Of a stretch of DNA of 64,000 nucleotides, positions 1-64,000 are shown piece by piece. Within the stretch, counting starts at the first letter, position 1. Each line of letters starts with the position of its first letter. The notes under the pieces are model-generated. The model did not search any database. It was not told the origin of the DNA and saw only the letters and a list, made by a program, of their open reading frames with translations. Source of the DNA: Diplonema papillatum (lineage: Eukaryota; Euglenozoa; Diplonemea; Diplonemida; Diplonemidae); the NCBI GenBank assembly GCA_030068145.1, contig JAPJBO010000052.1, positions 372,001 to 436,000 of the forward strand. The letters run 5' to 3'. Both the position numbers and the translations under genes were made by a program.

Positions 1-270
1 CCCCCGCCATACCCAAGCCTCTACGGTCAACCGGAGACTTTAAAATACCGACCTTCTAATCCACAAATAACGCTAGAAAAAAAAGAAGAGCAACATTCAA
101 GAAACGAAAAAGAAAGCAGTAATGCGTGAGGGGGAAAGGCTGGCGGGTGGGCGCTTTTCATCAAAAAACACAGAAGGCCAACATGCTGTGTGTCCGTAGT
201 TCACCACCAGATTAGCGCTCAATTAGAGTGATCATTTAACAAGTGGGTAGTGAGGGAAAGTTCTGGTTTG

Positions 271-1185
271 TCAATCGATGTCGGCCAGACGTCTCTTGGC
301 TGGGGGAGCCCCAAAACCAAATGTTTGGAGTCCGGCCGTTCTCGGGCGCTTCTGCGCTTTTTTTGCTGCCGTGTGCGCACGGTGCGCTGCTTTGCGCTGG
401 TCGTTAGTTAGATTCTCTTGCTTGGGCCTTCCTTTTCTCACCACAAGCACAAAGGGCTGATGGCCAGCAGCCACGGGGGTTGCAGCGTCTGCCGTTCTGT
501 GTTGCCGCCGAGAAACAGACTGGCTTGTTCTAACAGCAGGCGCGCTCGCGGGAGGCTGATCGGTGCCCAAAGGCCCACTTGCAGCCGGTCTTTCTTCGTC
601 GGCCTCGTTGTCTGGACCCATCGGTTCGGCTTCCTCAATGTCAAGCTCGGCGAGCCGCCGGTATTGGTCGTAGTAGATAGTGAGGGGGTGGAGGGGGGCA
701 CATCGTTCCACACGGCACGAAGAAGCCCTGCCGCACCCCAGGACTTCACAACCTGCTCCTTCGAAACTGCATCAAGCGCAGAGGCGAGGTAGCTGTATTT
801 GCGGTCACGGCGCACCTTCATTCGGCCTTCGAGGAGAGCAGTGGGCGGGATCTGACAGTGCGCTTTTAATTGTGGCGGCGTTAATTCTGGCATTTTTATT
901 TTTTTAATTGCAGTCTGTGAGGATGTTAGCAAGCAGATAGTCGAACCAGGTAAAACAAGGTGGCTTGCCTACTTACGATGCAATGAAGCGGCCTTTGCTC
1001 AGCTCGCAGCGATAGTGAAGGCAGTCCGACACATCTCGGTTTGCCCCGAAATAGCCGGCCATCGTCAAGCAACTGCTCTCTTGCCAGACCTGACACATCC
1101 CGAGTTTACTGCGTGTGTGTGTCTCATGCAGTATGTGCTGGGCCAGCTCACTAGTGGCAATGTGAGGGCAGAGCAGGACCAGCAC
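271..1185 (-). CDS. Unrecognised minus-strand gene or gene remnant, probably two exons
   Basis: Two stretches read like protein. The upstream one (1185 to about 978) contains MAGYFGANRDVSDCLHYR and runs into a strong donor, gtaagt, at about 977. The downstream one (about 870 to 271) contains KYSYLASALDAVSKEQVVKS and ends in a basic tail, APPAKRRLADID, that looks like a nuclear localisation signal. A phase-2 splice from the donor to an AG just before the TAC of the KYSYLAS segment keeps the frame. The lower half changes frame at a run of six G (plus strand 693-698), so it carries either a real frameshift or a sequence error. No family is recognised, no clear initiator ATG was found, and further exons may lie upstream. 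Inference only. Confidence 0.35.
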
Positions 1186-1203
1186 CGTCCTCGATGCCGA
1201 GCT

Positions 1204-1300
1204 CGTATTATGAAATATAGCGCGTATTATTAAATATAGCGCGCATTATTAAATATAGCTCGTATTATTAAATAGCTCGTATTATCAAATAGCGCATTTT
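1204..1300. repeat. AT-rich tandem repeat (R3 family), inverted copy at 17.1 kb
   Basis: Five or six copies of a 17 to 23-bp AT-rich unit built on gctcgtattattaaata lie between GC-rich flanks. The segment 1258-1293 reappears in inverted orientation at about 17088-17122 with only a few mismatches. A further short copy (1724-1741) touches the left edge of the DIRS fossil. Confidence 0.8.
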
Positions 1301-1723
1301 TGGCGTTGCCGCCCGTCAGGGTTGGCGTCGTACTGGTGCATGGTCGTCGGCGCGCCCGCCCGTGTCATCGTTTCTGAATAGCCATTTCGGCCGTCTCGAG
1401 GGCCACGATGGAACCGGCATCCGATCCTGCACATTGGACACCGAGCTCTCCCAGCTGTTAATCCATCTCAGCCTCGTTCGGCAGCTCAGTAGGCGGTGCA
1501 CCAGCCATTTTCTTTTTGTTGCCTGGTGACATAATGTGTTTTGTTGTTGGTGAGTCTGTTCAGGGCATTAGCTTGGTCTCCGCCCTTCTCCAGATTTGGA
1601 CCTGCATCGGCTTTTACGTCTTCACTGTTCAGCGATTTCTGCACTTTTGGGGCCCACCGATCAGTATCACATGCTCCTTCTCTCCGGCCTCAAACTATGG
1701 TACATATGGGTGTTCCTCAATGT
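1301..1723. other. No gene seen
   Basis: This stretch holds only short overlapping open frames with no recognisable family and no splice-consistent structure. It separates the AT-rich R3 repeat from the DIRS fossil. Confidence 0.5.
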
Positions 1724-1741
1724 GCGCGTATTATTAAATAT

Positions 1742-1823
1742 TAGGTGTTTAATTCAGCTAATCCCGAGCAAAGCCCCGGCAGGAGCGCGGATCTCCACCA
1801 AACCGGATCAGTCATTTGTTTCT
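1742..1823 (+). repeat. 5' terminal repeat piece of the DIRS fossil
   Basis: These 82 bases match 7335-7416 and 9227-9308. To the left lies the AT-rich R3 repeat, and to the right the sequence diverges into the satellite leader. Confidence 0.85.
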
Positions 1824-1954
1824 GTTCAACTCGTTTGGCTGGAGAGCGCCCTGCCACTGCTCGCCGGGACTGAATACATGCAGGGGGGGCATGCCAGGCT
1901 GATGCCTGAGGTGCGAGGCGCGGCCCACCTGAGGGGGGGTCGTCGCACGCCGAT

Positions 1955-4395
1955 CGACGGTGCAGCTGTTCCAGCTGAGATCCGTCCTGTCCAGTACTTG
2001 ACGTGCAAGCCGTGGATATTCGTGTGGTGCCTGGCCAGCGCCTTATCATGACGAGACTCGCTTGGCTGAGGTCCGCCGCGCTCGGCGGCAGCTCGCCTGG
2101 TTGGGGTCCGCCTGGTCGCTGACGTGCAGCTCGCTTTGGCTGAGATTCGCCGTGCCACGTGCACGGCGTGCAGCTCGCTTGGTTTGAGATCCGTCTGGCC
2201 TCGATGACGTGCAGCTCGCTTTGGCTGAGATCCGCCGTGCCACGTGCACGGCGTGCAGCTCGCTTGGTTTGAGATCCGTCTGGCCTCGATGACGTGCAGC
2301 TCGCTTTGGCTGAGATCCGCCGTGCCACGTGCACGGCGTGCAGCTCGCTTGGTTTGAGATCCGTCTGGCCTCGATGACGTGCAGCTCGCTTTGGCTGAGA
2401 TCCGCCGTGCCACGTGCACGGCGTGCAGCTCGCTTGGTTTGAGATCCGTCTGGCCTCGATGACGTGCAGCTCGCTTTGGCTGAGATCCGCCGTGCCACGT
2501 GCACGGCGTGCAGCTCGCTTGGTTTGAGATCCGTCTGGCCTCGATGACGTGCAGCTCGCTTTGGCTGAGATCCGCCGTGCCATGTGCACGGCGTGCAGCT
2601 CGCTTGGTTTGAGATCCGTCTGGCCTCGATGACGTGCAGCTCGCTTTGGCTGAGATCCGCCGTGCCACGTGCAGGCGTGCAGCTCGCTTGGTTTGAGATC
2701 CGTCTGGCCTCGATGACGTGCAGCTCGCTTTGGCTGAGATCCGCCGTGCCACGTGCACGGCGTGCAGCTCGCTTGGTTTGAGATCCGTCTGGCCTCGATG
2801 ACGTGCAGCTCGCTTTGGCTGAGATCCGCCGTGCCACGTGCACGGCGTGCAGCTCGCTTGGTTTGAGATCCGTCTGGCCTCGATGACGTGCAGCTCGCTT
2901 TGGCTGAGATCCGCCGTGCCACGTGCACGGCGTGCAGCTCGCTTGGTTTGAGATCCGTCTGGCCTCGATGACGTGCAGCTCGCTTTGGCTGAGATCCGCC
3001 GTGCCACGTGCATGGCGTGCAGCTCGCTTGGTTTGAGATCCGTCTGGCCTCGATGACGTGCAGCTCGCTTTGGCTGAGATCCGCCGTGCCCGTGCACGGC
3101 GTGCAGCTCGCTTGGTTTGAGATCCGTCTGGCCTCGATGACGTGCAGCTCGCTTTGGCTGAGATCCGCCGTGCCACGTGCACGGCGTGCAGCTCGCTTGG
3201 TTTGAGATCCGTCTGGCCTCGATGACGTGCAGCTCGCTTTGGCTGAGATCCGCCGTGCCACGTGCACGGCGTGCAGCTCGCTTGGTTTGAGATCCGTCTG
3301 GCCTCGATGACGTGCAGCTCGCTTTGGCTGAGATCCGCCGTGCCACGTGCACGGCGTGCAGCTCGCTTGGTTTGAGATCCGTCTGGCCTCGATGACGTGC
3401 AGCTCGCTTTGGCTGAGATCCGCCGTGCCACGTGCACGGCGTGCAGCTCGCTTGGTTTGAGATCCGTCTGGCCTCGATGACGTGCAGCTCGCTTTGGCTG
3501 AGATCCGCCGTGCCATGTGCACGGCGTGCAGCTCGCTTGGTTTGAGATCCGTCTGGCCTCGATGACGTGCAGCTCGCTTTGGCTGAGATCCGCCGTGCCA
3601 TGTGCATGGCGTGCAGCTCGCTTGGTTTGAGATCCGTCTGGCCTCGATGACGTGCAGCTCGCTTTGGCTGAGATCCGCCGTGCCACGTGCACGGCGTGCA
3701 GCTCGCTTGGTTTGAGATCCGTCTGGCCTCGATGACGTGCAGCTCGCTTTGGCTGAGATCCGCCGTGCCCTGTGCACGGCGTGCAGCTCGCTTGGTTTGA
3801 GATCCGTCTGGCCTCGATGACGTGCAGCTCGCTTTGGCTGAGATCCGCCGTGCCACGTGCACGGCGTGCAGCTCGCTTGGTTTGAGATCCGTCTGGCCTC
3901 GATGACGTGCAGCTCGCTTTGGCTGAGATCCGCCGTGCCACGTGCACGGCGTGCAGCTCGCTTGGTTTGAGATCCGTCTGGCCTCGATGACGTGCAGCTC
4001 GCTTGGCTGAGATCCGCCGTGCCACGTGCATGGCGTGCAGCTCGCTTGGTTTGAGATCCGTCTGGCCTCGATGACGTGCAGCTCGCTTTGGCTGAGATCC
4101 GCCGTGCCACGTGCATGGCGTGCAGCTCGCTTGGTTTGAGATCCGTCTGGCCTCGATGACGTGCAGCTCGCTTTGGCTGAGATCCGCCGTGCCCTGTGCA
4201 CGGCGTGCAGCTCGCTTGGTTTGAGATCCGTCTGGCCTCGATGACGTGCAGCTCGCTTTGGCTGCGATCCGCCGTGTCATGTGCACGGCGTGCAGCTCGC
4301 TTGGTTGAGGTCCGTCTGACCTCGATGACGTGCAGCTCGCTTCGGCTACCATCCGCCGTGCCACGTGCACGGCGTGCAGCTCGCTTGGTTTGAGA
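1955..4395. repeat. 85-bp minisatellite, about 27 units, each a 42+43-bp dimer
   Basis: The unit start recurs at 2151, 2236 and 2321, giving an 85-bp period that holds to about 4395 with few changes. Units at the left edge (1955-2150) and the right edge (4260-4395) are more diverged, as is usual for arrays homogenised from the middle. Each unit has two related halves, both opening with gtgcagctcgctt, so an ancestral 42-bp repeat became a dimer. Each unit also contains a 7-bp perfect stem, GCCGTGC / GCACGGC, around a 5-base loop. No stop codon occurs in any minus-strand frame, which makes three long but meaningless ORFs. Confidence 0.95.
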
Positions 4396-4406
4396 TGTGT
4401 CCGGGA

Positions 4407-4455
4407 GACGCGTCCGCGATCGGGCGCATGGCATGCGCCCGATCGCGGACGCGTC
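4407..4455. repeat. 49-bp perfect palindrome
   Basis: Two 24-bp arms beginning GACGCGTCCGCG are exact inverse complements around a single central g at 4431. The palindrome sits just past the last 85-bp unit. It is GC-rich and would form a very stable hairpin or cruciform. Confidence 0.95.
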
Positions 4456-4517
4456 AGATTGGTCAGGCGGGTGGGCGCCCGTCGCGGACGTGTGTACTTG
4501 TTTTATCTGGGCGCCGG

Positions 4518-4593
4518 GACGGCCTTCAACCTCTCGTCTTCAGCTTAAAACGGGAGACGGCCTTCAACCTCTCGTCTTCAGCTTGAAACGGGA
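4518..4593. repeat. 38-bp tandem duplication
   Basis: Two copies of a 38-bp unit (4518-4555 and 4556-4593) differ at one position, just before the leader ORF of the DIRS fossil. Confidence 0.9.
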
Positions 4594-4613
4594 GACAAAG
4601 GGGGGAAGATGAC

Positions 4614-6832
4614 ATGACGCTCGCTCAGTATTGGGATGGTCGTGCCGAGGTTGGCTTGATGGGTCCGGTGACACTAGGGGCCGCGTGTGACCGCCTGCTG
4701 AAGCTGGACACCGATGTCCTCGGCGAGCTCCAGCTCACCCTAGTTGTGGCGTCGAAGGGTCCGGTGTTCTCTCCCACCGGCTGGCCGCAGGTCGGTGGGT
4801 TTAGGAACAGAGTTGACAGCGGGCCGGCAAGGAAGGGCTTGAGACGACTACAAGCCTTTGTCGACTCCGGCAGGAGGTGGAAAATGAACCGAGGGCGGCA
4901 GGGCGCTGTCGCCCGAGCTTCCTGTTTTCCCGCCAGCGTATCAGGCTGGTCATCATAATCATCGACTCTCTCATCGTGGTCTTATCAGACCCCTATCATC
5001 AAGACGAAGAAGCGGGGTGCAGCGACCCCGCGGGCGGCCTGCAGGTACGTTCTTGGAACGGGCTCTGGGGTACCGGAAGTCAAGGACATGCCTCAAGTGG
5101 ATAAGGAACTCCGGGAGGCGATCGGCTCCAGCGCCCTGTCCCCGGTGTTGGAGGCTCACCGCAGTCGCAGAGTATTTTTGGACCGCTGGAGGCGCAGGGC
5201 GGGGGACCGTGAAGGGGATGCCTGCCACGCGGCCCTTCTCGGCGAAGTGCTTGTCGAGCTGGGGATCGCCGAGCCCGACGGCCTCTTGGCGAATCTCAGG
5301 GAGGGTTGTCCGATGTCCGGCCAGGTGGGATACAGTCCCTGTATAGCCCGAGCCTGGGGGACCCGGAATTGTCAGTAGCGGAACTGATTCGCCGCCAGCC
5401 TGACGTGCTGGCGAGGGTCAGGAGGGCCGTCATGGGTGAGTCGGACTCCAACAGGGAAGGCATCTGGGCGTCGGTGCAGAAAGAGGTGGACAGAGGCTTC
5501 ATGGTCGAGCTAGCGGAGCCGCCGACGAATTCGGTCTTTCTACGGCGCTTCATGGTTGCCCAGCTGAAGGCGGACCAGAAAGGGTGGCAGACGAAGCTCC
5601 GCGCGTGCGATGACGGGCGTATGGCCCTGGTTAATAAGGCGGTCCACATGCGACGAAGGTCAAGCTGGACACCGTCGACGTTTCCGTGGGGGTGGCGCGG
5701 CAACTGGCCCAACAGGCCTCCGGTAGGTTTGCCGGGGCGGCCTTCTACTCAGTAGGTTTGGACCATCGTGACGCCTACAGGCAGATGAAGGCGCAGAACG
5801 ATGTAATCTGCAGGTGCGTGGTGGCGGAGGACCCGGACGGACTGTTGCAATTTTTCAGGCTCGACCGTCTGTCGTTTGGCGAGGCGGCAAGCGTTGTACA
5901 CTACAACGCCTTGCGAAGGTCCTCGCCCGCGTCGTCCGTCGCGGCCTGTCGCTGCCGCTCCTGCAGTACTACGACGACTTCGCCTGTCCCTGCCGGCTGG
6001 AGGACAACCTAGTGCTCGCTGACACCTTAGAGCTGCTGGGCGGCATTTTGCGCACCTCTTTCAACGACGAAAAGACCTCACAGGGCAACAGCTTTCGGCA
6101 CCTGGGCTTGATTTTCTCGATAGACGGGGAGGGTGTGCACGTTTCCCTGTCGGAACCACGGAAGGAGAAACTGGTGTTCGTTCTGGAGGGCGTTCTCGCT
6201 CGCGACTCGCTCGCACCGGGCGAGGCGGCGTCGCGCCGGGAAACTAGGGTCCGCCTCGTCCTCCCTATTCCGCAAGGTGGGTAGGGCACCTCTCCAATCT
6301 CGATTCAGGCGCGCCAATGCGTCGTCCACGTACCGGGACTTCAAGCTGGGTCGCGAGCTTTGCGTATCGCTCCGGTGGTGGGTTGACGTCCTGAGGAGTG
6401 AGGTCCGTGTCTTTGAAAAGTCGGTTCCCCTCGGTGAGTCCGGATACGGGGACCAAGTGCGTCCTGTTCACGGATGCCTGCCCAAAGGGGCTGGGCGCCG
6501 TCCTTGTTGTTCTTACGGACGGCGTGGTGTCGTCTGTCGAGTACTACTCTTGCCCGGTTCCTGCCAGGGCGTCCGGGCTGCCGATTCACGCTTTGGAGTT
6601 CGCAGCCGTGTCGGTGGCGTTCGGTCTGTGGTTCAAAGAGATGACGGGCGTTGTCCAGGGTCAGTCCAGGGCTGGGATGCTGCTTGCCCCTGTCCACAGG
6701 TTGTGGCAAGGCATTGCCAGGGCGAAGGCTCGCGTATGGTTTGAGAGAGTTTCAAGCGAGATGAACATCGCGGACCTTCCAAGCCGCCTCGCCCAGTCCT
6801 TGGCCAGTGTTCCGTGGGCGGTGCCCGGTTAG
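4614..6832 (+). pseudogene. DIRS fossil: leader ORF, reverse transcriptase and RNase H blocks
   Basis: A leader ORF opens at 4614 and resembles no family I know. Reverse transcriptase hallmarks follow: GLDHRDAYRQ near 5757, RLSFGEAAS near 5870 and LQYYDDF near 5960. An RNase H block with VLFTDACPKGLGA near 6460 and EMNIADLPSRLA near 6760 closes the region. These motifs and their order are those of DIRS RT-RNase H. The coding sequence is broken at several places and is treated as a fossil. Confidence 0.8.
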
Positions 6833-6990
6833 GCGGGTGCCTAGCCTTCAGACGATTGATGAGGCGGTGGCAGATTTCTTGGTCCCGGGTACCCTCCAGT
6901 GCACATCCGTGCCGTAGGCGGCTGATTCTTGCGCGCTGATCTTTGGCTTCTCTTCTCTTTTGCGTCGGTCCATTGGGATAGAGCCATTGG

Positions 6991-7648
6991 GAAAATCCCA
7001 GAGTCCCGCGAGGCGAATGCGAGCAGCCAGGCATCGTGAGCCGGCCCGCCGCAGCCAGTTGTGTTAGATTGAAGCCAACTCGGGCCTTCGCCAGTTGAGC
7101 TGGAGTCTTGGCTGACTGATTCGGTAGCCAGGAGGACCGATCTCCCCAACTGAGGCAGCCGCCGGGCAGCCAACTTCGCCGGTCAGCTCGTTCCCAAGGT
7201 ACCAGCAAGCCAGCTAAGGAGAGCTAACCGTGAATGATCCTTTGATTGGTGTGACATGAATTAAACGGATGTTAAATTGGCGGATGGAGAAGGAACAACG
7301 GCTCCGAGTGACTCTCTCCAAGGAGGCAATTTAATAGGTGTTTAATTCAGCTAATCCCGAGCAAAGCCCCGGCAGGAGCGCGGATCTCCACCAAACCGGA
7401 TCAGTCATTTGTTTCTCCCCCGAAGGAAATAATGACATGGGATGTTGCACGGTTAGACGGCATGAGGACGGGTTTCACGGACCCCGAGTGGGAGGCTCTG
7501 GTCGCGGAGCTGCCAGAGGGCATGTCCCTGACCTCCTTCCGTGTGTTGCCGTGCTGGGCGCTTCCCGAGCCGCGGCCGGCCGAGGAAGTCGACAAGCGCT
7601 TTCGCAGCATGGTGGCAGAGCTAGGAGCGGGGCCCCGCGAACGGGGTC
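6991..7648 (+). repeat. 658-bp direct repeat, copy 1 (DIRS fossil)
   Basis: This copy is repeated at 8883-9540 at an offset of 1,892 bases. It includes the 82-bp terminal core and the first part of the tyrosine recombinase ORF. Confidence 0.9.
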
Positions 7649-8760
7649 CCGCCCCAGGCGGGGACGGTGTCAAGGACACACCGCCCCGGTCTCCGCCTGG
7701 TCAGCGAGCAAGGAGATGGACTCCGCAGAGGGCAGCGCTTAAGAGGCCCCTCGGTCGGAACTCGGCCGAGGTGGCCCGCAGGGCCATGCGGGCCCGTTAC
7801 ACGACGGTCGGCTCGAAGGCCACATACGACTCGAACACGGCCGGGTACGTGTCGTGGTGTGGTAGCATGGGCGTTGAGCCCTACCCAACCACGGTAGAGA
7901 GGTTGGAGGAGTTCGGCGGTCACCTGCTGCTGATGGGCGACGACGGTGCAGCTTATAGGGCGCCCCAGAGCATCATAGCGTCCGTGCTGGCGGAGAACAA
8001 AGCCGCGGGGTGTGTTCTTGATGACCCGCTGAATATCGTGGGTAGGATGATGGCCGTCCTCGGGAAGGAGTCGCCGGACCCACAGCAGGCGGAGCCGCTG
8101 GGCGTGAAGGAGTTCAGGGCGATCTTTGATGCCATCCGGACCACGGGCGACTGCGGCGCTGCCCTGCAGATTCTGGGCGAATTTATTACGCTACTCAGAA
8201 CTTCGAGTATGCGGGTGATCCGGGCGGAGGACGTCACTCTGAATGGAGGAAGGCTCAGGGTCGAGTGGCGCATGGCGAAGGGCAAAAGGGAATGCATGAG
8301 ATCCTTGACGTTCGAGGCCATAAACTTGGTGCCTCCGCCTACGCTTTCCGACCCGCCGGAGGGAGCACCGTCCTCCATCCGCTCCCAGTCGAGGTGTCCA
8401 CCCTCCTGAAGCGCTTGGCCGGGTCAAGTCAGCTCCTGTGCCCCAACTGCGGGTACCGCTCATTCAGGGAGGCACTCTGCGGTACAAGGACAAGGCGGGG
8501 TCTCTTCGCCGACATTAACGGGATGTCAGCCGGGAGGAGTCCAGGGAGCAGGCTCGCGTACACGACACACAGCGCCAGGGTGGTTGCTGCACGCTGCTGA
8601 AGGCGGGGACGGGGGTGATGCAGGTTTGCGAGCTGGGGGACTGGGCGTCGGAGGACATGGTGAGGTTGTACGGAAAGAAGCTCACGCGCGATCCGTATTG
8701 CGTGGAGGCGGTCCGGTTTTACAACCCGGTGAGCCTAGCTCACTGCTACGCCGCGCCCTC
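7432..8760 (+). pseudogene. DIRS fossil: tyrosine recombinase
   Basis: An ORF opens at 7432 and runs about 325 codons. The middle holds an alpha-helical SAM-like core-binding domain (ATYDSNTAGYVSWCGSMG region). The start of the catalytic domain follows, with an arginine in LLRTSSMRVIRAEDV where the first catalytic Arg of the family lies. The rest of the catalytic domain reads in pieces up to about 8760. It is broken, with roughly two or three breaks. The first 72 codons are copied in the second 658-bp repeat. Confidence 0.7.
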
Positions 8761-8882
8761 GTAGGTCGGTCCTCCTCGGGGTTCGTATGAAGCTCCCTGC
8801 GTCCCACCCTTCCCTCTCTCCCCACTCCCCCGCAGTGGATCAAGGTTAGTCTCCCTGGCTTGCTGAGCTTGACCGGCGGAGG

Positions 8883-9540
8883 GAAAATCCCAGAGTCCCG
8901 CGAGGCGAATGCGAGCAGCCAGGCATCGTGAGCCGGCCCGCCGCAGCCAGTTGTGTTAGATTGAAGCCAACTCGGGCCTTCGCCAGTTGAGCTGGAGTCT
9001 TGGCTGACTGATTCGGTAGCCAGGAGGACCGATCTCCCCAACTGAGGCAGCCGCCGGGCAGCCAACTTCGCCGGTCAGCTCGTTCCCAAGGTACCAGCAA
9101 GCCAGCTAAGGAGAGCTAACCGTGAATGATCCTTTGATTGGTGTGACATGAATTAAACGGATGTTAAATTGGCGGATGGAGAAGGAACAACGGCTCCGAG
9201 TGACTCTCTCCAAGGAGGCAATTTAATAGGTGTTTAATTCAGCTAATCCCGAGCAAAGCCCCGGCAGGAGCGCGGATCTCCACCAAACCGGATCAGTCAT
9301 TTGTTTCTCCCCCGAAGGAAATAATGACATGGGATGTTGCACGGTTAGACGGCATGAGGACGGGTTTCACGGACCCCGAGTGGGAGGCTCTGGTCGCGGA
9401 GCTGCCAGAGGGCATGTCTCTGACCTCCTTCCGTGTGTTGCCGTGCTGGGCGCTTCCCGAGCCGCGGCCGGCCGAGGAAGTCGACAAGCGCTTTCGCAGC
9501 ATGGTGGCAGAGCTAGGAGCGGGGCCCCGCGAACGGGGTC
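8883..9540 (+). repeat. 658-bp direct repeat, copy 2 (DIRS fossil)
   Basis: Nearly identical to 6991-7648. It stops abruptly at 9540, where a G-tract sequence (attatgcg followed by 10 to 11 G) related to the R3 end at 17130 begins. Confidence 0.9.
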
Positions 9541-10075
9541 TCAATATTATGCGGGGGGGGGGGTTTAAACACGAAAGAGAACGCTGGCAGCGTGTTTGGG
9601 AGAAGTTTAGCTACCGATCATATTCACTCACTATCACTCACTAACAGGCTAATCCTCCCCCGGCACGTACAAACAAAACAGACACACTGGTAGTACGGTC
9701 CGGTATGCACACACACACACGCACACATACAAGCAAGCTTTTTAGCGCCGAAGGTGCTGGACTCCCCCGTTCTGTGGATAGCCACTGCACCCCAGTACTG
9801 TATCGTCCACCCTGTCGATCACATGCTACTGCACCAGTCTTCCTGCCGACGTGGAACCGGGCTTACACAGCTCTCCGTATGACCCGAGCACCCTGTACAC
9901 CACTGCAATGTCGGTACTCTTGTTCTTCGTTGCAGGTCAGTTCGAAGACAGTGCAACTGGTGACCCGGAAACACCGAACTCTAAACCTCAATAAACGCGC
10001 GAACATGGCCTGCAGCAAGTTCCTGTGTAGGCCCAGTTTGCAAGGCATGCTCTATTTATTTTTGCCAGGGGGCTC

Positions 10076-10098
10076 TACGTACTGATTTTCAGTACGTA
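10076..10098. repeat. Perfect hairpin, 10-bp stem
   Basis: Arms TACGTACTGA and TCAGTACGTA flank a ttt loop. It may act as a transcription end structure or be a transposon relic; no function is shown. Confidence 0.85.
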
Positions 10099-10147
10099 TT
10101 TAGCTCCAAGACAAAAGAGCTGCGTAAGCCCTGCTCCAAAACCAGTC

Positions 10148-10173
10148 GACCTATTATCCTAGGATAATAGGTC
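10148..10173. repeat. 26-bp perfect palindrome
   Basis: The half-site GACCTATTATCCT is followed directly by its inverse complement, centred on CCTAGG, 50 bases after the preceding hairpin. Confidence 0.9.
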
Positions 10174-10835
10174 CCCCTGGATTGTAGGTCTACCCCCCCT
10201 TTACTTGAGTGATTACGGACTGGAGTGAGCGAAACCTCGCAAACAACAAAAAGGTGGTTGTCAGAAACACCAAATACACTTCAGTGAGGTTCATCTTCTT
10301 TGTCACAGACACTCTGCCTTGCATGAATTAATGCAGGTTGACTATTGCCGTTTCACAGCCAAAGACGACAGACTCAGTCCACGAAGGAATCGTGTAGGGA
10401 GGGATCTTTCCAGTAGAGTCCTTTGCAAGGACCAGGCACAAGAACCGCTCAGCGTCTCGTTTGATTTGCCCGTTCGCTAGTGTAGGTCTCATTCGTCAGC
10501 CCACTAGTGTTGTCTGTACTGAGAATACACTGCTATCGTATGCATGTTTCTTGTGACATTTTACAGTACACGAGCGCAGCCATCGTGCGCAGAACCAGGG
10601 AAGCCTCGCAGTCGACAGTCGCAAAGAAAGGGGATTTACCAAGCCAGGCACCGCACTCTTGCATAACAGCAAACCTTTGTTGCAAACTCATACCCACCCC
10701 AGCAAGTTGTTAACATAAACGTTGCTCCCCAGCTAGGCCCTGGAGGCAGTGGCTCAAGAATGAATCCGCGCTGTACAAATCCCACAGTAACAAATGATCA
10801 GGCAATCCCACCCAAAGGGGAGGCGGGGAGGTACC

Positions 10836-13781
10836 ATGGAAGCGCGACTCAGCAGATTGCGCGTCAAACGTGTACAAGGTACTTCGATCACTCGATGTTG
10901 GATTGCGGTCCCCAGCACCGCAGAACGGGTGATGGATTTACAAAGGTCCATGGCGTTGGCCTTCGGCGTACCGAAAAGGTCGCTGCTTCTGAGTATCGAA
11001 GGATTCGACTTGCCACCATCACAGCCGATTAACATAATCCGCGAAAACGATGTGGTCGTGGCACGTTTGCTGCTCGAGGACCCGATGCTATCCGAATCTT
11101 CGGGGCGGAAGCGCAAACGATCCAGCCAGGGGAAACTTGTCGTTCCTCCCCAGATGGACAACAACCGAGTTGACTCGATACACTCGGGAAACGGTGACGA
11201 AGTGCGTAAGCAACGGAGAAAGTGCTCCAAAGCCAGTACGGATACCGGCAAGCTCGACAGCACCGCACTCATGAGGCTCGATGAGAAGCATTTGCGAGTC
11301 CCAGGTTCAGAGAGAAAAAGTACGGCCGGTGCACCAGGGTATGGCACTGTGGCCTCGTCGAAGAACAAGCAAAATCGGAATCCTGGAAAAGCATTGTCGA
11401 AACTGGCTAGCGAAGAACATCAGCAAGACGATCGGAGAACAAAGCTGGCCGATCTGTCTCCCGTGGCCGCTGTCAGGCACTCTTCTGAAGGAGAAACGAA
11501 ATTAGAGAACAAGAAAAGAAGATCTGACATCACAGCGTCGGGTCGGGAATCGATCGACAAGGAGACACCTGGCAGTATACAAGGTGTCGAGCCACCTGGT
11601 TCCGCTCCTCCAGATTCGAGCGATCCTCGGCAAGGCAAACCTCTTCGAACCCAAGCTTCGACCGTTTCAAAATTGTTGAACCCAGCAGAAGTTGGCAGTG
11701 TAGCAAAAGGCGACAAGGTTGGAGGTACGCAAGACGGGGAAAGCGAAAACCTAGAAACCGCAAAGGAAGCCGCATTAAAGAGACTGCTTGGGGCCCGGGA
11801 CTGCGGCCGCATCAGAAAAGAAGAGAAATCCGCGTGGACGGAGCAAATACCGAATCTTTCAAGCAAAACAGAATCACCGTCGGTAGCCGAACAGTTGCGT
11901 GAGCAGCTTGCAGAGCTAGTTGAAGTAGTGCCAACAGCAAAGCCATGCATGCTGACTAGGGAAAATGCCATCCCGGGCATGTTCGTAAACTATTCAGTAG
12001 CAGAGCTTTCCTTCGATGGCGGAGGCGTCAAGCGGCTGCTAAATGAGTACTCCTGTGCGTTAGTTATCTCCCGCGCGAAAGATATCCTGACCATCCGACG
12101 CGCCGATGAAACACTTGATACCATTCACTTTGACAACATGGTGAACCCTACTATTGCACACGACGCCCAACCACCGCTTCCTGCCGGCCCACCTCCGTCA
12201 CGAGTCGTCGCTAGTGCAGTTAGCCCTCCTGAACGCGCAGCACGAAAAGCCTGCGCTCCACAATCGACGGGCATTAGAGCTGACACGCAAGATGGTGTTT
12301 CTGCAAACGCGGCCGCGTCTCACACACAAGCTACCTCCATGCAATCGCGCTTAGCGAACGCACCCGTTGCATCGCTGTCTACTAACAGCGAAGAAGACAC
12401 GACTCCAACAAGGTCCTCACAGAAGGGTGAGCTCCTCAATCCGCAAAAAAGCGACTGCGGATCAAACAAGGCACCATCTCGGGAGAAATTGGCCGGAGAA
12501 CCAAACAGCTCACAACCGATGGTCGGCAAAGTTAAGCGTTGGCTTACTTCAAAATATTTCGGGTTCATTACCACCAAGGATCATGGTGATGTGTTCACGT
12601 ATTGGAAGGCATTAGTAGGCGGGGATTGCTTAGAGGAAGGGAAGTCGGTTGAAATTCACGTTGAGCTCGATGAAGCAGGGAAGATGAGGGCTTCGCGGGT
12701 AAGCGGGGAGGCTGTGCAATGGGTTGATGGCGGAAAAGGAAGGGGGGCAAACTGCACGCGGCGGACATTCAAGGCTAAAGGGGATAACTTCTTGAAGGTG
12801 ACAGGGTTGCGGTCGTGGTGTCGTGCCGGAAAGCTCGCTGACGAAGTAGTTCAGGTGTTTGGTTTGGACGCAGTTGGATTTGTCGATATAGATGAGGATA
12901 CGGGCATCGGCTGGGTGCCGTTGCAGGACAAGTCGGCTGCAGAGAAAATCGGCGTGAAAGAAGTGCCTTGGGAGGCCATTTGCCCTGATTTGGCGGACGA
13001 TCACAGCAGGAACGGTGGGAACCACGACACCGGTGTTGTAGTAGTGACTGCATGCCCCGAAAGACTGAATACCGGACAACTCGCATCTACCCTATGCCAG
13101 GTGCTTGATGTAGACCGTGTAGGCTACGTTGATGTCAATCGAGCAGCCGGCTACGCCTCCATTCCGATCCAAAAGGCGTCTTCTCCCACCTTCAACTCCC
13201 TCGTCCGTCATAGAGGCATGGTCTTCATCACGCCGTCCCGTCCTACCGTCTACCGACTCACTGTGACACACGCCGAGCTCCTAAGCGACGTGAATGCGCA
13301 AAACTGCCTAATGTGTCAAGCACCTGGCCACTCAGCAGCACACTGCCCAAAGCGACCCGAATCACTCAGCCGCAGTTTGAAAGAAGTCGTATCGAACGAT
13401 ATCCACATGGAAACCAGATCTTTAGCTTCAAAAGACACACAATTCATGACCCCCCAACGCGCCAGCCCACGCAGCTCTCCGCAGACCGCTTCCCCCGTGC
13501 CTGTACCTCCTCCTGCCCCACCGTCACCACCTCTTAGTACCACAATCGCAGACGGGCCCAAAAAGCTCCCCGGCATCCTTTGCGAGCCTATCCGGTCGCA
13601 AGTTGCGCCTCCGACGCCCCCGCCAACGACACCGCCGCCGAGACAACGATCCTTCGTCGCTGGGAGCAAGTATGCCGGCTTTCACTCAAGCACCAACTCG
13701 TGCCCGGTCAGCAAGGACCATCTGTTGTTCATGTTTCAGACAGGGGGACGGACGGTTGGTGATGATCTTGATGATCCATAG
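10836..13781 (+). CDS. Coilin-like protein with cold-shock, RRM-like and CCHC modules
   Basis: Coilin scaffolds Cajal bodies, where spliceosomal snRNPs mature. The ATG at 10836 (accATGGaa, good context) is preferred over the in-frame ATG at 10794; the protein has 981 residues. Residues 3-75 match the coilin N-terminal self-association fold (LLLSIEGFDLPP, then IRENDVVVARL). Basic nuclear signals follow (GRKRKRSS, RKQRRK). Residues about 375-438 resemble the coilin C-terminal Tudor-like domain (NYSVAELSFDGG). Beyond the normal coilin end come a cold-shock domain at about 561-635 (GKVKRWLTSKYFGFITT), two alpha/beta repeats resembling RRMs (VGFVDIDEDTG and VGYVDVNRAAG), a CCHC knuckle at about 824-837 (CLMCQAPGHSAAHC) and a proline-rich tail. 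Single exon as read. The coilin assignment rests on motif reading; the extra RNA-binding part is plain in the sequence. Confidence 0.75.
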   Translation: MEARLSRLRVKRVQGTSITRCWIAVPSTAERVMDLQRSMALAFGVPKRSLLLSIEGFDLPPSQPINIIRENDVVVARLLLEDPMLSESSGRKRKRSSQGKLVVPPQMDNNRVDSIHSGNGDEVRKQRRKCSKASTDTGKLDSTALMRLDEKHLRVPGSERKSTAGAPGYGTVASSKNKQNRNPGKALSKLASEEHQQDDRRTKLADLSPVAAVRHSSEGETKLENKKRRSDITASGRESIDKETPGSIQGVEPPGSAPPDSSDPRQGKPLRTQASTVSKLLNPAEVGSVAKGDKVGGTQDGESENLETAKEAALKRLLGARDCGRIRKEEKSAWTEQIPNLSSKTESPSVAEQLREQLAELVEVVPTAKPCMLTRENAIPGMFVNYSVAELSFDGGGVKRLLNEYSCALVISRAKDILTIRRADETLDTIHFDNMVNPTIAHDAQPPLPAGPPPSRVVASAVSPPERAARKACAPQSTGIRADTQDGVSANAAASHTQATSMQSRLANAPVASLSTNSEEDTTPTRSSQKGELLNPQKSDCGSNKAPSREKLAGEPNSSQPMVGKVKRWLTSKYFGFITTKDHGDVFTYWKALVGGDCLEEGKSVEIHVELDEAGKMRASRVSGEAVQWVDGGKGRGANCTRRTFKAKGDNFLKVTGLRSWCRAGKLADEVVQVFGLDAVGFVDIDEDTGIGWVPLQDKSAAEKIGVKEVPWEAICPDLADDHSRNGGNHDTGVVVVTACPERLNTGQLASTLCQVLDVDRVGYVDVNRAAGYASIPIQKASSPTFNSLVRHRGMVFITPSRPTVYRLTVTHAELLSDVNAQNCLMCQAPGHSAAHCPKRPESLSRSLKEVVSNDIHMETRSLASKDTQFMTPQRASPRSSPQTASPVPVPPPAPPSPPLSTTIADGPKKLPGILCEPIRSQVAPPTPPPTTPPPRQRSFVAGSKYAGFHSSTNSCPVSKDHLLFMFQTGGRTVGDDLDDP

Positions 13782-14079
13782 GAATGCCGCCTCCCTGATG
13801 ACCGATGAACTATAAGGTCGACGTAGAACGACTATCACCCAAGTACCCCCGAAAATATACAATGGACACCGAATCACAACGTTGTGAGAAATCGCCTGAC
13901 ATGAGCAGCTTCCACCCTCTTCCGTATAAACATACTTCGAGCTTCTTCCCCGACGGAGACTCTAAACTACCAACCCCAAGTACTGCGCAAATTAACCCCC
14001 CCCCGTGCGTTCAAGAGCGAAACCAGAGACACGTCGTTGTAGGGGCCTTCTCCCTGTGACGGATTCGCCTGTGCTCTCG
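13782..14079. other. 3' flank of the coilin-like gene, no gene seen
   Basis: This holds a relic of the accggagact..taccaacc repeat (about 13957-13985) and the first of two copies of a 28-bp phrase (about 14006-14033; second copy about 14287-14314). Confidence 0.5.
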
Positions 14080-14286
14080 TAGCACGGGTGGTCCTGGCTG
14101 TGACGAGCTACGAACAGCCGCCTGACAAACCAGACTCACACCGCTGTCCTGTCTGCAGACACTCAGGTTCCGCGCTGATGATGGTCCGCCTTATGTGTCC
14201 GTGGCTTAAAGGACCGAAACACGGCGCAGACGGGACCAGTGCGGTGTTGAGCACATACCCATTCCAAGCACGTTCTTGCAATCCCC
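14080..14286 (+). repeat. Dispersed repeat R1, fullest copy (about 207 bp)
   Basis: The repeat begins tagcacgggtggtcctggct and ends acgttcttgcaatccccc. Related copies lie at about 44960-45119, 47217-47299, 47341-47433, 56655-56740, 56946-56995 and 63271-63395, and inverted at about 61856-62045. The size and the shared ends fit a short non-autonomous element, either a SINE or a MITE. No clear Pol III box A and B pair was found, so the class is open. Confidence 0.8.
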
Positions 14287-14889
14287 CGTGCGTTCAAGAG
14301 CGAAACCAGAGACAAAGAACGAGGTGCACACAACACCGCGGTGAAAAAAGAATAAAGAGGAATAGTCCCTCAAGGTTCCAGACCCAGCCTGCGGAGTCTT
14401 ACACTCCCTGCGACCCTTTTCCCCTTTCCCCTATTTTATTTTACACTTTCTTCGACGAAGACTTGATGCTAGCATCAAACATGCATGCGAGGCAGTGGTC
14501 TGCCTAAACATTAAACTAAGTTTTTCCCCCCGCTTAGCTTTGTTAACAATACTCGGTTATCCCCTGTATTGTTAACCTTTTGGTGCACCCGACCATATTG
14601 CAGTACAAACCGTGCAAATGGACGCAATATTTCTGTGGCGCGCTGCACGAGCTTCAAGCCGAACGCTCACTGAAGGAAATGCGCGTCCGCAGGACGAGTG
14701 CTCGCAGTCATGCTCATCGTCAATGACCGATGACGCTGAAGTAGATGTCTTCACTGACAAACTGGCTTGATTCTAATGGTCAGCGAGCTACATGAAGAAC
14801 CTGATGACAACACTGAGATCCAAGCAATATCGATGCCCTTTCACAGACCAGCCACAGTCAACGCCGCGTGGGTGAACTTTACATACTGA

Positions 14890-16800
14890 CTATTGGCTAT
14901 AAACAACTACATGGAGGCAAGTTCCTGGAAACGGCACTGTGACGGGGTGAAGAAGCTGTCCTGCCGTCGGAAGCCATTCTCAAGATCGCAGATGGACGAC
15001 TGGGTTGACGTGGCAGCTGCCCGTCCTGAATGCGTGTCGATTCTCTCGCGGTCGTACTGTCTTTCGGCATAAGTGAGATCGGGCACATCAATTTGAAATT
15101 CGATGCCAAGAAGTGTTGCTTGCGACGGTTGAGGTAGCCGAGCGGGGCGAACTATGAACGGGATTGGCTGTGGCAGCCTGAGCAGAACCGGCAACAACCT
15201 TGGCGAGAAGCTATCGCTTTTGTGCGGCTGTCTGCGTTGACCTGCTCAAGCAGCAGACACGCACGTTTGTGTGTGCGAAGGACCTGTTTTGTATCTTTAC
15301 ATGGCAGGTTCCAACACCGCCAACTTTCTTTTTTGTACTGACATGTCCAGCGTGGTATGCATCAGGGGATTAGCTTCTATATCCACATTTCGACTGTCAG
15401 TCCAAATTTGGAAAGGCCGCCGAGAAAAAAGAAATAAGCCGCTGCCTCATTTCTCGCTTGAGCTTTCCGACCGTGCCTTCGACCAGGGATGGTGTTACAG
15501 GACGCGGAGCAGAGGGGTCTTCCTGAGGGCAAAACCTTTGTACTCCAAGATGAACGCGCAGGCTGCGTGGTGCAGCAGGCCTTTCAGAAAAGCAGTCGGA
15601 AAGTGGGGTGATCGCCCGAGACGAAGTGCCTTTGCTCCATAGTACTTTCCAATTCCGTGACGTACAACACCGTCGGGAAGGTTGGCGTTCACTTGTGTCA
15701 CTGCTTCGGGATCGGGGTATGGTTGTCTGCCACGACAGGGTCTCAGGTGTGACCCGACATTCCTGAGGAACACCCGGCACAGTTTCCCTACGTCGCACCA
15801 TTCTCGCAATGTCTGCTTTCATTGCAACGATGGACAAACTTGAAAACAGCGATTTCACGATGCCAACCGTGAATATGGGGTTTGTGTGATTACCATCAGC
15901 AAACCCCCACAGAGCTCTGAAGAAAGGGTACACAACAAGAGCGAAGCCTAGACCCAGCCTGCGATCTGTAGTCTGAGCAGCTTGCTTCCCTAAGCGGTGC
16001 ACGTTCGTCTTGGCAGATGACTGCGATACCATCCAGGGAACTTACCGAAGAACACGAGTAGCAACTCAAGTACCGACTTTCCCGAGTTTCCAACATGGGC
16101 ACTCATGCAGAACGCAGCAGCCCATGCAGGGCCAAACCTGCCGAGTGTGGCACTGCCACAAGAACCCCTTGACCTCTTGAATGCTGTATTCGGCGGCAAG
16201 CCATTCCTGTAAACTCTGGACCGACTGACGTAATTTGCGGCCTGGCATACAGCCTTTGTCTCCTTCTCAAAGTGAAGCGACGAGATCGCTGATGTGGCAA
16301 CCCGGTGCATGCGGTGGACAACTTCAAAGACCAGCGTGCACGCGAATCCACCTAGAGCAGCACCCCCATCGACATACACGACACAAAACGGTCTCGCCCA
16401 AATGAGGCTTCCTCGTCCAGTACACTCAACGCAATCAGTTTGTCTGTCAACTTCGCGAAGTACTGAATCATCTTCTGGATGATACCAGTGACGGCATGTG
16501 ATGTGAACGTCGAGGTGATTCTCCCTTCATCGTTTTTCCATGTCGCTGTAAATTGGCCACCGGCCCGTTGCGAAGCCGGGTCTAGTGCCCCAGTATCGAA
16601 CTGCAGGGCGACATTGCAGTTTTGGGTTTCCTTCAGGAACTCCATACTCGCGAGACTAGGTTCAAGGCCCAGATCTCTTCGACGCGCCGACGAGACACCT
16701 TGCCTACCCGCTCGTGCATGAGAATATCTACGACGGTGCGCAACCGTGTGTCGTCTGCTTCCTGGCTGCCAGCGACATAACGTCACTCGCACTCAACCAG
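14890..16800 (-). pseudogene. Decayed minus-strand coding sequence, family not recognised
   Basis: Protein-like pieces follow one another on the minus strand in different frames. They include one with ETQNCNVALQFDTGALDP (about 16600), one with VYVDGGAALGGFACTLVF (about 16370), one with WLAAEYSIQEVKGFLWQC (about 16190), one near 15700 and one with IEFQIDVPDLTYAERQYD (about 15100). The order and composition suggest one former gene or element with several breaks. VYVDGG is weakly reminiscent of an RNase H-type start, so it may be a mobile element fossil. I do not assign a family. Confidence 0.4.
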
Positions 16801-17907
16801 AACAGTTACGTCTAGGATGCGTGGGATGCCAAAGGAAAACGAAAGTGACAATGCACTCGAGTCTGGTCGAACAACATCGTCAGCCTCCATCACTTCTCCT
16901 TTCCTCTTGGCAAACCCCCGTTTTCACATTTCTTTCGCTCCCAGTGCTCAAATGTCATCAAAAGGCTGCATGAAAGGGTGCCGAAACCCGGGTGCCGGAA
17001 AAAATAATTTTTGGACACCCCTTTCGAGTTTTCCGTAGTTCTTCCGTAGTTCTACCATGGTTTCACCGTACTATATGGATCACACCATATATTTAATAAT
17101 ACGAGCTATTTAATAATACGAGCTATTTAACATTATGCGAGGGGGGGTTTAGTCTAAACACCACACTTTCTCAGGTTGTCGTCCGTCTCCAGTGCGCTTG
17201 CTGCATTTCAGAGAAGAGCTGCGGAGTAGTTGACCTTAGACACTGCCATCAAGAGGTTCCTTTCGATCGAAGGAATTCACTACCAGGTTGTCGACCAATC
17301 AACATCATTTGAGTCAGGGAGTGCCAGATGCTCTCAGTTTTCAAACGTCGATTTCTCTTGCTCCTGTCATTGCCAGTGTTATTGCTACCGCCGGAAGTCT
17401 GCAGACGGCTCTGACACACTCCCACGTCAGCTTCAACCTCGGCTGCTCCACTCAAGAGCAGAACGGATGATCCTGCTGCCAGTCAATGGACTCTTCGACG
17501 TGCCTGAGGCCCTGAAATGGAAGGAGAGGATAGTAACATTGGCCCTAGCCCCTTTATTTCTCAGCTTGGTTCTGCATCGCTGATCTCATGAGAGCAGCTC
17601 ATCTGAATGTTAACACCCTTTACTTTTGAGCTGTTGACAGCAGCGAATCAGGAATGGAATGACGACTTCGTCCACAGACCCCAGGACAACAAGCCTTCGG
17701 TTGGGACAGAGTCTGTGCAAGTCCTGCAGAGATGAACACGACGATTGGCTTCGCCAGCGCCAGTTTTGCACAGAAACCAGCGTCGGGTTCGGCCATTAGT
17801 TTTCACTGTCAGGGAGGGAGGTCCGTCGACGCGCATTGCGCGCGTCGAGGAAAAAGAGAAGCTAAAAGCACAAGCGCGCACCAGCGCTGGAAAAAGCGCG
17901 CTTCCGG
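16801..17907. other. No gene seen; inverted R3 repeat at 17088-17131
   Basis: The segment 17088-17131 is an inverted copy of the AT-rich repeat at 1258-1293, followed by attatgcgagggggggttta, the same kind of G-tract end found at 9541. Short frames around 17230-17580 and 17745-18005 are not recognisable. An upstream exon of the SNARE gene could lie in this region. Confidence 0.5.
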
Positions 17908-18744
17908 ATGTCGCACCCGAATCACATCCCTTACAATGCACCGAATCATATGCGGAACCTCACGCCGAAGTTCTTGCAGAAGAGAGAGAAGGCGAGGTCC
18001 ACTAGACCCGCCAAAAGTCGACTAGAAGAAGGCGCTCCGCCGCTGGGGTGGGTGCAAGCGGTGGCTAAAGTGGACCACGCTGAGAGGTCGATTGAAAACT
18101 TGCTTGTCGAGCTCCAGGAGCAGCAATCAGCGCATCTGAGGGCTGACGCCCGCTTTGAAAGCGACGACGAAGAAGACAACGCGGAAGAGAAGGTCTCGCG
18201 GGTAACAGAGCAAACTACAAAGTTGTTTCACGTGCTGGATGACGCGTTGCGCAGGGTCGTGCGAGATGCAGACGATCAATTGATGCTGATGAACGTCCAC
18301 CGCGGGTTGGTAACGAGAGTCAACGAGCTGCATATCAAGTTCCGTATGATCGAACAAAAGTATGCCGACGCTCTGAAGGAGAAGGGTGCAGTGCGCAAAA
18401 AGCTGGACGGTATACTTCATAGCGAAGAGGCGCGCAAGTGGGAAGAGCAGGAAGCGCACGAGTGCCGGATCGACTCCCTGCAGGAGCAGGGCTACAACAA
18501 GTTCCAGATCCAGAAGATTCTGGTCGACGAAGAGATAGCCCGGGAGAAGGCCGATGCCTTGGAGGATATCGAAACAGCTCTCAACGACCTGCACTCCATG
18601 TTTTCAGATCTCCATGCAGTTGTAGTTGAACAAGGTTCTATGCTGGATCGCGTCGACACCAACATCGAAAATGCGACTGCACACATGCGGCTGGCGACGA
18701 GTGACCTGCGGCTGGCCCGAAAGGTGTGCCGCCTTATTCAGTAA
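17908..18744 (+). CDS. Qa-SNARE of the syntaxin-16/Tlg2 type, membrane anchor not found
   Basis: Qa-SNAREs drive membrane fusion; this subtype works in endosome-to-trans-Golgi traffic. The reading frame gives 278 residues. Near residue 46, PPLGWVQAVAKVD matches the PPxWV start of the syntaxin-16 N-terminal bundle, followed by a helical Habc-like region. Residues about 216-270 form the SNARE motif, with the zero-layer glutamine in VVVEQGSMLDRVDTNIE, the diagnostic phrase of the group. The usual C-terminal membrane span is absent because the frame stops at KVCRLIQ. The last codons contain a possible donor (CA, then gtaaagatcg, at 18741), so an anchor exon may follow, though I could not find one in the next 2 kb. 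The usual N-terminal Vps45-binding peptide was also not found, so an upstream exon is possible. Confidence 0.8.
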   Translation: MSHPNHIPYNAPNHMRNLTPKFLQKREKARSTRPAKSRLEEGAPPLGWVQAVAKVDHAERSIENLLVELQEQQSAHLRADARFESDDEEDNAEEKVSRVTEQTTKLFHVLDDALRRVVRDADDQLMLMNVHRGLVTRVNELHIKFRMIEQKYADALKEKGAVRKKLDGILHSEEARKWEEQEAHECRIDSLQEQGYNKFQIQKILVDEEIAREKADALEDIETALNDLHSMFSDLHAVVVEQGSMLDRVDTNIENATAHMRLATSDLRLARKVCRLIQ

Positions 18745-20678
18745 AGATCGGGGAGGAAGGCAGGGGGCACCCCTTCTTGACCCATCCCACAAACAGAATG
18801 CCTGTTCCTACACGAAACTCAGCTTCTTTCTGATAGCGTCCTCAAATTCCGAATCTCGAATCATGAGTCTCTTTTCGGACAAGACGGATCACATCTGCAA
18901 AAGCCCGAGCACGAGTCTGACATATTCCCCGTTTCTCACAGAACCACAAGCGGTGCGGCATCCAGTGACGGGGTGTTCCCGGGTAGTTACGCTACTGATG
19001 AGTAAGGCGATCCGCGCTTCTTGACGGACGAGACGGACGAGACGGTACCAGTAACCGCATGTGTTGAGCAACAGTTCCAGTTCGTGATGAAAACGACCGA
19101 CAGCAAGACAACGGTGTATCGTATCTCACACTTGGGAGGTCAGCCGAATGCAGAATGCTATGAGGGCACATCTCTCTATTTTCTGCCGAAGTACGACAGG
19201 CTAAACGTTGTAGTGGAAGCCTAGTTCTCGTTCTTAGCTTATGGGTTCGAAACTTCATATCGGAAAAAGCCGTGTGAAACGGCGTCTGAGATGCGACTTG
19301 CCTCAGGTTTGTTCCGACCGGACCTGCCCTCGAACTTTAGGCGCATTTGCTGGGCTTGCTTACGTATTACAATGGTGAAATGCTCTGAAGATCTAAAGCC
19401 CGTCAATGCTTCATGTCGTTGCAAGTCATGAGTCTGCAGAGGGAAGGCCTGACTAAACTAGTCTTTTGAGGAGCTTCGCTGTTTCTTCAAGCTGCCATGA
19501 TCTGTTTCCAGGTTCCAAAATTAGCCCTGTACAGAAACCGAACAGAACACGCCAGTCGTGCGGACACAACGTAGCCCACAAGCTCCACGGGAGTATGACT
19601 GAATCAAACAATCGGATACCCGTGCGAAGTCACGTCCAGCCCAACCATCCGCGCCCGTTTAACCCCGACATTGTGCTATTCTTGTGAAGATAGCTCCTAG
19701 CACTATTCTGTTTCAACCCGCGGATGTCTTCCTGCGGCGTTTTGCCACTTTTTGCTCAATCGATCTTTAGTTAGTGTTAAAGCATGGATGTTGCCATTTG
19801 CAAACGCCTCATAGCACGTATATTATGAACGATGACCTATAAGCTGGATCACGGAGTATTCGTTACGTCAGATCTAGCTTCCACCACATGTGATGTTCAT
19901 GCTTGAAACACGGCCATGGGTTTTCTCAAAACAGAGTGAGCTGGCGAAGAAACTGAGAACAGAGACGGTCTGCTGGGGCGTCCACAGACAGTTCTGCATC
20001 TGTCGACCAGAAACTGTACAAAGCCCTCAGAAGAGACGATGGCAGCGATAGAGATAACAAGGGTTGCCTGAACTCCGATACTGACGGCGAATATTCCGTA
20101 GCGGGCGCGCGGCAAGGAGCGCAGGTTCACAGCAAAGCCACAGGCGCACGTTGTTTGTGACGGAAACCGTGCGGAGAACATAGGATTTTACGACCAGGGC
20201 GGGTGAATACGCCGTTGTGGAAGGTCCGGATCAGGACTTTCACGTTCGAACATCTTCCACTGAGCGCCCGTGACCGCTACAGGAATGCTTTTTGCAACTT
20301 ACGTTTGAATGCGTGTCTGGTAAATAAAGCCAATGCTGACTGCAGGAGTCGTAATAGTGCCGTTCTTGTCTTGTCTGCGTGTACATTGCCGTAGTCGAGC
20401 AGAAAGCGGAGTTTGTATTTGGCAGTAGGACTAGTGCGCCCTGAACAACAGGCACCAAGTGTTTTTAAGCACAGTACTGGTCACCTTGGGAAGTGCTGTC
20501 GGCCTGTCCCCATATTCTGGAGCTATGATGAGAGCCTGACCCAGCAATCCCAACCGCACCACGATCTGCCTTGAGTCTGTCCGGGTGAAACACTACTCCA
20601 GGCTGCGCATACCGGCGCTAGCGAGGGTATCCGTAACGCTGCTTAGGCTCCAAAAAAGAAAGAAACGCTGGAGCCACG
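18745..20678. other. Intergenic; one protein-like fragment, no complete gene
   Basis: A short frame ending at 19224 (about 19078-19224, after a possible ccag acceptor) reads like protein (TTDSKTTVYRISHLGG) but has no recognisable family. A minus-strand frame at 19897-20181 has one hydrophobic stretch. Neither is supported enough to call. Confidence 0.4.
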
Positions 20679-22238
20679 ATGTCCGAAGAAACTGAGATAA
20701 ACCTGATGTGGACCGACGGTCGGTCGACGAGGCTTCCAGTGAACCTCGATTGGACGATTGAAGCGGTCAAGACAAGGATAGCGGACCAGAGCGGACAGCC
20801 GAGAGACCGGCTGAGACTGATCGTAAACGGCTCAAGAGTAGCAAATGGGACCTTGAGAAGCAACGGCGTGCGGGAAGGCACACCGATGTATGTGAGCGTG
20901 GCGCCAGATGGGGCTGCAGAAGGCGGTGCCCAGCAGGGAACGCAGCAGCCCAGAGCAGGCAGGCCAGATGGTACTTCGTTTTACGTGTTTTCCGTGAGCG
21001 ATCCGGTGCCAAGACCACCGCCGGCACCCCGCATTCATGGAGTGACTGTCATGCTGCACGCCACTCCTCAAGATCTCACCACGCTGCCGACTGCCCTGCG
21101 CCAGTTCCAAACCCAGCTGCAGGCCCTCGAGCGGCCTGTGGCTCCTCCTCGGCCGAACCCTCCTTTTCCGTTCCCGTTCTTCCCGTTTTCAGCGCCACAG
21201 GGCGAACCTCCGCCGCCCCCCCACCCGCTGGCCACCGCACGACCAAACGAACAGGCACCCGGCATTGGTTCCTCGCCCTTTGCTTTTTCATTTCCTCCTT
21301 CTCAACCACGCCCAACAGAAGCACAACGGCAACAACCAGTCACCACTGTGCTGCAAACCCCTCCAAACCGAGCTCCCGTTTCGAGCCCACTTGCAGCACC
21401 AGCCGACTTGGCCATCGCAGGCAGTGTTGCGCTGTTAGCAGTTGCCGTCCGGCAGCAGATGATGATCCTATCGCACCCGCGCAACGCCGACAAACTGATG
21501 AAAACCTTCGGGCAGGCCGCGGAGAACAGCCGCAAGCTGACGCTGGAACAACTCGTTACTTCGGCCGAAACACCGCCCGCCAAACGGGAGAGAAAGGAAG
21601 GGTACACGAGGTTGATGCGGGACATCGGGACCATGATAACGCCAGAGGATGTCGCGGATATGGTCGGCGGTGACTGGAAAGTGGTCGGCAAGCTACGTGA
21701 GCGCGTGGCGTGCTATCTGAAGGAGATAGCAGGAGCCGACCCGACGCCGCAGCAGATAGGGGAAACGTGCCACCGAAGCGCCTCCCACGTGACCTCTTTC
21801 TTGAAGGACAACGCATCCGCCGTTGGCCTCTCCAGGCTCCGTGATTCTGGCACGTGCGTGAACGACGTATCGGCGCTTCTCCGTCACTACCTCCAAGAGC
21901 TGATTTCTCTCTTCCTGCGCCCTGTCCGTACTGACGCCGATACCACGGCGTTCCCGCGCAACGTTCAAAACGTACTCCTTCAGGGCCTGGGACACCTCAT
22001 TTACCGCCTGTCGGTGCTGACGCCTAAGGGAGTATCAGACGCAGAACAGCTGGTAACCGCTTCCGTGAGGCTCTACCTCACCAAGCACTTCAGCGCCAAA
22101 GGGTTTCAAAACGCGACTGCCACCGTGGGGCTGCTCACCAACTTCGTCGACTCGCTCCTGCCGAATGCCTTGATCCACTATCGATCGAAGCGCACTGCAG
22201 CCGACGACATCAAAGTCGGTCTCGCGCCACCGCCCTGA
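20679..22238 (+). CDS. Ubiquitin-like-domain protein, BAG6/ubiquilin-like layout
   Basis: The protein has 519 residues from an ATG at 20679, in a single exon. Residues 6-76 form a ubiquitin-like domain (LDWTIEAVKTRIADQSG, then LRLIVNGSRV and LRSNGVREGTPMYV, matching the ubiquitin strand order). There is no C-terminal Gly-Gly cleavage site after it, so it is an integral UBL, not a modifier. Residues about 95-250 are rich in proline, glutamine and phenylalanine. Residues about 255-519 are helical and include an AIAGSVALLAVAV stretch. UBL, proline-rich middle and helical C-terminus is the layout of BAG6/Scythe, a chaperone for tail-anchored and misplaced membrane proteins. The C-terminal part shows no clear BAG domain to my eye, so the family name is tentative. 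Confidence 0.7.
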   Translation: MSEETEINLMWTDGRSTRLPVNLDWTIEAVKTRIADQSGQPRDRLRLIVNGSRVANGTLRSNGVREGTPMYVSVAPDGAAEGGAQQGTQQPRAGRPDGTSFYVFSVSDPVPRPPPAPRIHGVTVMLHATPQDLTTLPTALRQFQTQLQALERPVAPPRPNPPFPFPFFPFSAPQGEPPPPPHPLATARPNEQAPGIGSSPFAFSFPPSQPRPTEAQRQQPVTTVLQTPPNRAPVSSPLAAPADLAIAGSVALLAVAVRQQMMILSHPRNADKLMKTFGQAAENSRKLTLEQLVTSAETPPAKRERKEGYTRLMRDIGTMITPEDVADMVGGDWKVVGKLRERVACYLKEIAGADPTPQQIGETCHRSASHVTSFLKDNASAVGLSRLRDSGTCVNDVSALLRHYLQELISLFLRPVRTDADTTAFPRNVQNVLLQGLGHLIYRLSVLTPKGVSDAEQLVTASVRLYLTKHFSAKGFQNATATVGLLTNFVDSLLPNALIHYRSKRTAADDIKVGLAPPP

Positions 22239-23335
22239 CGACAGGGGTTGCGATATTTGCCACACGAGTACAATCGTCATAGCAACTCATACTACGCACC
22301 AACTGTAGGCCACAAAGCGGGTCGTCTAGTCATCAAGGGTTGTCAGAAATGAAATTCCACCCCTATGGACATCTGCTATAAAACTACCAGCGTGCCGCAA
22401 TCACCGCATCTAAGGGCGCTTCGCTGCGGGGCAAGCTTTATCGCATTGGATACCTGCCACTTGCATGTCTTCCCCCCTTTCGGAGGCCCCTCCTACTCAT
22501 CGAAAAGAAAACCCGACCCGTGCGTCTTAACTCAACCCGCGGTGTCTCTCGGGCAGTAGCTCGACGCGTTCTGGAGCAACGCAGGTCCTTTTGGTTTGCA
22601 GTGGGTAAATTGTCGGAACAAACACGAGGTGGAGTCCGCTGGCTCCCATTCGGCTAGCTGTGGTTGCCAGATGCCATACCGGAGGTTGGGCAGCAACACG
22701 CAGGGAGTGCTTCCCCTCGATGGAACGTAGCTGCACCCGTTGTTCCTTTTTGCTGTTGACGTGGATTTGACCACGTTCGATCCCGCCCTTTCTTTAAGAC
22801 CTAATACCAACATGTGTGTGCCCCACGGAGAAGCGAGAGAAGAGAGTAAACTAAGGCTAAAAAACGTTCTTCGCTTCGCCCCTCTTAGGTTTCCGCGTTG
22901 GGAGACCCTCCACCACCATCGATCCATTGCGCGAGCGGATGGTGTTGTCGCCTGCCTCAAGTCAGTGTCTAAAAACGATACCGACAAACCCTGAGTACGG
23001 AAAGGACTGGCGGGGTTGCTCCCGATGCGTCACCACCGGCATAGTTATTCACGCGAAGATAGGAACTCAGGCAACACAGAAGCAGACAACTCCGTTGCGT
23101 TACCGTAGCGTCTGATCGCCGTAGCAGCACTTGACACCAGAACTGGGAGTGGGTGCTGGAGTTCGACACCCGTCTTTTGGGTGGAACTAGCAGAAGTTAA
23201 AAAGGTCGCCAAGGCCCCAGACAGTGAAAAAGGGTCTCGAATGCAGGAAAGTTCTGAATGGAAAACAACGTAGTATATTATACATTTAGGGAACCGTTGT
23301 TTTGCTCGTTTCCTGGCGTGAAAAAGAAGGAAACT
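22239..23335. other. No gene seen
   Basis: Only short frames occur and none resembles a known family. The stretch presumably holds the 3' flank of the UBL gene and the promoter of the phosphatase gene. The in-frame ATG at 23258 lies 26 codons before the signal peptide and is judged not to be the start. Confidence 0.5.
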
Positions 23336-24736
23336 ATGGCGAGAATGCCGCTCCTTATCGGCCTAGTGACATTGGGTACCATAGCCGGCCAGTACCCCCC
23401 AGATTCAATTCCTTCACCGGGTAGTCTGCCGCTGGGGTCGAAAACCCCGTACTGGATGTTTGAGACACCACCACCGGTGAATCCGTCCGCAGGGGATCTG
23501 AAGTGCACAATTGCGTATATGGCTCAAGTGGGCCGTCACGGATCCCGATTTGGCTCGAACGAACCGATGAACGACCTTGAGACCACGCTTCGGGAAAAGG
23601 GGGCAGCCATAGGCAACACGTCGCTCTCTTTCTTGAAGTCGTGGACGAACCCTTTCAGTCCGTTAACTCAGAAGCAGCTCAACATTTACGGCGAGGACGA
23701 ATGGTCCGCCATCGGCACGCGCCTGCAGGAGCTGTACAACTCCACCATATTGAACGCCACATTCAACCCGGATCTTCACCCCGTCCGCACGACCTACGTC
23801 AGTCGGACGTCACGCTCAGCTTCTTCCTTTTTCACCCGGGCACTCCAAAGTGGCGGTCAATTGGGCCCTTGCCGGATCGAGCCGGTATCCATGTACTCCG
23901 TGTTCTCAGGAGACACAACCAAGGACGGGGATCGAGCGCTCCGGTTCTTCAGCAATTGTCCCGCTTTTCAGGCGGCTGTGCTGAACAATGCGTCGCATCC
24001 GTGCAACGCGGAGCCAGAGGCGTATTTGTCTGGAAATATTACTCGCGTGATGATCCCTAGGGTCGCCGCAAGCCTGCAATTGGATGCGGCACGGTGGAAC
24101 TTGACGGCGGGAGACCTGTCGAACTTCTGGCAGACTTGCCAAATGGAATCCGCCGCCTTGCGCCTTCCTCTGGCGCGGAGTGTCTGCGCGGTGTTCGGGG
24201 AGCCGGACTACGCCATGTGGAACTTTTACGAAGACTTAAACAAGTATTACGCCCGTGGTCCTGGGGACGTGCGATCGCACGAGATCGCATGCCCGTTGGC
24301 GAATGAGGTGTTGGGTACCTTGTTCGACAAAACGCGACCCGGCGCCGAAATTCCGGCGCGGGCTTCCTTTTTCTTCGCGCACGCCGAAACCGTTTTGCCT
24401 TTGCTCGCTTTCTTCGGACTGTACTCGACGGGCCCGCCTCTGACTCACGACATGCCTCCGTCAGCAATGGGCTCGCGCGTTTTTCGGTCATCTCGCCTTT
24501 CCACGATGGCCGTGAACCTCCGCTTTGTCCTCCACAACTGCACGTCCACCACCAATCCGGCAGCCTCCCCGCAATATAAAGTTGAGCTCCTGCACTCCGA
24601 GCGACAAATTCGGTGGCCTCGGTGCGGCGGCAACGAGACCGACGTCGTGTTTTGCTCTCCCTCCGACCTCCTCACTGCGTATCCATTGGCTGCTTCCTGT
24701 CCTTTCGACAACCTTTGCACGAAGTCTGCAGCGTGA
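23336..24736 (+). CDS. Histidine acid phosphatase, MINPP1-like (multiple inositol polyphosphate phosphatase)
   Basis: Removes phosphates from inositol polyphosphates such as InsP6, usually in the ER lumen or outside the cell. Starting at the ATG at 23336 gives 466 residues and a clean signal peptide (MARMPLLIGLVTLGTIAG); the upstream in-frame ATG would bury it. The RHGxR active-site motif is QVGRHGSRFGS, near residue 67. The proton-donor motif is HAETVLPLLAFFG, near residue 348. HAE in place of the HD of most acid phosphatases, with this surrounding phrase, is characteristic of the MINPP1 branch. There are several N-x-S/T sites and cysteines, as in a secreted protein. The C-terminus (CTKSAA) has no KDEL-like retention signal. 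Length is close to animal MINPP1 (487 in human). Confidence 0.9.
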   Translation: MARMPLLIGLVTLGTIAGQYPPDSIPSPGSLPLGSKTPYWMFETPPPVNPSAGDLKCTIAYMAQVGRHGSRFGSNEPMNDLETTLREKGAAIGNTSLSFLKSWTNPFSPLTQKQLNIYGEDEWSAIGTRLQELYNSTILNATFNPDLHPVRTTYVSRTSRSASSFFTRALQSGGQLGPCRIEPVSMYSVFSGDTTKDGDRALRFFSNCPAFQAAVLNNASHPCNAEPEAYLSGNITRVMIPRVAASLQLDAARWNLTAGDLSNFWQTCQMESAALRLPLARSVCAVFGEPDYAMWNFYEDLNKYYARGPGDVRSHEIACPLANEVLGTLFDKTRPGAEIPARASFFFAHAETVLPLLAFFGLYSTGPPLTHDMPPSAMGSRVFRSSRLSTMAVNLRFVLHNCTSTTNPAASPQYKVELLHSERQIRWPRCGGNETDVVFCSPSDLLTAYPLAASCPFDNLCTKSAA

Positions 24737-25259
24737 GCTTTTCCTTCAACTGGGCGACAAACATATTCTGACGCACTGAACCTGTATCCGCCTCGGGCAC
24801 AGATTAGATTGTCTGCAACGAGACCAACATCGTCTTCCCCTTCAGCTTCTCCGGTCCTGAGCTTTTCGTGGAACGCACATGATCCAGCTGCGCACCCGTG
24901 TTCTGAAAAAAACGACGATCCGCTGCTAACGACATAGACCGGCGCACCTGTGTGCCCGTGGCTCTGGCTCAAGTCCCGAATGTTGTGCACGGTCTTTTTC
25001 TTCTGCGTGCTTCCCTGCTGGCCTCCGCTGCCCTCTGTGAAATTTTACCTGCTCTTACGACGCCTGTTTTGCTAGTTCCCTGGGGGATTCTATTACAGCT
25101 GGCCTGTTCAAAGCGAGTAAAGTGAGCTTTTTGGAGGGCGGATTCTGGCTCTTCGCGTTGGTCTGAGAGGACTTGAAACCTGAGCATGCACAGTGCAACG
25201 TAGACTCGCTCTACAAGTGGGTAGCACGCGTCGGGCAAGCGGAATTTATTTCTTTGCAG

Positions 25260-25780
25260 TTGCACGTGCACCTGTCTCTGCTGTTGTGGACAACGGCGAA
25301 ATACCACCGGTTCCGGAAAATGGAGGTCAAATGATGCAAGGAGAAGAATGCATGAAAGAGGCTTTGCGTTTCAGCTACCAGCATGCTGGAAGTACCGAAC
25401 GTTTGCACCCTCAGGAAGAATTGGAAAAGAACCTCACGGGGCAGTGGGGGAAGGGGGGGAACCGACACCGACTCATAGGTATGTCCGGAAAGGACGAGAG
25501 TGACGGTCCGAGTGACTTAGCTCGGAGTGCCAGGCCGTTTTGGCAAGAGGACAGGGTGTGGCCACAGTGTGGCGAGGCGGGTTGCGGACTGCGGTTCGGC
25601 ACTTTTGCTCGCAAGCACCACTGCAGAGCGTGCGGCTACATCTTCTGCCACGAGCACTGCAGCCACAAGCTGCCTATTCCTGAAATGGGTTACCCGGTGC
25701 CCGTGCGCGTGTGCATCGCTTGCTTTGAGAAACGACGGTCGAAGGGCTTGATGGGCATGCAAACCAACTTCAAAACGTAA
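25260..25780 (+). CDS. FYVE-type zinc finger protein (last exon)
   Basis: FYVE fingers bind phosphatidylinositol 3-phosphate on endosomes. The finger fills the last third: RKHHCRACG is the (R/K)(R/K)HHCR basic patch and RVCIACF is the RVC motif. Oddities: the WxxD signature reads WPQC, the first cysteine pair is C-x4-C and the third is C-x3-C, so lipid binding may be altered. The exon probably begins at 25260, after a good acceptor (pyrimidine-rich, ttctttgcag), in phase 1. Upstream exons were not identified. If there is no upstream exon, the first ATG in frame is at 25331. The tail after the finger (KGLMGMQTNFKT) is short, so the protein ends with the finger. Confidence 0.75.
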
Positions 25781-27550
25781 GCACCGCCCTGCACTGCTGC
25801 CACCTCACTTCGGAGGTCTCGCACCAGCTTTTCGTGCGGAATCGGATCATACAGTGCCTCTAGCTCCCTTCTGCATCCTTGTGGGTGCGTGACGAATGCA
25901 AACGTACATACCACGCCGGCGCTGGTATCAAATGGAAAGAACCCACTTTTCTAAAAAACGAACTCGAGTGGTGTATCTCCGCATCAGACGAGCTTTTTCT
26001 TTGGTCTTCTTTGTGTGTGCAGATGCGTACGGTACCGAAACATCAGTTTTGCTGCCCCATGAACAAGCAACGTTGTTGTCCAAAAAAAGCCCGTTTGTAT
26101 CCTCCTTCGGCTTTCTAGCCTACATGTCGGTTCGAAAACCTTGATCCTCAGCTCCTTCGTATTGCACGGTAGCCGCAGAGATTTGAGCAGAAGAAGTGTC
26201 TCACGATTCTGCATACCATGCAATCGGTCAGCCATACACACACTCTGCGTTGTCAGTAGCGCAGAGTTGCATGGAGCGCTCACGATTTACCCGTGCTTTG
26301 GTCGGCCTTGTCGTGGTGTTTGCTGTTTCAATACAATTGCTCTGGGGCCGCGTCAGAGAACGTCAAGAAACCCGGTGCCGTGGTCCATATGGTCCGTACC
26401 TGCGCAGGTGATCTTGGCACACCCACCGGTCACAAAGTGACCAGTCAGATCAAGGCTTTCTTATCAATGTCAAGCTCATATGGCTCGATGGAGTCGACAC
26501 TCTCCCCCCATGATGAAGCACCTTGACGACATACGAACCTGCCTTGCATGGTGTACCTGCTTGCATAGACCGAACCAACCACCTCGACAAGGTAGCCGGG
26601 AGTCCAGATGGGAGAACAAGTAGAGAAAGGACTTGCATCGAAGTGAGACCTTCCAGGCGTCTTTACCTTACCGTGAGCCTGCGTGCTCCTTCCTCTGACC
26701 TCTTTTCCTACATGAGTCTAGCCCGTTTCAACAGCCATACCGTCGTCTATCCCATTTCGTTTTTGCATGTTGAGCTTCGTGTAAGACTGATTATGCCCTG
26801 TCGACATGTGCGGCAAATCTAGCTTCTTGCCTGACCGACAGCATGAAACTTGTCAATTCGTAGGATGCATCAAGTGCTCAGTGCAAGCTGCGTCTGGGTT
26901 CACCCTGCAAGCCTCACACACCCCGCCCCAGTGGTCAGAGCCCTGGCGAAGCGGCTTGTTCAGACGACCGCTCGATGGAGCAAGACCGGTGAGGGTTCCG
27001 CTGGAGGTCGACATCCGCCGAGTGGTAGAACGGGAGCCATTCCTAGACTCAGCAAGAGAGAAACCCTCCTGACCCGCGTCAACGAACGCTACGGTCCCGT
27101 GCTGGAACGGCAGCAAGCCTTCAGGGCTGGATGTCCCGATGACAGTGTGTTTATCGAGTGGGAAATGGCTTTCTCAATTTGTGTTGTGAAAACACCATGT
27201 CTTGACTCGACTGCTGGGTACAAAAACAGCCGAGCGGGGAAAACATCGTCAGCAATCTCGCTATCGACGCTGCTTGGCTGCTCAACAAGTACAATAAGGG
27301 GATATACACTGGGCACTCACTTCGTCGTTCCAGTGCAACAACGACGGTGACGGAGGTGCAACACTGCCCCAGCTATTGCAATTATTCCACTGGTCACGGT
27401 TGCTCAGCAGTCTTTCGATACAAGCAAAAGTCTACTCTCAAGAATGTCTCAAAGGCTGACTCGAAACCGAGGCATTCCTTTCGCGTGTTCGGGTTTGCCT
27501 CGAGGGCTGTGGGAATCCCACAACTTCCTCAAATGCCCATGGGGCCTGTC
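25781..27550. other. No gene seen
   Basis: A 166-codon plus frame (26850-27350) and an overlapping minus frame have no recognisable motif and no splice support. Confidence 0.45.
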
Positions 27551-27553
27551 GTA

Positions 27554-27582
27554 GACCGGCCCCGTAGTTCACGGGGCCGGTC
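27554..27582. repeat. GC-rich perfect hairpin, 12-bp stem, 5-base loop
   Basis: Arms GACCGGCCCCGT and ACGGGGCCGGTC enclose agttc. The flanks (catggggcc and agccatgggcc) can extend the pairing imperfectly. It could be a strong terminator-like or processing structure; no function is shown. Confidence 0.85.
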
Positions 27583-27790
27583 AAGCCATGGGCCAACCCC
27601 GTGAACCACATTCGCAACATTGTAGAGTATGCAACGGTCTCTGTTGGGCTACATTATGGCGTTTTAACCCATTTTGTACCACTTTCTCCCCACCTGCTCG
27701 CATTTTGGACTGCACATTCTATAGCCTGAACTGAAAATACCACAGTGATAATGAGCCTTAGAAAGGGATACTGAGCCTCAGAATGGGATA

Positions 27791-28970
27791 ATGAGCCTCT
27801 TTGAATCACCCGACAGCACTGAGCTTCACCAGAACTTTGCTGGGAGAATGAGCCTCTTTGAATCACCCGACAGCACTGAGCTTCACCAGAACTTTGCTGG
27901 GAGAATGAGCCTCTTTGAATCACCCGACAGCACTGAGCTTCACCAGAACTTTGCTGGGAGAATGAGCCTCTTTGAATCACCCGACAGCACTGAGCTTCAC
28001 CAGAACTTTGCTGGGAGAATGAGCCTCTTTGAATCACCCGACAGCACTGAGCTTCACCAGAACTTTGCTGGGAGAATGAGCCTCTTTGAATCACCCGACA
28101 GCACTGAGCATGAGCCTCTTTGAATCACCCGACAGCACTGAGCTTCACCAGAACTTTGCTGGGAGAATGAGCCTCTTTGAATCACCCGACAGCACTGAGC
28201 TTCACCAGAACTTTGCTGGGAGAATGAGCCTCTTTGAATCACCCGACAGCACTGAGCATGAGCCTCTTTGAATCACCCGACAGCACTGAGCTTCACCAGA
28301 ACTTTGCTGGGAGAATGAGCCTCTTTGAATCACCCGACAGCACTGAGCTTCACCAGAACTTTGCTGGGAGAATGAGCCTCTTTGAATCACCCGACAGCAC
28401 TGAGCTTCACCAGAACTTTGCTGGGAGAATGAGCCTCTTTGAATCACCCGACAGCACTGAGCTTCACCAGAACTTTGCTGGGAGAATGAGCCTCTTTGAA
28501 TCACCCGACAGCACTGAGCTTCACCAGAACTTTGCTGGGAGAATGAGCCTCTTTGAATCACCCGACAGCACTGAGCTTCACCAGAACTTTGCTGGGAGAA
28601 TGAGCCTCTTTGAATCACCCGACAGCACTGAGCATGAGCCTCTTTGAATCACCCGACAGCACTGAGCTTCACCAGAACTTTGCTGGGAGAATGAGCCTCT
28701 TTGAATCACCCGACAGCACTGAGCTTCACCAGAACTTTGCTGGGAGAATGAGCCTCTTTGAATCACCCGACAGCACTGAGCTTCACCAGAACTTTGCTGG
28801 GAGAATGAGCCTCTTTGAATCACCCGACAGCACTGAGCTTCACCAGAACTTTGCTGGGAGAATGAGCCTCTTTGAATCACCCGACAGCACTGAGCTTCAC
28901 CAGAACTTTGCTGGGAGAATGAGCCTCTTTGAATCACCCGACAGCACTGAGCTTCACCAGAACTTTGCTT
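27791..28970. repeat. 57-bp minisatellite with three 34-bp short units
   Basis: The unit encodes MSLFESPDSTELHQNFAGR in the plus frame and is also open on the minus strand. The order is five full units and one short, two full and one short, six full and one short, then six full (the last one partial). All three short units (28076, 28224, 28600) carry the same 23-base deletion, so they arose once and were copied with their neighbours. Because 34 is not a multiple of 3, each short unit ends the plus frame. A small ORF tail follows to 29098. Probably non-coding. Confidence 0.95.
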
Positions 28971-29098
28971 TGCCGGCACTTAGCAACGCCCAGAACTTAG
29001 CTGCTAATCGGGGAGTGGGTACATACCCGAACTTTATAGTTACGCTGGGCGCCAGTCTTTACCGAGCGCACGTTGATCACCTCCCCAAAAATTCTTAA

Positions 29099-30279
29099 AC
29101 CGGCTAAGCGGGTAACCAAAGTCCCCTGGCTCAGACTCCGCAGCCCAGTTGCGGCGTTTCCGTAATGGTCCCGGCAAACCTGGTAACGTAAACCAGACAA
29201 AAAACAGTTGCGTTCGTGCAGCTTCTGGGCCTTCATCGATCCCCATGCTGCTACACGACGGCTGGGTCAGATCAAAAAGCAGCACCAGTGCAACGCGGGG
29301 CCAGAGCGTTCCTGCAGGTGTGCGCGAAGAAGGGGCTCCCCCCTTTGCATTGCATGATCGCTCGGCAAACCTCATCAGCAGGCTCAGGGCGTGGGGCGGG
29401 TGCGGTGGGTACTGCGTGCCCTGTGAGGTGAAGCATGATGCAATTATCCTCGAGGGTGAGGGTAATCAGGAAGGCCGGCGCGCGTACGTTCCTGGACGAG
29501 CAAAAATTCATGCCAACCTCGACGTCGCGTACTACATGGACGCCGGAAATCCGCATGCTCGACAAAGATGAAAAGCTGCCCGAAGTCACGCTCGAAACGA
29601 AGATGCGCGACGACTTTCGTCTGCGCCCGCATCCTTTGTATGCTTCCTTGTTGTTAAACCATACTTCAACTTGCTTGTTTGTCTGTGTACCATGTGGTAC
29701 TACGTGTGGTGATATGTGGTGGTATGTGATACCACGTAGCATCAGGAGGTCGGTGGATACACCCCGCAGCGGTGGATATCCCGTCCTGCATCCTGTAGAT
29801 GCTACGGTATCGTGGTAGTATACACACATACGGAGTATGGTGGTATACATACTACCTATACTTACACCATGCATGCACGAACTCTCGCCTGGCGCTGCAT
29901 TTCTGCGTAGCCTGACTTACGAACCGAAGGTTGTGCGAGTCTGCATTCGAGGCCCCACAAAGAAAGGAAGTTCGCAGAATTGGTCCGACGTCCTTTGGAC
30001 TCGCCAGAGCGGACGTGACACACACACCGGAGACAAACGGCAAGAGCGACCGAAGTACGAACGACGTGTGCTAAAAGGCAGTCAGTAGCGACTTGCGCAG
30101 TTTCTTGTCACAGATTGTTGCCACGTATCTATTGCCCCCCCAAGTGAGGCGCTCCGGATCTAGCCCAGTTCAGCCGACGAGCAGGCCCAAACCTTGTGAC
30201 TTGTTTTTATGTTTACTCTCTGCCGTCTCCGAAAGTCGAAACGCCAGATGGCTGCACACGCAACGCCACTCAACACAGC
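29099..30279. other. Possible lone exon and imperfect inverted repeats
   Basis: The segment 29435-29641 reads like protein (DKDEKLPEVTLETKMRDD) up to a possible donor, but it joins no neighbour in phase. From about 29690 to 29862 the sequence is built of tggta/tacca phrases that can fold back imperfectly. No gene is called. Confidence 0.4.
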
Positions 30280-31229
30280 ATGGTTTTCCCGCCCATGGAC
30301 CCGCTGAACCCAACCTGGGAGCAACGCCGTTCAAACAACACGAACGTGGGAACGCACCACTATGGTGACAGGCTAATCCCGCAACACCACATGGGTTTCA
30401 GAACTATCCCCCCCGAATTGATCGATTGGCGAACAACAATGTACGGTGACCTTTTTGAAGAGCTGCCGCACTACAATAAGAAGGTCACCTACTCGATGCC
30501 CGACTACACCCTGGCGGGGCTGCTGAACTCGGTATGCCCTAAAAAGCTTTTTCGGCCAGTTGCAGGGAACTGCCTGCAGGAGTCGCTCAAAGCATGAACG
30601 TCAAGGACGCTCGACAAAGCCTATGGAGGAGCTCGCATCTGATCCAAAATGCTGGCCTAGTGACACGGGTTGATCTTGCTGGCTGGCTCGACAGGTACTC
30701 CCACGTTGCAAAGTGCAGCTTCCTTTCGAAACGACAGCAGGATGTCTCTAGGTTTCCTGCGTTGGCGACGAAACTCAGTCCAGCGTGCCGCAACTCGAGC
30801 CCAGCTGGTGAAAGTGACCGACCCGTGGCTTCAGACATTGCCCGCATGAAGCTACGAAACTGCAATCACACAAATCCACAGCCTGAGGAAGACATTCGGT
30901 TCGCTGACACAGTGCCGCGGACGGTGGAAGAAACCCCGTTCGCGCGTCCGTTGAACCCGAAGCTGGACCACTGGCAGCGCTGGCTTGCGTCGAGGAACGA
31001 CCGAGGGAGGGTCTGGAATGCCACCCGGTTCATGGTTTTCTTCACGTGCTTCATGATGATATTCTGGTGGTCGAACATGCTCTTCCAGCACTTCGAGCAC
31101 ATGCGCCGACAAGGCCGCACCTGGTGGGAAGGTGCCAACGCAGGTACTTGGAAATACGGTGGCATGCGCGCAAACCACATTGGTCAGTTCATGACCGGTG
31201 GACACGTCGTCCCTATCATCGAGTGGTAG
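30280..31229 (+). CDS. Two-exon single-span membrane protein, likely organellar
   Basis: Exon 1 is 30280-30531 and exon 2 is 30882-31229, joined across a 350-base intron (gtatgc..ccacag) in phase 0. The junction reads GLLNS then PEEDIRFAD, giving 199 residues. The start is the ATG in CAGCATGGTTTTCC. Residues about 133-152 form one strong membrane span (FMVFFTCFMMIFWWSNMLF), with charged, aromatic soluble parts on both sides and a tail ending HVVPIIEW. Size, single span and composition are like accessory subunits of mitochondrial respiratory or ATP synthase complexes, but I recognise no specific family. Without splicing, exon 1 would stop 22 codons later. Confidence 0.65.
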
Positions 31230-33423
31230 TCGGTGGGCCGTGTCCAGCATACGGATGCGCGGCTCGGGCCGGGGCCAGAATCTTCCGGTTTGGCAGCGGG
31301 AGTGCAAGAGTTCTTTCTTCACGAACACCCCGCTAAAGACCGACGTCTCCAATCGCGGATCGCACGGGCCCCCGTTTTGCTCTGAGCACGCAAGAATGCC
31401 TGTAGCGAGAGCAGCACCCGACAGTACAGCTAAAAGCTGGAGTTAGGAAGGACCATCGTGTCTCGGTCATCGGACCTGATGACATCCGCATGTCAGCAGT
31501 TGAGCCTTTAGTCCTCCGATTAGTATGCAGGTGAGGCCTCGAGAAGGAGTGAGTGAATTTGTTGTAGACTACCTACTCGTAACCCAATCTACTGCGGAAT
31601 ACTGCAGCACCCTGCCCTACCGGAGGGGGGTTGACGTTAACGGGAAGAAAGTGTCAGCGACACCTATCCCTGGTTCGACTTGAGTTCTCTCCCTTCATTG
31701 TTGCAGTCTTACAACGAGCGGCAAGACCAGCTGGCAACATTCCTTCGAGCGGCCAGATCCGGTCGCAGAATTATAATTACTCGTGCCAGCCACGACGTTA
31801 CAACCACGAGTGGAAGAGAAGGACAGCCGAAAGCTCTGTTTTTTTTTTTTTTACATAAGCGCCAGCTTGAAAGGAAATGCTCGACGATGCTGCCCGACAA
31901 AGAACAGAAGGGATCCCAAGTGCTGTAACTACCGAACCACGTGTTGAACGGACGTGAGGTCATGCGGGTCTACCCCTACACGACAAATCACACAAACACA
32001 ACAGGTCAAAGTCCTGAGTGAGAAAACAACACACGGTGGTGTAAGCGAAGAACAAAACTTTTGAAAACTGCGATCTCTCGGCGTTGTCCCTTCTTCTTCC
32101 CGAGAAAAAGAAGTCCCTTTTCGTTCGCACGAAACGTCAAGCACCCGCCCGCTTGTCCTCTTCTTTTTGCGGTGGGCAGACCTGACGCGCTGGGCTGGCA
32201 ACAGCCACGACCAGGGTTCCATCGTTGTCTTGACTTGGACGCCGAGGCCCGTTTGTCCGTGGGCTAGCCGCCCGATCCGACGACCAGCAGATGGGCCAGA
32301 GAAGCACGTCTTTTTTGCAACCCCCGCTTCCCGCTCTTTCTCGCGCGCCTCTCCATTCCTGATGCCCTTGCACTGTTCTTGTCTTGCACGGACTCTCCCC
32401 AACAGGATGGCTTCGTTCCCTCCGCTGCACGACAAGGTGCTTCCGTGGGAAGCTGGTGATTCCGAAGCGTGGGGAAATGGTCACCTAAATGCAGAGTATG
32501 CTTCTCGGCGGCGTCTGGCGTCTGCGATATCGGACCCGTAGAGGGAAGGCGAGAAGAAAGGCGGAGAAGGTAGGGTTCGAGCACCGAAGCGAGACGAGCG
32601 TACAATGCCGTGGAGCCGGCCATGTCCCTTAGCATGGGAACGGGTGTCGTTCACGACCCGGCTTCCTTCAGCAAAGCTTTTGAGGACTCCCCGACTAACG
32701 AAGGCCAGGACAGGTATCGGTCCCATCTGCATGGTCTCGCCTGAAGTCATGTCACCAGCATCCCGATGTTCGAAAGGAGTCAGCACTGCTGTGCCGTGTT
32801 GCTCTGGAAGTGAAAAACGTGACCGCATCGCTGTCTTGCCCTGGGTCAAGTCAGCGCAGAACGGGAACCGGCAACACGTTGCAGACAGGACACATATATT
32901 GAGCACGCCCATATTTGAGTTCTTGCACACGTATCTTCTCTTTTATAATCGAAATCCTTCGTATCGGTCGTATTCGTCAATTTGTTCGTTTCTTTTCCTT
33001 CCTTCTTTCGCCGATTTCCCCGCCTTTCCTTCTTGTCTCTACGTGGTTCATACTTATGTTGGGAGTTCGTTTCTCCCCCCTGTTCTACTTCGCTGTGCAA
33101 TTGTGCATCCCACACTTTCGCACATTCCGTCACAACGCGACCGAAAAAGTGGTGTGCAGAGAAGAAACCAGCATCCTAAACGGCGAATACTGCCAGTCAG
33201 CCGGTGAACGTCGACTGGTCCGCCGCGCCTCCGAAAAAGGAACGAAGTAGACCACAGCAAGCTGTTAACACACACGGGCCTGAGTGTGCCATGCCAGTAG
33301 GCGAGAACGCAGCAGGATTATCTTGTTTAGCCATCGTGGGTGGATGCGCCTCTCTCGATGCTAGTTCCGACGTGACCCGTATTCGCACCATAGCAACATC
33401 TCGTCCCGCGGAATGCTCACATA
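31230..33423. other. No firm gene; R2 repeat and one short ORF
   Basis: The segment 31853-32060 is a copy of dispersed repeat R2. A 44-codon frame at 32408-32541 (MASFPPLHDKVLPWEAGDSE) has good start context after a pyrimidine-rich stretch and could be a first exon or a small protein, but nothing confirms it. The remainder to 33423 is low-complexity, pyrimidine-rich sequence. Confidence 0.4.
31853..32060 (+). repeat. Dispersed repeat R2, copy
   Basis: Nearly the same sequence occurs at 57154-57350 (start cataagcgccagcttgaaag). Related pieces occur at 38041-38110, 48255-48430, 50625-50710 and 60440-60660, with a shorter similarity at about 61310-61440. Copies therefore also lie inside the introns of the TPR and alpha-kinase-like genes. 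Confidence 0.8.
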
Positions 33424-33507
33424 GTCAGGCCCTGAGGTTCCTCAAGCTTTGCATTTTACACGTCAGGCCCTGAGGCTCCTCAAGCTTTGCATTTTACACG
33501 TCAGGCG
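33424..33507. repeat. 38-bp tandem repeat just upstream of the TRIM-like gene
   Basis: About 2.2 copies of a 38-bp unit (gtcaggccctgaggttcctc...) end about 70 bases before the ATG. The position suits a promoter or 5' leader, but no known element is visible. Confidence 0.85.
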
Positions 33508-33575
33508 AATTTAGTTCGTTGAATTGGGGAGCGAAAGGGAGGGGCGAGGGAAAGACCGAAGGTCGCCGCGACACA

Positions 33576-34892
33576 ATGCACACCATTGATCGCGCCCATC
33601 CTGTGTGCCCCAGGTGCAGGCAAAGATACGAGGCTTCCAGCGATGGGAGCCAGGCGCCGATGTTGTTGTGTTGCGGGCATGTCGTATGTAAGGAGTGTCT
33701 GGGCGAGATGTGGGATGAATCAGACCGGGTGATTAGAGTCGAGGGTACAGTTGTCGAGGGAGACGATCCGACGCAGGTGAAAGGTGTCGATTGTTGCAGA
33801 GGATGCAGTGGGCTGCCTGTCGTGACAGACGACACGGGACATCCCGACTTCAGTGCCCATGCGCACCGTGCGCTGGTTGAAGAGCTGTTGACGACGACGT
33901 ATGCGGTCACCACACCGCAGTGTGAAGAGTGCGAGGAAAAGGCCTGCGAGTACTGGTGCAGCACTTGTGATACCTCGCTGTGTGGCGGTTGCTTCGATTC
34001 GGTCCATGCGCCGAAGGTCATGCGCAGGCACGCCAAGATCCCGCACAAGGACAGGCCGTCGCCAGCGGAGCCGTGCCCGTCCCACGGGCAGCCGTTCTCG
34101 CACTATTGCGCCACGCACAGCACGCGGTTGTGCATCGTCTGTGCGGAGGGCCACGGCGGTCTCGAACCAACAGAAGGCCACCGGGTCATGACCCTGGAAG
34201 ACGCATCCGGCCAGGCCGTGAACTCACTGCGAGCTGAAATGCAGAAGCTGCAAGCGAGGCGAGAAAAGGTGAAGACAAGCACGAGATCGGTGCAAGAACG
34301 ACTCGTCGGCCTCGCACCCAGCTGCGACTCGGCGGAGACATCCGTCAAGGGGCACGTGGACCATCTGAGGGAGCGGGCGTCTTGTTTGCTCGATGAACTG
34401 GAGGCTAGGCTGGTGAAAGAGTGCCGGCAGCTCTGCGCTGCAAAAACAGCGGTCTTGCACAACCAGAATGAACGCTTGACGGACGTGCTCTCCGTGGTCA
34501 CCACTGCTAGAAACGCATGCAGAGACGCTTTGAGGGCGAAGCCGGTCGCCGTGCTGATGAATCAGCCGCACATCGCTTCAAAGCTCGGCTCGGCTCTCTC
34601 AGCTTGCACTGGAGTCGGCTACGACCCTGCCGTGCCGGCCGGGGTTCCCGTAGCTTTTCACCTCGACGCCGCCGCAAAGAGCTTGGATGCCGCCCTCGCC
34701 ACCTCGGCGGAGGTGGGCCTGAACCACGGGCCGCGCGTGTCGTCCCACCACCACAGCCTGCCGCAGCCCGCCGCCCACGCCCCGGCGCAGCGCTCGCACT
34801 CGCAGCCGCTCCGGCACGCGTCGAACCGCATGCGGCACCTGAAAGCAATGCGGCGGTCCGTTCCGGCGGTGCACGCGGGGACCGCCGCGTGA
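33576..34892 (+). CDS. TRIM-like RING / B-box / coiled-coil protein
   Basis: TRIM proteins are mostly RING E3 ubiquitin ligases. The ATG at 33576 gives 438 residues. The RING is C3HC4-like: C11, C14, C33, H35, C38, C41, C74, C77, with CCGHVVCKEC as the core. B-box 1 spans about residues 117-158 (QCEECEEKACEYWCSTC). B-box 2 spans about 163-208 (CPSHGQPFSHYCATH, then LCIVC and EGHRVMTLEDA). A coiled coil follows to about residue 345. The C-terminus is histidine-, alanine- and proline-rich, with no PRY-SPRY or NHL domain, so substrate choice is unknown. The last 17 codons lie inside a repeat that is copied twice more downstream. Confidence 0.85.
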   Translation: MHTIDRAHPVCPRCRQRYEASSDGSQAPMLLCCGHVVCKECLGEMWDESDRVIRVEGTVVEGDDPTQVKGVDCCRGCSGLPVVTDDTGHPDFSAHAHRALVEELLTTTYAVTTPQCEECEEKACEYWCSTCDTSLCGGCFDSVHAPKVMRRHAKIPHKDRPSPAEPCPSHGQPFSHYCATHSTRLCIVCAEGHGGLEPTEGHRVMTLEDASGQAVNSLRAEMQKLQARREKVKTSTRSVQERLVGLAPSCDSAETSVKGHVDHLRERASCLLDELEARLVKECRQLCAAKTAVLHNQNERLTDVLSVVTTARNACRDALRAKPVAVLMNQPHIASKLGSALSACTGVGYDPAVPAGVPVAFHLDAAAKSLDAALATSAEVGLNHGPRVSSHHHSLPQPAAHAPAQRSHSQPLRHASNRMRHLKAMRRSVPAVHAGTAA

Positions 34893-35420
34893 TTTCTGGC
34901 CAAGGTTTGCGGCTCGTGCGAGTCGTCGACGGAATTTTACTCGGCATATACAGCACCTGCCAGAATTCCTGTGGGGTAGCGCGCCGGAGGCTACCTCGTA
35001 CCTCTCGCATGCAGTTTGACAGACCTCTTCTGCTGCGGCATCTCAAAGCAATGCGGCGGTGCGCGCAGGGGGACCGCCGCGTGATTTCTGGCCAAGGTTT
35101 GCGGCTCGTGCGAGTCGTCGACGGAATTTTACTCGGCATATACAGCACCTGCCAGAATTCCTGTGGGGTAGCGCGCCGGAGGCTACCTCGTACCTCTCGC
35201 ATGCAGTTTGACAGACCTCTTCTGCTGCGGCATCTCAAAGCAATGCGGCGGTGCGCGCAGGGGGACCGCCGCGTGATTTCTGGCCAAGGTTTGCGGCTCG
35301 TGTGATTCATACCACTAGGCATAACGAACACGTACCAGGATTCCTCTGGGTTGGCTCGACGGGGACTGTCCCATACCGCTCGCATCCAACTTGACACCTC
35401 TGACCGTCATTGATTATGAC
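34842..35420. repeat. Tandem triplication of the 3' end of the TRIM-like gene
   Basis: Copy 1 (34842-35044) starts inside the last codons. Copy 2 (35045-35236, 192 bp) is nearly identical. Copy 3 (35237 to about 35420) is the same for the first 60 bases, then diverged though still alignable (cctctgggttggctcgacgg against cctgtggggtagcgcgccgg). Confidence 0.85.
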
Positions 35421-36905
35421 CTTCTGCGTGGCGTCTCCTCTTGCTTCATTACTGCGTGTGGGATGGCCACATCTCGACATGCCGCGGTGAAAAATGCCGT
35501 CACGTTGCACCCCGTGTATTCTTGAGCAGGCAAATAGGTGGCATCCTGCTGCCCACGACCCTTCATCGTGCTTTGTAGCTTTTGCGCAGCGAGGCAGGTC
35601 CCCTATTGCCTTCGTCGAAGTAAGCATCGGGCCCCTCGACTATTTCCTGTTCGCCTACACCGGATACACCTCCCACCGACTGCACAGAACAGTTGGTCCC
35701 GCGAGGGCCCAGCTGTCGGTTGGAGTCCGACCAGTCGTTGGCCCGCAAACAAACAACGCCCTTTTTTTTCTCGGTGAGACGACCTTCGTCGTTGGGGCAT
35801 CGTGGATGCCGGCCTGTCATCTTCTATGGAGCGAGGCCCGCCGATCCCAGCCTTCCGGCTTGGGGTGACTCGTGAGCTGGTTTCTTGAATTTCCACGCTG
35901 TTCCCACTCTCGTTTGACACGCGAATCAGACGAAGCCGGGTCGCAGACCCGGTCGACTGACACCCACCAATCTTGTGACAGGAGCAGCTTCTGCCGGAGA
36001 ATACTTGTTTTCACCACTTCGGCCCCCTGGATAGGTAAGCGGAAATGGACTGTCTCGGGCTCGGTCTCCTCACCGCTATATAGGGGTCATATGGGGGTCA
36101 TATAGGGGTCATATAGGGGTCATATGGGGGTCATATAGGGGTCATATAGGGATCATATGGGGGTCATATAGGGGTCATATAGGGGTCATATAGGGGTCAT
36201 ATGGGGGTCATATAGGGGTCATAGCCTGAGAGTCTAAATTTATCTCGCGTGCTTATGCAGATCCATCACGGAACATCGATGATGCTCTCGGCTGGGCGGT
36301 GGCGCGGTTGGAATACTGCAGTGAAAGAGAACGATCGGAGGCGGCGAAATGACGGGCCCAAATACCGATCAAGCGATGTGCGTATCCCACACGACAATCA
36401 CCCAATATCTTTGCAAAAGTGAGTGATTCCCAACAGCATTTTCAGCTGTCTCGGTTTGGTCCGTAGGACTTCCTGATTCCCTAACACCCGGTTCGCCACA
36501 TTCTTCACCGCGAACGATCTGCATATCCGAGACAACTCAGCAGATCATGGTGTTTTGCATTCTTCGATTGCTGGCCCGCAGTATGAGGGCTAGCGGGACC
36601 GGAATCGAAGTACACGGCACAGATAGGATGCGGGGTGCACATATCTTTGAAGCCCGTTCTTGCAACCCTGTGTAGCGTGTACCGTACTGCCACAGAATGG
36701 GCGAAAACGTTTACTCACAAACGAACAGCAAGGCTCTGCGGCTCTGCGAAGCCGGCTGCCTGCTGAGCTCAACCACTCAAATGGTTATGCTATCACGGCT
36801 TTTGGCCCGAATCGTAGAGCGAGCCAAGCATGCGCGGAGGACCGCGTGCAGAAAGGACCAGGAAAAGGGGTCCCACGGACAGAAAAAGGGGGGAGGGGCT
36901 GGTTT
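35421..36905. other. No gene seen; 11-bp array at 36078-36222
   Basis: Open frames are short and without motifs. The tandem array is listed separately. Confidence 0.5.
36078..36222. repeat. 11-bp tandem array, about 13 units
   Basis: The units are tataggggtca and its variants tatgggggtca and tatagggatca. Confidence 0.95.
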
Positions 36906-39900
36906 ATGAAGGCATGCCCCGTGCGGCGCATCGTGCTGCGAAGCGGCGCCGCCCGTCGATGGTGCACGAGGGCGCGTGAATCGAGCGAAGAGGGGGGCGA
37001 CGTCGTCCTGCACGCGCCCCACATACTGCCGCCCCGCGCGACAGCGATGCAGCCGCAGCGCTGGGAGGGCTCCCGGCCGCAGCACTGCGTCTCGCAGCAG
37101 CTGGTGGCACCGCCGGCGATCGTCGAAGCGCCTCCCCCGGCGTGGGTCGACCCCGCGGACGCGGCCGTCCTGCGCGTCGACAAGCGACGGGTCATCAGAC
37201 GGATGCGGCCGCCTCCTCAGGTGTGGCCAACATTCGGACGGCACCTCTTCTCTTTTTTGGAACCCGACTTGTTCTCTCAAGGGGCTGCCTCGACTCTCAA
37301 CTGACCCGGTTCACCCTGCTGACAGGCTCTGATAGTTTGGGTTAGTTTGGGCTAGACGTGTGGCAATAATCTGCATCGCCGGCGTCGCGGGTATCTTCGC
37401 ACGTGGCGTGTCATGCTTTCACAAGTAAAAGAATAAAACAACACTACGCATTTCTTCCGTCCGGGCCTCCGGCTCCGCGTGTCTTCTTCAGCGTTCGCAC
37501 TGTGAAAGACAGCAGCAGACAATTCGATGCAGTTCCAGGTGGTAGGGTGGACCGACCCACTTCCAACGAGTACGCGTACACGAAGCTGTCGTAACCGAAG
37601 CGGGAGCACATGCGAAAGGTCCCAAAGCCCAAGCATGACGCAGATATCGAGAAACTGCAAGAGAGAAGAGAACCTGCCAGAACAGTTAAGGACGTGTTCA
37701 TCGAACCGAAGAAGGGTGGCTTTTGCGGTAGCTCACGCGGGAAGCTGTTTTCCGTATCTTCTCAGGTTTCTTAAACCGTCCTGCCGCGTTTTTTAACCTG
37801 TGCCAGCCAAACCAGCGAGCACGGAGCTGCTACCGACAAACCCCTTCGCAGTTCGAGCGCGATTTTGACGTGGAGCACAGCAGCGACGACCCAGCCAAGC
37901 ACTGGGAAAAGCTGCTCCAAGAAGTTCTTGACGGGGAGACGTACGTGGGCACTGCCGGGGAGCAAAATGCGTTCCACGTACGCGAGGGCGGGAGAAGCAG
38001 CTGCGCGAGTGCAACAGGGCCCACCGGGACCACTTTCTTGGTGTAGGCGAAGAACAAATCAGATGGTGTTTGTATTGTATTTGCCCCTCTACCTCTATAT
38101 TTCCTCCCTTACCGAGAAACCCCTTCAGTTCGAGCGCGATTTTGACGCGGAGCACAGCAGCGACGACCCGGCCAAGCACCAGGAAAAGCTGCTCCGAGAA
38201 GTTCTTGACGGGGAGACGTACGTGGGCACTGCCGGGGAGCAAGATGCGTTCCACGTGCACACGGGACGCGAGGGCATGCGGGTGAAGCAGCTGCGCGAGT
38301 GCAACAGGGCCCTCCGGGACCACTTTCGGTCCGTCGCCGAATCCGCGGCGCCGCCCGATGATGTCGACAGGTGCACACGCGAGCTGATCCGGGCCACCCG
38401 AGGGCTGCAGGTGGCGCGTGCCGAGTTCCTTGCGGAGGGCCCCACGGCCGCGCTCGCCGGGGTCATCAAAAACCAGGACAACTGCGCACGGTATCATCGG
38501 ATGTGGACCATGTTCGAAGAGGCGTTCGCAACAGGAGACTACTGGGACGCCATGCACCATCTGAACCGCCTCGCCATGTTCCTTCCCGACTGGTGGATCG
38601 CCAACGACGCTGCCAAATGGTACGGCGAGGACACATTGATACCAGGTATCTTTTTCGACCCCTTGACTTCCTGCGCGTAAACCTTTCGGGATGACTTCGC
38701 CAGCGCACACACGGCATGCCCCCATAAAGGAACCCTGAACATTCCCTAGACAGAAAGCCGCGATGCATGGAACAGGTTGTGCCATCACTCGGAGGACCGG
38801 TTTCTTTCACACACCGCTGGTTTCCAGTTCAACCCCGCCACGGGGCTGACCGCGTAGCTTGGCACCGATCCAATAGCCGTCCACCGGACACATCGAATGC
38901 GGTCGGCAAGAGTGTAGTCTGGATGCGGTAGTACGCGCTCATGTAGTATTTTACCCATTGAGATAGGCGTTTAGCCTGCTGGACGATACTGCATCTGTGT
39001 CTGCAGATGCTTGGTTTGCTCAGCGATTTGGACAAAAGTCTCAAGCTTCGTAGTTCATCCGTGCTAACCTGCATACTGCGGGAGCAACCGAAAACAAACT
39101 TTCGCCGAACCAAGTGACCCGAGACCGCGTCCACCCGTCTCAGACGGACCCTTCTTGACAGCACGACGCAGGAGCACAAACGAAGCTGGCTCTTCTGGTT
39201 GTGTCCTTGCCGTTGGCTCCCCAGGCCCATGGGGTTGCACGTGGGTCGCGATTCCCGGGAGACACGACCAAGAAGTTCCAGCGTGACACCCGGCTACTAC
39301 AAGTCCGACCTCCAGAACCGATCCGTACGGGGTTCCTCCCCAACTTGATGCTGTATGCACGCACAAACGCACGCACGTCCGCCGAAATAATCCGCGCCTT
39401 CCGAGTATTTGAGGACTGACCCGTTCCCCCTGATCCTCGAATCAATCGATTCCATTTTGATCCGCAAACGCACGCAGGGATGACATTCAAGCAGCTCGAG
39501 GCGCGGGTGGACTTTCGAATCGGCGAATGCTGGGTGCACCTGGACCAGCCCGAGCAAGCTAGTAGGCTGTTGCGTAATGCAGCTGCCATGTACCGTCCCG
39601 CCGTCGATGCCGAGTCGCCGTTTCGGGTCCGATGCGAGCAAGTGTGGTGCTTGACGTATTTGGCGCGCATGGAGCTACAGCTGCACTTGTACGAGCCGTG
39701 CTTGCGGACGTGCGAGGAAGTATTGCAGCTCGACCCGGACGATGCTGAGGCTTACCTCAACATGTCGCAGGCTTTCGAATCACTCGGCAAAGTGCCCGAA
39801 TCGATGGAGGCGCGCCGAATGTACGAAGACGTCTTCGAAAAGGACGCCAACGACCGCAGGGTGTCCTTGGTCTTCAACACGGCGACTAACCAAATGGAGC

Positions 39901-40070
39901 CGCGTTCTGTCCACAAGGACGAGCCGCTAGAGTACGTACTCGACAACACGGACCCCTTGCCGCTGCACCTGGCCTTGAAGGAAAAAGCTCTGCAGCGCCT
40001 GCGGCAGCAGTACATTGTCCGCGAAGTCACGCCCGGCAAGCACCCCTCGCCCCACACGGTGAAGGGGTAA
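36906..40070 (+). CDS. TPR-repeat protein, three exons
   Basis: Exons 36906-37220, 38129-38645 and 39478-40070, joined in phase 0 then phase 1, give 474 residues. The junctions read RMRPPPQ then FERDFDAEHSSDD, and GEDTLIPG then MTFKQLEARVDF. Donors are gtgtgg and gtatct; acceptors are ccttcag and cacgcag. Exons 2 and 3 are helical repeats; RIGECWVHLDQPEQASRLL and NMSQAFESLGKVPESMEA are typical TPR helices, so the protein probably mediates protein contacts, as co-chaperones do. Exon 1 is proline- and arginine-rich and is the least certain part. Another small exon (37610 to about 37727, MRKVPKPKHDADIEKLQERR) looks coding and could be an alternative first exon. No catalytic domain is seen. Confidence 0.7.
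37841..38110 (+). pseudogene. Decayed copy of TPR exon 2 inside intron 1, followed by an R2 fragment
   Basis: From 37841, including the acceptor-like ccttcgcag, the sequence repeats the first 200 bases of exon 2 (38129 on) with point changes and small deletions that close the frame. It stops at ccgggaccactttc, where an R2 repeat tail (about 38041-38110) leads directly to the true acceptor. Confidence 0.85.
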
Positions 40071-41098
40071 CTCTCCGGGTATTCGTTTATCGGCGCCCTG
40101 CCTCCCCCCCTTCCGTTTTCTGTCCCGGTTGGAGAAGGGGTGGGGGGTTGCGTCTGGCCCTCGTTATTCGTTGCCCGTACTTTCTCCAATAGATCGGCCC
40201 TGGACGGCGATAGGTGCTCACAGACACTCTCTCCGCGTGTATCCACCGCCTTTACCAACGTGTTGCAAACCAGTTGCCGAAAGCCACCCGGAAGCTTCTT
40301 CAAACAAACCGGAGCTGCAAGTGAATGACAGGCCCAAGTGCCAAAGCGTCGAACCTCTCCTGACTTTGCACGCCGAAGAAGAACGGCCGTTTTCACCCCA
40401 CCCTATGCCACGCACCCCCTACACCTTAAGGTGTCACGACGGAGTGATACAAGAGCGTATAGTAATGCTGCTGCTGTTAAGAAGCTCTAATGCTAGGCTG
40501 CCAAGGTTCCCCAAGGTTTGCTGGGTATCAGCGTACGGCTGGTGTTTCGAAGACTGGGATAAACCCCTCGCATCAAGACATGGTATTGGTTCCTCGCAAG
40601 TAATCTCTTTATCGGGCACATCACCCCCAGAGCAATGCCCTTTGTGGGGGTTCTGCGAGGCTCCTGCAGAAAAGCTCTGGAAAGTAAAGCCTTTGGTAAA
40701 CACCCGTTTCACCCGAGACAGTGAGCTGGAGTTCGAGGGTGAAGGCGCGCCAAAAATGATCTATCTTTGCTGCTATAAACTGAGGTTACACGACCCAATG
40801 GGCCCCAGTTTCTCGAATCTGAAGTCATAACACTCTTGACTTAGCCCGAGTGGTCCCCTACAGAAACCTTTCCGCACCCTCCCAGAAAAGTCCCGTTCGC
40901 CCGTGTGGGGTCTAGGTAGCACTACTCTTCCCGCACAGTAGTTACGTCACAAAGTCCAATTTAAAGTTACTCATAACAAAGTGTCATGGGATAAGCCGGC
41001 AGCCGCTGCTCGCCAGCATTATCACAGGGGCAGCCCTGAGATTACCCCTCTCAAGTAACACCACTGAACTACGTTTTAGCCACACTTTAACTTCGCCC
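40071..41098. other. No gene seen
   Basis: A 233-codon plus frame ends at 40830 (GEGAPKMIYLCCYKLRLHD), but its start and body have no motif. It is left uncalled. Confidence 0.45.
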
Positions 41099-41106
41099 TG
41101 CAGTTC

Positions 41107-41767
41107 ATGCAAGGCGCATCGACGGCAAGGAGCACCTGAAACAGCACTGCTTGCAGAAGGACGTGCAGAAGAAGCAGGCGACTTACGCCGTCGCAGCAGA
41201 GTCAACGAAAGCGACGAAGGTCCTGTGCAGACGGCAACCTTTCTTAGTCGAACCCCACATTCTGGCTGGACCTGGCATGCATCGTGGCCTACAATGTGGT
41301 CGACAAGGATTAGTTTCTTCGCTGCAAATATTTTTGTGGGATGCAAACCAGCATCCCTGCCCACCATTTTTAAAAGACCAAGGACGGAAAGTGTTTTGAG
41401 TGGGGGGCGATGGACATGGCAAGGCGCGATCGAAGGCAAGGGACAGCTAAAACGGTGCTGCCTGCAGAAGGACGTGCAGAAGAAGCGCCGCCGCCGCCGA
41501 GACGATGAAGGCGATGAAGGTCCTCGACGAGATTTTGAAGACGAGCGATGATGCTCAAGCGATCCACCCATACTTGGCCGCGTACTGGTATCACAAAGCC
41601 AGACGTGCAGTGTGGGTTCTACGAGTCGAACGGCCTACCACGTGGTCGATATAGACATACTTTATCTTCGCTGCAGTGTTCGCGTGATGCAGACCAGCAT
41701 CCCCGTGTTTCCCCTGCCCACCGTTTTGTAAAAGACCAAGGAAGGGAAGGGTTTTGAGTGGGGGGCA
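41107..41767 (+). pseudogene. Two decayed tandem copies of the NSUN5 5' end
   Basis: Copy A (about 41107-41404) and copy B (about 41405-41767) each repeat the first about 180 coding bases of the gene (cagaaggacgtgcagaagaa is shared exactly) plus about 100 bases of upstream sequence ending ttttgagtggggggc before the ATG. Both are out of frame and full of changes. Copy B has its own ATG GAC ATG, equivalent to the true start. The duplicated unit therefore includes the promoter-proximal region. Confidence 0.85.
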
Positions 41768-44473
41768 ATGGATATTTACATGCAAGCCGCGCGCGCCATG
41801 CAGGGCGCGATCGACGGCAAGGGACAGCTGAAACGGCTCTGCCTGCAGAAGGACGTGCAGAAGAAGCGGGCGACCTACGCCGTTGCCGCCGAGACGACGA
41901 AGGCGATGAAGGTCCTCGACGAGATCTTGAAGACCAGCGGCTTCTACGAGTCGAACCCCACCTTCTGGCCGTGCCTGGCGCGCGTCATGGCGTACGACGT
42001 GATCTTCGGAACGGGGCTGAAGGGCAACTTGAAAACCGGGCAAGGCTACGCGGTTAAGAAGCACTCGTCGAAGATGAAGCGCACCCTCGAAGAGATCATG
42101 CGGAAGAAGAAGGTCGACACGCCGGCCCAGCTTGTCCAGGGGTCCGGTTCAGCCCCCAGGATCCCCGTGTACGTGAGAGTTAACACCTGCGTGACGACGG
42201 TCGACGAGGTGATCAAGCGGCTGGCAGCCGAGGGCTGGAAGCAGCTCAGCCAATGCGAGCCGAAGACGGTGCTGTCCATCGGCCCGGCGCCCGCTTCGAA
42301 GCGGGGCCGCACCCCCGACGCCCCGGAAGTCGTGACGCAGGGCAAACCCGGCAAGAAGAAGCGGAAGCTCGCCGACGGCACCGCGGAGGACGCCGACGAC
42401 GACAAGAAGAAGAAGAAGAAGAGCAAGAAGAAGGCCAAAAAAGAGCAGGAAGCCGCCGAAGCCGACCCGACGCCGGACCACGACGGCCGGAAGGTGTTCT
42501 ACCGCGACCCGATCCTGACGTCCCTGCTGGTGTTCCCGCCGTATGCGAAGTTCACCCTCGTCAGCAGCGCGGTGGTAAAGACCGGCCAGGTGGTCATCCA
42601 GGACAAGGCGTCGTGCCTGCCGCCGTACCTCCTGCTCCACTGCCTCGAGATGCAGTCGCTGCTCGAGCGCAACAGCGACAAGCCGTCCATCGGGGGCACG
42701 CACCTGGGCCCCGTCATGGACGCCACGGCGGCCCCGGGCAACAAAACGACGCTGCTCGCTGCCCTGTCGCGCAACCGGCGGCCCATCTACGCCGTCGAGC
42801 GCGACGAGGAGCGGGCGGCGACGCTCAAAACCCGCCTCACCCAGCTCAAGGTCGGCCCCAAAGTGGAAGTCCTCGTGAAGTCGTTCCTCGACGTGGACCC
42901 CCTGCAGGAGCCGTACTGCAAAGTCGAAGGCATCCTGCTCGACCCTTCGTGCAGCGGATCCGGGATCGTCGACCGTATCGAGCCGAAGTCGCAGGCGCTG
43001 GAAGACAAGGTGAAGCGACAGACCGAAGAGAAGGACCGTCTCGTCAAGCTTGCAGACTTCCAGACCCGCATGCTTCTGCACGCCGCGGAGTTCCCCAACA
43101 TCCGCCGGGTGGTCTACTCGACGTGCTCGATCCACCGGGAAGAGAACGAAGACGTCGTATCCGCGTTCCTCTCGCACGACGACATCAAAGGCAAGTGGGG
43201 CGTCGCGGACATCATGCCCGGCACCTGGGCCACCCGCGCCCTCCCCGTCTTCCAGGACGCGCAGCACTGCATCAGGTCTGCCACCCCCCCCTGAACCCCC
43301 CCAAAAGCTAGCCCCAACGAGGCGCCTAAAGACTGCGCTCTCAGCGAAATGGCGATCTGCCCCCTCCTGTGATCGGTGTCGGTCACAGGAGGACGTTGGG
43401 GGGAGTGGGGAGGGCAGTATCACGCCACTATTACAGTGTACGGTGGGAACTGCAGAAAAGCGCGTGACTGGATGAGCAGACACACCACATATTCGTGAGG
43501 AGGGGGTTGTTGGGTTATAAGCAACAATCTGTGGCGATGATCCGCATCGCCAGCGTCGCGGTTATCTCTTCGCACGTGATGTGTCATGCTTTCGCCTCTT
43601 CAGCTCGTCTTGATCGTCACGCTCAGGCGCACGCTTGGTGCTTCGCTTCTCTGTCGACCGCTCATCCAGCTTCATCTGTTACGGCGCTCGGGTGATGGCC
43701 GTGTGAAGTGGTCGGGGGGTTGAGCTGGAGCTTCCAAGACTCTATTATACATCCCCGTTCACGAGTAAGCAAGTTTTATCCCTTCCCTGCCCGATGGTAG
43801 ATAGTAGTCATTTCTGATGGCGTGGCGAATTACATCCGCCAGTTCCAAACCTGCGGCTGAAACAGGATGCATACTAAAGTGAGACACCGATCAACCGGCA
43901 CGCAAAAGCAAAAACGAAGCGCCCGTCTTCAATAGGCATTTTGGCTATCGTCTGACGCCACTTCTCTTCCGATACAACGATGAAGCTATGCCTAGCAGTG
44001 AGAAGGGGGAGGTGGTCTAACGTTTACTCTAAACAAACTTGCGCAGGTGCACGCCGCAAAACGATGCGACGAACGGCTTTTTCGTGGCGGTGCTAGAGCG
44101 CATTCCGAAGAAAAAGAAGAAGAACAAGAAGAAGAAGGCGAAGCAGACCGACGCCGAATCAGACGACGATGACGATGCCGAGGAGCCCACCAAGGTGGCG
44201 GTCGCCGTGGCAGAACCTGTCGCAGAAATGGCGGAGGGCGAAGCAGAAGAAGAGTTCGAAGAGTTTGAAGAGTTTGAAGAAGTAGAAGAAGAAGAAGAAG
44301 AGGAAGGCGAAGAAGACGACGGGAAAGAAGTAGAGGTCACCATTGAGGACCCTTCCGTGGTCCAGAAGAAGGCAGCCGAGCCCGAGGCCATGGATGAAGA
44401 CGAAGAGTGCGAGGAGTTTGAAGAGTACGAAGAAGTCGAAGAAGAAGAAGAAGAAGAGGAAGAAGAACCCTGA
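41768..44473 (+). CDS. NSUN5: NSUN5/Rcm1-type 28S (25S) rRNA cytosine-5 methyltransferase, two exons
   Basis: Methylates a cytosine in large-subunit rRNA in the nucleolus, using S-adenosylmethionine. Exons 41768-43275 and 44047-44473 join in phase 2 across a 771-base intron (gtctgc..gcgcag), reading QHCIR then CTPQNDATNGFFVAVLERI. This restores the family phrase HCxRxxPxxxxxxGFFVAVxER. The 644-residue protein has an N-terminal helical region, a lysine-rich insert at about 205-238, the SAM site MDATAAPGNKT, catalytic LLDPSCSGSGIVDR near residue 395 and the second cysteine in VVYSTCSIHREENEDVV near 451. It is longer than the roughly 430-490 usual for the family because of the insert and a very acidic tail (runs of Glu, about 44230-44470). 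The ATG at 41768 was chosen by similarity to the decayed upstream copies. Confidence 0.92.
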
Positions 44474-44959
44474 AACCCGAAATGGGGATAACCCATTTGT
44501 TTGACCCCCCCTCTGTTTCGACACGGGCCCACGGCCGCTGCTCCGGCTGGTGCTCTTGAGGCGTCTCTGGAGCGCAGTATGAGGCGCACACCGCGAACGA
44601 CCGGCCGACTGCAGATGTGCGTGGCAATGCGAGCCCGCGGCTCCGCTAAAAAGCGGGTTCCAGAGCTGGTGCAATGTGTGCAAGATTAACGTGCCCGCAT
44701 GGTTCCGTGTGGAGCGCATCGCGTCCACACCAGAGGATCGCCGAAGGGAAAATCGCACGCAATCTGACGGCCATTTGTATCTCGTTGGTGGGACACCGGC
44801 AAGTGTCCCACCCTTCAGATGGTCCGGAGACAAGCTTCAGCCTCTCGTGAACGCGTCTCCTATGCGTCCCAGCTGATTGGAAAAAAGACTGCGCCGCGGT
44901 TTAGCGGGCACACGTGTTGACCATCGGGCGTCCGAAACGCGTCTGAAACACCCACCCGG
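44474..44959. other. No gene seen
   Basis: 3' flank of NSUN5, with no convincing coding frame. Confidence 0.5.
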
Positions 44960-45119
44960 CACGTGCAGCCACCTGACAAACCAGACTCACACCGCTGTCC
45001 CGTCTGCAGTCACTCAGGTTCCGCGCTGATGATGGTCCGCCGTATGTGTCCGTGGTTTAAAGGACCAGTGCGGTGTTGAGCACATACCCATTCCAAGCAC
45101 GTTCTTGCAATCCCCCCGG
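44960..45119 (+). repeat. Dispersed repeat R1, copy
   Basis: Same order and ends as 14117-14286, with one internal deletion (the accgaaacacggcgcagacg part is missing). Confidence 0.85.
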
Positions 45120-45507
45120 TACACCACATGATGGTGAGACATTCTTACGGCGGTCGAACATGACCTATTCCCCTTCACTGTCCCGTCCTCTCTGCCACCC
45201 CTCCCTTCCCTCGCCCCTCCGCTCTGTTCTCTTGCTGCCTTCTCTTGCTCACACCGGTTGTCACGATCATTCATCAGCTATTCCTCCGCATTGTTTGCCT
45301 TTCGAAAGGGGGAAAAAAGAAACAAAGGACCCCTCTGTCTCTCCGATTGCCATCACAAAAAAAAAAAAACAGGGTGTTTTCCTTCTTTGTTTTTGGCTCC
45401 GGCATTGCTGCGTCGTGCGAGAGTAAGCCTCGCCGCCTGTTTGCGGTTGCAGGGCGGCAGTGCCTATTATGAGCGCCACAGCCAGCTGTTCCACGGGATC
45501 AGGACGC

Positions 45508-46100
45508 CACCTTTGCGAGTTGCGGAGATAGTCTTGTAGGAGATTTTGCTCGCATGGACCGAAGATTTTAAAATACCAACCTTCTCATCCACATAGAACG
45601 CCACACCGCAACAGACTACCAAGACACACGCCTACATGCACAGCCATAAATGAGTGGGTGCATTTCTATGCCGCAGCCAGAAAGGCTGTTCCACGAGGGG
45701 GTGACTGGCGCCCCCTTCGCCCCCCCCTCTTTTGTGAGTTGCGGAGATCCTGCAGGAGCTTTTGCTCGCATGGACGGTCTACCGAAGACTTTTGAGGTAC
45801 CTTCTCATCCACATATAACGCCGCACTGCAACAGACTACCAAGGCACACACGTACATGCACTGCCACCAGCAAAAATGGGTGGATGCATTTCTATACCAT
45901 GTGCCACAAAGGAACCCTTTCGACGTTCCACGAGGGGGTGGCTGACGCCGCCTTCGTCCCCCTCTTCGCGAGTTGCGGAGATTGCTGGCCTCGACGATCA
46001 ACGGGAGACTTTAAACTACCGACGTTCTCATCCACAGAATAACGCTAGACTGCAACAGACTACCAAGACCTGCGCGCACTGCCACCAGCCAGAATAATTA
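45508..46100. repeat. Triplicated 219- to 234-bp repeat
   Basis: The phrase gagttgcggagat recurs at 45517, 45736 and 45970. Each unit also carries taccaaccttctcatccaca, or a close form, and a ccacgaggg phrase. The ttaaaataccgaccttct part also occurs at about 28-75 at the window start and as short pieces near 13957 and 59039, so the unit contains a dispersed element. Confidence 0.85.
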
Positions 46101-47462
46101 GGGGTGCATGCTGATACCATGTACCACAAAGAAACAGAGACTTTGACCCCCCGGACTCTCGGAGCGGACAACATCTAAACCGATAACAAATCCAGGCCAT
46201 GAACATTACCGCAAAGAAAAGCTGGCGTTAGCCACCTGCTTGTTTCGTCCTCTATTTTCTTCTTTTTTTTTTTTTCTTTTTTGCCGAGCGGACGCAACCT
46301 GGGGCCACAACCGCCCAAATAAAAAAAGCAGTAGAGTAGGCCTTTCCTTCGAGATCTGCCGTTCGTCGCTTGATCCATCAAGTTTCCTCTCTCCTCTCTC
46401 TCTCCTCACTTTCTTTTTGGGCTTAGAAAGAAGAAACAATAATAACGTCAACACAAGACACACCCACACACAACTCATACACGCTCAGGCAACACCTCAG
46501 GCGTGTCGCGGCGAAGAGAACAAGTAAGAATCACCGGTCAGAAAGAACTCCAACGCCAGCTCGGGCACGACAGCGCCACGTGCGCTTTCCACCTTGCTTT
46601 CGCTTGGGGGGGGGGGGGTTCCTTGTCGTGCAAACAAAGAACACTCCGCTGCCCACGGCGTCCCGGCGGCAACTCGGAATCTCAACGAGCTTCCACTGCG
46701 AAAGGAAACGGACTTCTGTTCACGGGGAAGGGGTCAGGTGCACCACGTATTTCCACCCCCCCGAGTGTACCGACCCGAGAGCGACCGAGAAGACGAAATA
46801 AGCTGCGCTAGAAAGTGAACACAGCAACACCGCATCAACCGGGCGTGTCGCCGGGGTCAACCATCGAACAGAACACGAAGGCGCATCCGCGCGAAAAGGG
46901 GGGGGCTATTCTACCCACGGTCCCCGGACCGCAGCCTGCGTCTGCCGTCCTCGCGGCTAAACCGCTCCTTTCGAAAAAAACGAAGAATCGCCCCCCAAAA
47001 AAGTGGCCCCCCCCCCCCCCTCGCACTTCTTCCGTCCGGTTCACGGAGGTCGTGCGTAGTCGTAGACATTGTCCACCGGGAGAGACGCCGAAGACAAAAA
47101 AAAAGTAGAAAGAAAGAGAGAGAAAAGAGAGTAAGAGAACGAAAAAAAAAAAAAAAAGAAAACGCGAGAGCTCCACCCCGCCCACTCCCCACTTGCGCTG
47201 TTTGGCAGGGAGGCCGCGGCTTCAAAGGACCGAAGCACAGCGCAGACGGGACCAGTGCGGTGTTGCGCACATATCCACCCCAAAAAGCACCTTCTTGCAA
47301 CCCCCTCCCCCTCTCCCTTGCGCTCTTTGGCCGGAGGCCGTGGCTTGGAGGACCGAAACACGGCGCAGACGGGACCAGTGCGGTGTTGAGCACATACCCC
47401 TTCCAAGCGCGCTCTTGCAACCCTCCCCTTGCGCTGTTCGGCAGGTGGAGGCCCCGCAAAAA
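46101..47462. other. No gene seen; homopolymer tracts and two R1 pieces
   Basis: Long T, C, G and A runs occur (for example about 46250-46280, 46608-46618 and 47142-47160). R1 fragments at 47217-47299 and 47341-47433 lie directly before the next gene and may form its promoter or 5' leader. Confidence 0.5.
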
Positions 47463-50400
47463 ATGGGGTCCCTCGAAGAGATCCGGAAAGCGATCCGGGC
47501 CGTGCTGCAGGAGGTCGGCGTCGAGTTGGAGGGCGAAGCCGGGCTGGACGCGAAGGCGGCGCGGCACCGCGCCGCCGCGGCCCGCGGCGGCGGCTGCCGA
47601 GGCGAGGAGGCGTGGCGGCCGGCGCCGCCGCGCCGGCCCGCCGACGACGCGGTGGCGGCGGCCGGAGGCTTCGCGGGCGCGAAGCCGTCGCTCGCCGTTC
47701 GGAACAAGCGGCTCGTGCTCACCCCACGTGACCCGCGCCCCGCAGAAGCCCGGCGGCAACTACCCGCAGCGGCGGGGCTCCCGGCGGCGGTGGAGGAGGA
47801 GGAGGATGAGGAGGAAGATGGGGATGGGGTCTGCGGGAGTCCGGGGCTGGAGGTGCCTTGTCAGCGTGCGCGGCAGAAGCGGTGGTCGTGTCGGACGTCG
47901 AATGCGACGAGTTTGTCGTGGGGGTTTTTCAACGGCGACGACTGCGCGAAGGCGATGTGCAGCGTGTCGGAAGTCGCGTTCCCGCTGACTTCGACGCACC
48001 GATCGTCCGGCGCGTCGCTGCCGTACCAACCGGAGCGGAGAGCCGCCGACGGCAACCGGCCCTCCCCCGCAGCCGGCGACCTGCTCGGATCCTGGGCCGG
48101 CGCGTGCAACCGGCTGCCGCAGCCGCCGCCGGCCGCGAGGCCGACCGTGCACAAGGCGGCGCCCCGCCAGACCATGAGGCCCAAGGACATGCTCTTGACC
48201 TTCCCGTCGCCCGCGCCCAAGCAGCCGCTCTATCCGCCGCAGGTGTGCTTCTGTCTTCTTTTTTGTGAACGCACCGGCTTTGAAGGAAATACTCGAGGAA
48301 GCAGCCAGTTGCGAAAGATCAAAGGAGGTAATTGTGCTGGTAGCCCACACGAAACACATATTAAGCTGGGTTTAGTGGCGGGCGTAAGCGTTCGATAAAA
48401 AGACCCACTTACAAAAGTTGTAGTTGTGTTGTTTCGAAAAGAAAACAAAAGAGCGTTTTGCCACCTTACGCGGTGTCACGGGATGTTTGGCAGCCGCTGC
48501 TAAACATCAGTGCATGCTAACCCATGTGGTTCATTGTACTTAAAAGAACTCAATGCTAAACAACGTTAACGTTAGCGATCTGGGGGCCGAAGAATCCGAA
48601 GCGCTCCTCGGAAGTAGTCTTGGGAGTCCTCGAAAAAGCCCACTTGACGCACCCTGCGACGGCGACGGCGTACCGAATAACCGCGGATTTCTACAGCGCC
48701 TGTGGGAGACTGCCGCACCTGATGCCGCTGATGACGGAAGTCCGGCGCCTATACGGCGAACGAGTGACCGCAGCCCTTGGCCCGGTGGGAACCGCGGTAA
48801 GGCACGGCCTGCAACCCTGCGGCCACACGTGGAACGGCGGCCCGCCGTCGTCCGTCGACCTGGACGGAGCTGCACTCCGACCCCTGGCAATGTCCGCCTC
48901 CGAGCGAAATCACATCATCCGCGTACAAGCGCTGATGGCAGAGATCCTGGCGGAGCGGGCGCGCCGGGCCAACGTTAAATGGCTAGAACGAAAGGCGGCG
49001 ACCCCCTGGGAGCGCTGCGCGCAGATGCCAACGGCGTAACGCGAGTTCCCGTTCCGGCGCATCGCCCCGGCCTGGGCGTGGCTACGCTACTGGGACGAAA
49101 GGACATTCCTGGCAGCGATCGACTGGCTCTCGGGCCTCGAATGGTCACATGGCAGCGGTAGAGGCAGCTATCGACTTCGAGCTGTTCTCGGGCCTCGACA
49201 TAGGCACCTAGCAAGGCGGCCAAGACGCATCGGGAGAAGGCCAACGGGATGCGCTGCATGTTGAGCGCAATCAACAAGCTGGCCGTGCAACAACAACTCG
49301 GCAAGTGCCTCCCTGGCGACTTCAAGTCGCGAACGACAGCCTTGTCGTTCATAGGCCTGAGCAGCGTACCCGGCTTCCAGCCCCGGCCCCGCCACCGCAT
49401 GCCCGAAACCGGGCCGACCATCATGCAGCAGGTGAAAACCGGCTACGGCACAGCGCCGGCGTACCCGCCCGAGCGGACGGACAGAGCGCGGCGATGGGTA
49501 ATCCCCAGAGCGCCACTGGCCAACCCGGATCCCCTGCACCTCCCACACGCAGTGCCGGAGGCGACGAAGAATGCCCCCAAGTGCGCTACCCATCACAAAG
49601 GGAAGTGCGCAGTCTGTCGCGCACTCGGGCACCACCACGGCCCTACGGTGGAGGCATGTTGCCGACACCACCACACCGACAACGACGGCTTACCTCCGGC
49701 GGTCTGCGACCGGCACCGCATGACGAGATGCGTGGAGTGCAACACGCCAACAGCGTGCTGCAAGGCCGGCCACCATGACTGCCGCGAACACGCCCGCGGT
49801 CCGTGTGACGACTGCCGCGGCTTACCGACGCTAGCGGAACGGCGGCCGTCAGCCTGCTGCAAAAAGGGCCACCACGTGCCAGAGCCCCCGAAGCCAGCCC
49901 CCGCTAAGCCGAAGCCAACAACGCCGCGGAAGAAGGGCCGACAGAAGCCGACGACACCACCGCGCATGAAGAGGACGCGTCAAGCGTCCCCAAAGGCGGC
50001 CAAGATGGCGAAAAAGCACGCTCCGACCGAGCCGGCCCGAGCGACACCACCAAGAAAGGGGCAGAAAAGAGCCCGACTCCCGACACCACCGAATGACCCG
50101 GCGGGAAAACCCGGAAAAAAGCACGCGGCGCGAAAGCGCAACATTTCGAGAATGGAGCTGGATATCACCAGCCCTGCCACCTCGACTTCATCCTCATCCA
50201 TGTCAGGATCGCCCCCTCGAGCGACTGCTTCGGCAGGACAGCCGGCGCGAAAGCGCAACAAACGAAGAATGGAGCTGGTTATCACCAGCCTATTATCACC
50301 GTTCTCGCCCGCTTTGAGATCGTCCTCGTCGTATTCAAAAAACCCTAGCCTATGACAATTGCAAGCTTACCCCTGTGGTACCTGCATTTCAAGTTCACAC

Positions 50401-53400
50401 TGCTAAACACTTTTAAGACAGTGCATGCTAATCCATGTGGTTCGTGTACTTAAAAGAACTCAATGCTAAACAAACATACCATGGGCGGCGCCGAAGCTTT
50501 ACCAGCTTCGGCTGACACCATTTGCGCACTTAACCATGGTTAAGAAGACAACTGAAAGCACAGACACAAAGATAGCTCAAGGCATTTGCAAAATAACATG
50601 AAATGCCTCTAGACAAAAACCCGTTTTCACATTTCTCCCCTCTGGCCTCCCCTCGAAGTAAGCACAAGGCAGGCCCTCGAGTATTTTCGCTCGTTCGGTA
50701 CTGACAATATCTCTTGCGGGTTGCTCTTCAATGTATTGCGCAGGCTAAGAAGACGTAGGCACCAGCGTGTCTTGGGGGTTGCTCAGCATTCCTAACCGTG
50801 AAAATGAAACACGGCGAGCCGGCAAGCGGGATCGGTCAACCGGCATGCACAAACAATCCGAAGCCCCTGTCTTTTCTAATACCGTAGTCGTACAACAAGA
50901 CGCACCGGAAATAAGACGCGCCGGAAATAAGATGACCGTACTGCGAGCTCCGGGGGAAGGGGTGTGGCTTTCCCCCGGGAGTACTTTGGAGGTTCTGCTC
51001 ATAGTTTCTGCCAAACACGAATACACGGTATCCCCCCCCATGGGACAAGATTCTGCCAAACACTAATACACGGTATCCCCCCATGGACAAGATTCTGCCA
51101 AGCACTAATACACGGTATCCCCCTCCATGAGAGAAGATTCTGCCAAACACTAATACATGGTATCCCCCTCCATGAGATAAGATTCTGCCAAACACTAATA
51201 CACGGTATCCCCCCCATGGGACAAGATTCTGCCAAACACTATTACACGGTATCCCTCCCCATGAGACAAGATTCTGCCAAACACTAAACTACGATTTCCC
51301 CCCCATGAGAAGCAAGATTCTGCCAAACACTAAACTAAGCTTCCCCCCCCATGAAAGGCAAGTTTCTGCCCAAATACTAAACTACGCTTTCCCCCCCCAA
51401 GTGAGAGACAAGATTCTGCTCAAACACTAAACCAAGACTTAACCTTCCTCCACGCAGGTACCCGCAGGCGCTGCTGCCCCGGAAGCGGCGCAGGAAGCCG
51501 GGCGCCCGCCGAGGCACCTGCAGGCGGAGCACCAGCCGCGCGCCTCGACCGCGCCCGAGCGGGCTTGCCGAGAGGGCGGGGCGAAGGACGGCTGCCGGTC
51601 GCCGCCCCGTAGCGGCGGCGGCGGCGGCGCCGCCGCGAGCCGGCAGCGGCGGGCGCGGTACCCGATCAGCCTGGCCGGGTTCACGTTCGCGGACCCGGAG
51701 CCGCCGAGGGCTGCGGGCGGCGGCGCCGCGTCTTCGGCCCCGTCCTCGCCGTGGAACGGCGAGCGCGGCAGCTGCGGCGCGTCGCTTGAGCTGTTCGACG
51801 GGCTGCGTGGGCTGTCCATCGGCCGCCGGCCGTTCCACAGCGACAGCGAGTCGTCGCAGGAGCCGCCGAAGGACGCGCCTTCAGACGAGAACGATAGCGC
51901 CTCTGCCGACGGCAGAGGCGACGATCGCCGGTTTTCGAGCGACGGTTCATCCTCCGTCCGAAAAGTGCGAGTCATGCTTCCGGAAGCACCACGCCCCCCC
52001 GGCAAATGCGTCTCCGCGTCTCCTGCACCGGAAGCAATCGACGGGGGCCTACTGAACGAATTGCTCGCCGCGTGCGAAACCGACCCTCCGCAGCATCCGG
52101 CTGGCCCTGAGAAGGAGCCGCGGAGAAATGTAGACCAGCCGGGGGCAACTGCCGGCGCAGCCGCGGCGCCGTGCACTATCCAAATTGTGCTGACGTGTCC
52201 GTCAGCGTCGGCGGGCGCTGCGCCGCCGCCGCCGGCAGAGCAGCTGCAGCCCGACGCCGGCGCCGGCGCCGGCTCGCCCGGCCCCGGGCAAGCCGCCGCC
52301 GACCGCGTGGGGGCCGCCGAAAAGGGGCAGGCCGGCGGCGGAGATGCACTCGCGGATGAAAGTCCCGTTGTGGCACCCGACAGGAGACGGTCCTCCGACC
52401 GTGCGAGCACCGCGCCCTCGGAAGAAATGCCGCCTGTCGAACACGACAGGAGGCGTTCAGCCGATCGTGTAGGCAGAGAAGCAATCGCCGAAGACAAGCC
52501 GCCTATCGCACACGACAGGAAGCGTTCAGCCGATCGTGCAAGCAAAGAAGCACTTTCAGCAGATCATGCAGGCAGAGAAGCACTCACCGAAGACAAGCCT
52601 CGTATCGCACACGACAGGAAACGCTCAGCCGATCGTGTAAGCAGAGAAGCAATCGCCGAAGACAAGCCGCCTATCGCACACGACAGGAAACGTTCAGCCG
52701 ATCGTGCAAGCAAAGAAGCACTTTCAGCAGATTGTGCAGACAGAGAAGCACTCACCGAAGACAAGCCTCGTATCACACACGGCAGGAAACGTTCAGCCGA
52801 TCGTGTAAGCAAAGACGCACTTTCAGCCGATCGTGCTGGAAAAGAAGCACTCACCGAAGACAAGCCTCGTATCACACACGGCAGGAAACGGTCAGCCGAC
52901 CGCGCAAGCAGTGCGCCCTCTGAAAATATGCCGCCTATCGAACACGACAGGAGGCGCTCCGCCGATCGTGCAAGCAGAGAAGCACTTTCAGCCGATTGCG
53001 CAAACAGAGAAGCACCCACGGAAGCCATCGCACACGACCGGCGACGGTCAGCCGACCGTGCGAGCAGGAAACTATCTACGGAGGCAAAGCACCCCACCAC
53101 CGCGTCCGACAGAAGACGGTCAACCGAGCGCGCAAACAAAGAGGCCCCGGCGGAAGAAAAAGCCGCTGTTCCGCACGACGCGAGACAGTCACCCGATCGT
53201 GCAAGCAAAGAAGCACCGACTGAGGAAAAAGTGTCCATCGCCGACGACCGTCGGCGGTCAGCCGACTGTGCAAATGAAGCGCCCAAGGAAGACACACCCC
53301 CCATTGCACTCGACAGGAGACTGTCAGCTGACCGTGCAAGCGGAGAATCACCGACAGAAGGCCAACCGGTCTCGACTTCTCCCCCGCAGAAGCCCCGGAA

Positions 53401-55414
53401 AGAAGTTGTCATTACGTCATCCCCGAGCCGCGAGGATCTCCAAAGCCGTGTTTCTGCGCGGCGTTGCACCTCGTATACCGATGGGTTTCTGAAGACTATG
53501 GAAGCCTTCAAGTCCGACACAGGCAGGCGTGAGTCGGACGAGGGGAATTCGGTCAACTCCAACACGCCGTCCACCGAATCCTTGGGCGACAAGTCCTCGA
53601 CGCCGCAGGACGAACCGAAGCACGTGCGCATCCTTCTCCCGCCGTCCGACCGGAAACCGTCCGGCGAGCTCCAGTCGATCCTCTCCCCCGTCAACAAGCC
53701 GGCTTCCCCGGCCGACGAATCGCGCCACGTCCGCATCCTCCTCCCGACCACTGACCACCACCCGGTGCACCCCGCGGAGCAGCCGCTGTCGCCCTTCACG
53801 GGCTCTCTCGCCCCCCACCCGCCTAGCCGCATCGTCGTGCCCGGCGCTCCGGACGGCGAGCCGAAGTGCTTGTCCCCGCCGATGCACGGCAAAGGCGCGA
53901 GCCCGAAGGACGACGGCATCGAGCCCCCGCGGGAGAAAAAGGAACCTACCCTTCCAGAGGAGACCGCCGCGCAGCCCCAAGAGCCGTCGCTTGTCGACAT
54001 GTGCTCTTCTCCCGCCTGGGAGGCCGTGCAGGGCGGCGTCCAGCTCGTGCGGCAGGCGCACTGCGAGCGGATCGAGTTCGACCCGGCGGCGAACGCGTGG
54101 TCCCGGAAATCGGTCGTCTGCTCCATCTCCCTCGTCGAGGACCGTTCGGAGCTCGCCCTGCAGGGGCAGGCCCGGATGTCGCGCGTTGTCCTGCAGTACG
54201 CCGAGCGCCCCCTCCCCGGCTCGAGCGGCCACCGCAGCGAGCTGCCGCGGGACCTCCCCGTCACGGCGACCGTCCTGTACCAGCCCCTCCCCTCGGCGCC
54301 GCCGGCGTCGACCCTCTTCGAGTGCTGCGCACTCGAAGCCTTCGCCCGCCCCCCCGTCTCGGTGCCGCCTCCGGCGAAGCCCGCGTACGCGGCCCACGGG
54401 GCCAAGGCCAGCCAGGTGCCCGCGAAGCGGCCGCCGACCGACTACAAGCCGTGCCCCCGCCACGGCAAGCCGCCGCAGCCCGACCCGGCGCCCGCGAAGG
54501 CGCAGCCGGCGAAGCCGGAGGAGGCCGCCGCAGCCCCGGTTGCAGACGAGCCGCCGCCCGGTTCGGAGCCCGACGCACCGGCGCCGGAGGCGGTCGAAAG
54601 CGGACGGGGAGAAGAAGACCCAATTTGTTCCAATCAGGGCAGCCCGCCTGCCCAGCCGGCGTGCAGCCCCGCACACGCGCCGGCCGCGCAGCCAAAGGCG
54701 CCCCCGCCGACCCCCGCCGCCGCACCCCCCGCGAAGGCGTCGGCGTTCCGGGAGCTGACCGAGGACCAGTACCGGGCGAACGTCGCGTCGTACGCGGTGG
54801 CCGCCGACTTCGGCCGCGCGTGGAACGAGGCGGTGCCGGAAGCGGCGCTGCAGTTCACGAAGCCGTCCCTCGTCTTCGCCCCGGTGCCGCCGGCACCTGG
54901 CGCGCCGGCCGATGCGCCGGCCGCCCGGCAGATGTACCGGATCGACCTCCCTTGCGAAGACGGGGGTCTGCCGTGGTTCAGCGAGGGCCAGTCTGACCAG
55001 GCTGCGGCTTCGTCGGCGGACCAGGGCGAGGACACCGTCCCATTCTACGGCGTCCCGTCGGCGTCTGATGACGCGGGGCTCCACCGGCTATGGAAGGGCG
55101 ACAAGAAGGTCCGCAGGGGCGATCCCGTGGGTGAGGGGGGCATCCGGATCGAGGAGGTGATGGAGGCGTTCTCCCACTTCACCTTCTGCAAGTCGTCGCG
55201 GGCGCTCATCGTCGTCGTGAAGCGCTTCTACCGCGACACGGTCGTCGACGCCGACGTCGTGCTCGTCGCGAACGACAAACGGGCGAACCACCTGCCCTTC
55301 GGCCGGTTTCAAGTCGCGCACTTCTTCCGGAAGCACCGGTGCGGCCGCCTGTGTCGGCATTTGAACCTCCCTCGCGTGAGCCTCGCGTCCCTCTTCACAA
55401 ATGGCACCTTATAG
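47463..55414 (+). CDS. Repeat-bearing alpha-kinase-like protein, two exons, probable pseudokinase
   Basis: Exon 1 (47463-48242) and exon 2 (51458-55414) meet in phase 0 across a 3,215-base intron: PLYPPQ then VPAGAAAPE; donor gtgtgc, acceptor ccacgcag. The product has 1,578 residues. Most of it is disordered and rich in Ala, Pro and Arg. Residues about 587-889 carry degenerate 26-residue repeats with DRKRSADRASKEAL. The C-terminus resembles an alpha-kinase (MHCK/eEF2K fold). One segment (SISLVEDRSELALQ, GQARMSRVVLQY) sits near 1150 and the rest near 1361-1578, with a Pro-rich insert between. EAFSHFTFCKSS and HFFRKHRCGRLCRHLNLP match family phrases, the latter the zinc site FFxxHxCxxxC. The DLQG and LTDP motifs read VVKRFYRD and VLVANDK, so activity is unlikely. 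The family call is inference from motifs. Confidence 0.6.
48497..50473 (+). mobile_element. Inserted 2-kb element with 55-bp direct repeats and a Cys/His-rich ORF
   Basis: Direct repeats at 48508-48563 and 50419-50473 (cagtgcatgctaa...ctcaatgctaaacaa) flank the insert. Inside, protein-like sequence begins about 48590 and reads in pieces (AEILAERARRANVKWLERK) before the long ORF to 50355. I recognise no transposase, reverse transcriptase or capsid protein, so the class is unknown. It looks broken in its first half, with about two or three interruptions, while the Cys/His part is open. Confidence 0.6.
49249..50355 (+). CDS. Cys/His-rich basic protein with three C-x2-H-x4-C-x2-C units
   Basis: The ORF has 368 codons from the ATG at 49249; the frame is open a little further upstream. 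Residues about 105-205 hold three units of C-x2-H-x4-C-x2-C (CATHHKGKCAVC, CDRHRMTRCVEC, CREHARGPCDDC), each followed by ACC-x-x-x-H-H (for example ACCKAGHH). Such regular ligands imply zinc binding. The rest is Lys-, Pro- and Thr-rich, with the duplicated phrase ARKRNxxRMELxITS near the end, so a nucleic-acid-binding nuclear protein is plausible. The spacing recalls viral and algal cysteine-repeat families but does not match one I can name. It lies within the intron insert, on the same strand as the host gene. Confidence 0.55.
   Translation: MRCMLSAINKLAVQQQLGKCLPGDFKSRTTALSFIGLSSVPGFQPRPRHRMPETGPTIMQQVKTGYGTAPAYPPERTDRARRWVIPRAPLANPDPLHLPHAVPEATKNAPKCATHHKGKCAVCRALGHHHGPTVEACCRHHHTDNDGLPPAVCDRHRMTRCVECNTPTACCKAGHHDCREHARGPCDDCRGLPTLAERRPSACCKKGHHVPEPPKPAPAKPKPTTPRKKGRQKPTTPPRMKRTRQASPKAAKMAKKHAPTEPARATPPRKGQKRARLPTPPNDPAGKPGKKHAARKRNISRMELDITSPATSTSSSSMSGSPPRATASAGQPARKRNKRRMELVITSLLSPFSPALRSSSSYSKNPSL
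50490..50544. repeat. Hairpin and 16-bp palindrome
   Basis: A 9-bp perfect stem (GCCGAAGCT / AGCTTCGGC, loop ttacc, 50490-50512) is followed by the perfect palindrome CTTAACCATGGTTAAG (50529-50544), just outside the right direct repeat. Confidence 0.85.
51005..51425. repeat. Minisatellite of about 43 bp, about 9 units, next to a splice acceptor
   Basis: Each unit contains gattctgccaaacactaata, cacggtatcc and a run of C before catg. The right-hand units drift (ctaaactacgctttcccccc) and the C-runs create pyrimidine tracts near the acceptor at 51457. Confidence 0.9.
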
Positions 55415-57696
55415 TGGGACTTCCACAGGCGTGCACACTATGCTTCTCGTGCCTGCTGTATCGCGGATCGAAGCGTTTCGTGCGAATTGCCTGAAGTTAC
55501 ACAGGACAGAGAACAACAGGCTACCCACGACACTATGCCTCGCGCAAGCAAGCCGTATCGCGGACCGAAGCGTTTATCTGTTTACTGCTTGCATCCGCTT
55601 GTCACTCGCAAACTTTGATGTCGACGACCTTGTCTCCTCAACATGACGAAAACGGTGTGAGATACAGTGAGTAAACAGTTCAGCCCGCGATATGGCTTGC
55701 TCTCGGCTGTTGTCATCGCTGCTGAGAAACTTCAAGGCTATGCTACCCCATGCTACACAGGTGTAGATATGTGGACACATCCGCTGCGAGGACGACCTCG
55801 ACACAATCTCGTGGTCTGGGGCGGGCGGGATATCTTCCTATTTCAGCAGCTCCTGAGGAGTGGTATCAGCACGTAGTAGCTACATACACGACTTAGGTGT
55901 ACCCTTTTGGGGCCACAGACGGCACTACATGTGTACATACGCATCCATTACGGCGCAGGTGTAGACCCACAATCATCTGCCATTCGTGGTACACAGCACT
56001 CTCTGCGGCCGCACCTTTAGCGGCATCTCGCTGCTGCGAGTCTCCTCTCTTTGACTGCCTGGAAACGGGCACAGATTGATGTTGCGCCTACTCGCAGTTC
56101 AAACGATTGTCGACTAGGTAGCCGGAAGTATCTCAACATAGTGTTTTGCTCGAAGACGTGTTCCATGAAAGGCTTCCTCTACCGAATGCTACCTCCGACT
56201 GTGATTCCCGGCGTTTTCCCGCTGCTCTGACGCAGAGGGATCGGATTGCGCCATGTAGTACCCCTCAATTCGATCAAGCAACCAGCTCGCGAGAGCTCTC
56301 AATGAATGTAGTCGCGCTGCAAGTGATTACCCTCAAACAAACACACAAGTTTTAATGATAAGCCGCAAAGGTTTCCGAGCACGGATATTCCGCAGGGCTT
56401 AGAGTACTATATTTGCGGCAATACTTGCGCACGCCGCAGGGACCCGACGGGTCCCACTTCCTTCCACCTTTCTGGGATGCTCGGCTTGCTTTGACGTGAG
56501 TGAAGCTGCTTCTTTTTCGCCTTCACGCCCGCTCATGTCCCTCCTCGTGCCTGTTTTGTTTTTGTTTTTTTTACGCTGGGATGCTTGCGAGGGGATTGCT
56601 TTCTCGCGTCGTTTCCCCCTACCTCCCCCGTCCGCGCTGTCAGGGGCACTCTGGCTGTGAAGTGCTACGAGCAGCCAGCTGAGTGAACCAGGCTCGCGCC
56701 GCTGTCGCGTCTGCCGACTTCCGCGCTGATGGAGATGCGCTCAAATCTCTACCAGTGCTCCTTTTCACTGGGGTTTTGTGTTTGAGACGGCTCGGACCTA
56801 TTCGGGTTGTTTAAGCTTCTGTTGCGAGACGGCTTGCCGGTTGCCTCAGTTTCGCTCGGATCGACCATGATAGGAATGGGTTGAAGAGGTACGTCGTCAG
56901 CGAAAGTTATCGGCGTCTTCGATGGTCTTCTTGAGCCCGGTGGCGGACTGAAACACGGCGCGGATAGGACCTTTCCAAGCACGCACGGTGAACTCCAGGC
57001 GGGTGGGTGTGTGGAGCCGAACCGAGAAAAAGCTTGGCGACTCGCGCCTTTCGGGTGCGGGTCGAGTGTCGCCCCGTATTGCTCCCTCACCACACCCGAA
57101 CTGCAACACTTTGCGCACGCCTCTTGAGGGACTGACCCCTCTATCATATTTTTAACATAAGCGCCAGCTTGAAAGGAAATGCTCGACGATGCTGCCCGAC
57201 AAAGAACAGAAGGGATCCCAAGTGCTGCAACTACCGAACCACGTGTTGAACGGACGTGAGGTCATGCGGGTCTACCCCTACACGACAAATCACACAACAG
57301 GTCAAAAGTCCTGAGTGAGAAAACAACACACGGTGGTGTAAGCGAAGAACAAATCAGATTGTGTTTGTATCGTATTTGCCCCTTACCTCTATATTTCCCC
57401 CCTTCCATTCGGAGTCGAAGCAGCTACGTCGAGTATTTTCACCGCGGGGTGTTGTGCGCCCTCGTTCTTCGTCCCGGGTTTCGCTCGTGAACGCAAGCTA
57501 TGAGCTCTAGGGGGTGATGTGGCAGGAGCGTGGTTGTTAAATGGTGTCCCTCGGCGCAGTGTTTATTTCGATTGTCCAGGGTGCCTTGCAGACCGATCGC
57601 AGTGTCTAGTCGAAAACCTTCATGCCCTTCCAGTCCGATCCCCAGCTACCGACCAGCTGGAGGTCAGCGTGCGCTGTAAATGCAACATGATGGGCC

Positions 57697-57727
<31 letters not shown>

Positions 57728-59526
57728 ACCTGATCTCTCAGCGTTGCCATTCAGGGCACTGGGCAGAAGCCACATTCCACTCGCCACCGCTATGATGAAG
57801 CGAAATGCTATGGTTTAGTTAACCAGTTGGATTCCTCGTGTTCGTAACAGTTCCAAGCTGACACTTCATTCTCCACCCCGGAGTCATAAGGATTTTGGGA
57901 GACACCTATGAGTTCGTAGGACAATGCGAGGCCGCAGACACCTTGTTTGCAAGACACATCGCAGCGCACGATTCGTGGTCAGGACCTTGGTCCTAACCCG
58001 CCGGCGCTAAGATCCGAGCAAAATAATGGAGGAAAATGAACGAAAACGGGCATCCTGTCCGAGGGTTCGGTTCTTTGTTTTGACTCAGTGCTCGTGCGAA
58101 GGTATTGCGTAACAGCTATTCGTGTGGCCTTCTCGCAGCGCGCTTGTCATTTGTTGTGAAAGGGCGAACGGCGTACTGGTGGTTTCGAAACCAGGGTAAA
58201 ATAAAGAGCCAATAAACGCTAGAAAACAAGTCGGGAGGTCGATGAAACCGGCACAGGCAAAACAAAACGAAGCGCCTGTCATTTTCTTTTGGAAAATATA
58301 ACGTACATGAACAAGCTATGCGGGCCCAGCTTGGCCATGAAGCGAACGCGACAACTTGCTCGGGATCCCTTTGCGTGGACCAGCCGCGACATTATCTAGT
58401 ACTAATAATCTTGCCGGTTGCCCCGCAATGAATCGCGAAGACTGAACATAAAAAAGACGTAGCCAGCTTGTTTTAATTGGTCAGAACTCCTCGAAATGCA
58501 ACAGGGTAAAACCAAGTGGAAACCGATCAACCGGTCCACACAAACAGGAGGTGCGGAGAAATGAGGACTCCTCTACGGTACCTCAAAGTCCAGAAGTACC
58601 AGGGTAAAGAAAAGAAGGCTCAGAATACCGTCACCAAAGGCACGAGAAGGCACGAATGAAAGATGTTGTCGATAAAGAATACCACAGTTTTGTTTCATTC
58701 CCTCACTTTTTTTTGTTGTTTGCGCAACCTGTTTGAAGCTAGTTGCGACACAACCACCCACCACACCGCCACCTTAAAATAATGACAGGCGCCCTTGTAA
58801 TCATACAGAGCCCCAGAGGCTCCGGGGAGAGCACACGTCACACACTGCACGCACCCTCCTTCTTCGCAGTGAAGAGATCCGAACCTCCCTGACTGTTCAC
58901 GACGGAGTAAAAACTTTCACTCTAAACACAAGTCCATCCCCTAGAACACGAGTCCGATTTCACGGCGTTGGGAAAAACCACATTTATTCCCGTTTTCACA
59001 ATTCTTCCCCTTCCCATTTTGACTCCCAGCTCAACAGTCAACCGGAGACTCTACACTACCGGGGGGGGTTTCAGCCTCGAAATATTGCGTGTCCGGAGAT
59101 GTGCTGGCCGATCGATTTGGCTCTCGATTTTCACCCTGCTTCATCCCCGGGAAAACATTGCGCTTCACATATTTGTTGTCAGTTTGCCTTGGTTCCCTGC
59201 CTTTCTCCCTAACTTCCCGGATCAGAAAGTGTAGTGGTTCATGTACTCGAAGAAAAATAACCGAATGCTGGATGTGGTCCGGTGTGGTGATCTTTATTTG
59301 CTGGACCTCGGCTCCTTTCGGAAAACCATGTCACCTGAATCCACACCGTCACTGCCCAACGCAAGTTCACTTCACCAGGCTATGCCTTCGGCCTCGCCGT
59401 CAGAGTATGACAGCAACTGGAAGGCCCAAGCTTGAGAACGCACCGGAAGGAACCACACACAAGAAGCGCAAAATTGACTTACCGTAGTTGGAATAATGTT
59501 GAACTGGGCTACTGGAACGGGTAAAT
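55415..59526. other. No gene seen; R1 and R2 fragments
   Basis: R1 relics lie at 56655-56740 and 56946-56995 and an R2 copy at 57154-57350. Short frames (for example 59241-59435, MYSKKNNRMLDVVRCGDLYL) read passably but cannot be supported. The accggagactct relic at about 59039 ends in a G-tract like those at 9541 and 17131. Confidence 0.5.
57154..57350 (+). repeat. Dispersed repeat R2, copy
   Basis: Matches 31853-32060 almost base for base. It is followed by a further tail (57340-57410) that is shared with 38041-38110 in the TPR intron. Confidence 0.85.
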
Positions 59527-59530
59527 GACA

Positions 59531-59789
59531 GACCGGGTAAAACCTGGGACACCCGGAGGGTCTCCCAGGTAGTCTCCTCTGCGTGACTGCACCAGTGGTG
59601 GCTCCTATGGCAGCGGCATCTAGGGTCGAGCTGAGTATTGAGCATCCCAAGGCTCGGGCAAGCACCATGGGCGCGATGTTCTGCAAAGTACGCAAAGTCG
59701 CAAACCCCGAAAATAATAATAATGCCGAACCGGGTAAAACCTGGGACACCCAGCCCATTTTGGGAGGTGTTCCAGGTTTTACCCGGTTC
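59531..59789. repeat. Pair of related fold-back repeats
   Basis: The segment 59727-59789 has 18-bp perfect arms (gaaccgggtaaaacctgg and its complement) extended by five more pairs after one mismatch. The same left arm appears at 59531-59554, followed by its own shorter complement (to about 59573). This is typical of a fold-back element. Confidence 0.8.
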
Positions 59790-61855
59790 AACATTAATCC
59801 AGATACGGTATCATACACATACGTGCACATTGTTGTCGCTGAGTTTCGGGCGGGTCTATACAGTCCGAATGGACCCAGGCAGGCGTAACGCACTGAGCAG
59901 CGTTGTCGTTCCGAGGATGTGAGCCTTGTGACCGGTGCCTACGGTTATCTCCTGATCCGCCCCATTAAAGAGTGGGGTTGGTTGAGGAGAAACCCGGATG
60001 TGGATTTGGAAAAACGATCGCAGCGTGCATAACAAGTGAGCCCGACGCACACGAGTGACATGGTGAGGGGCTTGCGGTTTAGGACCCCCAACCTTATTTT
60101 TCTCCACCCAGGAATGGCGAGGTCGACGACCACAATAAGCACTTGTGCAGAAAGACTATCTGTAGAGAATCTTTTTTTTTTTTCGAGACATTGCAATGTG
60201 TTCCAAAAATGTAAGCCTGAGCAATGAGCGAACTAACACCAAACTGAAGATTCATGTCACTGTCACAGTTTACATGTCCGTGCTTCACATGGAGATCCCT
60301 AACTCAAGACATACCAGGTGAAAAATAAGAAGAACAACCTGAAGAGTGGCCTGGAACTCGGCCTGCTCAAAAAAAAAAAGAAGTGTGTGGATGCGTCAAC
60401 GCAACAGTTTTTGAAAGGAAAGCGAAAGAGCGAAGGCATATTTTTATACGCACCTGCGTTGCAGGAAATACTTGAGGAGGTTGCAAAATATCCAATAAAT
60501 ATCCAGCTGCAAAATATCAAAGGAGGTAAATGTGCTGTAGCGCACACGAAACGTGGGTTCAACAAAAAAGACCCACTTTGTAGTTGTATTGTTTCTCCCC
60601 CTCTGGCCTCCTTCGAAGTAAGCACAAGGCAGCCCCTCGAGTATTTTTGCCATACGCTTGGCCCTGACTGGGGAATTGCTGGGGACAGTGGGGGGGAAAA
60701 TAAGCAAAGAGACCACCATGTCGACAAAAAACGACGGAAAAGAAGAAAGAGCGTCGACCTGGCAAAAAAGAAAACAGAAGAATGAACACGATTTTCAAGC
60801 ACAAAGACAAAAAAAAACCAGTTCCTTGTTTTCGGCCCCAGCTTGAAATCTACCGAAACAATACCAACCAAATCAAAACAAATATGCAAAATATAGAAGC
60901 CGTGTCCCACGAGGAACGGCTGGCAGGGTGCTGTCCTTGCTAGGATCCTCGTTGCTCACGTATTCGCACGTTTCCGCGGTCTTGTCACTTGTGAGTGAAA
61001 CGTCCGGGAGAATAGAGCGAACTTCGAAGTACTCCCCGTACCATAACATTCGTTCCGGCTTCAAGACTTCTCTCGGTGAAACCAAACGAAGCTCCATTAA
61101 GTTGGGCCCGCCCTGCTTGAGGTTCGTAGCAAACGCTTTGAGTTTCGTTTGTGCTCGCAGCAGATCACCACCAAATTTTGTTTTCCCTCCCCCGCCAAAA
61201 TACAAATGAACCGGGCCGAGTAGGAGTTCGATTGCCCACCTGAAACCACTTCCAGGATTTGGGTTCGTGGTAGTGCGATCGACTAAAAGCTTTAGTTTTG
61301 CTTTCTTCTCCTCGCGGGGTGTACGCGGTGTGGGTACCAGGAAAAGCCTGCTACACGGCAGCCAGGCAATCCTGGGTTGGTGCCGGGCGTAAGCGTTGAA
61401 CAAAAGATACCCATTTCTAGTAGCTGCACTCCTCCTACCTTGACGAAATAAGCACCGGTGGCCCCATTGGAGTAGAAAACCTGAAATGAGATAACACCCC
61501 GCATGCCCAAGGTTGGTAGGAGACGATTCGGAAACTGGAGGGCTCAAAGTCTCTCGGCATATCATCTCTCCCCGTTCGGTTATTTTTTGTGTAAACCGTC
61601 CGTCGACGTTTGTAACCGCAGTATAACTAAGGTCCGAACGAGAAACCCCTTTTATTGTCCCCAATGGAGCCGCGGCCGTAGCGCCTCCTGCGTATCGACT
61701 CCCGCCCGCCGTAGAAGGTACGAGAGAAGTGAGAAGACCGCAATCTCCCCGGAGAGAGCGTATCTTGTCTCTTCCTCTCTCTCTCTCTCTCTGTCACCAA
61801 ACGACTGTTGCTGCATCGTGGGCCGCTTTACAGACACTACGCGAGGGGATGGGGG
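59790..61855. other. No gene seen; R2-related sequence
   Basis: The segment 60440-60660 is R2-related. A minus frame at 60873-61664 (MELRLVSPREVLKPERM) is long enough to note, but its upstream part reads as repeat and it has no recognisable domain. Confidence 0.45.
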
Positions 61856-62045
61856 GATTGCAAGAACGTGCTTGGTATGGATATGTGCTCAACACCGCAC
61901 TGATCCCGTCTGCGCCGTGTTTCGGTCCTTTGGACACATAAGGCGGACCATCATCAGCGCGGAACCTGAGTGTCTGTAGACAGGACAGCGGTGTGAGTCT
62001 GGTTTGTCAGGCAGCTCGTCACAGCCAGGACCACCCGTGCTACTA
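61856..62045 (-). repeat. Dispersed repeat R1, inverted copy
   Basis: The complement runs from tagcacgggtggtcctggct to cacgttcttgcaatcc, as in the 14.1-kb copy, with a shorter gap after gacgagct. Confidence 0.85.
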
Positions 62046-63270
62046 GAGAGAGAGAGGGGATGGGGGGGAGGCGGAAGCTGAGGAAGCGCGCGCAGCGCAG
62101 CAGGGATGAATAAAGAAATGCCGGCAAAGGAGGGGGAGGGCTCGGGTTGCAAGGCTGCCCAGATTGCTGTGCCATCAGAAGGCCGGGTAAACCCAACGGT
62201 GACATTGACGCCTGTTGCAGGTGTCCCCCATTGTCTTTCAAAGCTTCGTCAACATACCCCAGGTAGCCGCCAGTGGCGAATTACAGGGGGTGCCTGCCCC
62301 GGGAACGCAGCAAACACCCGAACCCCAGAGCGGGCGAGCATGCGCCGTAGCCCCGCACAAACCACGGATACATCTGCCATGATCTGGGTTTCGTGCGGGG
62401 CGTAAGCGTCCTACACAAGCAAACCGCACCGCCGAGTGTGGTATTTTGTTTTTTCCCCTTCTATTTTCTCGATATAGTCTTTCGTTTCACGCTTGGTGGC
62501 TGTCTCCGAACGTCCCTCATGAGTGAGGCTCGGCAGCTATTGCATGCAGCATTTCCCCTTCACGCAGGCAACGCGCGGGTCTTTCAAATGGGGGCCCTCG
62601 TAGATACACCTGGCAGTCGATGGTCGGGTTCTGGTGGGGTGCTAGCCAAAGTAGTAGCTTCAGCCTTCTGGTGCAGAGCGGCTGACGCTCTTCAAGAAGC
62701 CGAGTAGAGTATAGGCAATCGACGATGTACCTCGCGGACCGTCGGATTGTGCGCGATCTATGCGCAAAACCGGGATTTTGCGCCATAGCACGGCTCCTAT
62801 TCCTCCGTTCGCTACTACAACTATTCTGACGACCATGTTACTCCGTTGCCAACCCGAGAAAACCATCGTATATTCACTCCTCGCTTGTCCACCCACCCGC
62901 CCCGTTTGCAGGTGTCCCGGCGGCGTCACGACGTTCGCGGCAGACCCCTATGGCGCAATAAATACTACCTACATACTATATCAATGTCAAACCATGTCGA
63001 AAAACAGACAGCCGCTGCACAGCATAGTCCACGGTGGCCCACACAGCTCTTGTACTCAAAATATCGCAATGCTCAACGTTACATATCAAATGCCTTCGAA
63101 AGTGAAAACGCAAAAACGAGCGCCAGAATCGCAAGAAATGGGCAGGTGACTGGCGCATGATAATTCATGTCGTTCGTGCACATCGAAAATCTCAGAAACC
63201 CCCAGACACGGTCATATAAGCCTTCTTCCTGAGACGGATTGCGTGTGTCTCTCGTAAAATGGGCGGGCCT
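62046..63270. other. No firm gene
   Basis: A 62-codon frame (62519-62707, MSEARQLLHAAFPLHAGNAR) is the only protein-like stretch and has no family match. Confidence 0.45.
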
Positions 63271-63395
63271 GCTGTGGCGAGCGACGAGCAGCTGCCCGAC
63301 AAGCCAGACACACACCGCCGTCCAATCTGCAGACACTCAGGTTCCGCGCCGACAATGGTCCGCCTTACGTGGCTTGTACGGTGCACATAAGACCT
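63271..63395 (+). repeat. Dispersed repeat R1, diverged copy
   Basis: Shares tctgcagacactcaggttcc and the flanking order with the other R1 copies. Its right edge reads gtacggtgcacataagacct, close to the 20-bp satellite unit further right. Confidence 0.75.
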
Positions 63396-63734
63396 GCAGT
63401 TTACTGAGGGAATTGGCACATCGAATTGTCATCAGTGCTCGTAATCAATTCAGACCACTCTAACCAGAGGTGGGTCGTGGTGAGTATAAACGCAAAACAA
63501 ATCCGAGGTGATCGTCTTGGTGGGCGTTGGCAGACCATTCCTTTCATCCCGTTCGCAAGTTAGTCTGTTGCTAGGTTTAAATGGCAATGCTTCCCTCTCT
63601 CTTCGACTTGTCTCGAGGAAAGCGCGTCGGTGAATAAGTTGAAATGGGTTTCAATTGTTTAGCTTGGCGATTCGTAAACGAAAGAACCCCAGACGCAACG
63701 AGCAGCAGACAAGGAGATACCGTGCCAATTTCTG

Positions 63735-64000
63735 TAAGGTGCAGATAAGACCTATAAGGTGCAGATAAGACCTGTAAGGTGCAGATAAGACCTATACGGT
63801 GCAGATAAGACCTGTAAAGTGCAGATAAGACCTGTAAGGTGCAGATAAGACCTGTAAGGTGCAGATAAGACCTGTAAGGTGCAGGTACGACCTGTAAAGT
63901 GCAGATAAGACCTATACGGCGCAGATAAGACCTGTAAGGTGCAGATAAGACCTATACGGTGCAGATAACCTGTAAAGTGCAGATAAGACCTGTAAGGTGC
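63735..64000. repeat. 20-bp satellite, 13 or more units, continues past the window
   Basis: The unit is tgtaaggtgcagataagacc, with variants at a few fixed positions (tataaggtg, tatacggtg, tgtaaagtg). One unit is shortened near 63965. The array is cut by the window end. Confidence 0.95.

Follow-up and report, generated by a model that had tools for sequence, protein, structure and literature searches.

A Diplonema papillatum gene predicted to join a coilin N-terminal domain to a cold-shock domain, a candidate divergent coilin-family scaffold

Diplonema papillatum is a marine unicellular relative of the trypanosomes. We analysed a window of 64,000 nucleotides of its genome (contig JAPJBO010000052.1, positions 372,001 to 436,000), and positions given here count from the first letter of that window. 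A long open frame lies on the forward strand, and the methionine codon at 10836 within it gives a product of 981 residues with the stop at 13781. Searching among 5.8 billion proteins, we found that the database counterpart is DIPPA_02326 from the same species, a protein of 962 residues labelled "hypothetical protein". The two sequences are identical over residues 1-945, after which their C-terminal ends diverge. The database record carries two Pfam domains, CSD and Coilin_N, and this is the same pair that we found in the open frame. The gene and its predicted parts are as follows:

10791-13781, + strand: open frame, 996 codons, uninterrupted
10836..13669, + strand: first coding exon (DIPPA_02326), covering residues 1-944 plus two bases of codon 945 (database identity, GT at 13670)
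10836..11102, + strand: predicted N-terminal domain of coilin type, residues 1-89 (17-89 matched by Pfam in the isolated piece)
11106..11522, + strand: basic clusters, candidate nuclear localisation signals (RKRKR 91-95, RKQRRK 124-129 and KKRR 226-229; from the sequence)
11928..12170, + strand: the Tudor-like domain of the preliminary description, residues 365-445, unsupported
12519..12704, + strand: predicted cold-shock domain, residues 562-623 (KYFGFI at 573, DVFTYW at 585)
12774..12983, + strand: tandem module, repeat 1, residues 647-716 (self-comparison, hhalign)
13023..13244, + strand: tandem module, repeat 2, residues 730-803 (self-comparison, hhalign)
13305..13346, + strand: CCHC motif CX2CX4HX4C, residues 824-837 (from the sequence, with weak profile matches only)
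13670..17174, + strand: public-model intron of 3505 bases, GT-AG, beginning GTATGC and ending CTCAG
17175..17229, + strand: final coding exon in the public model, with KLSSVSSALAAFQRRAAE and a stop at its end

The public model exits the frame at 13670, inside codon 945, so that the last 36 residues of the window's reading frame are intronic in that model. The C-terminus of the database protein is instead LSSVSSALAAFQRRAAE, which is encoded at 17175-17229. The short tail of the reading frame past 13670 stays open in 3855 of 20000 shuffles, and its codon score is the best of the six frames. Either the stop at 13781 or the exon at 17175-17229 is possible as the 3' end of the gene, and the choice between these endings affects none of the domains discussed here. 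The public annotation of this genome is described as guided by assembled transcripts; the same paper reports that among 319 inspected models 125 had inaccurate structures and 68 were false positives (PMC10161547). Within the public-model intron, CCCCCGTGCGTTCAAGAG is present twice, at about 14003 and 14282, roughly 280 bases apart.

The N-terminus had been described as that of a coilin, and several comparisons bear this out. The Pfam model Coilin_N (PF15862) matched residues 17-131 of the whole protein at E 1.1e-9 (38.7 bits, cut-off 32.9). With the first 100 residues alone the match rose to 41.8 bits (E 1.3e-10), and Coilin_N was the sole Pfam family found up to E 10. A neighbouring protein in the window that contains a Pfam ubiquitin domain had no Coilin_N match at E 0.01 or better, and thus the score in DIPPA_02326 is not a generic signal of the ubiquitin fold. 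None of 2000 shuffles reached the score of the local alignment to human coilin. A profile of nine vertebrate coilins found the N-terminal piece at E 6.8e-7, the runner-up among ten pieces of the protein being at E 0.22, and comparison of this profile with the piece by hhalign gave a probability of 68% (E 4.7e-5), equalled by none of 200 shuffles. DIPPA_02326 keeps 22 of the 50 columns that are invariant among the nine vertebrate coilins versus 7 of 42 variable ones. Mutations in coilin have been reported to map self-association to R8 and D79 and the binding of Nopp140 to R36 (PMC9556525). R7, R31, D34 and D72 of DIPPA_02326 align with human R8, R36, D40 and D79; the pairing of R7 with R8 comes from the global alignment only, since the local alignment spans R36 and D79 and not R8. 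Sequence comparison with solved structures gave no match to the coilin domain up to E 10. Taken as a prediction from sequence, a genuine coilin N-terminal domain with matched functional residues is solid.

A cold-shock domain in the same frame, also part of the preliminary description, was recovered by the Pfam CSD model (E 2.8e-7, 30.8 bits, cut-off 27), in agreement with the database record. This region matches a Thermotoga cold-shock protein at E 2.1e-5 and retains two RNP-like aromatic motifs, the RNP1-like KYFGFI and the RNP2-like DVFTYW. In the Thermotoga alignment the tryptophan that precedes the bacterial RNP1 stands opposite an arginine, and a tryptophan is found one residue further along. 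We regard this domain too as a solid prediction. The methionine at 12519 opens the domain at the point where free cold-shock proteins begin, as if the coilin gene had gained an entire cold-shock gene.

The long region between these two domains carries basic clusters that may act as nuclear localisation signals. A single-sequence AlphaFold2 model of residues 1-455 had a mean pLDDT of 39.8 and was unusable; such a value is compatible with disorder and is no proof of it. DIPPA_02326 has no RG box like that of animal coilins, only six scattered RG or GR pairs. Residues 365-445 had been taken for the Tudor-like domain of coilin, an assignment that we do not accept. Neither the whole protein nor the piece 361-450 matched the Pfam coilin Tudor model (Tudor_Coilin, PF23086) up to E 10; as a control, human coilin matched this model at E 2.7e-16. 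The piece had no match among PDB sequences. Its comparisons with the vertebrate domain were no better than those of shuffled sequences: 1500 of 2000 shuffles did equally well in pairwise alignment with human coilin, as did 151 of 200 against a vertebrate Tudor profile (hmmsearch and hhalign) built from eight regions, P0114 having been omitted from the nine proteins as partial. When long gaps were allowed, 46 of 150 shuffles were equally good, and 906 of 2000 in the pairwise version. A strongly diverged Tudor domain would escape all of these tests.

Downstream of the cold-shock domain lies a module that is present twice. The two copies, at about 647-716 and 730-803, align with a local score of 77 that none of 5000 shuffles reached, and hhalign paired them at E 3.3e-7. 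Thus, the tandem duplication at residues 647-803 is real. Of the two RRM-like repeats that had been proposed here, the duplication stands and the RRM identity is not supported. By eye the units look strand-helix-strand-strand. No RRM profile in Pfam matched them up to E 10, NCBIfam gave no RRM support, and a profile of the two repeats had no match among PDB sequences. We also dropped an identity with the RNA-binding domain of DbpA, as 124 of 200 shuffles were equally good against the E. coli protein. A single-sequence AlphaFold2 model of residues 550-851 was unusable (mean pLDDT 31.5). The proposed CCHC knuckle fared in a similar way. Its residues C824, C827, H832 and C837 have the CX2CX4HX4C spacing exactly, and no zinc-finger profile passed its cut-off; the sole zinc-finger model found near the motif scored 10.9 bits with the whole protein and 13.6 bits with the piece, for a cut-off of 26.2. 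A match to retroviral nucleocapsid was weak (E 2.4).

We searched for copies of these parts in the D. papillatum assembly (271 Mb, 2910 contigs), matching exon by exon. With the whole protein as query, for which 47 of 67 first-look candidates were scored, we found one full match and ten others, all ten in the cold-shock region only (E 1.7e-5 to 9.0e-4). The cold-shock domain is therefore one of a wider family within this genome, and it could have been acquired from there. Four of the ten lie on one contig within about 17 kb (G000:C551:86831-104096), possibly a tandem family. The repeats and knuckle had no second match in the genome better than E 0.26. Within the reach of sequence searches, the duplicated module was not copied from another Diplonema gene.

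Among the 5.8 billion proteins we found no relative with the same fusion beyond the Diplonema record, by a method that needs shared five-residue words and may miss some relatives. The coilin/cold-shock fusion thus rests on one species. A search with human coilin gave 402 candidates, of which 168 proteins had E 0.1 or better. No Pfam domain beyond Coilin_N and Tudor_Coilin was found in the 120 proteins listed of these 168, of which those labelled were from vertebrates. This search yielded no plant, fungal or protist coilins, and other protist coilins may carry a cold-shock domain.

DIPPA_02326 shares with animal and plant coilins (PF15862, PF23086) the N-terminal domain with its mapped residues and a long basic middle. 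It differs from them in having no recognisable Tudor domain or RG box and in adding the cold-shock domain, the duplicated module and the CCHC motif. A second point of comparison is Mug174 of fission yeast, which like DIPPA_02326 belongs to a unicellular organism. It is described as weakly similar to coilins at its ends, with a disordered middle that contains a nuclear localisation signal (PMC11347179). Experiments reported for Mug174 show condensates and an interaction with Tgs1 and U snRNAs (PMC11347179). Unlike in DIPPA_02326, a cold-shock domain is not mentioned for Mug174 in the text of that paper available to us. Other cold-shock proteins of Euglenozoa, namely CSD1-3 and RBP16 of Trypanosoma brucei and seven small mitochondrial proteins of Diplonema, have the same domain and handle RNA (PMC10270622; Diplonema mitochondrial proteome). 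RBP16 and the seven Diplonema proteins are mitochondrial, and the available text of these papers does not bring up coilin. In T. brucei, which belongs to the sister group, nuclear bodies tied to splicing and to spliced-leader RNA are described without a coilin homologue (PMC8748868), and the homologue is reported missing from this species (PMC8748868, PMC8311968). As stated in 2024, no coilin was known in unicellular organisms prior to Mug174 (PMC11347179). Our literature search found no report on a diplonemid coilin, on a coilin bearing a cold-shock domain or on DIPPA_02326 itself; the word "coilin" is absent from the main text of the papers on the spliceosomes of Euglena and diplonemids and of the Diplonema mitochondrial proteome paper.

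The reading that we prefer, with a probability of about 0.6, is that DIPPA_02326 is a divergent scaffold of the coilin family, with a self-associating head, a nuclear location, an RNA-contacting tail composed of the cold-shock domain, the duplicated module and the CCHC motif, and a Tudor end that is absent or unrecognisable. In coilins of other species the N-terminal domain is reported to drive assembly and the C-terminal domain to bind the Sm ring of snRNPs (PMC9556525). In DIPPA_02326 the ubiquitin-like N-terminal domain would self-associate through a face formed by R7 and D72, and R31 would probably dock a partner resembling Nopp140. The basic middle region would carry the protein into the nucleus. 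Where other coilins have a Tudor end to grip the Sm ring, DIPPA_02326 would bind RNA through its tail, and the resulting condensate scaffold would hold its client RNA itself, most plausibly an snRNA, a snoRNA or the spliced-leader RNA. Nuclear location, self-assembly, RNA binding (including that by the duplicated module) and the identity of the client are all points that we infer from the domains and motifs. Every trans-spliced mRNA requires spliced-leader RNA. An snRNA, a snoRNA or the spliced-leader RNA as client would suit a euglenozoan; spliced-leader trans-splicing is described in Euglenozoa (PMC10161547), and the diplonemids studied are reported to possess nearly complete snRNP components (PMC12621601). 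To call direct RNA binding new for a coilin would be too strong a claim. In Arabidopsis, clusters of basic residues in the N-terminal and central domains of coilin are reported to bind RNA, and the protein multimerises in response to RNA (PMC3539977). The unusual points are that folded, candidate RNA-binding modules are attached to a coilin and that Euglenozoa have a coilin-type protein in the first place.

The scaffold reading depends on the coilin and cold-shock parts belonging to one gene, as had been proposed, and we favour this. The single frame runs without interruption, and the transcript-guided public annotation agrees in modelling one protein. None of 2000 shuffles of the 981 codons remains open, and the linker at 445-560, which has no stop, would be open by chance in just 403 of 20000 shuffles. 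Coding scores are weak overall: frame 0 has the best codon score in 12 of 13 segments, often narrowly, and is beaten in the remaining one, residues 445-500, where the two halves of the reading frame adjoin. This loss is one reason to consider two products, a coilin and a separate cold-shock protein starting at the methionine at 12519, arising from an internal spliced-leader site or a mis-annotated boundary. Since the cold-shock domain starts with a methionine, exactly as free cold-shock proteins do, an internal spliced-leader site could yield the second product, and the high error rate of the annotation (PMC10161547) points the same way. The 120 bases upstream of the internal methionine are not poorer in pyrimidines than those before the annotated start (0.42 versus 0.43); values so nearly equal do not decide between one product and two. 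Weighing the long open frame and the public model against these points, we think that two products are improbable.

Even as a single gene, DIPPA_02326 could have another role. The most serious competitor to the scaffold reading holds that a coilin module was recruited as an oligomeriser into a protein of RNA regulation, whose tail would bind mRNA, with the long Diplonema 3'-UTRs as one candidate target, and which would have no part in organising Cajal bodies. The failure to detect a Tudor domain or an RG box would be expected of such a protein, and the folded tail is similar to cold-shock proteins that regulate RNA. Of the four cold-shock proteins reported in T. brucei, two drive development (PMC10270622), and the 3'-UTRs of Diplonema are described as exceptionally long (PMC10161547). 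The matched residues of the head, however, include the Nopp140-binding position besides those for self-association, and a bare oligomeriser has no need of it. We consider this recruitment unlikely, less so than two separate products. At the opposite extreme, the protein could be a full classical coilin to which the tail was added, with a C-terminal Tudor domain still present but diverged beyond recognition. The position of the Tudor-like region after a presumably disordered middle suits this idea and by eye its end, HFDNMVNPTI, is like the end of the vertebrate domain, whereas the Pfam, pairwise, profile and long-gap tests were all negative and the human control was readily recognised. This makes a hidden Tudor domain the least probable of the alternatives, and we consider it very unlikely.

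Returning to a divergent coilin-family scaffold, a bolder version of it can be drawn for the group as a whole. Euglenozoa may have kept an ancestral coilin, the Tudor end of which was replaced by the tail in diplonemids; the scaffold would bind its client RNA, possibly the spliced-leader RNA, and nucleate a trans-splicing body akin to the coilin-less bodies of trypanosomes. This version is speculative and the odds are against it. Finding a coilin-domain protein in the sister group of the kinetoplastids would place the origin of coilin closer to the eukaryotic common ancestor; kinetoplastids would then either have lost coilin or have one that escaped detection. DIPPA_02326 gives a direct handle on whether a body built by coilin serves spliced-leader biogenesis. 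Published work describes Diplonema as amenable to genetic manipulation (PMC8611851), so that tagging and knockout are realistic.

Upstream of the gene, a direct repeat of 300 bases with 100% identity occupies 6989-7288 and 8881-9180. The open frames that follow the two copies, from 7312 and 9204, share the protein start LSPRRQFNRC. This region is probably a duplicated fragment of a mobile element; its recombinase-like look was judged by eye only, and the longer open frame had no Pfam match up to E 0.01. Downstream, a scan of the + strand placed these open frames, assigned by Pfam:

17866, + strand: SNARE-like, below the Pfam cut-off
20637, + strand: ubiquitin-like domain
23258, + strand: histidine phosphatase branch 2
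33474, + strand: RING and B-box
41732, + strand: NSUN5-like rRNA methyltransferase
51443, + strand: alpha-kinase

The same-strand open frames from 17866 to 55414 would fit a co-transcribed group of the kind reported in Diplonema (PMC10161547).
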